The notes below the pieces were generated by a model. It ran no database searches, was not told the origin of the DNA, and worked only from the letters and a program-made list of their open reading frames with translations. From Pontederia crassipes (taxonomy: Eukaryota; Streptophyta; Magnoliopsida; Commelinales; Pontederiaceae): a stretch of 64,000 bases of DNA. The stretch spans positions 25,556,552-25,620,551 of the forward strand of contig CM060183.1 in assembly GCA_030549335.1 (NCBI GenBank), written 5' to 3'. This document shows positions 1 through 64,000 of the stretch, piece by piece. Made by a program: the position numbers and the translations under genes. The first letter of the stretch is position 1; each line of letters begins with the position of its first letter.

Positions 1-3000
1 TTTTATCAATGGACTTGCCTTTTTCATCTTTATCTAATTTTGTAGTAGTGCTCATAGGAGTTGTGCTCTGCTTACATTCGTTCATCCCGAATCTTTTGAG
101 TAGTTCCCTTGTATATTTTTCTTGATTTAGAAAAATACCTTTCTTGGATTGTTTTACTTGTAGGCCTAGAAAGAAGGTGAGTTCTCCTATAAGACTCATT
201 TCAAATTCTTGTTGCATAAGGGCTTCAAACTATTTGCATAGACATTCATTAGTAGCACCATAAACAATATCATAAATATAAATGTGAACTATTAAAATAT
301 TATTTTTAAAATATTTTAAGAACAATGTGGTGTCAACTTTCCCTTTTTGAAAATCATTTTCAATTAAAAATGAACTCAATCTTTCATACCAAGCTCGAGT
401 GGCTTGTTTCAATTTATAAAGAGCTTTTGAGAGTTTGAAAACATGATGGGGAAAATATGAATTTTCAAAACCTTGAGGTTGTTCGACATAAACTTCCGCA
501 TTTATAAAACCATTCAAGAAAGTCGATTTAACATCCATTTGAAAAAGTTTAAAACCTTTATAACATGTAAAACCTAAAAGCATTCGAATTGCCTCAAGTC
601 TAGCAACATGAGCAAAAATTTCATCAAAATCAATCCCTTCAATTTTTGAGTAACCCTTGGCCACTAATTTAATCTTGTTCCTCACAATGACACCATTTTT
701 ATCTAACTTGTTTCGAAAGACCCATTTGATTTCAATGATAGGATGGTCCTTGGGTCTTTCTACAAGTTTCCACACTTGATTTCTTTCAAAGTTATTTAAT
801 TCCTCATGCATTGCATTTATCCAATTTGGATCTTCAAGTGCTTCATCTATATTGTTGGGCTCATAATTTGCAAGAAAAATCGAAAAAGCACATAAATTTT
901 TTAAAGAATTTCTATTTTTATGCCTTCATTTACCTTACCTATAACTTGATCAAGTGGATGTGATGAGGCATATATCCAATTTCTTGGGATGATTTGATTC
1001 TCTTCTCTTTGAGGTACTTCCATTTCTTTCGCCTTTGGAGTGTTATCTTTTGCTTCTTCTATGTCCACAACTTCAAGTTTTCTTTGTACTTCAACTACTT
1101 CTTTATCATCATCCTATGTTTGTTTGCTCAAAGAATCATTAGTTTCATTGAATTTAACATTAATAGACTCTTCAACAATTAATGTTCTTTTGTTGTATAC
1201 TCTATAGGTTTTACTTGTATTAGAATAACCAAGAAAAATATCATCATCACATTTATCGTCAAATTTGTCTAAATTATCTTTAATGTTCAAGATATAACAT
1301 TTACATCCAAAAACTTTAAAATATGAGATGTTTGGTTTCTTACCAAATAATATTTCAAAACATGTTTTCTTTTCAAGAGGTCTAAGTAGAATTCTATTGA
1401 GAACATAGCAAGATGTGTTTACGGCTTCCACCCAAAAATATTTTGGTAATTTACTTTCATTTAAGATTGTTCTAGCCATTTCTTGTATAGTTCTATTTTT
1501 TCTTTCTACTACTCCATTTTGTTGAGGTATTCTAGGAGTGGAAAAATTATGAGTAATTCCATTTTCTTCGCAAAATAATTCAAATTTATGATTTTTAAAT
1601 TCTCCTCAATGGTCACTTCTAATTTTTGAAATCTTTTGTTCAAATTCGTTTTGAACTCTTTTTGCAAATTTGAAAAATATGTTTAGCGTTTCATCTTTAC
1701 TAGCAAGAAAAATTGTCCAAGTGAAACGAGAGAAATCATCAACAATTACAAATACATATATTTTTCCTTCTAAACTAGTCATATCAATAGGCTCAAACAA
1801 ATCAAGATGTAAAAGTTCCAATGCCCTATGCGTACTAATAACTCCTTTTAATTTAAAAGAACTTTTGGTTTGTTTACCTTTTAAACATGAATCACAAACA
1901 TTGTTTTTCTCAAATTTGATCTTAGGTAAGCCTCTAACCAATTTATGATTTGAGAGTTTATTTAGCAATTTGTAATTTGCATGTCCTAATCTCCTATGCT
2001 ACAAGTTTATGTCATCATGCACGACACTAAGATATTTTTCATTTTTCAATTTATCAAAATCAATTTTGTATACATTATTGTACCTAAATCCCATGTGTAA
2101 AATTTTGTTATTTTCATCTAGTATCAAACATTTGTCCTTCTCAATTTTAACTAAATAATTTTTATCACAAAGTTGACTTATGCTAATTAGATTATGTTTT
2201 AGATTTTCAACAAGTCAAACATTTTCTAAATACACTTTGTCATTCTTACAAATATTACATATACCAATTACTCTTCATTTACTATTGTTTCCAAAAGTGA
2301 CTTTACCTCCATTTTTCTTTTTCAAATTGATGAAATTTGAAGCATCGCCGGTCATATGCCTTGAGCATTCACTATCCAAATATCATTTACTTTCATTGTA
2401 CATAGAAGCTTCCTACAAGAAAGAAATTAGCAGTTTCTTATTTTTGGTACCCAAACTTGCTTGGGTCCATCTTAGTTAGTCATGGTCCTTTTCGGGATCT
2501 AAATTTTCTTTATTCCTTTGCTTATTCATTTCCTAATTCTGCAATCATAAGAATAATGCCCTTCATATCCATAATGAAAATAAACAATTTGTGATCTTGT
2601 GTAATCATGTGATGCTTTAACAAATATAATTCTTTTGTCATTCTTCTTTTCAAAAGAGGTGAAACCAAGTTCCTTTTTGTTTGAAGATATTCTAAATCCA
2701 CTAAGTATTGCGTCTAACATTTTACTTCCATTTGAAAAATTTTCAAGTTCAAGTTTCAATTGATTAATTTGTTTGTTCAAACATACACTTTCTACAATTT
2801 GTCTTTTACATATTGATTTTAGTGCACTATTTTCCATTTTCAATTCTTCAATTGAAAGTTCTAAGCTAGATTTATTAATTAGACATCTAAACTCCTTATG
2901 CACATTGAAAGATTCACTATCACTATAGTTATAGGAGTTACATGATACCTCATGGCTATTAGCCATTAGACATATGTAGGCTTCCTCGTCATCACTGGAA

Positions 3001-3984
3001 GAGGTGTTGGAGTCATTCTCTTCATCTTCACTTTCGTCCCAAGTGGCTTGGAGAGCCTTTTTCTTCCTTCTTGAGCTTTCTCCATCTTTCTCCTTTTTGA
3101 CTAAATTTGGACATTCATTTTTGTAGTGTCAAATCTTTTTGCATTCAAAGTAAGTTATTTGGCTTTTGCTTAATGATCTTCTCTTGGAATAGTCTTTCTT
3201 CTTCTTAGCGAATCTGAGATATTTGTCAAGCTTCTTTGCATATAGAGAAAGCTTCTTTTCATCAAGATCCTCATCTTCACTTGTATCTTCCTCATCTTTG
3301 TTTGCTTTCAATACAAGTGTTTTTCTTTTTGGAGTGTTTGCTTCTTCATCCTCCTTGATCCCGATCTCATAGGTCAAGAGTGAACCTATAAGATCATCAA
3401 AGTCCAACTTGTTTAAGTCCTTTTCTTCAATCATCGTCCTCTTTGTATGTCACTTGGAGGAGAGAGACCTGAGAAATTTTTTCACTTTTTGAGAATTAGT
3501 CATTGGCTCGCCAAAAAGGCTAAGCCATTTATAATATCATTGAAGCGAACAACCATCTCATTAATAGACTTATTTTCAAGAATTTTAAAAGAATCATTAA
3601 TAGACTTTATCCGTTCCTTCATGAGTAATAATGAGTTTTTTTTCTAAATATCATTAGCACTTTCACAACTAGAAATATGATTAAACTCCGTTGGATCCAA
3701 AGCACAATAAAAAATATTTTTAGCTTTTCAATCTAGTTTTACTAAAATTTTTTCTCCTTCGGTATATTCTGAAAGCTTTTTCTTACTTAAATCAAAACCA
3801 TTTTGAATAATATCTCACATATCAATATCAACAGAACAAACGTAGGCTTGCATCCTAATTTTCCAATAAGCAAAATTTGAGGCATTGAAAAGTGGAGGAC
3901 GATTAATAGATTGACCTTCAGAAAAATCGAAACCACTTGATGGCATAGCTTTAAAGATATTTCAAATCTGAAAGCTAGAGCAAC

Positions 3985-3999
3985 TTGGCTCTGATACCA
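3985..3999 (-). other. Primer-binding site (initiator tRNA-Met type)
   Basis: On the minus strand the sequence reads TGGTATCAGAGCCAA two bases inside the LTR end. This matches the 3' end of plant initiator methionine tRNA, the primer used by most copia elements. It fixes the LTR boundary and the element's orientation. Confidence 0.9.
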
Positions 4000-4001
4000 A
4001 T

Positions 4002-5046
4002 TGTAGGATCGAAAGCACCAAGAGGGAGGGGGGTGAATTGGTGAAATTAAAATTTTCAAAAATTCACCTTCGGAGAAAAATGATAAAACCGATCACAAGC
4101 AAATAAAGATAATGCGTAGATGAAGAATAAAGAACAAACATAAGAAGGTACGATATGTTGACGAGGTTCAGACCCAACACTTTGACCTACGTTCCCGCTC
4201 CGACTTCTCGACCTTGAGATCGTCGGAGATTCACTATCTTTCTCTTTTCTTGTAGGGAGAGAACAACCCTCTTAATACAATCACTCCTTCTTCTCCGCTC
4301 AAGAGGCAAGACACACCTCTCTTACAAGGAGCTCTCAATTTCATTATGTTTCAGAAAGTGAATGTTTCCCTCTAACTCTTTTCTTTTACAAAACTCTTTT
4401 TTCACACTCAAGGTTAAGAAAAGAAAATGGAAGAAATTGCAATTTTATGCTAAAAAACTTGAGAGAAGCTCTAGGATGTTCCTTCTTACTTGGATGAGTT
4501 TTCTTCAGGCTTTGACACTCCTTTTATAGGCTCCTAAGGGTGAGAATCCGTTCAAAAAATCTCCCCCATTTTTTTCCTCAATATTCTAGCCGTTACTGTT
4601 CATTTGCCGGTCAACCGGTTTATGTGACCGTTGTCTCATTTTTGTGCTTTGACGTTGTCCGATCGTCCGGTCCTTTGACCGATATAACGACCGATAATGT
4701 CTCATCATCGATCGATCTTTTTGCTATCGACCGGTCTATCGACTGGTATAGTCTCGACGTCGATCGGTATCTTGTCGTCTTTTCTTTCATCGAATATCAG
4801 TCGACCGGTGCTTCTGGTCGGTCGACCGATGTGTCGATCGGTATCTTGTTGTCTTTCCTTTCACAGAATATCAATGGACCGGTGCTTCTGGTCGGTCGAC
4901 CGTTCGTGTCTGAAACTTTTTCTTTCGACTTTTAATTTGCCAAATTCTTCAACGAATCTGTTCATATCAATCATACACCTGTATTATCACCACTTGAGAG
5001 TAGATTAGTAACTATTAGGTCTATTTAATTTGTTATCATCAAAACA
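4002..5046 (-). repeat. 5' LTR of the copia element
   Basis: On the minus strand it begins TGTTTTGATGATAACA (5046 downward) and ends in CCTACA at 4002, giving the usual TG...CA ends and about 1,045 bp. The element's primer-binding site follows directly. An internal tandem duplication of about 75 bp (4763-4836 and 4837-4911) is rich in CGACCGGT-type motifs. Confidence 0.85.
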
Positions 5047-7310
5047 TGAGATTCAATACCAAGAAGGCATATTAGACAGATTATTCATTCCAAATGGCCG
5101 TTCAGACAGAGTCGGTGGTAAAGAGTTGTCCATCATGAACCTATAAACAGAATTCGCCTTAGTCACACCCTGGGTATCCATCACCCAGTGCCAGGACATC
5201 ATTGGCAGCAATAGGCAAATACACAGAAAGAATGCAGTTAATTAATTCAGGACCAAACATCTCAGAGAGTAGCATATGATTCCAACAGTGGTCGTGGATA
5301 AGATCTTTAACTAATAAATCTTGAGAAATGCATTTGACATTTATATATGAAGGTTTCCATGCAAGAGGTATACTAAAAATCCAAGGATCATTTAACATAA
5401 ATGTATCATTCCTATTACCAATCATTTTCATAAAACCAAGCTTGGTGCAGTTCATAGTATTCATAAAGGCTCTCCAACACAAAGAGAAAAATCTAGGAGG
5501 AATATTATATATCCACGAATGAATAATACCATATTTATGCTTGACAAGCTGGACCCAAGGAACATTTTTGTTATTTAGTAGGTCAAGAACTCTTTTTGCC
5601 AATAAGGAGGTGCGGATGTGCTTAAAACTTTTGGTACCCAGCCCACCACAAATCTTGGGCTACTGAATAGTTTCCCAATTGATCAAATGGATACCCCTTT
5701 TCACACTATTCGAGCTTCAAAAGAAAGATCTGTTGTATTTTTCAATGGCGGTAATGATTCCATTAGCAATATAAGAGGAACTAGAGGCATACACAGGGAT
5801 GGAATTAATGACATAATTAATAAGAACAATTTTACCAGCCTGATTAAGAAGGATTTGCTTCCAGCCAGTCAACCTTTTAGCAATCTTATCAATAATACTT
5901 CGCTGAGTATTAATGGAGATATATTTGAAGGAGATATGGATACCCAGGTAATAGAAATGAAAGAGCCCACACGAAAATTAAGGATATTTTGAACTACACT
6001 TTTCCTGGTGGCAGCTAATTTAGGGGGATAAAATATTTCAGATTTATTATGATTCACCCTTTGATTAGTGAGATGCTCATAAATTTGGAATAATTTCTTC
6101 AAGACAATACAATTTGATTTAGTTGCAGCAATACAAATGAGAAGGTCATCAGCATACATAAGGTGACCAAGCTTGAAGGAATTGATGGAGTATGGAATTA
6201 GAGCATCCATATGGACTTGATGATTAATCAGAGAGGTCAAAACCTGTGAAACCAAAATAAATAAATAAGGGGACAAGGGGTCACCCTGCCTAATCCCCTT
6301 ATGACTGATAAAAGAGGTAGAGACATATCCATTGATATTCCAGGAAAAAGTGGGAGATTTAATACAGGTGAGAATCTAGGATATAAAGAGAGGAGGGGAA
6401 TTTATTTTTATGATGATAGTTTCCACAGCATGCCAAGAGACTCTGTCGAAAACTTTTTCCATATCCACCTTAAACATAAGGAACTTTTTTCTACCCCTAG
6501 CAATAGATTGGGTGACCTCCTGAGCAACAATAATGTTGTCCTGGATTGACCTATGAGGTATGGAAGCATATTGGCATTGGTCAATCAAGGAGTTAAGAGT
6601 AGGTCTTAGCCTCAGAGCCATAACCTTGGAAGTGATTCTATATAGCACATTGCAAAGAGATATTGGCCTAAAATTAGAAACCCTGACAGGGAATTCCTTC
6701 TTGGGAATGAAGATAAGAGAGGTGTGGGTCCAATCAGAGGAGAGGGAGAAAGAAGAAAGGGCCTTTCTAATGTGCATGCATATATTCGGGCCCACAATAT
6801 TCCAATAGTGCCTATAGAATTCAATAATAAAGCCATCAGAACTAGGAGCCTTTCCAGAGCCCATACTCCAAAGACAGTCCCTAATCTCATAGTGAGTAAT
6901 AGGTGCGGTCAAAGTATGCCACCAGTGGTGACCAAGCTTAGGAAGATCAGACCAAGTAGAAGGGCAAGTATTGAGCAGTTCAGACATCCAGAGGTCCTGA
7001 TAGTGCTTCACAAAATAATTAGAAATCTGAGAGTCCTCCCCAAGTGTAGTACCCTCACTAGATATGATAGAATTTATATGGTTGGATTTGGATCTAATGA
7101 TGGTAGACATGTGAAAGAACTTGGTGTTCTTATCCTCGTGATTTAATAAATTGACTTTGGACTTAATCCACCACTTAAGGTTAATCTATCTGAGGTAAGT
7201 CAGATGTTTGTTGTAGAAAACTCTAAAAGTAATCAACTCAGTGTCAGTAAGACCTGAAGACTCATCCTTGTGTTCTAGGAACTATATTATTCATAGATGT
7301 CTAGATTCAT
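5047..7310 (-). mobile_element. L1-type LINE fragment with reverse transcriptase
   Basis: Minus-strand frames give, in order, a region just upstream of RT (DKNTKFFHMSTI, about 7100-7140), the RT core with FRPISLCNVLYRI (about 6600-6700) and FKVDMEKVFDRVSW (about 6430-6490), the YADD catalytic box (about 6150) and a zf-RVT type C-terminal stretch (5100-5602). This is the non-LTR RT of plant L1 elements. The frame changes between segments, so it is inactive. The apurinic endonuclease is not seen. The coding stretch still reads at 5050-5150 and stops where the copia LTR begins, so the LINE was probably the landing site; its 3' part should lie beyond the left edge. Confidence 0.9.
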
Positions 7311-9590
7311 CATCAAGTTTGTTTTGCCTAACAATTGCAAATGAGATCTTCAATAAATTTTTTTACATTCGTTAGGACTCAAATTCGAAATCTTACTTAA
7401 GAGTAGTCATTTATCACTTCATCCTAACTTCTGCGCGTAATCTGTGACACACTTTTATCTAGCCATTATGAACGGCAACGGTAAGAGAAGTGAAATAGTT
7501 TAGGACACTTCAACATTATGGTTTACCTACTTTTTAATAGCACCCTAAAATCAAGTGTTCGCTCGATATGATCTCATTTTTCTTTTGAAAGAAGCCAATT
7601 TAAATTGCAGTTTGACAAATAGCTCAATGTGTCCACAAAATTACGAAAAAGTTTTAGAAACTCATGAGAAAAAAAATTCAAATCGCCCAAATACTTCAAA
7701 CCTTCGTTACTGTTCTATGTCAAGAAGATGATGCCAAGAGTTATTTTCTCCCTTCTCCAAGTCCCCTGTGGGTTGAATTCCAAAATAAGGAGATCAAACT
7801 CCATTACGCATGTAGTATTATGATGAAACACCACGCATCAAACTCAATCAGTTGTTAAAAAAAAAATAACCCTAATGCAGTAATATATTATATAATGCAA
7901 TAATATGTAATGGAGTTTGGAATTGGACGTCAGAGTGTTTTGTGCCAAACCTTTGTGATCATTGCTTACACGGCAAGTTTGAGTATTAGATTATAGGCAT
8001 AATTTGTTCCATGGCTACTCGTCTGGTATCGGATACATATGCTAAGCATTGCTAATTAAAATGAAAGGTTGAATCCTATCCACCTTTAGAACTAATTAAA
8101 GTTATCACCAAGTAAACACGTTCGATCGACGACTAGTTTCATTTTCTTTTTTTGTAAGAACATTTGCAGATAAAAAAGTAGTTCGGAGCTTTGGATTATG
8201 GACATTGGGCATTTGTTGTTAACTGCTTTTTTGAGGTTGACAACGGCTGTTTTATTTTTATTCATTATTGAAACGAGGTACTCATTTAACATATGTGCTA
8301 CTATTTGCATCTTCTTATTTTTATTCAAATTAGTTGGATAGACGATGTCTTCGATCTTAATCCGCAGATCCTTTTTTACTTTTTTACCTGATACATGCAC
8401 TCAAATAATTAGAGCAACAAAATCGTTCGAATTACTCTGCATCTCGTAATCATCTTTATTTCCTTTATAAAAAAAATAAAATATTATAGTCCAATTAAGA
8501 ATGAACTCCGTAAATTTCGTAAAGAGCTGGAATCTCTTTATTTAAGAAATATTTGTAGCTTATTAACTTTGAAATCAGTAAGGTGCTTCCCACAAGCTCT
8601 CAAGAATGGTTAAGGATCACGCTTTTAATGGAACACAAACCGATCTGATTTCTGTAAGGTCTTAGAGATCAAAGGGTTACATCATATCAAACCGATCATT
8701 ATTGGACGAAAAATCATATCATATTAACTAGAATAAGCGAGTTGAGACTTGGCTGACCCAAAATGTTAAGAATATATATAAAAAAGAATGAAACTTGTTT
8801 CTAAACTTCCCCCTCCAACCCACCCCCAACGATATATTCACAATTAAAAATGTTCAATGGTTCATAAAATCAATGTTACCAGTTATGTTTGGATAAGGTT
8901 TTGGTTCTCTGACGGCTGTAGCCCAATAAATTGGGAGCTCTTCAACACGACAAGAGCTGCCGCGAAGAAAGTTTAGGGCCTTCGGCCTGAGTATTGTTAA
9001 GAATTAAGGAGACATTTTATGCCAAATAAAAAAGTCCAATAAGCGTTTATTCTTCGCTTATTATAAAATATCGAGTTCGATTAAAATTTTTGTTGGACTC
9101 TTCTTCGCTTAACTAAAGCCTCACGTGTCATTACTACGTATGTAACGCGAGACGATCTAATTAGTTGAATTTAACGATGAACCTTTAATTTGTGAATAAT
9201 GCACCTATCACATGGATTGAACTGTTGTCTCTTGCTTCCCGATACCGGAGCGACCAAATAAAAGTTCCAACATATAATTTCTCCAAATAATTTGAAAAAG
9301 TAAGTCACTTACTAACGATCGACAAGAAAAATACATGCAACTTTCAGGACCAAACGTTCTGCAAACGTTTTGGTTGCTGGGGAATACTGAGAAGATTCCT
9401 ACGTTTCCATTGAATTTGTGTTCTCAATTTATCATGTTACATACTTCCATAACATCACCATAATGATACTAAAAGACTCTATTTTTATGTTACTTTGAAG
9501 AGGAAAGAAAATATGTGCACATCTTTAATTATCACCCAACTATTTAGCAGTTGATCAAAATTAGCCATTGATAAGATACACATAGTCATC
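7311..9590. other. Non-coding spacer
   Basis: AT-rich sequence between the L1 relic and the solo LTR. The longest open frame (8092-8400, minus) is lysine-rich and matches no family I recognise. I see no splice-bounded exons, tRNA or obvious repeat ends. Confidence 0.5.
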
Positions 9591-9595
9591 AATCT

Positions 9596-11724
9596 TGTAA
9601 CGCCTCACCAATTCAAGGAGAGACGCGAAATCAATGCAATTAAAAGAGAGAATTCAAATTAATTTGGATTAAAAAAAAAGAAGAAAAATAAAACGGCCGA
9701 CCTGTGGAGGAAATTCCTCCCCTGATCGCGTTTTGGAATCGGCCGGCCGATGCTATAAAAGGGAACGTGAGGACAATTCTCGCGCCCCTTGGATCCCCTT
9801 TTGACCAGTCGCCGCTCTCCCTCGTCTTCTTCCTCGGCTCCAATGACCGGCGCGCACAGCAGACGATGAACGAGACGCGAACAGGACGATCGAATCGAAC
9901 AATCCTCTGGCGAGCGGCCAATCCTCCTCGGCGCGCACGTGAAGATCAGGCGCACCTACTCACCAGCCAGGAACGACCGGTGACCGCAGAGATGATGTAA
10001 GAACTCGCCGACGAACTCCAACAATCGAAACAGAGGTACCTTTGATTCCAAATCCCCTAGATGAAGAAATATTAATCTTTTGATGCATACAAAGAGTCCA
10101 TCATGATCCTGCGAGTCGTAGCTTTATTTTTCGTATTTTGATCGCCGTATTTTGATGGCCGGAAGGACGCCGGAAATGAGGAAGATGACCAGCGACCCTA
10201 TTTTATCGAGAAAATCGGTCGACCGGCTCGATGAACGGTCAAACAAATCTGGCAAGCGTCTCGCACTGCCGCATTTTTTTTTATCGATCGATCGCTTTGA
10301 TAGATTTTCCTGACCTATTCGATTTTATAATCGGTCGACCGATCCATCCGACCGGTCCGAACCGGTCCAGTGATTCTCCTCTCGAACCCTAACAAGAGAC
10401 TCTAACCGGTTTACCCTTACCCGGTCGAATCCTATTACAAAGACATAAATACCCTTCCAGTTTCTGACCTATAATTCTAGAGTCCATTAAAAATAAGTAA
10501 AGATAAGAAAAACAAAGATGAAACTATGAGATTGCTATGTGTCACCCCAATGTATGGAACAAAGATCATAGTATGGCATAGAGAGAGGCAGGTAGTTAGC
10601 TGAGGAGACAACGAACTTACTAGTCTTCGATTATCACTGTTCCTGAGTTACAGGTCCTCTCCCACCTGTATCTCGAAGAAGGGTGATGCATTGACACACT
10701 CCTTCTCCCAAAGATACATAATTTCATAGTATCATGCCAGTGACAGATAGCTAACTGATGGGACAGTGAACCTACAGGTTCTTAAATGACCACTGTTCCT
10801 AAAGTGCAGGTCATCTCCCGCCTACATTTCGAAATGGGTGATGCATTATCACACCCCATCACCAATGTGAGCTTACTGGCTTTATAGATTTAGAGAGGCA
10901 CTCTAGCATCTCAAATTAATAAAGTCGAACTCGCATAGGACAACTAACTTTAAGAACATCATAGTAATATAAAAGACGTAGTGCAACTCATGCAAAGTAA
11001 AGTATTGTATAGTAAAGTACAGAGCATAGTATAGCAAAGCATGGGATATGGTATGGCAAAGTTCATGCAGGGATCAGTAAAGATCAAGGTAGAGTACAGT
11101 AAAGATAAGGCATAATCGTAGTAAAGAACAGAGTACATGTATTGATATGATTGAAGCATGACATATTGTTCATGGAAATCAAAGTATACAAGTCAAGGCA
11201 TATTATTGTTCATTGCTAATTTATTGTATACGACTATCTATTATTATTTCATCATCTATGCTTCTATTATACTGGGCATCTTTGCTCATGCGTACTCGAT
11301 TTCACTGCATTAAAATTTTGTAGGTGAGAATTCTGCATGATGAAGCATTGAAGGGCACAGAGCTTGAAGAATGCTGCACATGACTAGCTTACAGTTTCTC
11401 CCAATTGTTTTCGGTCTATCAATTGTCCTTGTTTCGAAAGATATTATGTTATTCCGCTTGTTGAACTTCCTTCCACATGTTGAACTTGTTGCAGAGTGTG
11501 ATCTTTTCTTACTTTGCTATAGACTGCATTAATTATCTATCCCCTTCGATATTCAGACGTTTAAGCTTCCGTAATAAGTTCTTTGATTTTATATTACTAT
11601 TATATTGATGCCATGTATACAAATTGTTGAATGATCATGATCAATATTGTAGTAGACACTGTAGCGCTCCCGGAGTCAACCTGACTGCCTACATGGCAGG
11701 AGGATCGATTTTGGAAGCGTTACA
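9596..11724 (+). mobile_element. Solo LTR, probable Ty3/gypsy type
   Basis: A 2,129-bp block starts TGTAACGCC and ends GCGTTACA, with the TG...CA ends of an LTR, and is flanked by perfect 5-bp repeats AATCT (9591-9595 and 11725-11729). It holds a TATA box (TATAAAAG, about 9753) but no gag or pol coding. The right half is full of short AGTAAAG/GTATAG-like repeats. A single LTR with matching target-site duplications is the usual product of recombination between the two LTRs of one element. The family is inferred from the end sequence and length only. The orientation is inferred from the TATA box. Confidence 0.8.
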
Positions 11725-11729
11725 AATCT

Positions 11730-12262
11730 AAATATGTAATGTCACCATACTATTTAATTTTACTACTACACTCATGGCGATTAATATTGAACTAATGACA
11801 AAACATAATAACTTTCCTCGTAAACTTTAGATATTGAAATCAAAAGTAGTAACTCGTACTTATGCACTCAATGTTTGTAATCAGAAACTTTTTTGCCCTC
11901 GAATGTAATAGACAAAGTGCTAATATACAAAGTAGCATCAATAAATCTTTTTAAAATTTAAGCCCATAATGAATAGTAACTCGATCTCGTCAACCTCATG
12001 TTAGATATTTTAATGTTGGACTCACGGTCCATGGACCATCGAAGCATGGGTCGTTCTCATTTCCATCTAAACTTCTCCTAAATGCCTAAGAAATAATCTC
12101 ATGATCATGCAATTGCTTGCTTTCACAAAGTTAATAGATCCACAAGTACTCTGATAAACAATATGTATCAAGATTATTTTGCCTAAGATAAGGAATTTAA
12201 AGTCCACATATCATCGTGGATGTGCAAGACTACTTTTGTAACGACCCAATCTTCCCAAAATG

Positions 12263-12293
<31 letters not shown>

Positions 12294-12452
12294 TTATGAG
12301 CATTTGAGGAGCGTAAGACCCTTTTCCCATTTGTATCCCTATTCACTCACGCTCTCTCCTTTCCCCCAAGTAAACATCCTTTCGTAGTACTCCCTCACCT
12401 CTCATCTCTTGCAACCGCCGCAAAGGAAAATGCGGAAAGAAGGTGATCCACT
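11730..12452. other. Spacer with GA microsatellite
   Basis: No coding signal. A GA-rich simple repeat lies at about 12262-12294. Confidence 0.5.
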
Positions 12453-12996
12453 TGGGGTGAGCATCGGTCGGTTCGGTTAATTAACCAATTGGATAAGTCG
12501 GTTAATTGATTGAATCAATCAAAAAAAATTTAACCGTTATTTGGACTAAAAAAATCGGTTAACCAATTTCGGTTAACCGAAAATTTTATATGGGAGTTTT
12601 AGGGTTTCTGTTTTTTAATTTGTATTGGACTTCCCTATATAAACTCCATGATGGCTAAGTTATTTCGTATCATTATAATCATCATTATTCCATAAGAAAG
12701 AGAGCCGCCGCCATCCAAAGATGTAGTCCGATTTAGGATGAACCTCGTAATTTTTTGTGCACTTATGTGTTCGTGCGATCTCTCTCCCTCTTTCTGTAAC
12801 AAAAACTAATATAATAATATAAAATATTAATTTTTTTAACCAAAATTTTAGTTAATTATCTATAACCGACCAAATTATTTCAGTTAGCAAATTTTTTATT
12901 CGTTAACCGAATTGGATAATCCGGTTCGGTTAATCGATCAAAAAATCGATTGGTTAACCGTCGGATACGGTGAAATGGTTAACCGTGCTCACCCCA
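12453..12996. mobile_element. hAT-like MITE
   Basis: The 544-bp block begins TGGGGTGAGCA and ends TGCTCACCCCA, a perfect 11-bp terminal inverted repeat. The inverted similarity continues inward through GGTTCGGTTAA and GGTTAACCG motifs. GATCCACT lies directly left and GATCCACC three bases beyond the right end, consistent with a worn 8-bp target-site duplication as made by hAT transposases. No transposase is encoded. Confidence 0.75.
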
Positions 12997-13924
12997 ACAG
13001 ATCCACCAAGGGAACGGCAAGGTAGTGAAAAGGATGAAAGAAAGAAAAAAATGGGAAAAGGAAAGGAGTTAGGAACATGAAGAAAACATAGGTCATCAAA
13101 GATATATATATATTTAATTCATCTCTTAAGCACCCCTCTTGTTTTGAAAAGATGTCGAGCGCATCTGAATCGATCCACTAATCAACAATCCATATGACAA
13201 ATGATTAAAATCCATCATTTAAATATATAATTTATCTGTGATCAATGGTCTAAATACGTTCAAAATCCTTCAAAATAAAAGATGCTATGAAGATGAATTA
13301 AACCATATATAAAAGTTGGTTGGATTCCCTTCAATTCATATGGATTCTTAATGAATCAACGATGTCCTTATTTTGAGGCGTATTTATGAAAGACTTTCGG
13401 TATTCAAAGTTACTAATATTTGACTAATACAAAATCGAATAAAAAAATAATAAATATGCATTCTCTTATTAAAATGATAGCTCCAAACATCGAACCTATA
13501 GAATCACTTGGAACATGTTCTTTTGATCGGCTCTATGTTCTTTCTTGTGGTATAATATCTGATGCACTGTCGAGGGATTTTTTGTAAACCTCGTAAGGTC
13601 CTTATCCAATCTTTTGGACTACAACAGATCTTTAGATTTGAAACTCTTGTTATATTTCAAAATAACGTTTAATCTCTTTGCATTGGGTTTGTTGTTAGAA
13701 TTATGCGTCAATAGATCTATCCACGTTTACGACATTGATCTTATTTATTTATGTTCTATGTGGAATTCACGTGCTCCTTAATGTGAATTATTCTCTTCAA
13801 AATTTGGAGAAGAAAAGGAAGAGTTGGGATCAGTGTGACTTTCGCATTTTCAATTATTCCCGGGGACATAAAATTGAGCTCATGGATGTGAAAAGTACTT
13901 GTCATGCACGTGAACAATTATTCA
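12997..13924. other. Non-coding spacer
   Basis: AT-rich sequence with a TA run near 13107. The open frame at 13735-13953 has no family resemblance. Nothing else is supported. Confidence 0.45.
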
Positions 13925-14324
13925 TAATCATGAGTGAAATGGACAAAGAATAGCTTTTGAAGAATAATAAATTTTATTCAGATCTAATATTTTTAACATA
14001 TTCTTATTCTACCCTATGGTTGATGCCTAAAGGAATAACTTTTAAAAAATTATATTTAATAATTAAAATATTTTATTATAAATACTTGATATTTATTATT
14101 ATATAATAATATATGATTAAATTATAAAAAATAAAAGAAATGGATAAAGATGAAAACACTGAGAATATTTCTATTCATATATATATTGTGATTTTATGAA
14201 ATATAATAATGGTATCATGATTTTCAAAATAATTTCACAAAAAATGAACATCGATCTGCTTAATCTTATTCTAACAATATTCATCAGAATAAGCTCTTAT
14301 TCTACAACCAAACACCACCTTAGT
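13925..14324. mobile_element. MITE-like repeat, copy 1
   Basis: An AT-rich block closely similar along its length to 33083-33485. Both contain AGAATAATAAATTTTATT near the left end and both end in sequence whose complement reads GGTGTTTGG or a close variant. The left terminal repeat of this copy appears lost. There is no coding. Likely a non-autonomous DNA transposon; superfamily not determined. Confidence 0.6.
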
Positions 14325-15906
14325 GAGTGAATTTGCCAACGTTAAAAAAATTATTCGAGATCATCATGAAGAAGTTACAAATTCTCTCATGAGAGTTCAC
14401 GACTATAAGTGAGAGACGTGAAGGATTGATTGCGAATCCTTTAGGGCTCATCAAGATGATTCATGGCTGTCAAACCTTTTGTTTGTCCACCTAACACTGG
14501 ATCATATTCATGGCCATGAAATCTTGTTCATGGACTGTGAATCATGCTCGATTCTTTTAATAGTTTATTCAATCTATATTATGCATACTATGATCCTTGT
14601 GTGACTCTGTACTATTGTGATAATTAAGTTTTCGAATGATTTGTTAGAAGGAATTGAATCCAGAATGCTTAATTTGACCATTCATGCTATTAAATTTTTA
14701 TTCCATACTTATGATCTATTGATCTCTTAAACAATGACATATACTACATAAGAAATTGAAAGAAATTTTATACTAAGAAGTTGAAAGTCATTCATATTAT
14801 TGAGTTGAAAGACACAAGTAAAACACTAAAATATTGATGAATGAATGGTAAAAAATTATATTGATCAAAGGCTGATTCAACACCATGATGATTGGCAAAA
14901 TGTTTAATATTGATTTATATCTAGTTATGTCGTTGATAATGTGCATGTTATTGATCAAAGAATGATCCATGCAATCATGATTTGTTTAATGCATACTATT
15001 GATCTTATAAATATTGTTTACCACATTATTAATCAAAGACTTGGCTAATACAATTTGGTGATGCTATTATCTTCTCAAAAAAAAAATTTTGGTGATGCTC
15101 TGGGTCCATGGGATATTACCACTTTTGACCTTAGGAGACCTCGTTCCATCCTAATCCTAAAAAGGTCTGATACAAAGAGTTCGACAATGAACTAAATGAC
15201 TCAGTTGCATTGCAGAACACCATGGCAGTGCACAATTTGTCATTTTTCACACCACCTTTTCCATAATGTTTCCTATATGATTGAATCCCGGATCATCATG
15301 GTTTATTCTAATCTCAAATAAGTTAGTATGTACCTAATACTAAGCATGGCTACTACGTATCATAAAAATGTGGAAAGCTAAGTAATAAATTTTTTCTTTC
15401 TTTTTACACTAGACAGTTCCAACTATCTTATGCAGGAAGCATGCAAATGCCTTAGGTTGGATCTGTAAATGTAGTTAATGGTATATAAATGTTAGGTATT
15501 ATATGAAAACAATGATTTAATGCAGTTTTCATGACTATTGAACAATACTGACTGCTGGAAAGGAGCTTCCAATATGAAGAGGGGCAACATTTAAACAAAT
15601 AAGACAGATCTTTGTTATTCATAGCACATGGTTTATGGGTCCTATGATAAGAAGTAATTGTTACCATGGACATAATAGATCTCCAATTGCCATAATTCGG
15701 GAATAAACACTTGTGGACTGCCATGATTTTAAATGATACAGTTGCCTAATGGGGCTCCAAGTGCGCCAAAATTGAACAAGAAATCAATCTTACGGGGTAG
15801 GCTTTATTTGATGGTGGTTCCTTGCCATTCCGACTTGGAAGCTGAATAAATGAAAAGCCTGGACTGTAGGTATGTAATAGTAGAGTGCGACTCATTTACT
15901 CGGGTA
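14325..15906. other. Non-coding spacer
   Basis: AT-rich. Short recurring phrases such as TTGATCAAAG occur between 14860 and 15050. No exon or repeat ends could be supported. Confidence 0.4.
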
Positions 15907-15923
15907 CATATATGTGCAAGAAA

Positions 15924-15964
15924 CAACAACAACAACAAAGCCTTATCCCACTACATGGGATCGG
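15924..15964 (-). mobile_element. 41-bp tail-only retroposed insertion
   Basis: A 41-bp insert, minus-strand sense, consisting only of the common SINE/RTE-LINE 3' tail: GTAGTGGGATAAGGCTTTG plus TTG repeats. It is flanked by perfect 17-nt direct repeats CATATATGTGCAAGAAA (15907-15923 and 15965-15981). Target duplications of this length are the mark of target-primed reverse transcription, so this is a complete, extremely 5'-truncated insertion and not a chance match. Confidence 0.9.
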
Positions 15965-15981
15965 CATATATGTGCAAGAAA

Positions 15982-16787
15982 GAAAGAGATTATTGGGATC
16001 TTAAGAACCTCATTTTAGACTGTTCTCAACTACTGGACACCTTCAAGTTAACTCAATTTTTAGAGAAGCAGACCACACAATTTTTTATGATAATGGATAT
16101 AACTAAGCAGTTTGCATTTTTTTCAAAGAAAGGAGCATCAAGTGAAAATTGAATTATAGAAAATGTATACATAGATTCGATTTTACACTTCTCTATATGA
16201 AATTCATTTGACATAACAACACTAGAACCAAAATCTTCAATAATATTATAAATTCCACAAATGAAAACTTGAATAATATGTGGATAACTTAGAAGATAAA
16301 GATAGAAGTTCCAATTTTATCGTATGTCTATGCTAAGGATGACAAAGAAACAAACGTCATACACAAAAGAGGATACAAGAGATTTATGAGGTTAATTTTT
16401 AACTGGATTGCATCCTTGGTTGGCAACAAAAAATTATTTGAGTTGAAGAATCATAAACAAACTACCCTGGAGCCCTCCCCTCCTTAAAAATATCACCATG
16501 TATCTCCTCAGGACCCTCCCTAGGCTCATTGATGGGTGGGCATCGGAAGCCACTACATATGGGGAACATATGGAAGATACAAATTAAGAATTCCAGATAT
16601 AAATATACCCTCGAGATTACATCTACCTTTTATTTATAGTCTATTGAATCCTGAACTTCTGTCCTAATTAGGGCCTCAACAATCATGAATAAAATCTTAA
16701 ACCAAATAGAAAACTATAATCCTTTCCCAAATAGAATAGATTAAGAAAATAGTCCTAGACTTCAAATTAATAAGAATTCTTTAACAC
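15982..16787. other. Non-coding spacer
   Basis: No gene supported. One open frame (15850-16152) runs across the 41-bp insertion and is accidental. Confidence 0.45.
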
Positions 16788-16804
16788 TTAATAACCTCGG
16801 TCTA

Positions 16805-17652
16805 TGGATCACAGTAATAAATGTCCAATGTGTCGAACAGTTTTGTTTATTAGTCCCAGAACATATCCAATAAGGTATCATTCTGTGTTTTGTTATAAAA
16901 ATGTCATTTCTTGAAATGAAAACATCAGTCTAGATATGAAATGTGCGATCACTTTATAGTTGCATTGATAAGTTTGTTTGTCTTTGATACATTATTAATC
17001 AGTATTCTATTTTGATGGTGTAATGTAGGAACACTTTCTAATTGCAGTCTCATATTCAATGTTTCAGTGTGACATTAAACAACATTATACAAAGAAACTT
17101 TCCCGAGGAGTATGCAGAAAGGAAGACTGAGAATAAAAGTTTGACTCACTTAGGTGTTGATATATTGCCTCTTTTTGTCATGGATGTTGTTCTCCCATGT
17201 CAAAAGTTGTCGCTTAACATATTTGAACCTCGCTACAGGTTAATGGTGGGTGATGCCTTTTTTTTTCTGCAGTTCTAAGTATTTAATTGTCTTAGAATTT
17301 AGTAAGTACTCTTCCGTTTGAACTTTTATGTATCTGGAAAATAATTATCATAATCTATTTGAACTTGGGATTTATAATCAGTTAGCAATTAAAGTAGTTT
17401 AGTAATTGGCCTTTAGTCATAAGGTATTTTATGTTTGATTTTGTGACAAACCATTTATATGCTATATATGGTCTCTTACAACTCCGCCTATGTTTTATAG
17501 CCAGTCCCAAGCCCGGATAAAGGAGGAGGGTTGTGTTAGGCCCCGACAGCCAGCGTAAAACCCTGTCGAATCTCATGAACATGGATCAACGGCGTCGTTT
17601 GATCCATGTAGCCGACCCCACCTAGTGGGATAAGGCTTTGTTGTTGTTGTTG
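16805..17652 (+). mobile_element. Chimeric retroposed segment: LON exon plus SINE tail
   Basis: An 848-bp block ends in the SINE-like unit and its TTG tail and is flanked by perfect 17-nt repeats TTAATAACCTCGGTCTA (16788-16804 and 17653-17669). Within it lie a LON-domain exon with an intact acceptor site and the surrounding intron-like sequence, then the SINE. All point the same way. The simplest reading is that an unspliced transcript of a LON-domain gene with a SINE in an intron was copied from its SINE tail and inserted here as one unit. The first and last bases are set by the direct repeats; the last two T could belong to the tail. Confidence 0.75.
17068..17245 (+). pseudogene. Single exon of a LON N-terminal domain / RING finger protein
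   Basis: The frame after a TTTCAG acceptor reads VTLNNIIQRNFPEEYAERK, then PLFVMDVVLPCQKL and NIFEPRYRLMV. This is the start of the Lon protease N-terminal (substrate-binding) domain as found in plant LON/RING finger proteins, which are E3-ligase-like and not proteases. The similarity fades after RYRLMV, where GT donors lie (17238 or 17246). The RING exon expected upstream and the rest of the LON domain downstream are not found within several kilobases. With the 17-nt repeats around the larger block, I read this as one exon carried in by retroposition, not a working gene. Confidence 0.8.
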
Positions 17653-17654
17653 TT
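17480..17654 (+). mobile_element. SINE-like element, copy A
   Basis: It starts AACTCCGCCTATGTTTTATA, has the internal GGAGGAGGGTTGTGTTAGGC stretch and ends in CCTAGTGGGATAAGGCTTTG with TTG repeats. It is near-identical to 18391-18557 and 41131-41308. The last bases overlap the right direct repeat of the larger 848-bp insertion. No clear duplication flanks this unit alone, which fits its being carried within the larger segment. Confidence 0.85.
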
Positions 17655-17749
17655 AATAACCTCGGTCTAAACTTCCTCAACAAGATTGTTGGATCATATA
17701 TGATTCTAGGTTTTTAGATGAATGTTGCACAACATCATTCTCTTATAAT

Positions 17750-19100
17750 GTTTAACTTTTTTAAAAATAAAATGATCAGGCTCTAGAGTAACATTCAATA
17801 ATGTCATAATACAAAAGATTCTGGAGGCCTGAGGGGGCATTTGTTCCACCTAAATTAGCAAGATAATGTGCAATTCTATTACATTCTCTAAAAGTGTGAT
17901 TGGTTTTTAAATGATCAAAATGAGAGATGATGTTCTAGATGTCTAACATCCATGATGTAGGACTTTATCTGGGATATTAACCTTTGAAGGGAATTCCTTG
18001 ATGCATGACAGTTAGGATTGCATTCCATGATTGTTTGTCAATTTTTTTCGTATCAATTTGATCATCGTATATTTTTACTTACCATGTCTATAGAGTGAAC
18101 CACTTCTTACGTAATCAAGATGTTGACATGAAGATCTATGAACCACTTAAGCACATGGTGCTAGGATATGAATGTTTTCAAAGTTCCTTTAAGTCTCTTG
18201 GCTAAAATGTTTTGCCACAACCCTATATAGGACATTGCATAGTGCAATGGATTTGCAATTCTTGATTACTTTCATGTTGATTTTCCTTGGAATGAAGATC
18301 AATGAAATATCAATCCAATTAGAGGGCAACGAACTAGTTTCAAAGAAAATTTATATTTTTTTATTATTTCTTTCCCTTGGTGTTCTAGTACAACAACAAA
18401 ACCTTATCCCACTAGGTGGGGTCGGCTACATGGATCATACGACTTCGTTGATCCATGTTCATGAAATTCGACAGGATTTTACGCTGGCTGTCGGGGCCTA
18501 ACACAACCCTCCTCCTTTATCCGAACTTGGGACCGGCTATAAAACATAGGCGGAGTTCTTGGTGTTCTAGTAGTGTGTATAAAATTCAATAATGAATCCA
18601 TTTGGTACAGAATATTTGTCAGGTGGCATTGCCCATAGTCTGTATTTGATTTCTTTGGTCTCGCAGCTTGGGTCAAGGGTACATGCCAATAGCCATTTGA
18701 GGTGGGTAAATTAGAAAAAGCTTCAAGATATCTGTCAAGATTATTATTTTTGTTCCACAAGGATTGGCAGTGTTGTTACCCATTTCATTCTAAATTAGCT
18801 TGATTTGACTCTTTTTATGTCTCGTTATGGCGCTAAGGTGAAAGAATTTTGAATTATTGTCGTCATTTTTAAGCAGTTGACTTTGGACTTGCTCCACCAA
18901 TTAAGATTAATTTGTCTAGTTAGATATGACAATCGTATAGTGATTTAAGTTGTCCCCATTCATCATTGTGGTTTTGAGTTATATTCATTTGTTCAAGTTT
19001 TTTAATGTCTCTTTTGGTTGTTACTGATCTGTTTTCTAATTTGCTTAAACTTTTGATGTTCCGTTCTTAAGTTTTGTTTTTTTTTTATCGAGTTTAACGC
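17750..19100 (-). mobile_element. L1-type LINE relic 2
   Basis: Minus-strand sequence at 17800-17980 encodes an RNase H-like end (RECNRIAHYLANLGG). About 18180-18340 and 18575-18960 match the LINE at 5.0-7.3 kb in order (for example the TTGGAATGAAGAT stretch at 18285 against TTGGGAATGAAGAT near 6700). Parts are deleted and no long frame remains. A SINE copy sits inside it. The outer ends are approximate. Confidence 0.75.
18391..18557 (-). mobile_element. SINE-like element, copy B, with target-site duplication
   Basis: A 167-bp unit, minus-strand sense, from AACTCCGCCTATGTTTTATA to the TTG-repeat tail. Perfect 15-nt repeats CTTGGTGTTCTAGTA flank it (18376-18390 and 18558-18572). The exact duplication defines the full-length ends of this family. 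It lies in the L1 relic and is therefore younger than it. Confidence 0.93.
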
Positions 19101-19292
19101 ATGTCATATGGGATAATGTTAGTCCTTGTTGTATGTATTTTCCCATTCTAGTTGAAGATTTTAGGATTATGATAATTAAACGAGAAATGTTCATATATAA
19201 AGGGTTTACAAATTCTTTTCGTTCTATGATTATTGTTTAGCGCGCATGGTCAGAAGCATATCTATCTGTCTGTAGGGTTAAGTTTGGGAATT

Positions 19293-19492
19293 GGGTTCTT
19301 TATTACACCTGGTGTAATGGTGTAATAACAAAAAAGGGTTAGCCATAATCCTTCGTCACTTGGACAGAGGTCTAATTAACAGTGTAATCCTTTGTCTGTC
19401 CAAGTGACAAAGGATTATGGCAAAACCTTTTTTTTCTTTTGAGAAGATATGGCTAACCCTTTTTTGTTAATACACCAGGCGTAATAGAGACC
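19293..19492. mobile_element. 200-bp foldback (MITE-like)
   Basis: The left arm includes TTATTACACCTGGTGTAAT, AAAAAAGGGTTAGCCATA and ATCCTTCGTCACTTGGACAG. The right arm carries each in reverse complement in mirrored order, with one CTTTTGAGAAGA-type interruption. The block can fold into a near-complete hairpin. The ends are read as GGTTCTTTATTACACC and GGTCTCTATTACGCC. No clear target duplication was seen. Confidence 0.75.
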
Positions 19493-20290
19493 ATTTGGTT
19501 CCATGTCAATTAACTTTGGTATTGTATAAGGTTTAAGTTAACAACAACACCAAACTAGCTTATACCGGAAGAGGAAATATAAATGTTATGTGCAGTATAG
19601 ACAAACCTTAGTGCTTCATGAATTTATTCTGATCACAGTGGAGAGATTGGTGATTCATATGCACACAAATTTCTTTTTCAGTAAAATATTCATTAAATGC
19701 TGAGAAGATCAACCGAAAAAGAAAAAAAAGGTAAGCATCACTGAAATAACAGATGAACTTAGTGAAATATTCATTACCTGAAGTATATTCAGATAAATTT
19801 CAAAACAGAGTACTCGTACTTCAAGAACAACATCATGAAAATGATGAATAATTCAAAGCTTCAAAATTAGATCCACATATACTAATTTGCATTATAGATG
19901 AAGTTTGAAGTCACCTAACTATTTGTTATTGAAACCGTTTAAGCCAATCAAACTTAGAGCTACTTCTTCAGAAATAAATCCTAGAATCAAAACCAATTGT
20001 AGCAAAATAATTACCACGAGAACAAGGTCTGATGTAATTACAACTCATATGCTCGGAATAGTGTAAGAATTTCCTCCTCAACCTTATCAAGTATAAAAAT
20101 TGATTCCCACAGGCATTTCCTGTATTCATGTTTCCCTTTCGTTAATAAGTTCTCAGGTTTTGTTTTTCAAAATATGATCATGAAATGTTAAGGATTGAAG
20201 AGTGACACATTTTATAGGTATAACGTAGTAAGAATTCATACCTGATAAACAACTAAGCGCTAAGAATTTATGCAGGAAATAGTTGAAAAC
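19493..20290. other. Spacer downstream of PP2-A10-like gene
   Basis: AT-rich, no coding signal. The part next to 20290 probably contains the 3'UTR of the minus-strand gene. Confidence 0.45.
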
Positions 20291-21436
20291 TCAAACTGGC
20301 AGTGACAACCTTGTTCTGATAGAAAGCTGAAGACAGAAGGTCAAACATATAGTGAATATGGCCATCGACTTCGCACTTATATACTTCATCACCTCCAAGC
20401 CCCTCTCCACCATGTCTTTGCGAACTACGCTGACACCTCTGCTTGAAACTTCACAGAGCTTCCGGAATAGGAAATCAACAAGAGACCTCACAACACTTTC
20501 TATTGAATTCTCCCAGCGTTTGACGTCAATACCACTCGTCTCACCGCAGGAATTCACCTTGGTGGGCCGATGTGCAGTGGACTTGTCGCCTCCTTGGTTA
20601 ATGCTCTCTGCCGTGCCCGAGGATATTGTTCTCGTGCTGGTGAGCACCTGATGAGAAGTCTTCACGAAGGTTTCAACAGCTCCGTTGCACACCGAAACAA
20701 AGATCTCCTTCACCTTGGCCTCGTGCTTTGGATTGGTCAGGCCTGCAAAGAACTTGTCGTAGGCGTCGATCGTTGTCCCCTTGCCGAGGTAAACAGTCAC
20801 TGCGGAGCTCACGAGTCGCCGGAGGCACTCCTCGACGAGTCCTCTGCACTTCACGTCACAAATCAATTGTCCCGCGCCACGGTCACCCTCTTCGACCGAC
20901 GGCCATTCGTCCCCGGAGCACCTGCCGGAGTCTGTCGAATGGAAGCTGAAAACCAAACTTTCTGCCAAACTTCCAAAGATAGACGACGCAAAAGCGGAAC
21001 CCGAAGCGGAGAAGAGCCTGTCCAGAAACCGATCTGAGAAGCTCTTGCAGTCACCGCGTACATCCCGCTTGCAAAGTTCAGCCTTTCTGAGCCCGCGAAC
21101 TACTCCAGCAGCCACAGCCTCCGAAACCCTAGAGAAGGACCCCGATAACTCCTCTGACCGCGCGACCTTGCCGAGCTGTCTCAATCCGGACGGAATCTCG
21201 TCGGAGTCTGACCGGAGGAAGTCATTCAAGTCGGAGGAAACGAGTGAGACAGCCTCGACGGTGGCGAGCAAAGCGGAAATGAGCCTCTCGAGCTTCCGCC
21301 GCCGCCGCGCTACGTACGGATGGTGGTGGAGCTTGTAGACGGCGTAAACGGAGAGTCCGGCGGCGGCGAGGACGAAGAGCCATCGACGCCTCCGCCGGGA
21401 GAAATGAACAACCGTCTCGGAGATTTTTGCAGACAT
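20291..21436 (-). CDS. PHLOEM PROTEIN 2-LIKE A10 family membrane protein
   Basis: An uninterrupted 381-aa frame. Residues 13-18 are a basic cluster (SRRRRR), followed by a hydrophobic helix (about 19-36, WLFVLAAAGLSVYAVYKL) and a second basic stretch, an arrangement that suggests membrane anchoring. The motifs DLNDFLRSDSDEIP and KVARSEELS (about 67-96) are typical of plant proteins annotated as PHLOEM PROTEIN 2-LIKE A10. A last hydrophobic segment (about 356-373, MAIFTICLTFCLQL) lies just before the C-terminus. The family's molecular role is not established; despite the name, I see no PP2 lectin domain. The start is the first ATG of the frame, followed at once by the basic N-terminus. Codons are strongly GC-rich compared with the AT-rich flanks. 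No frame damage is seen. Confidence 0.9.
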   Translation of the reverse strand: MSAKISETVVHFSRRRRRWLFVLAAAGLSVYAVYKLHHHPYVARRRRKLERLISALLATVEAVSLVSSDLNDFLRSDSDEIPSGLRQLGKVARSEELSGSFSRVSEAVAAGVVRGLRKAELCKRDVRGDCKSFSDRFLDRLFSASGSAFASSIFGSLAESLVFSFHSTDSGRCSGDEWPSVEEGDRGAGQLICDVKCRGLVEECLRRLVSSAVTVYLGKGTTIDAYDKFFAGLTNPKHEAKVKEIFVSVCNGAVETFVKTSHQVLTSTRTISSGTAESINQGGDKSTAHRPTKVNSCGETSGIDVKRWENSIESVVRSLVDFLFRKLCEVSSRGVSVVRKDMVERGLEVMKYISAKSMAIFTICLTFCLQLSIRTRLSLPV

Positions 21437-23617
21437 CCACCAGGAAAATAAGGAAAGGGATCGACTAAGCTAGGGTTTGGGTGATCGCCGGAAACGGGAG
21501 TTGGGTCGCTTCCCAGCCGGCGGTAATATTCCCGGAAGGCGGGGAGAACTTGTCCGGTTGAAAGGGAGAAGAAATGACTAGTTGGAAAAAGGGCATGTAA
21601 AGCGTTGGAATGGGGTCCACCGTGAGGACGACTTCAGATTTTTGGGGACGCCATAGGGGTAATATAGTCAATTATCTTGTAAGTATTGATATTATAGAAA
21701 AATAATTGTGATGGATGAATTTTAATGAATGTTTGAATAAAAAAATAGATATTGTAAATATAAAATAAAATTTTGTTAAAAAATAAAAATTAATTGTTTA
21801 TTAATTTTTTAAAAAATATATTATTTAAATATAAACAATCAAAATTTTAATAATTTATATTTAATCAAATATTAATTTTTTTAATGAAATAATAAATAAA
21901 ATAGTATTATATTAATTTTTATTGTAAATATTTTATATGTAACAAATAAATTATTTTATATAAAAAAGATAAAAATAATAAAAAAATTGAACAACCAACT
22001 AAACCAGTGCAATAGGTTCAAGTGATTCATAGTTTCACTCCGCTAAATGTGACTCGATTTCGTCTTGAAAATCACCTGACTCAATTTCTACTTGATTCCC
22101 CAACCAAACAGTCATATGGTTGAATTTAAGTATTTCGGGTGCTCCGATTCGAGTTTTGGTTGATTCAATTTGATTCCTTAACTAAATAGGGTTAAGTTTA
22201 AGTGTTTCATGGGTGCTCCGGTTAGAGTTTTGGAATAATTATGCTGAGAAGAGAATAAATTCAATTAGTCATATACCGTTAATCTCGAATATCGAATGGC
22301 TATACGGTAGACTCGGGTCAGCAGACTCAGCACAGAAAAAAAAAACATCCGGAATGTGAAGCAACTGGAGTTGATGATGTACAAATGTATTATTTCAATA
22401 CGGCTTAGTCACTCAGAAAAATATGAGAAACGAATGCTGACCAAGTGCAAAATATTATTCCTTGAACAAGTGGAATATATATATATATATATATATAAAA
22501 AGTAGCATGCAACTAAATTTTGTACAATTAATATGTAACAAATAAATATAATTATATGGTTGAGATTCAACTTCGACTTAATGTTAAGTTATTAAATTTA
22601 ATCTCAATCATATAATCATCATCTAATCATTTAAATTAGAAATAACCTGACTTTCTTTTATTATTTTGGGACCAATTTTTTTCAACCAAATCAGTTTTAT
22701 CCCTTCTCCTCTGGTGGTTTTTTTTCCTCTTCAGCCAAAGAGATTTTCCCGTACCGCCGCTCATTCAAGATTGGTGTCTATGCTTGTTGACGTTCTTTGT
22801 TACATATCACTCGCACTATTTGTTCGTTGAAGCACCGATCGTCCTTCACCCTCCAAGCTGCTACGCAGCCCATGGATCTCCCCCACATCAGCTGCCATGA
22901 AGGTATACTCACTAGGCTTCTCCGTCCCTCTTTTTCCCTCACAGCATGGTAAGTCGTGCACATAGGTAATCATGATTTATATATATATAATTAAATTGAT
23001 AAGTTATTTCTAAATATATTTAAATTAAACGAAATATCATGATAAAAATTGATTTAAGAGATTAATTCCAATGAGTTGATCAAAATATAAGAATTGTAAA
23101 GATAAAAAAATATATTTTTTTAAAAAAATAAATATTAGTATCTGAAGATATAATACATTTCTTTAAACAAAACATAAAATACTAATTAATATTTTTATAA
23201 TAAATAAATTTTTAATATTTTTATTCATATAATACAATACATTATATAATTAATTTATTGATTAATAATGTTTATTTCTAAATTGTTTTCTTCTAAAAAG
23301 TTAGGCTTGAATCTTGAGGTCTTTAATAAACATATTTAACAAATAATTTTTTGTAATTTTTCTATTGATTAAATGCTTGTGCAATACTTGTTTTAAAGAT
23401 AGATAAATGTTTAATTTAGAATTAAATTACGATAAATGATTTTTAAAAATAAAAGGTGTATTTAAAAATATAATAGCTTTAAACAAAAGATAGTAAATAA
23501 AAATATATTAATGTTTTTTATAATAAATATTGTATACGTAATGGATAAAATATACAATATTCATTATTTGCAAAATTACGTATATTATATAGTTAATTTA
23601 TCGATGTTCAACTTTCA
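21437..23617. other. AT-rich spacer
   Basis: Upstream region of the minus-strand gene. It contains an AT microsatellite (22475-22497) and a two-copy repeat of about 80 bp between 22090 and 22235 sharing GGGTGCTCCG and GAGTTTTGG. No gene is supported. No confident promoter element for the gene was seen. Confidence 0.45.
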
Positions 23618-24085
23618 CTAAGGATATGTTTGGTTGGAGGTGAAAGGAACGGAGAGGAAATAGGTGAAAGGAGAGAAAATAGGGAAATAGGTGAAAGGAT
23701 ATATTTGGTTGGAGGTAAATAGGGGAAGGGAAAGGAGAGGAACATCTTTCCTTTCTTTAGTTGAGTTTAAGTTAGGGGGAAAATGAGAACATTTTTTTTT
23801 CATTTTCTTTCAATATCTCATTTTTTTCCTCTTTGAATCGGATGAAAATGAAGGGAAAATATAATTAAAATAAATTTTCATATTTAATCTTATAAATTTA
23901 GCATATAACTACACATAAATAAATTTATTATTATATCTCTATTCCTTTTGCTTCCATTTCTATTATTCATGTCATAAAAAAACAACTATTATCCTTCGTT
24001 CTCTTTCTTTCCCTCCCTATTTTTTCCCTTCCCTTTTTCTCTTCCCTTCCCCTTAATAATTTTTGAACCACACATATTCTAAAGG
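23618..24085. mobile_element. MITE-like element
   Basis: The left end CTAAGGATATGTTTGGTT and the complement of the right end CTTTAGAATATGTGTGGTT form an imperfect terminal inverted repeat. The interior is purine-rich on the left (GGAGAGGAAATAGG repeats) and pyrimidine-rich on the right, so the arms are partly complementary. No coding. Superfamily unresolved. Confidence 0.6.
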
Positions 24086-27000
24086 TCTAAACTTAGACCT
24101 TGAGTTTGTTAATAAAAATATTTAATAAACATATATAGTATATCTAACAAATAAATTAATGATATTTTATATTGAATATTTGTGTACAATAATTAATTAT
24201 TTAATGAGTTAATTAATATTATAATTAGGAAGTAATTAATTTAATTATATAATTAATTATTATATAGATAAATAAAATTTAGACTTAATTCATAAAAAAG
24301 TTGAATGAATAATTTTGCTGATTAATTAAAAAAAGTTAACTGTGTTTTTATTTTTTGATAAATTTTGGAGTTCAAACTTGAAACGAACAAAACTATTTAA
24401 ATTGAATCAAGAATTTTCGACTTCAACTTTCATCAATAAAATTAAATTTTATTTTACATTTATATTTTATATAATTTCTGTGTGAAAAAAATAAGAAGTG
24501 GTTTATTGATCATTGACAAAGGGATAGGCAAGCATTTTTATCATCTTATTGTTTTATAATTTATTAAAGAGAAAAATCAAAATTTGGCTATTGTGGTGTC
24601 ATAAAAAAGAATCGTTTTCGCATTATTCAATTATTCATGATGCGGTTGAAGCAAAAATCTACTGTCATTGTCGTGTTTATGTTATGCTATAATTATTCAG
24701 GTAGAAGGGACTTGGAGGGGTGTTATGGGGAATTCCGCACGATTGAGTAAATGCACGTACTAGTTGCGAAATTGGATACGTGTGGGGACTCGTCATCACT
24801 CGTGTCCAAGTGACAGCTGCGCAGCCTTTTTTTATATAATACTAGTGTAACACTCGGCGCTGTAAACATAAATATAATAATTTCATATAATAATTTATAA
24901 AATAAAAATATATTTAAATAAAATTAAAATTATGTTTTTCTTATCATTTTGTTGTTATCACATATATAAATTAGGAAAATGTATACTAAACTTACACTAT
25001 CTATTACCGAAGGAAGTTTAAGGATAACATCCTATAAAAATATAAGTGTATAATTTACTGAAAAACTTACACTATTCATTTTTGTTAAATTTACTGAAAT
25101 TGTTTTTTAAAAAACTATTAATTTTATTTCATTTCATAATTGTTATCTACACTATTCCCAATCCCAACCACCTTTATTACTTTTTATAATTTATAATTTT
25201 AATATTTTTATTTTATTCATACTATTTTACATATGATGGTATAGAAACACAACATTTTACTTCTCCTTCTATACTATATATATATATATATATTAATATA
25301 ATATATATAGTAATTGATATCTACCTTTTTTTGGATTGCCACGTCTTATAGAATATAGCAAGTCATCACTAAATTATAATAGCAAAAATCACCATTATAA
25401 CTGAATTGATTTAATCTATTCATCCACCACTTATGTAAATCGATAACTTGTTCAGTGAAAATAAAATAAGAAATTAATTAGAGGAATAATATTATAAGAT
25501 GCATAAGCAATATATTTAAAAAAAAGAAAAAATAATTTAAGCAAGAAAATCTAAAGGCACACAAAAGTTCATGCATTATTGTCGTTATTTTATAGTCACA
25601 AATATATTTTTTCTCAATTATTTAATTAATTTTCTATAATTTGGCTGTTTAGTATATACAATTAGATAAATGTAATATTTATTAGAGAGGAGGTGAGAAA
25701 AGTAGGAGTAACTAATATAGATATATTAATATAATATTGTTAGTATGATAAAGGAAAAAGATGATAGCTAAAGTATCAATATTTTAAAAATTAGATCGAC
25801 GTACTAATTGAGTCGAAGTCCGATTGGTTCAACCAAATTTTAACTGATTGAACCGGATTTTTATATAATAATAGTATTTATAATTATTTAAAAGTAATAT
25901 AATACATAAATTATTACAAAATGTTAGATTAAATAATAATTTCATTTTATTAGATATATTATTATTGACATAATAATTTAAATTTATTTTTAACCTAAAA
26001 TTATAACTATATTTTATTCCTTTTTATTTATAATTCTCTTTTATTTTCATTTTATTTATTTTCTTAATTAATATTTTTTCCCTTGAAAAATAATAGTGGA
26101 GAGGTGGGACCCGAAAATTTCCCACTTGAAAAGGACCACGAGGGATGGTCTGGTTGTGGTCACATTTTGACGTGATGTGATTATTTAAAGTTTTTTATTT
26201 CAATTGACGGGAAATGAGAGGCAATGAGATTAATCCAGTTACGCGCCCTGTCAGATATTTTATCTTTCTTTCAAAATCGAAATATGAATCGGTTGACTCA
26301 ACTCAGTCACAGAGTCAGTCTCCCGCTACAAATTCTATGCTTAAAGTTAAAATTCTCATTTTGGTCCGATAATAAATTATTATCGTTTTATTTTTTCTAC
26401 TAAATATCAATGATTATCTCATGCATTTTATTAATTTCATTTTCCTCACCCGGTGGTCGCAGAAAAAAAAGGTTCCAAGGTGAAATCCAGGTAGGAATAC
26501 AAAATGTTTTTTTTTTCTTTTGCCCTTTCTAGTTGAACCGGTGACAAGGGGAAGGAAAATGTATAATAAGACGGGTCTAATATGAACGATAAAATTTTAA
26601 TATGATAATTTAGGAAACGTGATATCTCACTCCATTGAATTATATATATATATATATAATGAATTTGGGATCGGGTCCCAACCATAATTTCGACCCGATT
26701 TGTTCTGACTTTCTCAAAAAATATTTCAGTTCCAATCGGGATCGGGAATGGAATGTCCTAATCGAACCGAGACATTTTCGATTGTCCCACTTTGACAATA
26801 ATTAATTAAAAATATAATATAATATTAAAAAGGTTTAATAGTATTATACAAATATAATAATTATTAATTAAATTACATATATAATAATATAATATAATGT
26901 ATGCTTAATATATATAATAAACTATAAATTTTCAATTAAAATAAATGTAAATATAATATTTTTAATAAATTAATATAATATATAACATCCGGTTGGAACA

Positions 27001-28068
27001 TAATTTAAATTTTTACAACCCTGACCCAATACTGATGGGTCTCAAAGAATGGGACCGGGCTCGGTAGGTAATAGGGTGAAAAAAAATCGGAAATCCTGAC
27101 CAGCTACTGATTAATATATTTATTTTAATAAAAAGAACCAATATTTAATCGGGTGTTATTGATTCTTTTTTAAAAAGAAAAAAATCGAGAAGAAATTGTA
27201 AAACGGAAAAGGAAAAATATAGAGATGAAAAAAAACTAGAAATAAACCTAAGAAGTATCGTCAATTATTTATGAATGATCCAATATTATTAATATCAATC
27301 AATAAATAATTTTTTTTTTTTTACAAAGATTTTTGAATTAGTGGGACCTCGAATAGGGCCTATGTCATAAGATCGTACTACGTCCAACAATTTTTTTATT
27401 GGCGTACAAATTACAAGAAAGGAACTAAGCTCGTGCTATCTGAATATTTGGTCCATGCTTACTTGGAAAAAGGATAAAATGATGTGCTACCACAGAGGTC
27501 ACTTTTTTATATAATGACAAATTATAATGTTATAAACAAAGTCTTTTGATTCGAACATATATGCATATATATGTGTATTGCATGGTATCAAATTTTACCA
27601 TGCCTTTTTCGTAGTTTGTTCTAGTGCCCCGTAAAATTTATTGAGTTGATTAACTTTGCCTAGAATATTCTTACCTCGTCTAATTATAAATTCTTATAGT
27701 GTTAAAAAATTTATGATAGAAAAAATGATACTAAAATCTGTGATGTTAGAAAGATGTTAGTGAAAAGAATTATAAATTAATATGATGTTATAAAAGAAAT
27801 AAAAGTTAATTCCTTAAACTTTTCTTAAACTATAGCGATTTCACTATAATTAACTTAATATATGAACTTTGCATAGTGTATCATAAATTATACCATGATT
27901 TTTATTTTAATTAATCTATTTGATTCTGTTAACTTTTCTATTTTTCTAATTTTTTATTTATAAAATGACTAAATTATCATCTATCATATAATTTAGATTT
28001 TAAATGTTTAAAAATTATATATAATAAAATTAATAAAAAATAAGGTGTTGCCCCTCCCCTCGTTGGTG
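24086..28068. other. Long AT-rich spacer
   Basis: About 4 kb without coding signal. It holds TA microsatellites near 25275-25320 and 26640-26660. A block at about 26660-27105 has GGGATCGGGTCCCAA at its left and a related complement (GAGCCCGGTCCCATT) near its right, possibly a worn MITE, but the ends could not be fixed. Confidence 0.45.
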
Positions 28069-29182
28069 CTGGAGAGATATCCTATACTTATGACGACATC
28101 ATCTTTCTCCCCAATTACAATTTCTCCGCCGACTACGTCGACCTCTCCACCCACCTCTTCCACTGGGTGCCCCTCTTCCTCCCTTGCGTCGCCTTCCCCA
28201 TGGACACCATCTCTAAGGAGGCCATGGCCGTCTCCATGGCAGCCCTCAGCGTGGTCCACTCTAATGTCTTCTCCGACCGCTAGGCCACGATTGTTCGTGT
28301 CGCCAAATCCTGTCATGTCCCCTTCCCCTTCGATCTAGCCTTCTTTGCCCGTTTGGGTAACTTCGGTTCCATCGAGTCTAGTGCTCCGAAGTCAAGGGTC
28401 CTTGGCGTGGTCACCAAGTTTGACTAGAGAGCCTGACGGACAGGAGCATCACAGTTTTCGAGTACATGCGGCCGATGCCTAAATCTGCTCTTGCAAGCTA
28501 TGACTTCGAACAAGCGGCTTCTTTTTTGTCCGGCAAGGCCTTGGAGTATCACTACAAGAATTTTATGATTTTGTGACAGATTTTTCTATCGCAAAACCTT
28601 CGAAATTTATTGCAAATATGCCTTTGCGACGGATAAGAGTTTGTTGGAAATTTTGTTGTCAGAAATAATTATTGACCGTCCTCAAATATCCCTTCGGAAG
28701 TTTCGTCGAAAGCATGCGACGGAAACTTGCCTTCACAATTTTTGAGGGATAGAATCCATCGCAAGTTCCGAAGGAAACGTCATCCTTCGAGGCCAAATCC
28801 GTCGGAAGCTTCCAATCACGTTGTCAAGCTCGGATGAGGGAGTGTTGGCCCTTCAGGTTCTGACGGGTTTTGACATATTATCCCACTGATAGCTCCGACA
28901 GAAGGAATTCTGTCGAAATTTTCAACGGGTTTGACCAATTGAAGGCTTTGGCGGGTCGTCGCACCCATCGAAAGCATCAACAAATACGCCCGTTGAAAAG
29001 TTTTTTAAAATAAAAAAAATAAGCTGTCTACTGCCAGATCAGCGATGGTAGCAACTATCTCCTTTTGTTTGTTGAATAAATTTGGTTTTTTATTCGTTTG
29101 GCTTGATCTTTTAGTTTTCCTAAAAGAGAACGTGGGATAGCCGAACCATAACAAAATTAATAGAACAGTAAATAAGAAAATG

Positions 29183-29300
29183 TCAGTTAAGAGGGGGCAT
29201 GGAAAGAACAAGTTCTAAATCACGATCAATTCCTTTTTCAAAACCTGCTCAGTTGCACGAGCCCTTCCCACATGCCACAAATGCCTACAAAATAGAAGAA
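29183..29300 (-). pseudogene. psbC: Plastid psbC 3' end (nuclear copy)
   Basis: On the minus strand the DNA encodes LWHVGRARA and then, across small indels, nucleotide matches to the codons for EKGIDRD, PVLSM and PLN followed by TGA. This is the C-terminus of the photosystem II CP43 protein, a plastid gene. Frameshifts and a truncated length make it non-functional. It sits inside the CACTA element, about 300 bp from a petA fragment in the opposite orientation. Confidence 0.85.
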
Positions 29301-29612
29301 TCATATGCTCATTCAATGAGCAATTCAATAACAGATTTCGGATCTAATCAATATTGATATACCAAATATCTTATCTATTGTTGATACGAAGTATTTCGGC
29401 AATACTCACAATCCGAGTTCGAGCTGTAGGAATTGGAATAGGTTCGGCAGGAGACCACGAAATCTTGGCTATCTTCTCTATCTAATTGATATGGAGTCCA
29501 TTTGGAAATCATCCACCCTGCACCCATCCTCCCAGTATATGATTCAAGAGGAATCACACAAAGAGTAGATTGATAGAAACATCTAGTAAAATACCCACCA
29601 GTACTCATAACC
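29301..29612. other. Unassigned segment between psbC and petA pieces
   Basis: A minus-strand open frame covers much of it, but I cannot match it to a plastid or nuclear family. It may be further organelle-derived DNA or transposon filler. Confidence 0.4.
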
Positions 29613-29921
29613 CAACGATTTATCCTGATGGGAGCAAGAGTAACAATATAGTTAATAATGCTACTTAGCAAGTATAGTAAACAAAATAGTACATAAAGAA
29701 AAAGGAGATATGAAATAACCATAGTTGATGCATCTGATGAACGTCAAGTGATTGATATTATACCTCCAGGACCATAACTTCTTATTTCAGAGGGTGAATC
29801 CATCAAGCTTGATCAGCCATTAACAAGCAATCATAATGTAGGAGGTTTTGGTGAGGGAGATGCTGAAATAGTTCTTCAAGACCCATTACGTGTTCAAGGT
29901 CTTTTGTTCTTCTTGGCATCA
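29613..29921 (+). pseudogene. petA: Plastid petA (cytochrome f) C-terminal fragment (nuclear copy)
   Basis: Plus-strand sequence reads IYPDGSKSNN, then [44 protein letters not shown] and [12 protein letters not shown], the C-terminal half of cytochrome f just before its membrane anchor. Small deletions and stops break the frame. Cytochrome f is plastid-encoded, so this is transferred plastid DNA. psbC and petA are far apart in a typical angiosperm plastome, so the segment is a mosaic of at least two pieces. Confidence 0.92.
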
Positions 29922-30800
29922 TCCGGGGCAGATGGCCGGAATCGAGATATTACATGAGAGAGAGGGAGAGGGAAAGGAGGATCGGGAGTGGCCATGAACG
30001 ACAGATTGGCCACCCCCGTGTCGGATCCGACCGTCGCCCATTCCCGGATCGACTGCCGCCTGCCCCCGGATCGGCCGCGCGCCTGCCCCCGTACCCGGCA
30101 CCTGCGGCGGGATCCGACCGCCTGCGCACCGGATCAAGCGCGTGCTGTCGGATCTAGCTGCCTACGAGCTGGATTCGATCGCCTGCGATCGAATCCGGCC
30201 CCTGTGCGCTAGATTTGGCGATCCGCCACCTGATGCGGCTGGATTCAACCGCCTGATGCGACTGGATCCGACCGCCTGCGAGCCGGATCCGCCGCTTGAG
30301 TCGAGAGAGAGGAAATGGGGGAGTGCGGTCGGAGTTGACAAAGAGGAGGAGGGCAGCTCGAATCGTCGTTCGTCGGGAGTCGCCGCCGCCGTGGGAGAGA
30401 GAGGGAGAGGAGGAGAGATAGATAGGGGGACAAGGAGTAGGAAAGGAGAAAGGGGGAGGGGGAAAATATAGGGAGGGATGAGGGCGCGAGAATATTTCGA
30501 AGGGAGAGGGGGGAAAATTCGGCGGAAAAATACTAAAGTTAGCGACCGATATATCTTTCGGAATTAAAATAATAAAATTTTTTTAATAAAAAATATATAT
30601 TTTATCTCATATTATATGTATAATATTAAAATATCATATAGAGACACTTTTAATTAATATGGACTAAAATTTTAACATAATCATTATTTTTTATAAATCA
30701 CAATACGAGTCTTTAGATTTATAGAAGACATATTATAAAACTAATAAGAAGTAAATTAATAGAATTTTAAATAAAATTAATTTAAAGAAACAAAATTAGA

Positions 30801-31080
30801 TGATCGTCTTAGTTTTGAATCTTAAGTTAGATGACCTTAGAGTTATGACAACTTACGTTCGATGACAATGGACTTTAGAAGCTTAAATTGGATGACCTTA
30901 TTGTTATAATAATTTAAGTTTGACAATCATAACATTTCAAAGTTGAAGTTCAATGATTGTCTTAGTTTTGAATCTTAAGTTAGATGACCTTAGAGTTACG
31001 ACAACCTCCGTTTGATGATCGCGAACTTTAGAAGCTTAAGTTGGATGATGTTGAAGTTGGATGATTGTTATTTTAATACA
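30801..31080. repeat. 153-bp duplication in CACTA element
   Basis: The phrase CTTAGTTTTGAATCTTAAG followed by TTAGATGACC begins near 30808 and again near 30961, with similar flanking text, giving two copies with a period of 153 bp. Confidence 0.8.
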
Positions 31081-31089
31081 TATAATTAA

Positions 31090-31945
31090 TGATATTATTT
31101 TAATTATTGACAGGTATTTCCTTCGAAATTACTGACGGATGTTAAATCCTTCGCTAAATAAAATAGTTATATATTATTAACATTAATAATATTATATGTA
31201 TTAATATACATGACTAAAACCTTAATAATATTATACTATATTATAAATAATATAAATAAATGAAACGTAGATACGTATTATATTATAAATATTTATAATA
31301 AATTATTATTTTAATTACCCATGGATAATTCCTTCAAAATTATTGAAGGATTTGGTATTCATCGGTAATTTTGAAGAGAGTTACCCGTCGGTAATTAAAA
31401 TAATAATATTATTATGAATACTTATATATAAAATCTTATTATTAACATTAATAACATTACATGTATTAATGTACATGACTAAAAACATTAATAATATAAT
31501 ATTATATTATAAATAATACAAAATAAATGAAAGGTAGATAGGTATTATATTATAAACATTTATAATAAATTATTATTTAAATTACCGAAGGATAATTCCT
31601 TCGAAGTTACCTAAGGATTTGATATACGTCGGTATCCGAAGGGAACTACCCATTGTAATTAAAATAATAATATTCATTATGAATACTTATATATAAAATC
31701 TTATTATTAACATTAATAATATTTCATGTATTAATATACATGACTAAAAATATTAATAATATTATTTATATTATATATAATATAAATAAATAGAAGGTAG
31801 ATACGTCTTGTATTATAAATATTTATAATAAATTATTATTTTAATTATCAAAGGATAATTTCTTCAGAATTACCGAAGGATTTAAAATTCGTCAGTAATT
31901 CCCAATGAGTTACCTGTTGGTAATTAAAATAATATTATTTATTAT
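31090..31945. repeat. Tandem array, unit about 265 bp
   Basis: Three to four units start near 31090, 31302, 31568 and 31832. Each has a short block with TTACCGAAGGATAATT/CTTCGAA motifs and then a long AT-rich part containing ATGTATTAATGTACATGACT or a close variant. The first unit is shorter and the last is incomplete. Confidence 0.8.
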
Positions 31946-32122
31946 CACCTTTTATAATACATATCTATCTTTCAACATGTTTATATATTATTTTCTTAAT
32001 GCATTAATAAATATTATGATTAAATAAGTTATCATTATTTTTTAATTTCTCATAAAACATCTTTATTTTTTTATCTTTTTACTCATTTTTCTTTTAATAT
32101 ATTTTTATTTATAAAATATATA

Positions 32123-32370
32123 CGACAACAACAACAACAACAAAGCCTTATCCCACTAGGTGGGGTCGGTTACATGGATCATACGACGCCATTCCGCTCT
32201 ATTAGTAATCAAACCTTTCGGTATATTATTCGTCAATAGATCTTGCTTTATTAGTTCGTCAAGTGTCCGCCTTGATCTCCATCTCTCTCTTTTAATCGGA
32301 CTCCAGATTATTTGATCTACTCTTCTTACAGGCGCATCTAATGATTTTCTCTGAACATGACCAAACCATC
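32123..32370 (-). mobile_element. RTE-type LINE 3' end, 248 bp, with target-site duplication
   Basis: Read on the minus strand it encodes, with frame damage, a DGLVMF...PLDAPVRRVDQ-like tail, the C-terminal end of plant RTE LINE reverse transcriptase proteins (FGHV-RRP-DAPVRR). It then runs into CCTAGTGGGATAAGGCTTTG and TTG repeats. Perfect 18-nt repeats TTATTTATAAAATATATA flank it (32105-32122 and 32371-32388). It is a 5'-truncated insertion into the CACTA element. Confidence 0.88.
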
Positions 32371-33082
32371 TTATTTATAAAATATATATTATAAATAAAT
32401 ATAGAATATGAAATTGATAAATTTTAATATGCACTAAATTTTAACATAATGATTATTTTTAATATAAATCACAATACGACTCTCTAAACATATATATTAT
32501 TATAAAAATTAATTACCGACGATCGTGGCCTTCGAAATTACTGTCAGATCAATATCCCTCGATAAGTCCGAAGGGCAAACTCGTCTGTAATTTTAATAAT
32601 AAAATATTAACACACACGTATATATATATATTATTATAAATATAATTATCGATGATTTTAACCTTCGAAATTATCGACGGACTTAAATCCCTCGATAATT
32701 CCAAAGGATATTCCTATTGATAATGTATCAACGGATATTTTCCATCTATAGTAGCCAAGGATATTTTGGCCCTCAGTATTTTGGAAGATTTTTTCTATCC
32801 ATCGAAAATGACGTCAGAAGATGAGAAGGATTTGTGTCTGTCGAAAACTTGCTGTCGGAAATGTAGATGCGCCCCCGGTCAACGATGATAGGGAGGTTGT
32901 GGATTTGGTGACCAAAGAAGACATTTAGTATACTAGATCATCCCAAGATGATAAGTGAAGTTCCCTTGGGGGCTATTAACCACCACAACGTTCCGCCTTA
33001 CCTTCCTTGGTTGCTCCAGCTTTTTCTTGTCTGACCCTAATGAAGGTGCTCCGAGTTTAGGAAACCCCCGAGCCTCTCAAAG

Positions 33083-33485
33083 TAGTGTTTGGATGAAGAA
33101 TAACTTTACAAGAATAATAAATTTTATTAAGAATAATATCATATTCTTATTCTTTCCCTATTTGGTGTAAAAGGAATAAGTTTTAAATATATTATATTTT
33201 ATAATTAAAATATTTTATTATAAATACTTAAAATTTATTAATATAATAATAATATATTATTAAAAAATAAAAAAATAAAATGGTAAAAGATGAAAACAAC
33301 GAGAATACATCTATTCCTTCATTTCGATGGAATATAAAATTATTCTTTCGTGGAATATAATGATGATGTCACAATTTTCAAGATAGTTTCATAAAAATGT
33401 GTTTTGACCGACTTAATCTTGTTCTCCTACTTTTTGGCGATATTCATTAGAATAAATATTTATTCGATGCTTTAACGCCGTCTTA
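33083..33485. mobile_element. MITE-like repeat, copy 2
   Basis: Left end GTGTTTGGATGAAGAATAA; complement of the right end TAAGACGGCGTTAAAGCATC then GAATAAAT, an imperfect inverted repeat. The interior matches 13925-14324 in order. The next 100 bp start with GTCGTTTGGATGCGGAATAA, a related end, so a second related element may abut it. Confidence 0.65.
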
Positions 33486-34537
33486 ATGGGTCGTTTGGAT
33501 GCGGAATAAATGTTAGAATATTACATTATTCTTAGAATATAGCCAAATGCGTGATGGAATTAGAATAAGTCAGTCAAACTTTGGAAACTATGAAACCACC
33601 TCGAAGTTGATAACACCACCATTTTTAACCTCATAATATATTCTCTTTCTTTTCAATTTTAATCATATTTTATTTTAAAATTTTAATAAAATATTATTAT
33701 AATGACATTATTTATTTATTTATTTTAAAAGGAGTTTAATTTCTTTACATTCTCACTTTAGTTCCTAAAAAAAGTTTGAACTCCCCGATCTTTTTTATCC
33801 TATTTTTCTTGATCAGGAATAGTGCTACTTTTAACTAATTACAAAAAGATGATAACGAATAGCCAGAATAGTGTTACTTTTAAGTACAATCATGAATCTA
33901 ATGATAATGAATAGAATAGTGCTACTTTTAAGCACAATCAGTAAACCCAATGGTAATTAATTTATATTATATATTATATACATACATGACATAAAAAAAT
34001 TGTAACATCATAATTCATAAGGTAAATATTAAAGTTTAAGAAGTTCTAAACTAGGTAAATGAAAAAAAAAGCACAAATATAGTCTCACATTGAAAATAAT
34101 AAAGAGGTGAGAGTAAAAGGCTACGTATTAATTGAGGAGTAGAATAATGCGTCAAATGTTAAAATGTTCCAAGGAGAAAGTCCATCTTTGGTCTCTTCCA
34201 CAAATTCAAGATTTTTTATCAAATCTTTTTTAGCAAAAATTTGCCACTTAAAAATTGATTTAATTCGTTTTCACTAATTTTGATGCTGGTTCAATCCGAT
34301 CTAATACACATCCATTTTTGAGCCCGCTTACAAATTATTTTGATGGTTGATTAACGGTCAAACCAATCAAATTTTAGATACTTAAACCACCATGATATCA
34401 AGGAAGTTGTAACAATGCCAAATTGAGGCCCATACCATAAAGTCCATAGATATTCTTTGAAAATTTTAGTTTGGTATGGGAATATTGAGAGAACATTAGT
34501 TTTCGAGAACTAATTGATTTAATAGAAAAGTTTAGAT
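33486..34537. other. Spacer with short tandem repeat
   Basis: No gene. A motif GAATAGTG(C/T)TACTTTTAA occurs three times between 33825 and 33945, spaced about 40-60 bp, with an ATGATAA phrase between. Confidence 0.5.
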
Positions 34538-35153
34538 TGGTGTTTGGATGAAAAGTGTAATGATGATGATTTAAAAAGTTGATGTGATGGATAAGTTTTC
34601 GTCGGTGTTTGAATAAAAAAGGAGAACTAAGAATATAATTTATTATTTTATGAGATATAAAAGTATAATAAATAAGAATATGTTATTAATATTATATTTT
34701 AAATAAATCATTATATTATTAATATTATTTTTATTAAATCTTTTAAATGCTATTAATATTATAATTTACATACATTTTAAGATTCAAATATAATATATTT
34801 TTTTAAAAAAGAATTGAATAGTTTAATTAATAAAATATTTATTAATTACTAGAACTAATTATTTTATAATTTATAATTAATAACATTTAATAAATTATAT
34901 TATAATATCCCTAATAATGTATTAATTTATTCTAAATTATATATGCATACATTATAACACAATTAAAAAATAAATGAAATTAAAAAAAAGTCAAAGAATG
35001 CGGCGGAGAAGTTGAAAAAAAAAAGAAATATTTTTGCCTTCGGCGAAGGCAAGAACTTTTGACGATCATCAAAAGTTACGCATAAATGTTCCCGTCACGA
35101 TGGTTGTTTGGGAACATTTTGCGATTCGCAAAATGTTTTCAACTAAACGCGGC
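34538..35153. mobile_element. MITE-like element
   Basis: The left end GGTGTTTGGATGAAAAG and the complement of the right end GGCCGCGTTTAGTTGAAAA form an imperfect inverted repeat. The interior is AT-rich. A TTTTGACGATCATCAAAA-type palindrome and an ACATTTTGCGATTCGCAAAATG palindrome-like stretch lie near the right end. No transposase. Confidence 0.6.
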
Positions 35154-35239
35154 CTAGAAAAATTCAATTGTTCCACTAGAGAGCTGAATGATAGTTCTAG
35201 AAAAATTCAATTGTTCCACTAGAGAGCTGAATGACAGTT
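35154..35239. repeat. 43-bp tandem duplication
   Basis: Two copies starting CTAGAAAAATTCAATTG (35154 and 35197) differ at one visible position (GATAGTT against GACAGTT). The array begins exactly where the MITE-like element ends. Confidence 0.9.
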
Positions 35240-36530
35240 TAGTGAGTAATTAGGAAGTATGTCGAGGATACACTTGATCAAAGCACACTTTACTTGAGTT
35301 AGGGTCTTCATTTTCTAGTGTGCTAATTTAATTTTCTTAGAAATATATGCTTGTTCTCTTACAATTAGTTGCTCATGAAAAATGATAACTCCCAAGGACA
35401 CGAAGGGGAACTAGTGTTCATTGCAAGAGTTTCTCTTATACACGTTTTCCATTTGTTGTTGACTTTTGGATGGAGGTAGATGATTGACTTAGCCAAATTG
35501 ATCTTCTAATTAGTGTACATGTAGTATAGTTCAGAAATTCTTTCAACCTTTTGTACTTGAGATAGTCACAAGCATTGTAATGATTAGACCGTCAATAGTT
35601 GTGAAACTAAAATAAAATATTTTACCTTGTCTCGTGCCTTTATGATTAAAGTTGTAGGAGGGATAATAATTAACCTTGTCTTATAAATTTATAATTTCAC
35701 ATTGTCTCATACCTTAAGAGTTTGAATACAAGCTTTTATTCACATGAAACCATGTTGAATGTTTTTTTTTTCATATCCACTTTGAGTATCATATATTTTC
35801 ATTTATTATATCTTATAGAGTGGGCTATCCCTCTTACATCTATTACCAACAAAACAAGATTGCATAGGATCAATGAGGAAGGGCATATTTCGGCAATAGA
35901 GTTTGGAAATTACTGTATATAGGACATGATATCGAAAGAAAGGCCTAAAAATATTAATTGTGGGGGTTTTTCTTTGTTTTAGGAATAAAATTTTATGGTT
36001 ATGCTCACATCCTTTTGAAAATCCTGGAATTTGAAAAAATATAAAAAATCTCATTTGTGGCATCAAGCCCCATAATATCTCAACAATTTTTATAACTAAT
36101 TTTTGTAACCATTAGGTTGAGGAGATTTGCCAAGTGGCATGGCTTAAATAAAATTTTGATCTCTTGAATAGCCACCTAAGATGAAAAGGATGCTAAGTCA
36201 CCGTTAGGGAAAGTGTTTAGTAAAGGCCTATCTTTTCATCCGTTATTATGTCTAATTAGGAGGGACGATAGAACTAAACTTGCTTCTTATAATTGTAGTA
36301 TTATACTAAGATGAAAAAGTTGTGTTCTTATCGTTCTCTCTAAGTCAATTTATCTTGGACTAACTCCTGACTCTATTTTTTATACCTTTTTTTTAAGTTG
36401 CATGTTAATTATGTTCTGAACATAAATTTCCTAATTCAAAGTTGATTAAAGTAAACAACTCATTCTTAACCTCAAGATTTTGAATTTCTTGTTTAATATC
36501 TCATGCCCTATTTTCCAATCTATCCAATAG
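35240..36530 (-). mobile_element. L1-type LINE relic 3
   Basis: Minus-strand similarity to the LINE at 5.0-7.3 kb in the same order: TCATATCCACTTTGAGTATC (35772 on, against the VDMEK-coding stretch near 6460), GGCCTAAAAATATTAATTG (35941 on, against 6665) and CTAAGTCAATTTATCTTGGA (36340 on, against 7150). Heavily decayed, with no long frame. The outer ends are approximate. Confidence 0.65.
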
Positions 36531-36957
36531 AGATGTTCATGGATTGAATTGGACCCGCATGATCATATATGAGAATGTATTATGGGGTGCGAATTTGTCT
36601 CAACTCGACCTAGGTTGGGTCGAGTTATCTAATCATCATTTTTTAAATTTTTTGTTTTTATATATTTATTTAATACAAAGTATTTTTATTATTTATTTTA
36701 AAGCATAAGATAAATATTTTTAGCATTTAAATATTATTTTCATACTTAAAATTTTTATTTTAATATTATTTAAAAATTTTAAATCAAATTTAGGTTTAAA
36801 GCTAAATAAAAATGTAGAACAATTAAAAGTTCAAAACATTAGATCGTACTAGGTTGAAATTTTTTATTCTTACCCGATCCACCCATGGATTAGGTTGGGT
36901 CCAGTCAAGTTATCAAATTCACTAGATTGATTCAACCCGATGAATGTCCTTATTGTG
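36529..36957. mobile_element. Probable hAT-like MITE
   Basis: The left end AGATGTTCATGGATTGAATT resembles the complement of the right end GGACATTCATCGGGTTGAAT. The interior has GACCTAGGTTGGGTCGAG on the left and ACCCATGGATTAGGTTGGG on the right. No clear target duplication. Confidence 0.5.
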
Positions 36958-38439
36958 CATACTATTAGGAGGTGTTTTCATACAAGTAATATTTCTAAAG
37001 TACCCATAATGTGAAATTAAATTACTTGTGCCCATTTACTTTATTTTAATTTTATAAAAAAATATCAATTATCTAGCAATGGAGACTATTTGTGAAATGA
37101 CAATCCACATTAACTAGGAGATGTTCATTTAGATTGTCAGTGATGTCTATCTTCTTTCCCTTTTATCCTTTCCAATATCAAATAAATAAAATACAAAATA
37201 ATATAAAAAAATATGTAATGACAACAATAACAAAAATATTATTACCATTGCAACTATAATAATTAGAAATATTAATTTATTATTTTTTTATTATTCATAC
37301 GAATTGCATAATATTATTAGTTATTATTTTGAATGTTACATATTTATTACCATGATTTCAATTTTAAATTATATAAATATTTATAACTAGGTTTATTTAA
37401 TTTATTAATTTTATGAATTTTTATTCAAGTTTTTAGTGGGATTATGTAAATTTTAACTTGAAATTAATGATAAAGAGTATTTTAATAAAAATCATATATT
37501 GCCTAGTAAGTTTTTATTATAAATAAATAGTATTATTTGAATTGAAAATTATTTATACATAGTAAATAAGGTAATACATATTATTAATAATTTAATAAAA
37601 AAATAAATAATATGAAAAGATAATGTAATAAACTTGTCGATAAAATTTGAGTGTATAGTTTTACTTTTATGACCTCAATCCAAACAAACCTAAGAGAGCA
37701 TTTTTTTCATATAATGTTTGTAGATTATCAGGTAATGTTGTGTTAAATTACTGGATCCATTTTATTATCCTGTTAACTTATAATAAGTAATGAGTAATCT
37801 CAATTGTCTAGAAGTGATAATGTAGATTATTTACGGGAGAGGAGACAATTCGGATTATCACCTGAGTTATAATTTTTTTAATTTTACTTTTTGGATTTAT
37901 TCTTTATAATTTTATTTAAATAAATTATAAAACTCATTAAATAAATTATAAAAATAATTAAATAAATTATAAAATTAATCAAATAAATATTTGTTAATTA
38001 TTATGAATATATTCTTATCATATTTTAACAAAACATATTAATTATTTTATAAATTTTAATTTTATGAATGTTAATATATATTTGTTATTTAAGTTTACGA
38101 AGTTAAAAATAATTTATATATGTAAACATGATTCTTTTAATTATGAGTATATCAGTAAAAATTATATATTAATTTATAAATATTTATTTTTAATAAATAA
38201 TTAATATGTATTGTCAAATAGATTGTTTATGTATAGTAAACAAAGTAATATACATGGTTTAGACAATCTGCATTGGAATGTTGAATGGCAAATGGCAATG
38301 CTATCATTTAACCATTCATTCTTAATTATGTCCTTTCGTTCATAATGCTCAAATAAAAAGTTATTTATATTTGAATTAGTACTAGAGATGTTTTTTGTGA
38401 ATAGTGCACTCGGAGAGGTTCCAACCTTTTTCTTACAAG
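36958..38439. other. AT-rich upstream region of the RsmE-like gene
   Basis: No coding signal until 38440. It is mostly AT-rich with no clear repeat ends. The proximal 100-150 bp should hold the promoter, but I see no convincing TATA box. Confidence 0.4.
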
Positions 38440-41400
38440 ATGGCCGCCGTAGCAATGCGATTTCCATCCTCTGTTCCCCTCCTCCGCACGCGGCAGAACC
38501 TCTCGTTGTGCCTCCGCGCCGTTTCTTCGAACGCCAACGCGAATCAGTCCCGCGGTGGGCTCCCGCGCTTCCACTCCCCAGTGCTTCCCTCCTCCAAGGT
38601 ATTCTGTCTTCATTCTCTTGAGCATTTCAGCAAACATTTGATGCATCTTAAGTATTTACGAAGAAAAAGTGGCAGGGAAGCGTTGTCCGGATCCAAGGCG
38701 ACGAGTTCTGGCACATGACGAAGGTGCTTCGCCTTGGAGCCAATGACAGGTACATGAGCGTGCGTTCTGGTGTATGCTTGTAGGCCGTCGTCTTGTACAT
38801 TGAACAATTTTTAATTTCTTGTGTCATTGGGGTCCAGAGTGGAGCTCTTCAATGGAAAAGGTGGTCTAGTCGAAGGTTGCATACAAAGTGTTGACCGCTG
38901 TGGACTTGACGTGATGGCACTTGAGGAACCGAAAGTCGTTGCCCGTCAGGGCATCCAGTGGCATGTTTATGCTGCATTTGGTGAGCGTTTGAAACGTTTG
39001 TTTGAACTAGCATCACTGTGTGGGCATTTTTTTTATAACAACAACAAAGCCTTATCCCACTAGTAAGCTACATGGATCATAATACGACGTCATTCCGCTC
39101 TATTAGTATTCTATTAGTAACCAAACTTTTCGATATATTATTCACCAATAGATCTTGCTCTATTAGTTTGTCAAGTGTCCGCCTTGACCTCCCTCTCCCT
39201 CTTTTAATTGCCAAGTGTCCGGCATTTTTTTTATAAAATTTTAATTTTTAATTCTTCCAGGGACACTAAAGGGTGGGCGTGCAGATTGGTTGGTTGAGAA
39301 ATGTACAGTATGTTTATCGTTTACATGTAAAACTAGTGAGATTAATTACCTTCTGATGAAAGTATGAAGTAATTTGTGGCGCTATGTTCTTATGTTGAAG
39401 GAACTAGGAGCTAGTAGTGTAACACCCATACTCACAGATCGATCTCCGACAATTGCTGAAAATCGGGTGGACAGGTTGGAGCGCGTTGTATTGGCAGCAG
39501 TGAAACAATGTAAATATCTTTGGGAATTCTATCTACTTATTAACTTTGCTATGTAATGGCGGTAATTTCTTTAATAAATTTTTTTATATGTTGTACCTCT
39601 TGCAGTATATTTTCTTTTCTATTTCATGAGGTGCAAAAGAAAACATTATACAACATATTTTCCTTTTCCTTAGGTCAGAGGCTACATCAGATGACTTTGA
39701 ATCCTCCTCTAAAATTTCATAACTTTCTACCGATTGTAAGTATTGCCTGTCTTCGAATGCTTCTTGTCTTGTATATGACAACTCCTTTCCGTGGTGCAAT
39801 TTTATTGTATTGGGTTTATCTTTGTTTAACCTCTTCCCAAGTTTATTGTAGTTTTTTATTTTTGTGGTAGACTGGTAGTATGAGCATACTTTATTTCCGA
39901 CTCCAGCTTAAGGATATCCTTAGATTAGAACTGCATGGTAATAAGAAACATAATAGCATAGCAACATGACATGCATAGATAAAAGACATCATATTTATTC
40001 ATTAGAGAATCCCTACCATGTAGATGTGTTTCCTTTCCTAGTCTCAGTATCAATTATCTCACTGGAAGAACAGCAAAAGAAAGCACTATGAAGGCGGATT
40101 CCTTCCTATGGATTATTGCCCTTGTGATAAGCTATCCCATGGTTGCATTATTTTTAACACACTACACGAAAAATGAAGGATCAATAGGTTGTTGATTGTC
40201 ATAATTAACAACTTCGAGATAACCCCTCTCAGAAAAATAAAAAAAGTATTAATGTATTGATAAGATTAGCTGGTGAATATTGATAATGACCTACATGCTA
40301 GTTATGGATGGTTTATGGAGATGTTTTATTGTGTAAGAAATATAACTACTGTGAAAAAGCAAAATATCACCTCAAAATCTGTACTGTTCATAATGTTTGT
40401 TGCAATGGTGTTAGATCCGGATTGGAATGGGACCTAAAAAGCCTCCGGTTAGGTTAAACTGATCGACCGGGTTAAACTCAATGCTTGAACTAGATAATAA
40501 TAAATAATAAAAGCATTAACATAGATATTATCACTTTAAGATTATAAATATAATAATGTTACTCTTTCTATCGCTTAATCTTTTAGGACAATAGTGGCAC
40601 ACCTAATTTAACATATTATCGTAGCAGAGGTCCAGAATTCAAATCTCGTCAAAATCCGTATTAAAAAAATAATTCCACCCTTAGTTGTCCGCGTGGCAGG
40701 CTAAGCTAAACTAAAGATTTCAGCAGCTCATATTTGTTGGGGAGTATTAAGATTGTTGGTTTTGCTGTCAATTTAAGTTTTTTAAAAAATTGGTAGCAGA
40801 TCTAATTTCATAAAGTTTTAGAGAAAGAGGACCTAAGTTGAATCCCTGGCGAAGCTTATATTAAGAAAAAAAGTATTTCTTTCCTTAGTTGTCCACGTGA
40901 TGGGCTGAATTAGACCAAAATTGTCATCAGTCCATACATGAGGGGAGTGTTAAGATTATAAATGTAATAATGTTTCTCTTTCTATCGGCTTAAGTTTTTA
41001 GTACAATTGGTATCACATCTAATTTAACAATTGCAATAAATATTATATCTTAACTTGGAAGGTTTAACAAAAAAAATGCAATTAAATATTACTCGATTTA
41101 ATTGTAAAAGTTTAAATAACATTTTTCTCAACAACAACAACAACAACAAAACCTTATCCCACTAGGTGGGGTCGGTTACATGGATCATACGACGCCATAT
41201 TCGTTGATCCATGTTCATAAGATTCAACAGGATTTTACGCTGTCGGGGCCTAACACAATCCTCCTCCTTTATCCGGGCTTGAGACCGGCTATAAAACATA
41301 GGTGGAGTTACTTTTTGTTATATTATAAAATATAATAATTTTCACAATTGATCACTGTTATTTTTTACAGTAATAAAAAAAATGAACAGTCCCACCTTAG

Positions 41401-42550
41401 CATTTAAAGAAACTACATGAATACAAAAAATATACAATTTTACATATCATGTCATATTGGCTTAAATTTGTTGCATGCTTAGTGTTTAACCAAGGTAAAA
41501 ATCCAACCACCAACATACTTTTGTTATTTATCCCTCAAATTTCAAAATGTTAGGTCCACTTCAATGACAACCAGCCAGTTTGGCTGGTCGACTGGTTCAA
41601 TAGGCTGTCCGGATTTACAGTGACCCATGGACTGGGTACGAGACCTGGTTCAGACAAGTCTGACGAACAGCATAGTTTGTTGTTTTTTTCTGGAAAGGAC
41701 TGCGCAAGAGTTCTTCGAACTAATAATTGAAAGTTTGTGTTTCAGTATCTGAATATAGATGCAAACCGTTTCTTTTTATACAGGTCTCTCAGTCAAATCT
41801 TGCTTTTTTAGCTGCAGCAGAGTCCACACCTCTTGTGAGCATTTTATCTGCATCAGGTCCTGAAGACAATGGACTTCTCATTGTAGGACCTGAAGGAGGT
41901 TAGTGCCCCTTTACTATTGAAATGAACTTTCCCTTTTTTCAGCATAATATTCTTAGTAAAATCTCATTTTCTTTTCAAAACAAACATAATTCGGTTATAG
42001 TTTCCACACAACTGTTTTGAAACTTGAATCGAGACTGTTCTCAAGGTTGGAGCTAGGATCTACAAAATTTGCTGTTGTCACTAAGACTGAATTTGGTTAG
42101 GCAGCGCCTACTGTAGGAGAGATATATTCTTCATGTGCTTTGCTTATGGTATTAAGTTGGACTGATACTCATAATGATAATACTAATATTTTATGTGCCA
42201 TGATGAAAGTAATCAAAGATGTTAATGGGATTTCCTCCCGTTTTATATTTCTTGTTGTGGACTAGTCTTAGCACTTTTCCCTTTGGTTGAATGTCTGGCT
42301 CTCCAGTATGTCTTATGTATTATGATAGATTATTGAAGCGTGTCTTGACATCCTATTGTTATCTGTTTCATGGATGCATGACTTTCTAATTGCCTTAGAC
42401 TTCACTGTGGAGGAGATTAAGCTAATGACAGAAGCAGGCGCAACAACTGTTGGACTTGGTCCGTGCCGTTTACGAGTGGAAACAGCTACTATTGCGCTTT
42501 TATCAACGGTAATGCTGTGGTCTGATTCCCAAATGCTAGAGCATCAATGA
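38440..42550 (+). CDS. RsmE-type 16S rRNA (uracil-N3)-methyltransferase, probably organellar
   Basis: Eight exons join in frame: 38440-38598, 38676-38749, 38838-38980, 39261-39307, 39401-39509, 39674-39735, 41784-41898, 42399-42550 (861 nt, 286 aa). All introns are GT-AG. RsmE uses S-adenosylmethionine to methylate N3 of a uridine in small-subunit rRNA (U1498 in E. coli) and belongs to the SPOUT (knotted) class. Seen here: the N-terminal RNA-binding part with GDEFWHMTKVLRL and VELFNGKGG, the GGRADWLVEKCTELG stretch, and the C-terminal knot motifs IVGPEGDF and GLGPCRLRVETA, which bind the cofactor. The first about 50 residues are rich in Arg, Ser and Ala with few acids, like a plastid or mitochondrial transit peptide. 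Transposed sequence lies in introns 3 and 6. Nothing is missing, so it is probably active. Confidence 0.93.
39039..39220 (-). mobile_element. RTE-type LINE 3' end in RsmE intron 3
   Basis: A 182-bp insert, minus-strand sense, sharing with 32123-32370 the CATTCCGCTCTATTAGTA, CAATAGATCTTGCT and CAAGTGTCCGCCTTGA stretches and the common tail. Perfect 16-nt repeats GGCATTTTTTTTATAA flank it (39023-39038 and 39221-39236). The tail has a small internal deletion compared with its relatives. Confidence 0.88.
40538..41036. repeat. Three-copy repeat of about 205 bp in RsmE intron 6
   Basis: Units begin AAGATT at 40538, 40749 and 40952. Each carries a TTAA...TTTTTAG stretch, a TGGTA/GTGGCA...ATCTAATTT phrase and a TTAGTTGTCC-CGTG phrase. 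The copies are diverged, with periods of 211 and 203 bp. Origin not known. Confidence 0.65.
41131..41308 (-). mobile_element. SINE-like element, copy C, in RsmE intron 6
   Basis: Same unit as 18391-18557, with the 5' end AACTCCACCTATGTTTTATA and a long TTG-repeat tail, minus-strand sense and so antisense to the gene. The flanks show no clean duplication, so it may be older. Confidence 0.85.
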
Positions 42551-44712
42551 TCTTGGGAGGTAAGCGTTCAGCCCATTTTGGCCAATGTTTTACTTTACCT
42601 GATCTAGTAATGACATTACTTGTATGTTCTTCCAGAAGTTTAAATGTTTTCTCTTTAACTTTGTTTAAGTCTAATAGACAATCCAGTTTCATCTGAGAAA
42701 AAAAAGCTTTATGTCCACGTCCTTGTCAGAAAGAAGACTCGGGCATCTCCCAGTTGAGTGTTAAGACCTAAGACCATTTATGGCAACAATTATGAAATGA
42801 TCTTCATGTAAGAACGTGGTATTGTATCTTCACATTTTTGTGTAAAAAGAAGTGCATATAAGCTTAATCAAGTTGGATCTTGGTCATGCTAGTCAAATCA
42901 ATGTTGTAGAAGAACCAGATAAACCTTGCATGCGTTCAGTTTTTTTTTTTCCAATTTCATCTGTCAGTCCTGTCTGAGCTGTTAGTTTACTTGTGTGACT
43001 TTGAAGTTTGAGCAAGACCTGTAACTAGAAACTTTTATGTTTTGATATTTATCTTACTTGGGCGTTGGGCGGATCTTCCCCCTCCGGGAATCCCCACTCT
43101 TTTGTATGATGACAGTAATTTTACTACTTCATATATAGTCATCCTTCCATTAAAAAAACTATTTATCTTACTATCTTTTGGGGTAAGAGATTGCGTTACT
43201 ATTGCAGGCAGGGCATCTGAATGACCTTCTCAAATATGTGCCCATGGAATGACATACATGCGTTTACTCTGCCAGGAAATGACGAGATCAACTGCATCCA
43301 AAGACGCGATGTTTCACCCTACCTGAGAGAGAAAGAAGATGCAAAATTCAGTTATGCTCTTATAAATGTAGCCCCTTTAGAAAACAAATTAAGCCAAAAA
43401 CTAAGCATAGCATAATCGTAGATTCGTAGTGTACTTGTATACACTCGTCCTTGTAGTAAACAGTAGAACATAACAAAGTCAAAAGATGGTTTTATATTGA
43501 AGGCAGTTGCAGCCATGGTCAACTGAAGTTCATAAGTGCCCTGTGGCCTCAAAACTCTGCTCTGGTATGTAACTATCCTACTATGAGTCAATCATTTCAA
43601 AAAAGACGATGCTTAAACATTGCGATAAATTGTTGTCCACGAGCAAAAAAAGGAATGATGTAGAAAAGATAAAGATAACAATTGCCTTTGGATCGATAAA
43701 TTTTGGTGGAAGGAGAAGGCAGTGGAAGAAAACTGGTCAAAAAATCGAGGTAAGATATTACATAAAAAGAGAAAAACAAGTGGCTAAAGAAAAATATAGT
43801 TCTCATATAGAACTTTCATTCCCCTCTCGCAATCTTATATCTTGACAATGTTAACGCTCGAAAACTACATTAGGAAAAAAAAACTGAGGTAGTCATGGAC
43901 TTGAAGTAGATGTAGCCTTCTCGTTTGTTTAGTTTCGTTTGATGATTTTTGCCCCAAGAAAAAAAAATGCCATTTTGCCACTTTCTATTAATTCAGATTT
44001 TTATGGTAGATTTTTTTCTTTTACTCTTTTCTCCCTCTTTTGGGGATGGACTTATAAAAAAAAAAGTAAAAGACCACGTATCAAACTACTTGCCATCTAA
44101 ATATAACAGAAGAGGTCGAGTATATATAAACTCCCAAATTTTCAAAACCTTTTGTAACTTTTAATCGTAGATTATTCCTTCAGTATATTCATTTTTCTGA
44201 TAACAAAAAAAAAAAAATACTGGACATAACATAAAATAACTTTAGCTTAAAAAATGGCTAGACATAGATGACCGAATTATGATTTATAAATGACAAAAAA
44301 CTAAGAAACGAGGGATTTATCAAATTTCAATCATTCAATTATATATCTAAAGTAGTATTGTTATCATATGTAGACTGTGTGGCCGTTGTGTTGAGTCAGT
44401 TTAAATAAATAAAATTTCGTAGGATAAAATACCTTTTCCGTTTTGTAATTAGTACCTATTAAGTTTTGTTTTGGTTGGTATTAATTGCTAAATCCAAATA
44501 TTACTACAACCAGCAAATGAATTCCTGGAAATGAAATCATAATAAAAGAATTAGCTTGCTGGAAACTTACCATTTTGTTCATATAAATCTGCAATCCACC
44601 TTGGCCCCCATTAATTCAGTCATTAATACATATCAATTATGAGCCACCTCGTCAATATCCCTTTTTTTTAACCTCGTCAATATCCCAGGAAACTGTAATT
44701 GCAAAAACAACA
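42551..44712. other. Spacer after RsmE gene
   Basis: The first few hundred bases likely include the 3'UTR. Several open frames of 60-80 codons occur but none has family features. A 15-bp direct repeat CCTCGTCAATATCCC occurs twice near 44648-44683. Confidence 0.45.
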
Positions 44713-44718
44713 TATAAA
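44713..44718 (+). promoter_or_regulatory. TATA box of the small basic protein gene
   Basis: TATAAA lies 42 bp before the ATG at 44755, followed by a GA-repeat leader (about 44730-44748). This implies a very short 5'UTR. Confidence 0.5.
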
Positions 44719-44754
44719 TGTGTGTGTCAGAGAGAGAGAGAGAGAGAGGCGATC

Positions 44755-44964
44755 ATGCTGGAGAATATCAAGACGAAAATCTTTGGATTACTGAAGGGGA
44801 GAAGGAAGAAGATAAAGAGAGACAGCAAGAAGAGCTTGCAGTATTCTGAGATGGATAAGAGTGACAGCTTCAGGATGGAGATCAGAAAGGTCAAGACCCA
44901 ACGGCTCATCGATAAGACCATAAAAGCCGCCGATAAGCCGGGCAAGGTCTCCATCTCCGCTTGA
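44755..44964 (+). CDS. Small basic protein, 69 aa, function unknown
   Basis: A 69-aa frame starting MLENIKTKIFGLLKG, then a Lys/Arg-rich stretch (residues 14-26), then MDKSDSFRMEIRKVKTQRLI and a C-terminal TIKAADKPGK motif. The MDKS-S-R-EIR pattern followed by a LI-(E/D)-T-(L/I)-K-AAD segment recalls a family of short uncharacterised plant proteins; that is recollection, not a search result. The N-terminal part could form an amphipathic helix. A TATA box is suitably placed and the frame is a single exon. The start is the first ATG after the GA-rich leader. Strong lysine bias could also arise from purine-rich DNA, which is the main doubt. Confidence 0.55.
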   Translation: MLENIKTKIFGLLKGRRKKIKRDSKKSLQYSEMDKSDSFRMEIRKVKTQRLIDKTIKAADKPGKVSISA

Positions 44965-45898
44965 ACCAGTTGGATTCATCGCATGTTTGTTACCGAAACG
45001 CAAAGTAGTAATAAGCTCATTGTTGTTTCTCGGTGCCGATACATGCGAATTAAATGTGCAATGTTAATATTTAGCCTGCGTTTGATTGAAGTGTTGCATG
45101 AATCATTTTATTTGATTACTGTTAAAATATGGATGAACGGAGACTGTGAGCGCAAAAACAAGTGTGAGTTCTTGTTCCTGATTTCTTTGCTGCATAAACC
45201 ATTCAATTCAGGTATTTGTTCGAGACACAAGTCCTTTTTGGATGATCATCAAAATATCTTTGTGATTATGCGGGCTCTTAGGGATTAGATTATTTCTCAG
45301 ATTCTCAAATCCTTTTCAAGTTTCTGAGTGCATTACATGCCCTAGATGATCCTTCAGGAGTCCATCGTTATCGCATCTAAGACCCCGTAGTTTTATCTTC
45401 TCTTTAGCGTCAAACCACTAAAATCTACTGCAGGTGGCTGTGTGGAAATGGCAGGATAGTTCAGAAGATTTCGTACTTGATATCCATTAAGATTTGCCTC
45501 TCAAAAATATTGCACAATGGGGTGTACGTAGTCAGAGTAGGACGTCTTGACATGATTCCCAAGTTTTCTTAACATTGGCTTAAGAAAAATCAGCCAACAA
45601 CATGTCAGAGAGGAAGGAAGATCCGAGTGAAACAAGTAAATCACCAGCTATCATTTCTGTATATCTTGTACTGCTGTCCCTGTGAGGAACGTTTTATACA
45701 TTGGAAAACCTGATAACAACGTGCAAAAAATGGATCATTCAGCTCTTTTCCCCCAAAAATGGAAAAGCTGATAACAACGTTTTATACAAGGATTGTTGTC
45801 AGGAAAATGTCCCCCAAGGTCATTCTATCACCATCCTTTTCGGCGTTACCACAGCCAATCACTTCAACAAGCAGTGCTTGTCACATACTACTCTTTGC

Positions 45899-45929
<31 letters not shown>

Positions 45930-47192
45930 GACAGAGAGAGAGAGAGGTGGGGGTGCGGTGGGCGGGGATGAGATGAGAGATTGACCAAGGCTAAATTGAC
46001 CAGAAACTGAACATGATGAAGTAAGAGGATTCATGTAGTTTTACTATTGGAGAGAGCTATTTATTTTTCTTTAATGTCTTGAAACATGATCAGCATATTC
46101 CAGATCCATTGTAGTTCCATGATCTTCTTCAACTACACTTGATAAAATACAATGGACATTTGCTTCAGCCCACTCTTTTTGAACTCCAAATACAAAGTAA
46201 TCAGGAAACGCACTTGTATAGGTTCTCCATTGGCGTAAGGCATCATGTGTTCCTCAACACATTTCACAAGCTAAAATAGATCATTGCAGTCAAATAACAA
46301 ACATAGCACATGGAGAAGAGATAACTGTGTGTGACCATATGGATAAGGAGGCACAAATTCTGTGATATTTGTGCTTAATTCTATTCTCTTGTGAATTCTG
46401 TGAGCCATGCATTAATCTGTCGATCGGGCTAATAGTCTCTGACATTTGATAGGCTACATGTTCATAGGACTACATCAAGCTATCACATGATATAATTGCG
46501 ACAAGCTAGCAGGCGACTTCAACTTGAAAGAGGGAAAAAACACAGCTAATTATTTTCTAGTGATAAAAGTAAACGTATCTCAATTGCAACTGTGACATTC
46601 TTTGAAATTTGATAGTGTGATCTTTTCTATATGCTGTATAATAACTATATTATGTTCCCGCAGGGTGTTGTTTTTGTATTGAAACCGAGATTTTTTTGTT
46701 AAGATATATTCTGAGAAATTTTTTTTAATGTTTAAGGACAACTAATGCTCATGAGAACTTTCAAGTGTTTTTTAGATTGTTTTTACCTGTTTGGATAAAA
46801 GTGTTTATTGTAAGAAAAAATATTAATTGTAAAAAATATTGATAAGTTATATATATGTGATTATTTGTGATACTCTTGAAGTTAAGTTTAACTAAGATAT
46901 ATTACTTATAAGTTATAAATTAAAAAAAAGGAAAATAGATACAAAGAGCGAATCTTGGAGACAAGCAACTCCGAGGAATGCACTTCCTTAGGTTAATATC
47001 TTGGAGTGCCTCTGATCCAAGGACGAAGATCGACAATGCCACGTTCAATGTCCGGTGCATTAGGCAATTAAAACCATTTTAGTACATACCACAAAAACCA
47101 TGAAGATGTTTAAACACAAGAAGCTTTGTTGATAATTCATATGGGGGCACCGACCGGACAAAAGAAAATTACATCCGGTACTAGTCACCCTA
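44965..47192. other. Spacer with GA microsatellite
   Basis: No gene is supported. A GA/GACA simple repeat occupies 45901-45947. A short repeated phrase CTGATAACAACGT occurs at about 45709 and 45769. Confidence 0.45.
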
Positions 47193-47195
47193 CTA

Positions 47196-48489
47196 CACTA
47201 AGAAAATTGAGATTTTTCGATGGGCCGTTTCCGACGGATAGAAATTCGTCGCAATTTACGACGGATAGTAATCCGCCTGAATTTTCGACGGTCACAATCG
47301 TCGGAAATGAAAATAATAAATTATATAATTTATTATATTATTATTTTATTTTTCGACGATTAGGAACGTCGAAAGTTTCGACGGATATCCATCCGTCGCA
47401 ATTTCTGACAGTCCTGACCGTCGATAAATGAAAAAAATATAATATAAGGAGTATTTTATTAATATAATTAGCGATAGTTCAAATCGTCATAATTTCCGAC
47501 GGTTCTAACCGTCGGTAAGTGAAAAATAATATAATATAAAAAGTTTTTTTATTAATCTAATTAGCGATAGTCCCAGCGACGGTCTGGACCGTCAGTAAAT
47601 TAAAAAATAAATATTATATATATGCCGCGGAGACTGAGACATATAATCAAATAATTTTTTACGATCTCGACCGTCAGTAACTTTAAAAATAATTAAATAT
47701 CATATATATATTATTAATATTTGCTTAGTTTTCGACGGTGGTAATTAAAAAATCACTCTCCCGCTGCTTTTTTTTCTTTTTCCCGCTGCTTTTATTATTA
47801 TTATATATATATCCACTCTCTATCTTCACTTTCTATTTCTTTACCTCTCTCCTCTCTCTCTCCCTCTCCTATTTTTCCGACGACACTCTCCCTCCCAGAC
47901 GACGACCCTCTCCCATCGGCGACCCCCTCCCCCCTCTCTCTCCCGCGGCCAGATCCGGCCGATCTGGCCCTCGCGGCCGGATCTGGCCGCGGGGGCCGGG
48001 TCCAATCGTTGGTGGTCGGATCTTGCCGCAGGCCGCGGGGGTCGGATCCGGTCGTGGGCGGCCGGATATGGTCGCTGGGGCCGGATCCAGCCGCGGGTGG
48101 CCGGATTGGCTGCCTGGCGGCTGGATCTGGCCACTGCCGTCGGATCGGCTGCTGGCGGCCGGCTAATTTTTTTTATATTAAAATTTTTTTTGTGACGGTT
48201 GCGACCGTCGAAAGTTTTGATGGTCGCGATGACCGCCGAAAGTTTCGACGATTGGGACGACCATCGAAAGTTTCGACGATCGCGGTCGTCGAAAGTATCG
48301 ACGGTTTCGACTACCGTCGGTCGCCAGACTTCCGTCGATTTTTTCCAATCGTCAAAAATTGATTTGCGATGATCATTTTTTTGACGTATTGGTTCCGTCG
48401 AATAACCCGTCGAAAATCGTCATTTTTTATGATTTTTGAGAAATTACAGACGGTTTGGACCGTCTGTAATTTCCGCTTTTCTTGTAGTG
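47196..48489. mobile_element. Small non-autonomous CACTA transposon with target duplication
   Basis: A 1,294-bp element starts CACTAAGAAAATTG and ends TTTTCTTGTAGTG, flanked by the 3-bp repeat CTA (47193-47195 and 48490-48492), the duplication length of CACTA transposases. Both subterminal zones are filled with CCGTCGG and CGACGGTT motifs in both orientations, plus a hairpin (ATTACAGACGG...CCGTCTGTAAT) near the right end. The centre (about 47860-48170) is a CT-rich leader followed by GC-rich GGATC(T/C)GG repeats. No transposase. Confidence 0.88.
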
Positions 48490-48705
48490 CTAAAAGACCA
48501 AGGATATGCAAGAGGAGCATGACAATGCACTATTACCAAAAATTTTTTGTTATTTGGTTCTAAAAATCCCTTTTCTTTCTTCATCCACTTTTTGCCTGGA
48601 TCTAACCAGAGTTCGCGGTGGTGGAATAGGGTCTTCTCACAAGGCAGTAGGAACAATGAGTCCTGAGAGAAAAATATCCACACAAATTTAGTACGAGGAA
48701 CTCGT

Positions 48706-49392
48706 TGTTGGATCATAATTTCAACATTGAGTTTAATATGAAATAATTATACAATTAAAAGTTGTTAAAATATATTAAAACTCAAATAAAATGATCAAAG
48801 TATTCATGGACATATTCATTAATATAAAATGATATGAAATTATATGTGTAGAGGCAAAAAAAGTATATATACCATAAGGTTAAAGAGTGTATATATACCA
48901 AAAAGATGTATAAAGTTTAATAGATGTATATATATACCAAAAGGTATATAAAGTTTAAATGTGTATATATTTTCATATACTAAAATATGCATGAGGATAA
49001 AAGGGTATATACATCATGAACAAAAAGTGCACTAACGTCAAAAGATATATACGAAGATCAAAGGGTGCATTTGAATTCTTTTTTATAGGTGAAAATTCAA
49101 ATCCCTTATACCCATTATAAATAGATGGTCACGGTCCCTAAAACACACAATGAAATCTATTTGATGAAAAGTTCTTCTTTTACATTCCTCATTCGTGTTA
49201 AGAATAATAAATTTTTTGGTGTCATTTTGGAAGTCCATTCCATCAAGTGTTCGTCAACATAAAAAATTGATGGAAAACTTGTTCGTGATTGAAAGAGAGT
49301 GATGTATGACTATAAGTTTCCGCATTCAGTTTATTAAGTTTTTTTAATAATTTGTCATGATCCGATTTAGTTTTGTTATTTCAGTTCTTTCA
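48706..49392 (+). repeat. Left LTR of the non-autonomous element
   Basis: It starts TGTTGGATCATAATTTCAAC and ends TTCTTTCA. It shares long stretches with 50691-51373, such as AAATAAAATGATCAAAGTAT and GTCATTTTGGAAGTCCATTC. Confidence 0.85.
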
Positions 49393-49393
49393 A

Positions 49394-49407
49394 TTGGTAT
49401 GAGAGCC
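49394..49407 (+). other. Primer-binding site (tRNA-Met type)
   Basis: TTGGTATGAGAGCC directly follows the left LTR. It is one base away from the usual TGGTATCAGAGC of plant copia elements. Confidence 0.75.
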
Positions 49408-49977
49408 TACATGATTGAATTATTAGGAAAGATCAGTTTTTTGTATGAACATATACTTTTGATTTTCTTCCGTTCTTTCATATGTGATCCATAATTTTTT
49501 TGAATGGTATTAAATATGCTCATAGAATAACTTCATTCACTCAATCACACTTTTAATATTAAGTGAACGGATAATGTTAAATAAATCTAAATTATCATTA
49601 GGTCTCTTTCATATACAAGATTAGAATGTTCATTCTTTTCTTTCTTGAAGATTTATTTGATGAATACTTTATGGATGAATATTTTGTCTGTTAACATCAT
49701 CCTGCGCACCATGCATGAATATAATAAAAGTATGAATAATTATTGATTGGGAATCCATTTGTGATTTATCACTATCTTATTGTGATAAAATGGTGAAGAA
49801 TAAGTATTGGACAATTATACATATTTTGAAAAAAGATTATTATTGCACAATATGTTACCAAAGTAGCAACTTTTGTATAATTTAATTTACCTCAAAATAC
49901 AAGCAGTGATCTACATGTTATTAATTAAATATTAGATAGCTTAAAGGAGGCTTAATATTTGAATTGGTGATATATAG

Positions 49978-50398
49978 TATCAAGGTAATAATTTGTGCTA
50001 ATTATTTAGTATTACATGTGAATAATAAATTAGTCCAAAGAAAAATTTATTATTCGATATGTTATTTTATTATCAATTTACTATCATGAGAAGATATCAT
50101 CTATAAGTTAGTATTTTTTTAAAAAACTAAATACTAATGTTGTGTTGATGTTTTGAAATGGTGTTTGTCCATACTTATATTTTGTTATTGTATCACGAGA
50201 ATAATTTGTGATGATTATTTGGTATTACATGTGAGTAATAAATTGACACAAAGGAAAAACTTATTATTCGATATGTTATTTTATTATCAAATTATTACTA
50301 TTAGAAGATGTCACTTACAAGTTAGTATTTCTGTCCAAAGACTGAATATTAATATTGTGCCAATGTCTTGCAATGAGATTTGTTCATACTTAAATTTT
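49978..50398 (+). repeat. 211-bp tandem duplication inside the LTR element
   Basis: Copies start GTATCAAGGTAATAATTTGT (49978) and GTATCACGAGAATAATTTGT (50189). They share TTATTATTCGATATGTTATT and later phrases. The copies are diverged. Confidence 0.8.
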
Positions 50399-50690
50399 GT
50401 TATGGCTTAATTTGGTATTTATGACTTAAATTATTATGATTTCCTCTTCATTCACTTTCCGTATTTGTTAGTAATATCAACATGAACATCAAGTCCATTA
50501 TCATGCATAATGACACAAATTTTAAGACATGGCAATAGAGTATTAATATCACTCTCAAAGCCATGATTTTGGACTATGTTTTGAGAATTACCAAACCCGC
50601 TAAATTACTAATAAGAGTATCTCTAGTGAAATTATTGAGATGTGATAGAAAAGTGACAAAAATATTTAATTAAGGGTGTCATTAAAAGAT

Positions 50691-50896
50691 ATTTGGAACA
50701 TAATTCCAACATTGGGTTTAATATGAAAATAATTATACAATTAAGGATTGTCAATATATTAAGGCCCAAATAAAATGATCAAAGTATTTATGGACATATT
50801 CATTAATATAAAATGATATGAAATTATATTAGAGACCAAAAAGTATATATAACAAAAGGTTAAAGGGTGTATGTATATACCAAAAGATGTATAAAG

Positions 50897-50937
<41 letters not shown>

Positions 50938-51373
50938 TTAAAGGTGTGTATGTTTTCATATGCTAAAATATGGGTGAGGATAAAAGGGTATATACATCAT
51001 GAACAAAAGGTGCATTAATGTCAAAAGACATATATGGAGATCAAAGTGTGTTTGAATTCTTTTTTATGGGTGAAAATTTAAACCTCTTGTGCCTATTATA
51101 AATAGATGGTTACGGTTCTTAAAACACACAACAACTTATTTGAAATTTATTTGGTGAAATGTTCGCATTTCCCATTCGTGCTAAGAAGAATAAATTTATA
51201 TGGTGTCATTTTGGAAGTCCATTCTATCAAGTGTTCGTCAACATAAGAAATCGATGGATAACTTGTTCGTGATCGAAAGAGAGCGATGGATGACTGTAAG
51301 TTTTCGCATTCAATTTATTAAGTTTTAATGATTCGTCAAGATCCAATTTAGTTTTGTTATTCCGGTTCTTTCA
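50691..51373 (+). repeat. Right LTR of the non-autonomous element
   Basis: Matches the left LTR throughout. It carries an additional TA microsatellite at about 50898-50932 that the left copy lacks. It ends TTCTTTCA before CTCAT. Confidence 0.85.
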
Positions 51374-51378
51374 CTCAT

Positions 51379-53000
51379 TACTAGTTTGGAGGATTCTTGA
51401 TTCTAGAAAGGGATTCAATAAGCATATGGAGTATGGTTTAACAAGTAACCAAGTGAGAGCTTAAGGATAATCCATTAAGATGTTATTCGTGTTGGATCCT
51501 GGTCCACATTTTAAATGTGTCATGATAAATGAAGCAGCAAATAAATATATGCTCATGATCATTTTCATGTTTTGTTTATATTGAACTAACATTTGGTCTT
51601 TAAACTTAAGTTGTTACTCCATGAAAATCTTAGCACAATATTCCATTGTAGGTGAAATCGTTTGATTAGACAAATCATGTAATTGGAATACTTCGAACCA
51701 ATACATTAACCCGGAGGACTTAAATAACTTGGCAAAATAACTTGAAGCCGCCTAAAAATGCCAACAACAACTGCAAATTGTGTTACACATTCAAGGAACG
51801 CAATTGGGTCAACAATATGGAGACGAATAATACTAACTTCATTTTAAATTCTTTCACCAATCAGTCACTATCTATATTTCAATTTAATAAGAATATCACA
51901 GCTCTAGGATGAACTTGAATGGGTGATAGTATTTTTTACTACATGTCGAAAATTTGGCGTTGGAGGAATGATGTCATCTTCAATCTAGCTAGTGTTTAAG
52001 CATCCAAAAAATTCAGTAGAAGACATCTCACATTGTACCTTTAGCTTCTTCCTTGTGGAAAGATGGAAGTTGTAACCTTGGAAGATCCAAACACTAGATT
52101 CGATCAAACACAATAATCTTGGAAGTTTCACTATGACATCCAAAAGATCCTGAGGTATAAAGTGGATGTTTTATTCCATGATCACATGTGCAATTGGCTA
52201 GAGGCTAGCTAAACTAGCATTGGATATAGAACTGAAAGCTATCTATTTAATTAACTATGGTTGACACAATTGAATAGCGAAGTTGTGTCATGTAATCATT
52301 GGGTGCTAACTACGTTAATCACATATGATTAAATATATTAATATTATATTATGCGATAATTTTATGTCATGATATATATATATATGTATATATATGTTAA
52401 AGTGAAAGGTCCAATTTTAGATACCAAAGTGCAGACGAAATTTGTCTAAGTCATGAAACAATGATTTTAAAAATATTAAAATTAAGAAAAATAAAGTTCC
52501 GGCAATTGTTTTCCTATGTTAATGTATGATACATATGATTTTTAATAATTTTTAGGTAAAGTCTTCGTTAGGTTAAATGATACCGCAAAATCGAAAAAAA
52601 AAATGATCGATTTTTTTCTTCGGACAAAAAATCGAATTTCAATTCCTATGGAATTTTATTTTATAAATATTTGTATTTGAATTCATTAGTTTCTTATTTA
52701 TATGTAATGTCTTAATTTTTTATTACATTATTTTATTTTTTACATTTGAAATTGACTATTCTAACTCGAAAAATGAAACATGTAGAACAAATAAAATTTT
52801 AAAACAATTTAATTATAAATTAAAATTGAGGACTTAAAGTTGGCGCAGGATCCATATAATTTATCGTGAGCTTGATTGTTCTCAAAATTGTGAAGATTGA
52901 TTTTTTTTTTAATTCTCACATCTTCCATTTCTTCCACCTATGTATGGAATGAAACTCGAGCCTAACAATGGGAACTGGCGGCAGAAGGAGGATGAGGTGG
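51379..53000. other. Spacer upstream of the ACR gene
   Basis: AT-rich with no supported gene. A TA repeat lies near 52372-52396. GC content rises sharply from about 52970, where the promoter of the next gene begins. Confidence 0.45.
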
Positions 53001-53015
53001 AGCCTCATCGAGACG

Positions 53016-53023
53016 CACGTGTC
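53016..53023 (+). promoter_or_regulatory. G-box / ABRE-like element
   Basis: CACGTGTC contains the G-box core CACGTG and the ABRE core ACGTGTC. It lies about 130 bp before the TATA box of the ACR gene. Such sites bind bZIP and bHLH factors in abscisic acid or light responses; a role here is inference. Confidence 0.5.
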
Positions 53024-53149
53024 CGCGTGGGCCGCCATCGACCCGCCGCGAGCCCAGGATGACTGTAGATACGCGCCACATGACCCGAATCGACGTCGCA
53101 GCGGTGGCAGATGACTCCAGATTCCTTCCTCTTCGCACCCCGAGACGCC

Positions 53150-53157
53150 TATAAATA
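53150..53157 (+). promoter_or_regulatory. TATA box of the ACR gene
   Basis: TATAAATA in a GC-rich context, about 430 bp before the ATG. Transcription would start near 53180. Confidence 0.65.
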
Positions 53158-53360
53158 CGCATAGAATCTAACAAAGATGCGGTAGTCCCTCCTTGTTGCT
53201 GCCCCCATTGGCTCCCCCGCAAAGGAATAAAATATATATACGGATTTAAAACAAAATTGGTCGAGATGCAGAGATAAGAACAGGGATAACAATCTTCCCG
53301 TTTCTCGATCCGAAACAAGAGCACAAGAGATAAGAATACAGATAGAGATTATCCCCCACG

Positions 53361-53531
53361 GTGAGATCCTGATTATTCTCTGCGGTCGCGCTTTGTTCTT
53401 GTTGTTTCTCGGTCATATGTCTGGACATCGAAATTGTTGGATTCTTGTCGTTTTTTCGTCTCTTGCATGTTTAATGTTATCCATGGACATTCTGATCGAT
53501 TGATCCTCTTTGTGCACTATATATAATGCAG
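53361..53531 (+). other. Probable 5'UTR intron of the ACR gene
   Basis: A GTGAGA donor follows CACG at 53361 and a pyrimidine- and T-rich run ends in AATGCAG at 53531. Splicing would remove 171 bp and leave a compact leader before the ATG at 53583. Inferred from signals only. Confidence 0.45.
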
Positions 53532-53582
53532 TCTGGTTGCTGTGTTAGTTGCTGAGATCGTCGTGCTTTGGGCACTAAAACT

Positions 53583-56500
53583 ATGACGAAGGTAGCGTAC
53601 GGTCCATACTTCGACCCGGACTTCGACTCCATCGTCGAGCGGGTCAATCCAAGGTATCAATCTGTTCACCTCTACGCCATTTCTCTTTCGTTCTTCTTTC
53701 TTCTTTCTTCGCCGGCGCTAATTCGTGGTCGTTTCTTGGATCACGCCAGTGTTTGCATCGACAACGAGACGTGTCAGAAATGCACGCTCATCAAGGTTCG
53801 TTGCCTTCCGTGTCCCACCTTTGGCATTAGGGTTGTTTTTTATTCTTAAGATTGAAGTTATCGATCGCCGCCGGCGAGAGGAGTTAGGGGACGATAGGGT
53901 TTTAGATTCTTGGGGATTCCGGCGATCTCCGGGCAGCAGCTTGGGGCGCCCCGTGGCCTGCGGCTACGGGATCTGCGCGGATTACTGCTGCGATGACAGC
54001 GAGCGCGTGAGCTGTGCCTCGGGAATACATTGACGACCGACCACTTGGCGGAGAGGCCACGGTCCATGTTTTGTCTCGTTTTCCTTCTTTTTCTGCTGTA
54101 AAATTGACAGCTTTGTCTATTTTAGCTATTTTTGTTTCCTTTTTGGTGGCAAGGTTCTTTATGTTTCTATCATTATTCGAGATAATAATTGGTAATAGTA
54201 AATTAGTAACACGATGAAACTATGATGCACGGGTACTTCAATTTTCTCGACGTATTCGTACCGGGTACGTACTCGATATCGGTATTTCATGGGTACTCGT
54301 GGGTATTCGTACCTATAAGTACTCAATAATAAAATAATTTTAAAAAAAATGAGTACTTCAATGGGTACTCGTATCTATGCTATTGGGTATTCCATATCAA
54401 AATTTTGTCAGATAAAATTTTAAAAAAGATAATAAATGATTGATGATCATAGAAACACTAATACTAGAGAGCATGCTACATATGTATTTTGCTACGTTTT
54501 TATCAAATGTGAATAATAAAATATATAGATATTAATAATGAGTAATCATAAGGAGAAAGAAAACTATTAATAATTCTTCATTTAGGCATAATCAGTAAAG
54601 TGAATAATTAATTATTTATTTTGAAAACTTAAACAATACGAAGATATTAGAAATATTATGAAAATTTATTTATATATATATTATATATTTAATATATTAT
54701 CGTACTCGTACCTTAATTTTTTAAAATTTCACGTATCCCGTACCCGTACTCGTATCGTGTATCGGTATCGTATCGTATCCGTACTCTTGCAACATAGGGA
54801 TGAAGGAAAGAAGAAAAATGAGGTGGGCAAATTGGGCGTGGCTGCAGGTTGACAGCGATAACAGGCACGGGATACTGCTGGAGATGGTTCAGCTCCTGAC
54901 CGACCTCGATCTTGTCATCTCCAAGTCCTACATCTCCTCCGATGGCGGATGGCTCATGGATGGTATTCTCCTCTCAATCCTTTGCATTGTGTACCGGATT
55001 TGATTCTTATGTTCAATCGACAGCTCCTGAAAAAAGGATGCGAGATAGGGCTCAAATTTGATGGTATGTTAACTGGTGCAGTGTTCCATGTGACGGATCA
55101 GCTCGGCAGCAAACTGACGGATCCAACACTCATCCGCTACATCCAGCAGGTTTTGTTTCTGTCTGCCTCTTGGAACTTGTAATGAGCTTTCTGTTCGAAT
55201 CGGCAGTGATTTGCATATGGTATGATTACAGTCGTTGGTATCCGGATGCGGGAGCAGAGGCGTCGAGAGGCGAACGGAGGTCAGGACGTGCATGGGCAAG
55301 CTGGTCGGCCCCGGTCACCTGGCATGCGAGTACACCATCTTGGAGATCACGGCAACGGACCGTCCTGGCCTGCTATCCGAGGTCTCGGCGGTGCTGGTCG
55401 AGCTCGACTGCCAGGTGGTGTGCGCCCAGGCGTGGACCCATAACTCCCGGGCTGCAGTCATCCTCTACTTGGTAGAACGGTCCACCGGGATGACGATCGC
55501 CGAACACGACCGGCTGGCTCACATCAAGGAGCAGGTGGACAGCGTCGTCGAGGCGCACCACTGCCCCGATGAAAGATGGCGAGTGGCGGTCGCAGGGCCG
55601 ATGCCCGGGCGAGTCCACACCGAACGCCGGCTGCACCAGCTGATGCGCGAGGACCGGGACTACGAGGCCAACGACGACGGGAGGCGGGGTAACGCGCTTT
55701 CTTATTCATCATCACTGATCTCTCAGCCGCCGTCGAAGATAAAGACTTGGGCGTCGATCGATAGCTTGAGAGATAGAGGTTACTCTGTGGTTAACATCCG
55801 AAGCAGGGACCGTCCCAAGCTTCTGTTCGATACGGTTTGCACGTTGACGGACATGCACTACTCGGTGTTCCATGCCACCATCGGCGCCCATGGACCATTG
55901 GCGTTACAGGTCCGTACAGACGGCAGAAGCTCGATCCGGGGAAGAACCCTTGATCTATTATTGATAACTTTGTGACGTCGACGCTTTTGGATCTTGCAGG
56001 AGTACTATATCCGACACATGGACGGGTACACGTTGGATACGGAAGAAGAGCAGCAGAGGGTCATTCGATGCTTGCTAGCAGCTGTGGAACGAAGAATATC
56101 TCATGTAAGCAGTCCCCTAGATTCGATTCGTTCTCTATTTCTCCTGCAGATGCTGAAAAATCTTCTGGTTTGTTCTTTGAGTGACACTTTGTGGCGTCGA
56201 CTTTGTTGCAGGGCTTAAAGATTGACGTGTGCACCAAGAACCGGTCGGGGCTCCTGTCCGACATCACGCGTGTGCTCCGCGAGCACGGCCTCTCGTTGAC
56301 GAGGGTGGAGTGCGCAACGCGAGGCGAGAGGGCGGTGGGCACGTTCTACGTGACGGACGCTTCGTCGGGCGGCGACGTGGACCCGAGGAGGTTGGAGGCG
56401 CTGCGGGAGGAGATTGGCGAGAGCATCACCGTGAAGGTGAACAATAAATGCCTCGAGTGGGCGCCCTCCAAGAAGAACGGCAACAACGTAGTGGCGTCGC

Positions 56501-56604
56501 GCCCGCATGCAGCTGAAGGCCGCAAAGACTTGGAACAAAACCGCTCAAAATTCTCTCTGGGCAGCCTGCTGTGGTCGCACATCGAGCGGCTCTCGTTTGG
56601 GTGA
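53583..56604 (+). CDS. ACT domain-repeat (ACR) protein, ACR3/ACR4-like
   Basis: Seven exons join in frame: 53583-53653, 53750-53795, 54848-54962, 55082-55149, 55232-55909, 56000-56104, 56212-56604 (1,476 nt, 491 aa), all GT-AG. ACR proteins carry several ACT domains, the small ligand-binding fold known from amino-acid sensing; plant members are regulatory and not enzymes. Visible repeats: residues about 39-80 ([20 protein letters not shown], then VFHVTDQLG), about 130-200 ([19 protein letters not shown]), about 275-325 ([20 protein letters not shown]) and about 362-430 ([19 protein letters not shown]). The start [14 protein letters not shown] and the [14 protein letters not shown] exon are typical of the family. 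The C-terminus ([15 protein letters not shown]) matches the usual ending. At 491 aa it is longer than the 449-aa ACR4 I recall, mainly between the second and third ACT domains. A MITE lies in intron 2. Confidence 0.93.
54220..54797. mobile_element. MITE in ACR intron 2
   Basis: The left end CTATGATGCACGGGTAC and the complement of the right end CTATGTTGCAAGAGTAC match at 13 of 17 positions. The interior is rich in GGTACTCGTA and CGTATCGGTATC phrases near both ends and AT-rich in the centre. No coding. This type of GTATCC/GGATAC-rich element is widespread in plants; the superfamily is not determined here. Confidence 0.65.
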
Positions 56605-58076
56605 AGCGTGGAGTTCTCTGCTACCATATATTACTGCACACCTGATCGAGCGGCGAAGGCGTTCGTTCTGATCGTTCTAGCACACACGCTGTGAATACTA
56701 TTTTTTATTCAAGATTCAAGCTTCTACCTTAGAAACTAGAAAGAGCACATCTTTGTCATACTAATAGAAGTGGTAGACTCTTTTGGCAAATAGAAGTGCT
56801 AGTTTTGAGTTCTGAATCGATAGATTTTATTTTTGAAATTTACTAAAAGTTAGTAACTCATTCCAATAAGGACGTCTAGTGTTAGACAAGCTCGGCCAAA
56901 TGCATTCGTGAGAAAACACTTCTTTATTGCATAAATTTACAAAATTATTATTACGATGTCAACGACGTTCTAGTGATGTAGGTTCAATTTTTTTAATCTT
57001 ATGCCACAATGTAGACTAATCGTTGTCGATTTTCCGTTCCATACGAGACACTTCCGTTTCGATACTCTGATGGCAAAGTTTGATACCCCAAGTTCGAGAT
57101 CTTCAGGATCTTCCTCGTACAGTTTGAACAAGCTGACACGACGCTTTTTAGAAGTTCTTTGTCATAAGATCTGACTCCCACCCCTTTTTATATTCTCGAT
57201 CAGGTCAACGGGGAGTTCATGGCCATCAATGCGTTGACAATGACATTCCTATGGTCAAGTTTATAGTCCAAAAACGTTAACTCTCACGGTGAAATTTGAT
57301 CTTGAAATCACTTGATCTAGCACCACGCCCATATAGAATTATATTGCTATTTGACAAGAGAAAAAAAAGACTAGATGATTCAAGATTGTGGCCACATAAA
57401 GAGCACGAGGTGTGTATGTTAGAGTGCGAACGCGAGATTACATCCAAGGTTTAATCTATTATAGGCTAACTTTCATAAGAAAAGAAAGTAATTTTGAGGG
57501 ACTGAGATACGCCATATCTTCCTCCAATAGAGTCGTCAAATATTAGATAAGTTTAGAGATAAAATAAAACAAATTAAAGAGTCATCTAAAAAAAATCTAA
57601 TATCGCCGCATTCTCTATTCATCATTGTAAATCAATTCAGATATCCGCGTTGACATAAGTAGGCAAATAGATAGTGGCATGCAGAAAAACTAGAGGTCAG
57701 AAAGTATTGTACCCTTCGAAAAGTTAAATTGGAGCTGTCTGAAGAAGAAAATGAAAATTAATGGCACATGAGCATAACATCTGACAAATTCTGAGTGTAG
57801 ATCCAAAAATAATGAAAGAAATACTAGTAGACATGATAACTTTATTTGCACTCATCAATGAGCAATATGTACATAGAATTAAAATGGTCATTACTTGGAA
57901 AGAATATAGAAAAAAGAATTGAAAAGAGCAACAGATTTAACAAACTTTTATGGTACAAACAATTATCCTTTGCAAGGTAGGGAGACCAAAACAACCATTA
58001 GCCACCCTCATTAAAATTAAACTGCCATGTCTGGTACACGAAATGTCGTTTAAGGGAGAAATTTATGGATACATGG
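56605..58076. other. Intergenic region between convergent genes
   Basis: It must hold the 3'UTRs of the ACR (plus) and BSD (minus) genes. No other gene is supported. Confidence 0.5.
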
Positions 58077-61000
58077 TCACTTTTTTGTTATTCTTAGTGT
58101 ACTGGTATCATCATCTTCCTCAAGATCACTGAAAGAGACGTCCTCATCATTGACCAAAGGCATTGTCCTAGAACCTGAAGCACCAATTTCTTCAGCTTCT
58201 TGTTCCAACCAATCATCTCCTTCCTTGTCAGACTCCTCTATGCAGGTCTTAGAGTTGTCAGTATGATACTTCTGCAACTGCCTTAATGGCTCTTCTTCAA
58301 TAACTGATTTATCAATAGCATCCAAATGAACAGGATATCTTTCGCTGGTATTCAACGGTGATGCATGAGTAGCAATTTCATCACCCCTTGAATAAGTTTC
58401 ATATGAATCCTTCAGCGCAGTGAACTGCTCTTGCGGTTGAACTAAGTTATCATCACTTCTGCTGTATGAGGCATCTAATTTTGTTCTTTCAGTCTCCAGC
58501 TTCGTCTGGTTTTGCAACTTTTGTAGCAACAGAGCTCTGGCCTCCACGATCTGTAAAAAATTACATGAATTACAAAGATACATACAGAGTTCACAAGTTG
58601 TTCTTTATGATATCAATTTTCATAAATAGTTTTTTCCATTTGATTTTTTATATTCCAACTTATGCTTATTAGTTTTGCAGGCATAAGCTGATATAGATTG
58701 GAACTTGCTTTTCTCCTAAAATTTCCCCTTTAAATAAGCACTTTCAAGAGGAAATATATACTTTATAAGGGATAGACTGTCGCCATACCTTCATATTTTC
58801 TCTCTCTTCTCTAGACTTTGGGTTGTCTTATTTTTTGTACTCTATTATAATTCCTTATTATAGTGTAATTTGGAGGAATGTTTACAGTAGCATGCATCAA
58901 CATAAAGACTGTAAAAGGCATACTCACATCTCCAAATGTTTCTATTTTTTTGAGGGTTCAAATTCGAACTTTAGATTTTCCCTTTAATATCTTTCCAATT
59001 AATTGTTATAATATTATTTAATTTTGAAAACTAATACATGTATGTGGTGTTTGATTAGTTAGAGTAATAAGGTAGAATAACGTTAGTTAGCCCATTCACC
59101 TGGAAAAGAATTAGCTATTCCACCAAATTGGTGGAATACCTTATTTCTTAAAGTTCACCATTCACCAGGATATTTTTTTTAAATACCAACTTTCTCCGTG
59201 TCATTTTTTGTTTGTCTGGTAGAATAATTTTTCATACAACCTGATTCTACCATTTATCCTTGAACTAAACAGCACCATAAAGAATAGCGTTATATTGTGC
59301 ATAAGAAATTTATTGATTATTATAACATGTATGTCTACAATAATAAATTAAATATCATTATAAACTTACTAATACAGAAAGGAAAAGAAACTAAGAAAAC
59401 TCTTGACAGATGGCAATACTCCCACCATAGTTTAACAAAAAAAAAAAGTAATCAATAAGGTCTTATGCATAATCAGGTTACCTGCGGTGTTGACAATAGT
59501 TCAGCATCATGCTTACTGAGCCTAGGATGCAAAAGCACAAAATAGATTTTCCAAAAGCACCCTTCACTCATATGGCTTGGGCAGAGTTCGATTCTTAAAG
59601 CTGCTAATCTTGCAGAGAGCCGTTCAACAACCAATGCATGCTCTTGTTGGGCATCAGACATGTCAAAATCTGAATAATGACACGTGAAAGGCCATTGAAC
59701 TTTAGAAATACTGTAAAGGTTGATAATAATGATTATAACATGAGAGGTCACTTGACCACACCTCTCTAAGCATATGCCTTAGAAGACTGTTAAATGGATT
59801 CTCATTGTTGAAAAAATAAGCAAGTAGTCAATGTCCGCACAATCTATCACAACTATATGCAAAAGAGTTTGAAAAATAGAAACTTCTTGAATGATACACA
59901 TCACAAGCATTCAAACCTTTATGCAGACACAAATTTAACCCAGGACAAGAAAAAATAACAGAAAGGTCAATTAAAGGAAATACTTTAATACTTGTTAGCA
60001 AATATCTGCATTTTATGACTCCATATGAAATTAACATCTGTTTCGAGGAAAAGCTCAAACACCAAGGGTTATAAAAATGTTAAAATGTTCCTAAAATATG
60101 ATGGATATATTCAGTTTGAAGGGAACTGTCAGACTATCTTAAGTAACCTCCCAATCCACACAGAGGAGATTATTTGAAGTGTGGAACTATTTATTTTTTT
60201 ATAATAAAACTATTTGTAAATAATCTCAGATTTCACGCAAAAACTATTGACCCATTTACATTAGCACAAGATGCAACTAGTTCCTGTTCCATCAAAATTT
60301 GTGTCCATAGCTTCGGCCCCATAGAGTTGTTAGATTAGTGTTTGAAGATTCATGACACTAATTGTCCACTCAAGCCAAACTTATTCAGAAGATAATAATT
60401 ATGTATGCTATATGCACAACACAGCAATGTCTTTCAGTCATGAATTACAATCTTTGGCAGGTGATCAAATACTTCAAAAGTCCCAATGAAACAATAATAC
60501 AAAAACCTTTATCCTCCCATAACACAAAGAACATCTATTTATTCAGCAGTTTCCTCATAATTTCTCTATCTAAAGTGGCAGAGTGAAAAAAAATTTGGAT
60601 TATTTTGGAGACAAAAGGATGATTAAGTATTTTCCAACGACAACTGCATCGAAGAATAGTGAAATGTACAGGCATGAAGGAAAAATGTAGCTATGCGGGT
60701 CAACAAAAAATAATATTATCTATGAAGGAAGTGTGATGTATTATGTTCTTTACATAGCATTTCCCAACAGCCAAAAAGATAGAACTTATATATAGCAGAT
60801 ATAGTGGCTGAAGGACTCCCATGGCAATGAACAGTGAAATTCTCGCTCTTGGTTTGCAGATATAATGCCCGAAGGAGTCCCATGGCAATGAACAGTGAAT
60901 TTCTCAGTCGATCAAATTCCTAAGCAACCACTCACCGGGAAAATTACTATAAACCATGGATCAATTCCCACAAAAAAGAACTCAACAAATTATTTGTTTC

Positions 61001-62575
61001 CTCTACTCTTGGTTTGCAGTAATCTCAACAAAAGAGGCCCTTAAAACACTTCTGTTTTTCTTCTTCTTTCATATGTGCTCAAGGCACATGTTGTGCCCTA
61101 AGCTCTGACTATTCCTTTAAGGGACCTTTTATTGTCCAATGATGAACAAAGCCTACAATATGTTCAGAGAACCAAGAAGATATATTTTGCCTCTTCTGTC
61201 TGATGAGTAGCAAATTATAGAAGAGGAATCACATTAAACATGCTGGATTATACATGAATTGAACAAGTACAAATGATAACATGAAATGGTTTAATGGTGA
61301 AGAATTTAGATAGCTCAAAAGTTGAAGAGAAACTACTTTCCAAGATGTTATGAAGAGTTCTTTCTGGAGTCAGGCCGCAGGGCATAAAACAATAGGCAGT
61401 TCCTACTGGGTAAAATTTCCATGGGGAAGGATAAGTTAATCTCAGCTTGTAGAATCTAGGACCAGAATTCAGAACACTACAGAACTGACATCTTGTAAGT
61501 TAACCACAACATTTCGGACTCCACGAAAAGGTACAAGAACCTTCAACTAATAAAAGCAAACAAAATGCGACTAGCTAATCTTACATTTGGGTTTGGCAGA
61601 AGGATTCACCTTCAACAATCAAGCGATCCTAAGATTGTTACCATCCTGCCCTTTCCGAATTCTGAGCAGGTCCTTTGTGTGATTTTACTAGTTGTTCCTG
61701 CTAGAGATATCCTAAGGCACGTTTCCTCAAAAATTCGATCACTAAATAAGTGCATGTATGCCTCAAAATATAAGAGCACCAAATCAAAAGTAGGCAAGTC
61801 AATGCAAAAGCCCAAAAAAATAGCACAATTTCAGACATTGCATAAAGCACAATAATTGAAGAACAGGTAAGAAAGACTGACCGTCTGATTCTTCGTCGTC
61901 AGACAACAAGGGGAAATCCAGCCACGTCTCGGGGTGCATTGAGATGTTCCTGACGAATGTCATCACCTCGTCCGTGACGCCTATGGCAACGCCGCCGAAC
62001 CTCCTCTCCGATCCCTTCTCGCTCTCTCCTTCCTCGTTGTATTCCTCATCCCCAGATCCAAAGGGGAGGAAGGTGGACGCGATCTTGGATATCCCCTCCG
62101 TCACCGCCTTGTGGCTGGAGAGCTTGGAGATCCCGGACCTGAACCTCCCGCCGATCTCGGCAAGATCACTACGCATTCCAGCGATCGACTGCGTAGGATC
62201 AGATGCCTCCAGCGATTCCCACTCGTTGAGGGAGGAAGGAGCCGGATCGTCATGGCCGCCGGCGGCGGCGGCGTCAGCGGCGGCGGCGTCAGCGTCGGCG
62301 GTTGGAGGCGGGGCGAGGAAGGAAGCGACGCCCCAGAATTGTCGAGTAAGGGTTTTAGTGAGCTCGGAGAGGTCCTCCTTGACGCCGCGACTGGGATCGT
62401 CGTATGCGCCGTTTTCTTCTTCTTCACGCCCACCTCCTCCTCGTCTTCCGCGATTGGAATCGTCATCGAGCTCCTCTTTCCTCCGCCATGCTTCGACCTC
62501 ATCGTCCTCTCCATGGTCGTCTTCACGGTGGTCGGATAGGAGGGAGTTAGCCAGAGACTTGGCCAGCCACGACAT
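58077..62575 (-). CDS. BSD domain-containing protein
   Basis: Three exons on the minus strand, 62575-61882, 59669-59482 and 58550-58077, join in frame (1,356 nt, 451 aa) with GT-AG introns of 2.2 kb and 0.9 kb. The BSD domain (named from BTF2-like factors, synapse-associated proteins and DOS2-like proteins) is seen in exon 2, about residues 265-295, with the invariant aromatic pair in EGCFWKIYFVLLHPRL followed by SKHDAELLSTPQ. The N-terminus MSWLAKSLANSLL may form a helix; then come acidic and Gly/Arg-rich low-complexity runs, an Ala/Asp repeat (about 115-140) and a C-terminal acidic tail with DDWLEQE and FSDLEEDDD, typical of plant BSD proteins. The molecular function is not known. I chose the ATG at 62575 because a TATA box and a CT-rich leader lie directly upstream, although the frame stays open to 62764. 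Confidence 0.92.
60799..60904. repeat. Two-copy repeat in BSD intron 1
   Basis: Copies of about 47 bp start at 60799 and 60859 with GATATAGTGGCTGAAGGA and GATATAATGCCCGAAGGA, and share CCCATGGCAATGAACAGTGA. The linker phrase CTCTTGGTTTGCAG recurs at about 61006. Confidence 0.8.
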
Positions 62576-62674
62576 GGGCTCGACGGCAGTGTGCGAGCGC
62601 AAAGGGGAAGAGAGAGAGAGGGATTGGGTTTTAGTTAAAAAGAAGCGATGCGGAGAAGTTGACGCCTCGACGGG

Positions 62675-62688
62675 TTTATACTTTATAA
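62675..62688 (-). promoter_or_regulatory. TATA box of the BSD gene
   Basis: The minus strand reads TTATAAAGTATAAA, two overlapping TATA options about 100 bp before the ATG at 62575. A CT-rich stretch follows, as in many plant leaders. Confidence 0.55.
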
Positions 62689-62779
62689 CAGAGATGTGTA
62701 CAAGAAACGAATTGTTGTTTAGGCGCCGACGACAGGGAGACGGGGAGAGAGAGGGGAAAAGCAAATGGATTCCGTAGAA

Positions 62780-63689
62780 AGAAATGAGTAGGTGGAGGAG
62801 GTTGAGCTATTAGTGAGATTGAGAAAATGGCATAGAGAATAAATATAAATTTTAAAATAAAATAGTATTAACTAAAATAAAGAAGATTAAGCACATATAA
62901 CAAATTTAATATTATTGAATAATTATTAATATTAATGTCAATCAGGTAGGGCATCGGATCATTGTGTTACAATTCTTTGGACCCGGATCACAAATAGTTT
63001 TAATCGTGTCAGGTTGATCTGATCGATTCATTTAATGGTTGAAAAATGTATAATTTCAAATAGGAATTTCAAAGAAACAAAATCATAGTTGTACACATTT
63101 TGTTATTGGACTAAAGAACACTATAAAATAATATGGAAAGTCACTGCAAAAAAAAAACAACATTTGGAATTCAAGTATTGGTATAAAAATCTGATCAACC
63201 CAATATACACACATTATGCATAATTTTGATGAAAAATATGCATTGTAAATTTAAATTACATCTGATTTTAGTTTTCTAATTTTTAGATATAATATCTTGG
63301 ATTGTTGCATTCTTCCACGTATAACCTTAATCTTTAATGTCTAAACTTATCCAAACTTAATACGTATTAGTTAAGTTTCATCCAAAATTTTAGTAATCTC
63401 ATTCTTAATATTTTAAAAACGTCATCTTTGTCCAGTATTAAACTAAAATATGTTAAATATAAAAAACCAACATGATATTATGCAATAATCATATTTTATC
63501 ATGAAAATATTTTTATTTTTTAAAATTTTTTTATATTCAAAGAGTAAGAGTAAAATCTATATTTCATAAATAATACAAAATAACTTAACATAATTTGGAT
63601 GAAATTTAATGGGAGACCTTAAATGTCATATTATAATAAATTTAGGGAATTAAATCTTATAAATTATCATTTATTATTCGACGTAAAAA
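62780..63689. other. AT-rich upstream region of the BSD gene
   Basis: No coding or clear repeat ends were seen. Confidence 0.4.
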
Positions 63690-64000
63690 TTTATAGTTTT
63701 TTTATGTGAGAATGGTGGGCTAAGCCTATGTATTAATAATTAAAGAGTGCAAGAACAAGTAACACATATGTTCCTTGACAATTGTCATTGGCTAACATAC
63801 TAAAATGTGATGATATAGGAAGATCCAAAGCATGTTTTGAAAGCCAATCAGTACATCCATTCCTTTGTTACTAGCCCCTATTACTATTTGTGAATGTACT
63901 TCGAGTATGATTTTGTGCAAGTTGCAATTCTATAAAAATTTTCCATAATTTTGTCATTACTGTTGTTGCCAAGCCAATGTTGTGACCAAAGTCTTCTAAC
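63690..64000 (-). mobile_element. L1-type LINE 3' end (partial)
   Basis: The minus strand encodes CTDWLSKHALDLP (about 63810-63850), the C-terminal signature of the RNase H-like domain in plant L1 LINEs, followed by a short 3'UTR and an A-rich stretch (T-rich on plus) near 63697. The element continues beyond the right edge. It is the fourth L1 relic in the window, all on the minus strand. Confidence 0.7.

Follow-up and report, generated by a model that had tools for sequence, protein, structure and literature searches.

A putative RING/LON gene segment and a SINE-like element with a predicted 5' twister ribozyme inside one target site duplication in Pontederia crassipes

Anatomy of the inserted block

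The DNA analysed here, referred to as the window, is a stretch of 64,000 nucleotides from Pontederia crassipes (assembly GCA_030549335.1, contig CM060183.1, positions 25,556,552 to 25,620,551 of the forward strand). Within it, 848 bp (16805-17652) lie between two exact copies of a 17-nt sequence. The block carries part of a putative gene, followed in the same orientation by a SINE-like element. Its features, in window coordinates, are as follows.

16788-16804, no strand: 5' copy of the target site duplication, TTAATAACCTCGGTCTA, exact repeat of 17653-17669
16805-16874, plus strand: 3' end of a RING-like exon, from translation and splice phase, without a profile match
16875-17067, plus strand: intron 1, retained, 193 bp, GTATCA ... 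TTTCAG, from direct reading and phase agreement
17068-17245, plus strand: exon opening a LON-like domain, from its open frame, a weak PF02190 match and a tblastn record annotated LON
17246-17479, plus strand: first part of intron 2, reaching to the element or to a template jump, from direct reading
17475-17534, plus strand: twister-P1 ribozyme match (RF03160), its first five bases in the flank
17480-17652, plus strand: SINE-like non-autonomous element, full-length, 173 bp, aligned end to end with copies at 18557-18391 and 41309-41129
17588-17652, plus strand: tail common to RTE-type LINE 3' ends, closed by five TTG units at 17638-17652
17653-17669, no strand: 3' copy of the target site duplication, exact repeat of 16788-16804

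At 17 nt and without a mismatch, the repeats have the form of a target site duplication, which flanks an insert with some 7-20 nt. The block ends as LINE and SINE insertions end, in a 3' tail: the five TTG units stand directly before the 3' repeat, which begins where the fifth unit stops. In 2000 dinucleotide shuffles of 16501-18000, in which exact words starting at the end of the element were sought upstream, the longest recurring word was 12 nt (2 of 2000), and 17 nt was never reached (0 of 2000). Among 2000 random positions in the window, 0.2% had a 17-mer that came up again 40-1000 nt upstream, a figure that still counts genuine duplications and tandem repeats. The block is one insertion, and since gene part and element both lie inside the repeats, their arrival in a single event is most likely.

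The open reading frame extends two codons back into the 5' repeat, where TCT ATG encodes Ser-Met. Related plant proteins carry Ser-Met at the matching position, so the last four to five bases of this repeat may represent microhomology between target and cDNA, or microhomology with the gene.

The captured gene piece comprises part of the RING-like exon, the whole 193-bp intron, the LON-like exon and the start of intron 2. The first exon has lost its start at the 5' junction; its frame, read from 16807, gives DHSNKCPMCRTVLFISPRTYPI and leads to a donor, AG|GTATCA, at 16874/16875. After TTTCAG the coding sequence resumes at 17068 with S|VTLNNIIQRNFPEEYAERKTENKSLTHLGVDILPLFVMDVVLPCQKLSLNIFEPRYRLM in matching phase and is stop-free to 17245 (translation VTLNNIIQRNF...IFEPRYRLM). 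The 3' limit of this exon is assumed at the donor GTGGGT at 17246, GTGATG at 17250 being a possible alternative. The splice phase of the RING-like exon joins that of the LON-like exon, and both splice sites of intron 1 are kept. Since introns and splice sites are preserved in the block, the template was unspliced RNA.

The names given to the two exons derive from short, weak matches, and the gene can be called only putatively a RING/LON (LONRF-like) gene. Beginning at LPLF, 28 residues match the start of Pfam PF02190, the LON substrate-binding domain, at 13.2 bits (E 0.086, cut-off 28.7); none of nine shuffled controls of this peptide matched anything. A tblastn search of plasmids with 34 residues, at E up to 1, returned five records, the best of which, at E 0.02 and 50% identity, falls within a gene annotated as LON substrate-binding, the other four being unannotated there. 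The RING-like piece matched none of the families in the profile libraries; of a RING finger preceding LON it retains only the last Cys pair. In plant LONRF proteins the RING precedes the LON domain, and we call the first exon RING-like from its CPMCR motif and its position. Longer peptides across the gene piece gave ArsD matches alone, all weak (E 0.096-0.26). In searches of solved structures, one peptide found one weak ArsD chain, and no structure was found for 33 residues. The ArsD identity was judged to be due to chance and was rejected.

An earlier, sequence-only reading of this stretch had described an 848-bp block bounded by perfect 17-nt repeats, holding an acceptor-bearing LON exon, a sense SINE copy and a TTG tail. 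The exact repeats and the shuffle control bear this out, with exon and SINE each better termed "-like". That reading saw no other LON or RING exons nearby. A search of the six frames of the window by regular expressions for RING and LON motifs, which is a motif scan and not a profile search, indeed found none outside the block, while the RING-like exon inside it had been overlooked. A complete LON gene spanning the locus, named in the same reading as the finding that would speak against it, did not appear in the six-frame scan. The nearest long open reading frame downstream of the block (20291-21469, minus strand, 392 aa) has no Pfam match, and its sole match among solved structures is without any significant single stretch.

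The element, its ribozyme and its tail

Elsewhere in the window, copies of the element or of its tail occur in five more insertions, each of them on the minus strand.

15924-15964, minus strand: stub of the same tail, 41 nt, with a 17-nt duplication
18391-18557, minus strand: ordinary copy of the element, 167 bp, with a 15-nt duplication, its 5' end at AACTCCGCC; twister match of 54.3 bits
32123-32370, minus strand: RTE-type LINE end, 5'-truncated, bearing this tail and an 18-nt duplication
39039-39220, minus strand: RTE-type LINE end, 5'-truncated, bearing this tail and a 16-nt duplication, 90% similar to 32198-32296
41129-41309, minus strand: full-length copy of the element; twister match of 60.3 bits

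A covariance-model search of Rfam, at E up to 1, placed twister-P1 at the 5' end of all three full-length copies. The focal element scores 54.1 bits (E 2.5e-9 in a search of the whole 64-kb window), nearly the same as the 18391 copy; E ranges from 4.2e-11 to 2.5e-9 over the three copies, none of which reaches the gathering score of 67.2. The matches span the whole model, each lacking eight positions in the first internal hairpin. The focal ribozyme is predicted as a truncated twister that falls short of the curated score (54.1 against 67.2 bits). The consensus cleavage step of twister is U^A. Cleavage of the focal ribozyme is predicted at 17479/17480, which is the 5' end of the element, and the predicted step also coincides exactly with the 5' boundary that the duplication sets for the 18391-18557 copy. 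The outer strand of P1 in the focal ribozyme comes from the flank.

Twister-P1 was the only Rfam match of the element at E up to 1, with no tRNA, 5S or 7SL head, and the 64-kb window contains no tRNA gene. A classical SINE has a Pol III head derived from tRNA, 5S rRNA or 7SL RNA. From its sequence the element appears to fall outside this class, a decayed head being possible, and the unqualified "SINE" of the earlier reading gives way to an element with a truncated twister match at its 5' end. A likeness to Au SINEs was considered and dropped: Au-like SINEs are described as ending in poly(T) (PMC3747384), and the head here matches twister.

There are precedents for such a ribozyme. A 2020 review, citing work in preparation, describes truncated but competent twisters conserved at the 5' end of retrotransposons of the RTE superfamily and regards these motifs as probably processing the RNA from upstream transcripts (PMC7761336). 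Twister variants have also been ascribed to non-LTR elements of Schistosoma, as cited in PMC11620745. The portions consulted of PMC8216279, PMC4918200 and PMC10085705 contain no mention of twisters in RTE elements. The sequence string of the ribozyme core does not occur in the open-licence PMC literature, and no relative turned up when viral and prokaryote contigs were searched for stray plant DNA by means of the ribozyme core, the LON exon and the tail (eight pattern matches, none confirmed).

The tail links the element to LINE ends. The interval 17588-17654 matches the complement of 32127-32193 at 96%, and the element shares its tail with two LINE ends of the window, whose RTE nature is read by eye and from the TTG tail, not from a tree. 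In the insertion at 32123-32370 an open frame, WFGHVQRKSLDAPVRRVD...WRRMIHVTDPT, stands shortly before the tail; we take it by eye to be the end of RTE ORF2. Exact duplications of 15, 18, 16 and 17 nt flank four of the five other tail-bearing insertions, and for the copy at 41129-41309 no exact duplication of at least 9 nt was found. RTE LINEs of flowering plants reportedly carry (TTG)n or (TTGATG)n at their end; the tobacco TS SINE is reported to have about 100 bases in common with an RTE LINE (PMC3747384).

The LINE end at 32123-32370 lies within a span of diverged tandem repeats (30752-32700), whose units include ones of about 263-267 bp. Elsewhere, two adjacent open reading frames at 5869-7185 (minus strand) match RVT_1 (E 5.5e-11 and 4.3e-15); they form a broken LINE, L1-like by eye, that is apparently not the RTE partner.

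Routes to a joint insertion

Retroposition of an unspliced gene segment by way of the SINE-like tail is well supported, because the repeats enclose the block, the splice sites of intron 1 are kept and the TTG tail is that of RTE-type LINEs. To this extent the sequence-only account, in which an unspliced transcript was retroposed through a SINE tail, holds. Its read-through version had missed the second exon piece and the 5' twister, and in speaking of exon shuffling it went too far, there being no sign that the exon is used in another gene. An L1-type retrocopy primed on poly(A) is excluded by the TTG tail and the retained introns. The block does contain upstream host sequence within the same target duplication and in the same orientation as the element, which is the arrangement that characterizes 5' transduction.

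Beyond these observations we infer a parent gene, an RNA in which gene and element were contiguous, a failure of cleavage and the enzyme involved. A RING/LON gene would have been transcribed, without splicing, through a sense copy of the ribozyme-headed non-autonomous RTE element in one of its introns. An RTE-clade LINE enzyme would have taken up the co-transcript at its TTG end, where target-primed reverse transcription would begin. Synthesis of cDNA would then have run to the 5' end of the element, beyond the expected cut of the twister there, and on across intron 2, the LON exon and intron 1, to halt inside the RING exon. We regard it as probable that RTE machinery retroposed in this manner a co-transcript that had escaped ribozyme cleavage, and so produced a 5' transduction. 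This estimate also covers a jump by the enzyme off the cleaved element and onto the upstream product of the same transcript; the sequence outcome would be that of read-through, and the element would likewise lie in the parent intron.

The presence of a ribozyme at the 5' end of the element makes plain read-through harder, since escape from self-cleavage is required, and it makes template jumping a serious rival. The condition of the focal ribozyme can be argued both ways. Three of its pairs are non-standard, two in P1 and a third, the A-C at model pair 37-48, in the core, as against one in each sibling, in P1; this would favour transduction. On the other hand, of the 35 conserved positions compared in the ribozyme, five are changed in the focal copy and six in each sibling (three of these being the shared deletion), so that the focal ribozyme does not appear clearly the most damaged of the three, a count that would weigh against transduction. 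The core change is from CCGG to CCAG. Because this is the usual context of methylation decay, the change may be younger than the insertion and reflect later decay. A junction at the exact predicted cleavage site also tells against transduction, as the same junction is expected from a jump off cleaved RNA.

In the strongest alternative, which we consider rather unlikely yet serious, an RTE reverse transcriptase copied cleaved element RNA as far as 17480 and then jumped in trans to a separate fragment of unspliced RING/LON RNA, the parent gene being free of the element. The coincidence of the gene/element junction with the predicted cleavage site is as this would have it. For R2, which also bears a 5' ribozyme, in vivo jumps off its 5' end have landed on U12 snRNA and tRNAs (PMC3414825), and chimeric retrogenes in a fungus have been traced to LINE template switches (PMC2104539). 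The recorded R2 jumps reached small RNAs (PMC3414825), however, whereas the acceptor here would be a pre-mRNA fragment ending within an intron, and a full-length element inserted in an intron would give the same junction.

The flank at 17480 offers a further means of comparison. Plant RTE LINEs and related SINEs are described as inserting at sites with a T-run some ten bases ahead of a TA, the duplication beginning at that TA (PMC13295347). If the element had once stood in the intron, its left flank would be expected to resemble such a target. The flank, CCATTTATATGC|TATATATGGTCTCTTAC|AACTCC, passes the signature at duplication lengths of 15 and 17, which is a weak fit given a window background of about 10%: once all lengths from 14 to 19 are admitted, 10.3% of 20000 random sites in the window pass, as do 75 of 367 sites in the captured introns. 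Two of the four control insertions that have duplications pass on reading by eye, and the site of the focal insertion itself passes by script. This test was adopted with the sequence already known, and its outcome favours read-through over the template jump only slightly.

It is improbable that the chimera was captured once elsewhere and became an established multi-copy composite, of which the block is one later copy. The family has been active, with two standalone copies in the window, and R2 with a captured piece of U12 is abundant in one fly (PMC3414825). Against this, the gene part is single-copy within the window, and a start inside an exon is what a single truncated event would be expected to leave.

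Least credible is a resident or DNA-duplicated remnant of a LON gene into which the SINE inserted independently: its exons and splice sites do look genomic, but the duplication encloses gene part and element jointly and abuts the tail, none was found adjoining 17480, and the motif scan of the window gave no other LON or RING motif. A resident gene was discarded because the repeats enclose the entire block and that scan showed no further motifs, and a later SINE insertion into a gene copy because the partner of the 3' duplication lies beyond the gene part.

Related systems and possible reach

The R2 ribozyme is HDV-like. The closest parallels to the element are the R2 SIDEs of Drosophila, which are likewise short, combine a 5' self-cleaving ribozyme with a LINE 3' end and are mobilised by the LINE (PMC3414825). 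They differ in targeting rDNA, whereas the element here has a twister match, an RTE tail and dispersed sites. The likeness extends to their parent R2, to whose 5' end other RNAs have been added in vivo; the addition here, unlike the R2 cases, is an intron-containing gene piece (PMC3414825). In trypanosomatids, a 5' ribozyme frees the RNA of L1Tc/ingi-clade elements and SIDERs from co-transcripts (PMC4035085). It is of the HDV-like class and in other hosts, and the text available from PMC4035085 mentions no gene capture.

The twister-bearing RTE retrotransposons resemble this locus in that an RTE-type element begins with a truncated twister (PMC7761336); host sequence kept upstream of the ribozyme, as found here, does not figure in what that review presents on them. 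Plant SINEs with RTE tails, of which tobacco TS is an example, share the TTG tail common with an RTE LINE (PMC3747384). In the present element no tRNA-type head was detected, in contrast to TS-type SINEs, and the head is a ribozyme match.

As an outcome, the block resembles the 5' transductions of human LINE-1 and SVA, in which upstream host-gene sequence is likewise found inside one target duplication (PMC13174262, PMC13317346). A 2026 study describes 17 L1 insertions whose 5' end carries mRNA or lncRNA, with recurring splice sites at the junction (PMC13174262). Compared with those chimeras, the present insertion involves unspliced RNA, a TTG tail, a ribozyme at the junction and a plant host. 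For plants, 5' transduction is unreported according to the relevant part of a 2026 review (PMC13317346). Among the matches listed in a search of titles and abstract openings of open-licence PMC papers, none concerned 5' transduction by plant SINEs or RTE elements.

The proposed transduction would provide a concrete route by which exons and splice sites move without splicing or poly(A), and it suggests that the 5' ribozymes of LINEs, besides giving clean ends, have an additional use in keeping host sequence out. More tentatively, it may be that when an intronic ribozyme is damaged or misfolded, unspliced upstream exons travel together with their splice sites to be planted at new places, and that when it is intact and cuts, the element moves alone. 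The 5' ribozyme of RTE elements would then act as a gate on host-gene capture, its loss would turn the element into an exon carrier, and this locus might be the first plant 5' transduction. One case in 64 kb cannot show the route to be frequent.

The window contains several further features. RVT_2, a domain of copia-type LTR retrotransposons, is matched by an open reading frame at 230-925 (minus strand, E 1.2e-51). Direct repeats at 48769-49342 and 50753-51326, about 1984 bp apart and 86-95% identical in pieces, could be LTRs or a tandem duplication. A long hairpin at 47274-47383 (plus strand), perhaps a MITE, gives a weak MIR5070 match (36.8 bits against a gathering score of 100, E 0.0022). 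An ACT-domain open reading frame at 55226-55975 (plus strand, E 3.2e-12), which matched no solved structure, is probably part of an ACR-like plant gene.
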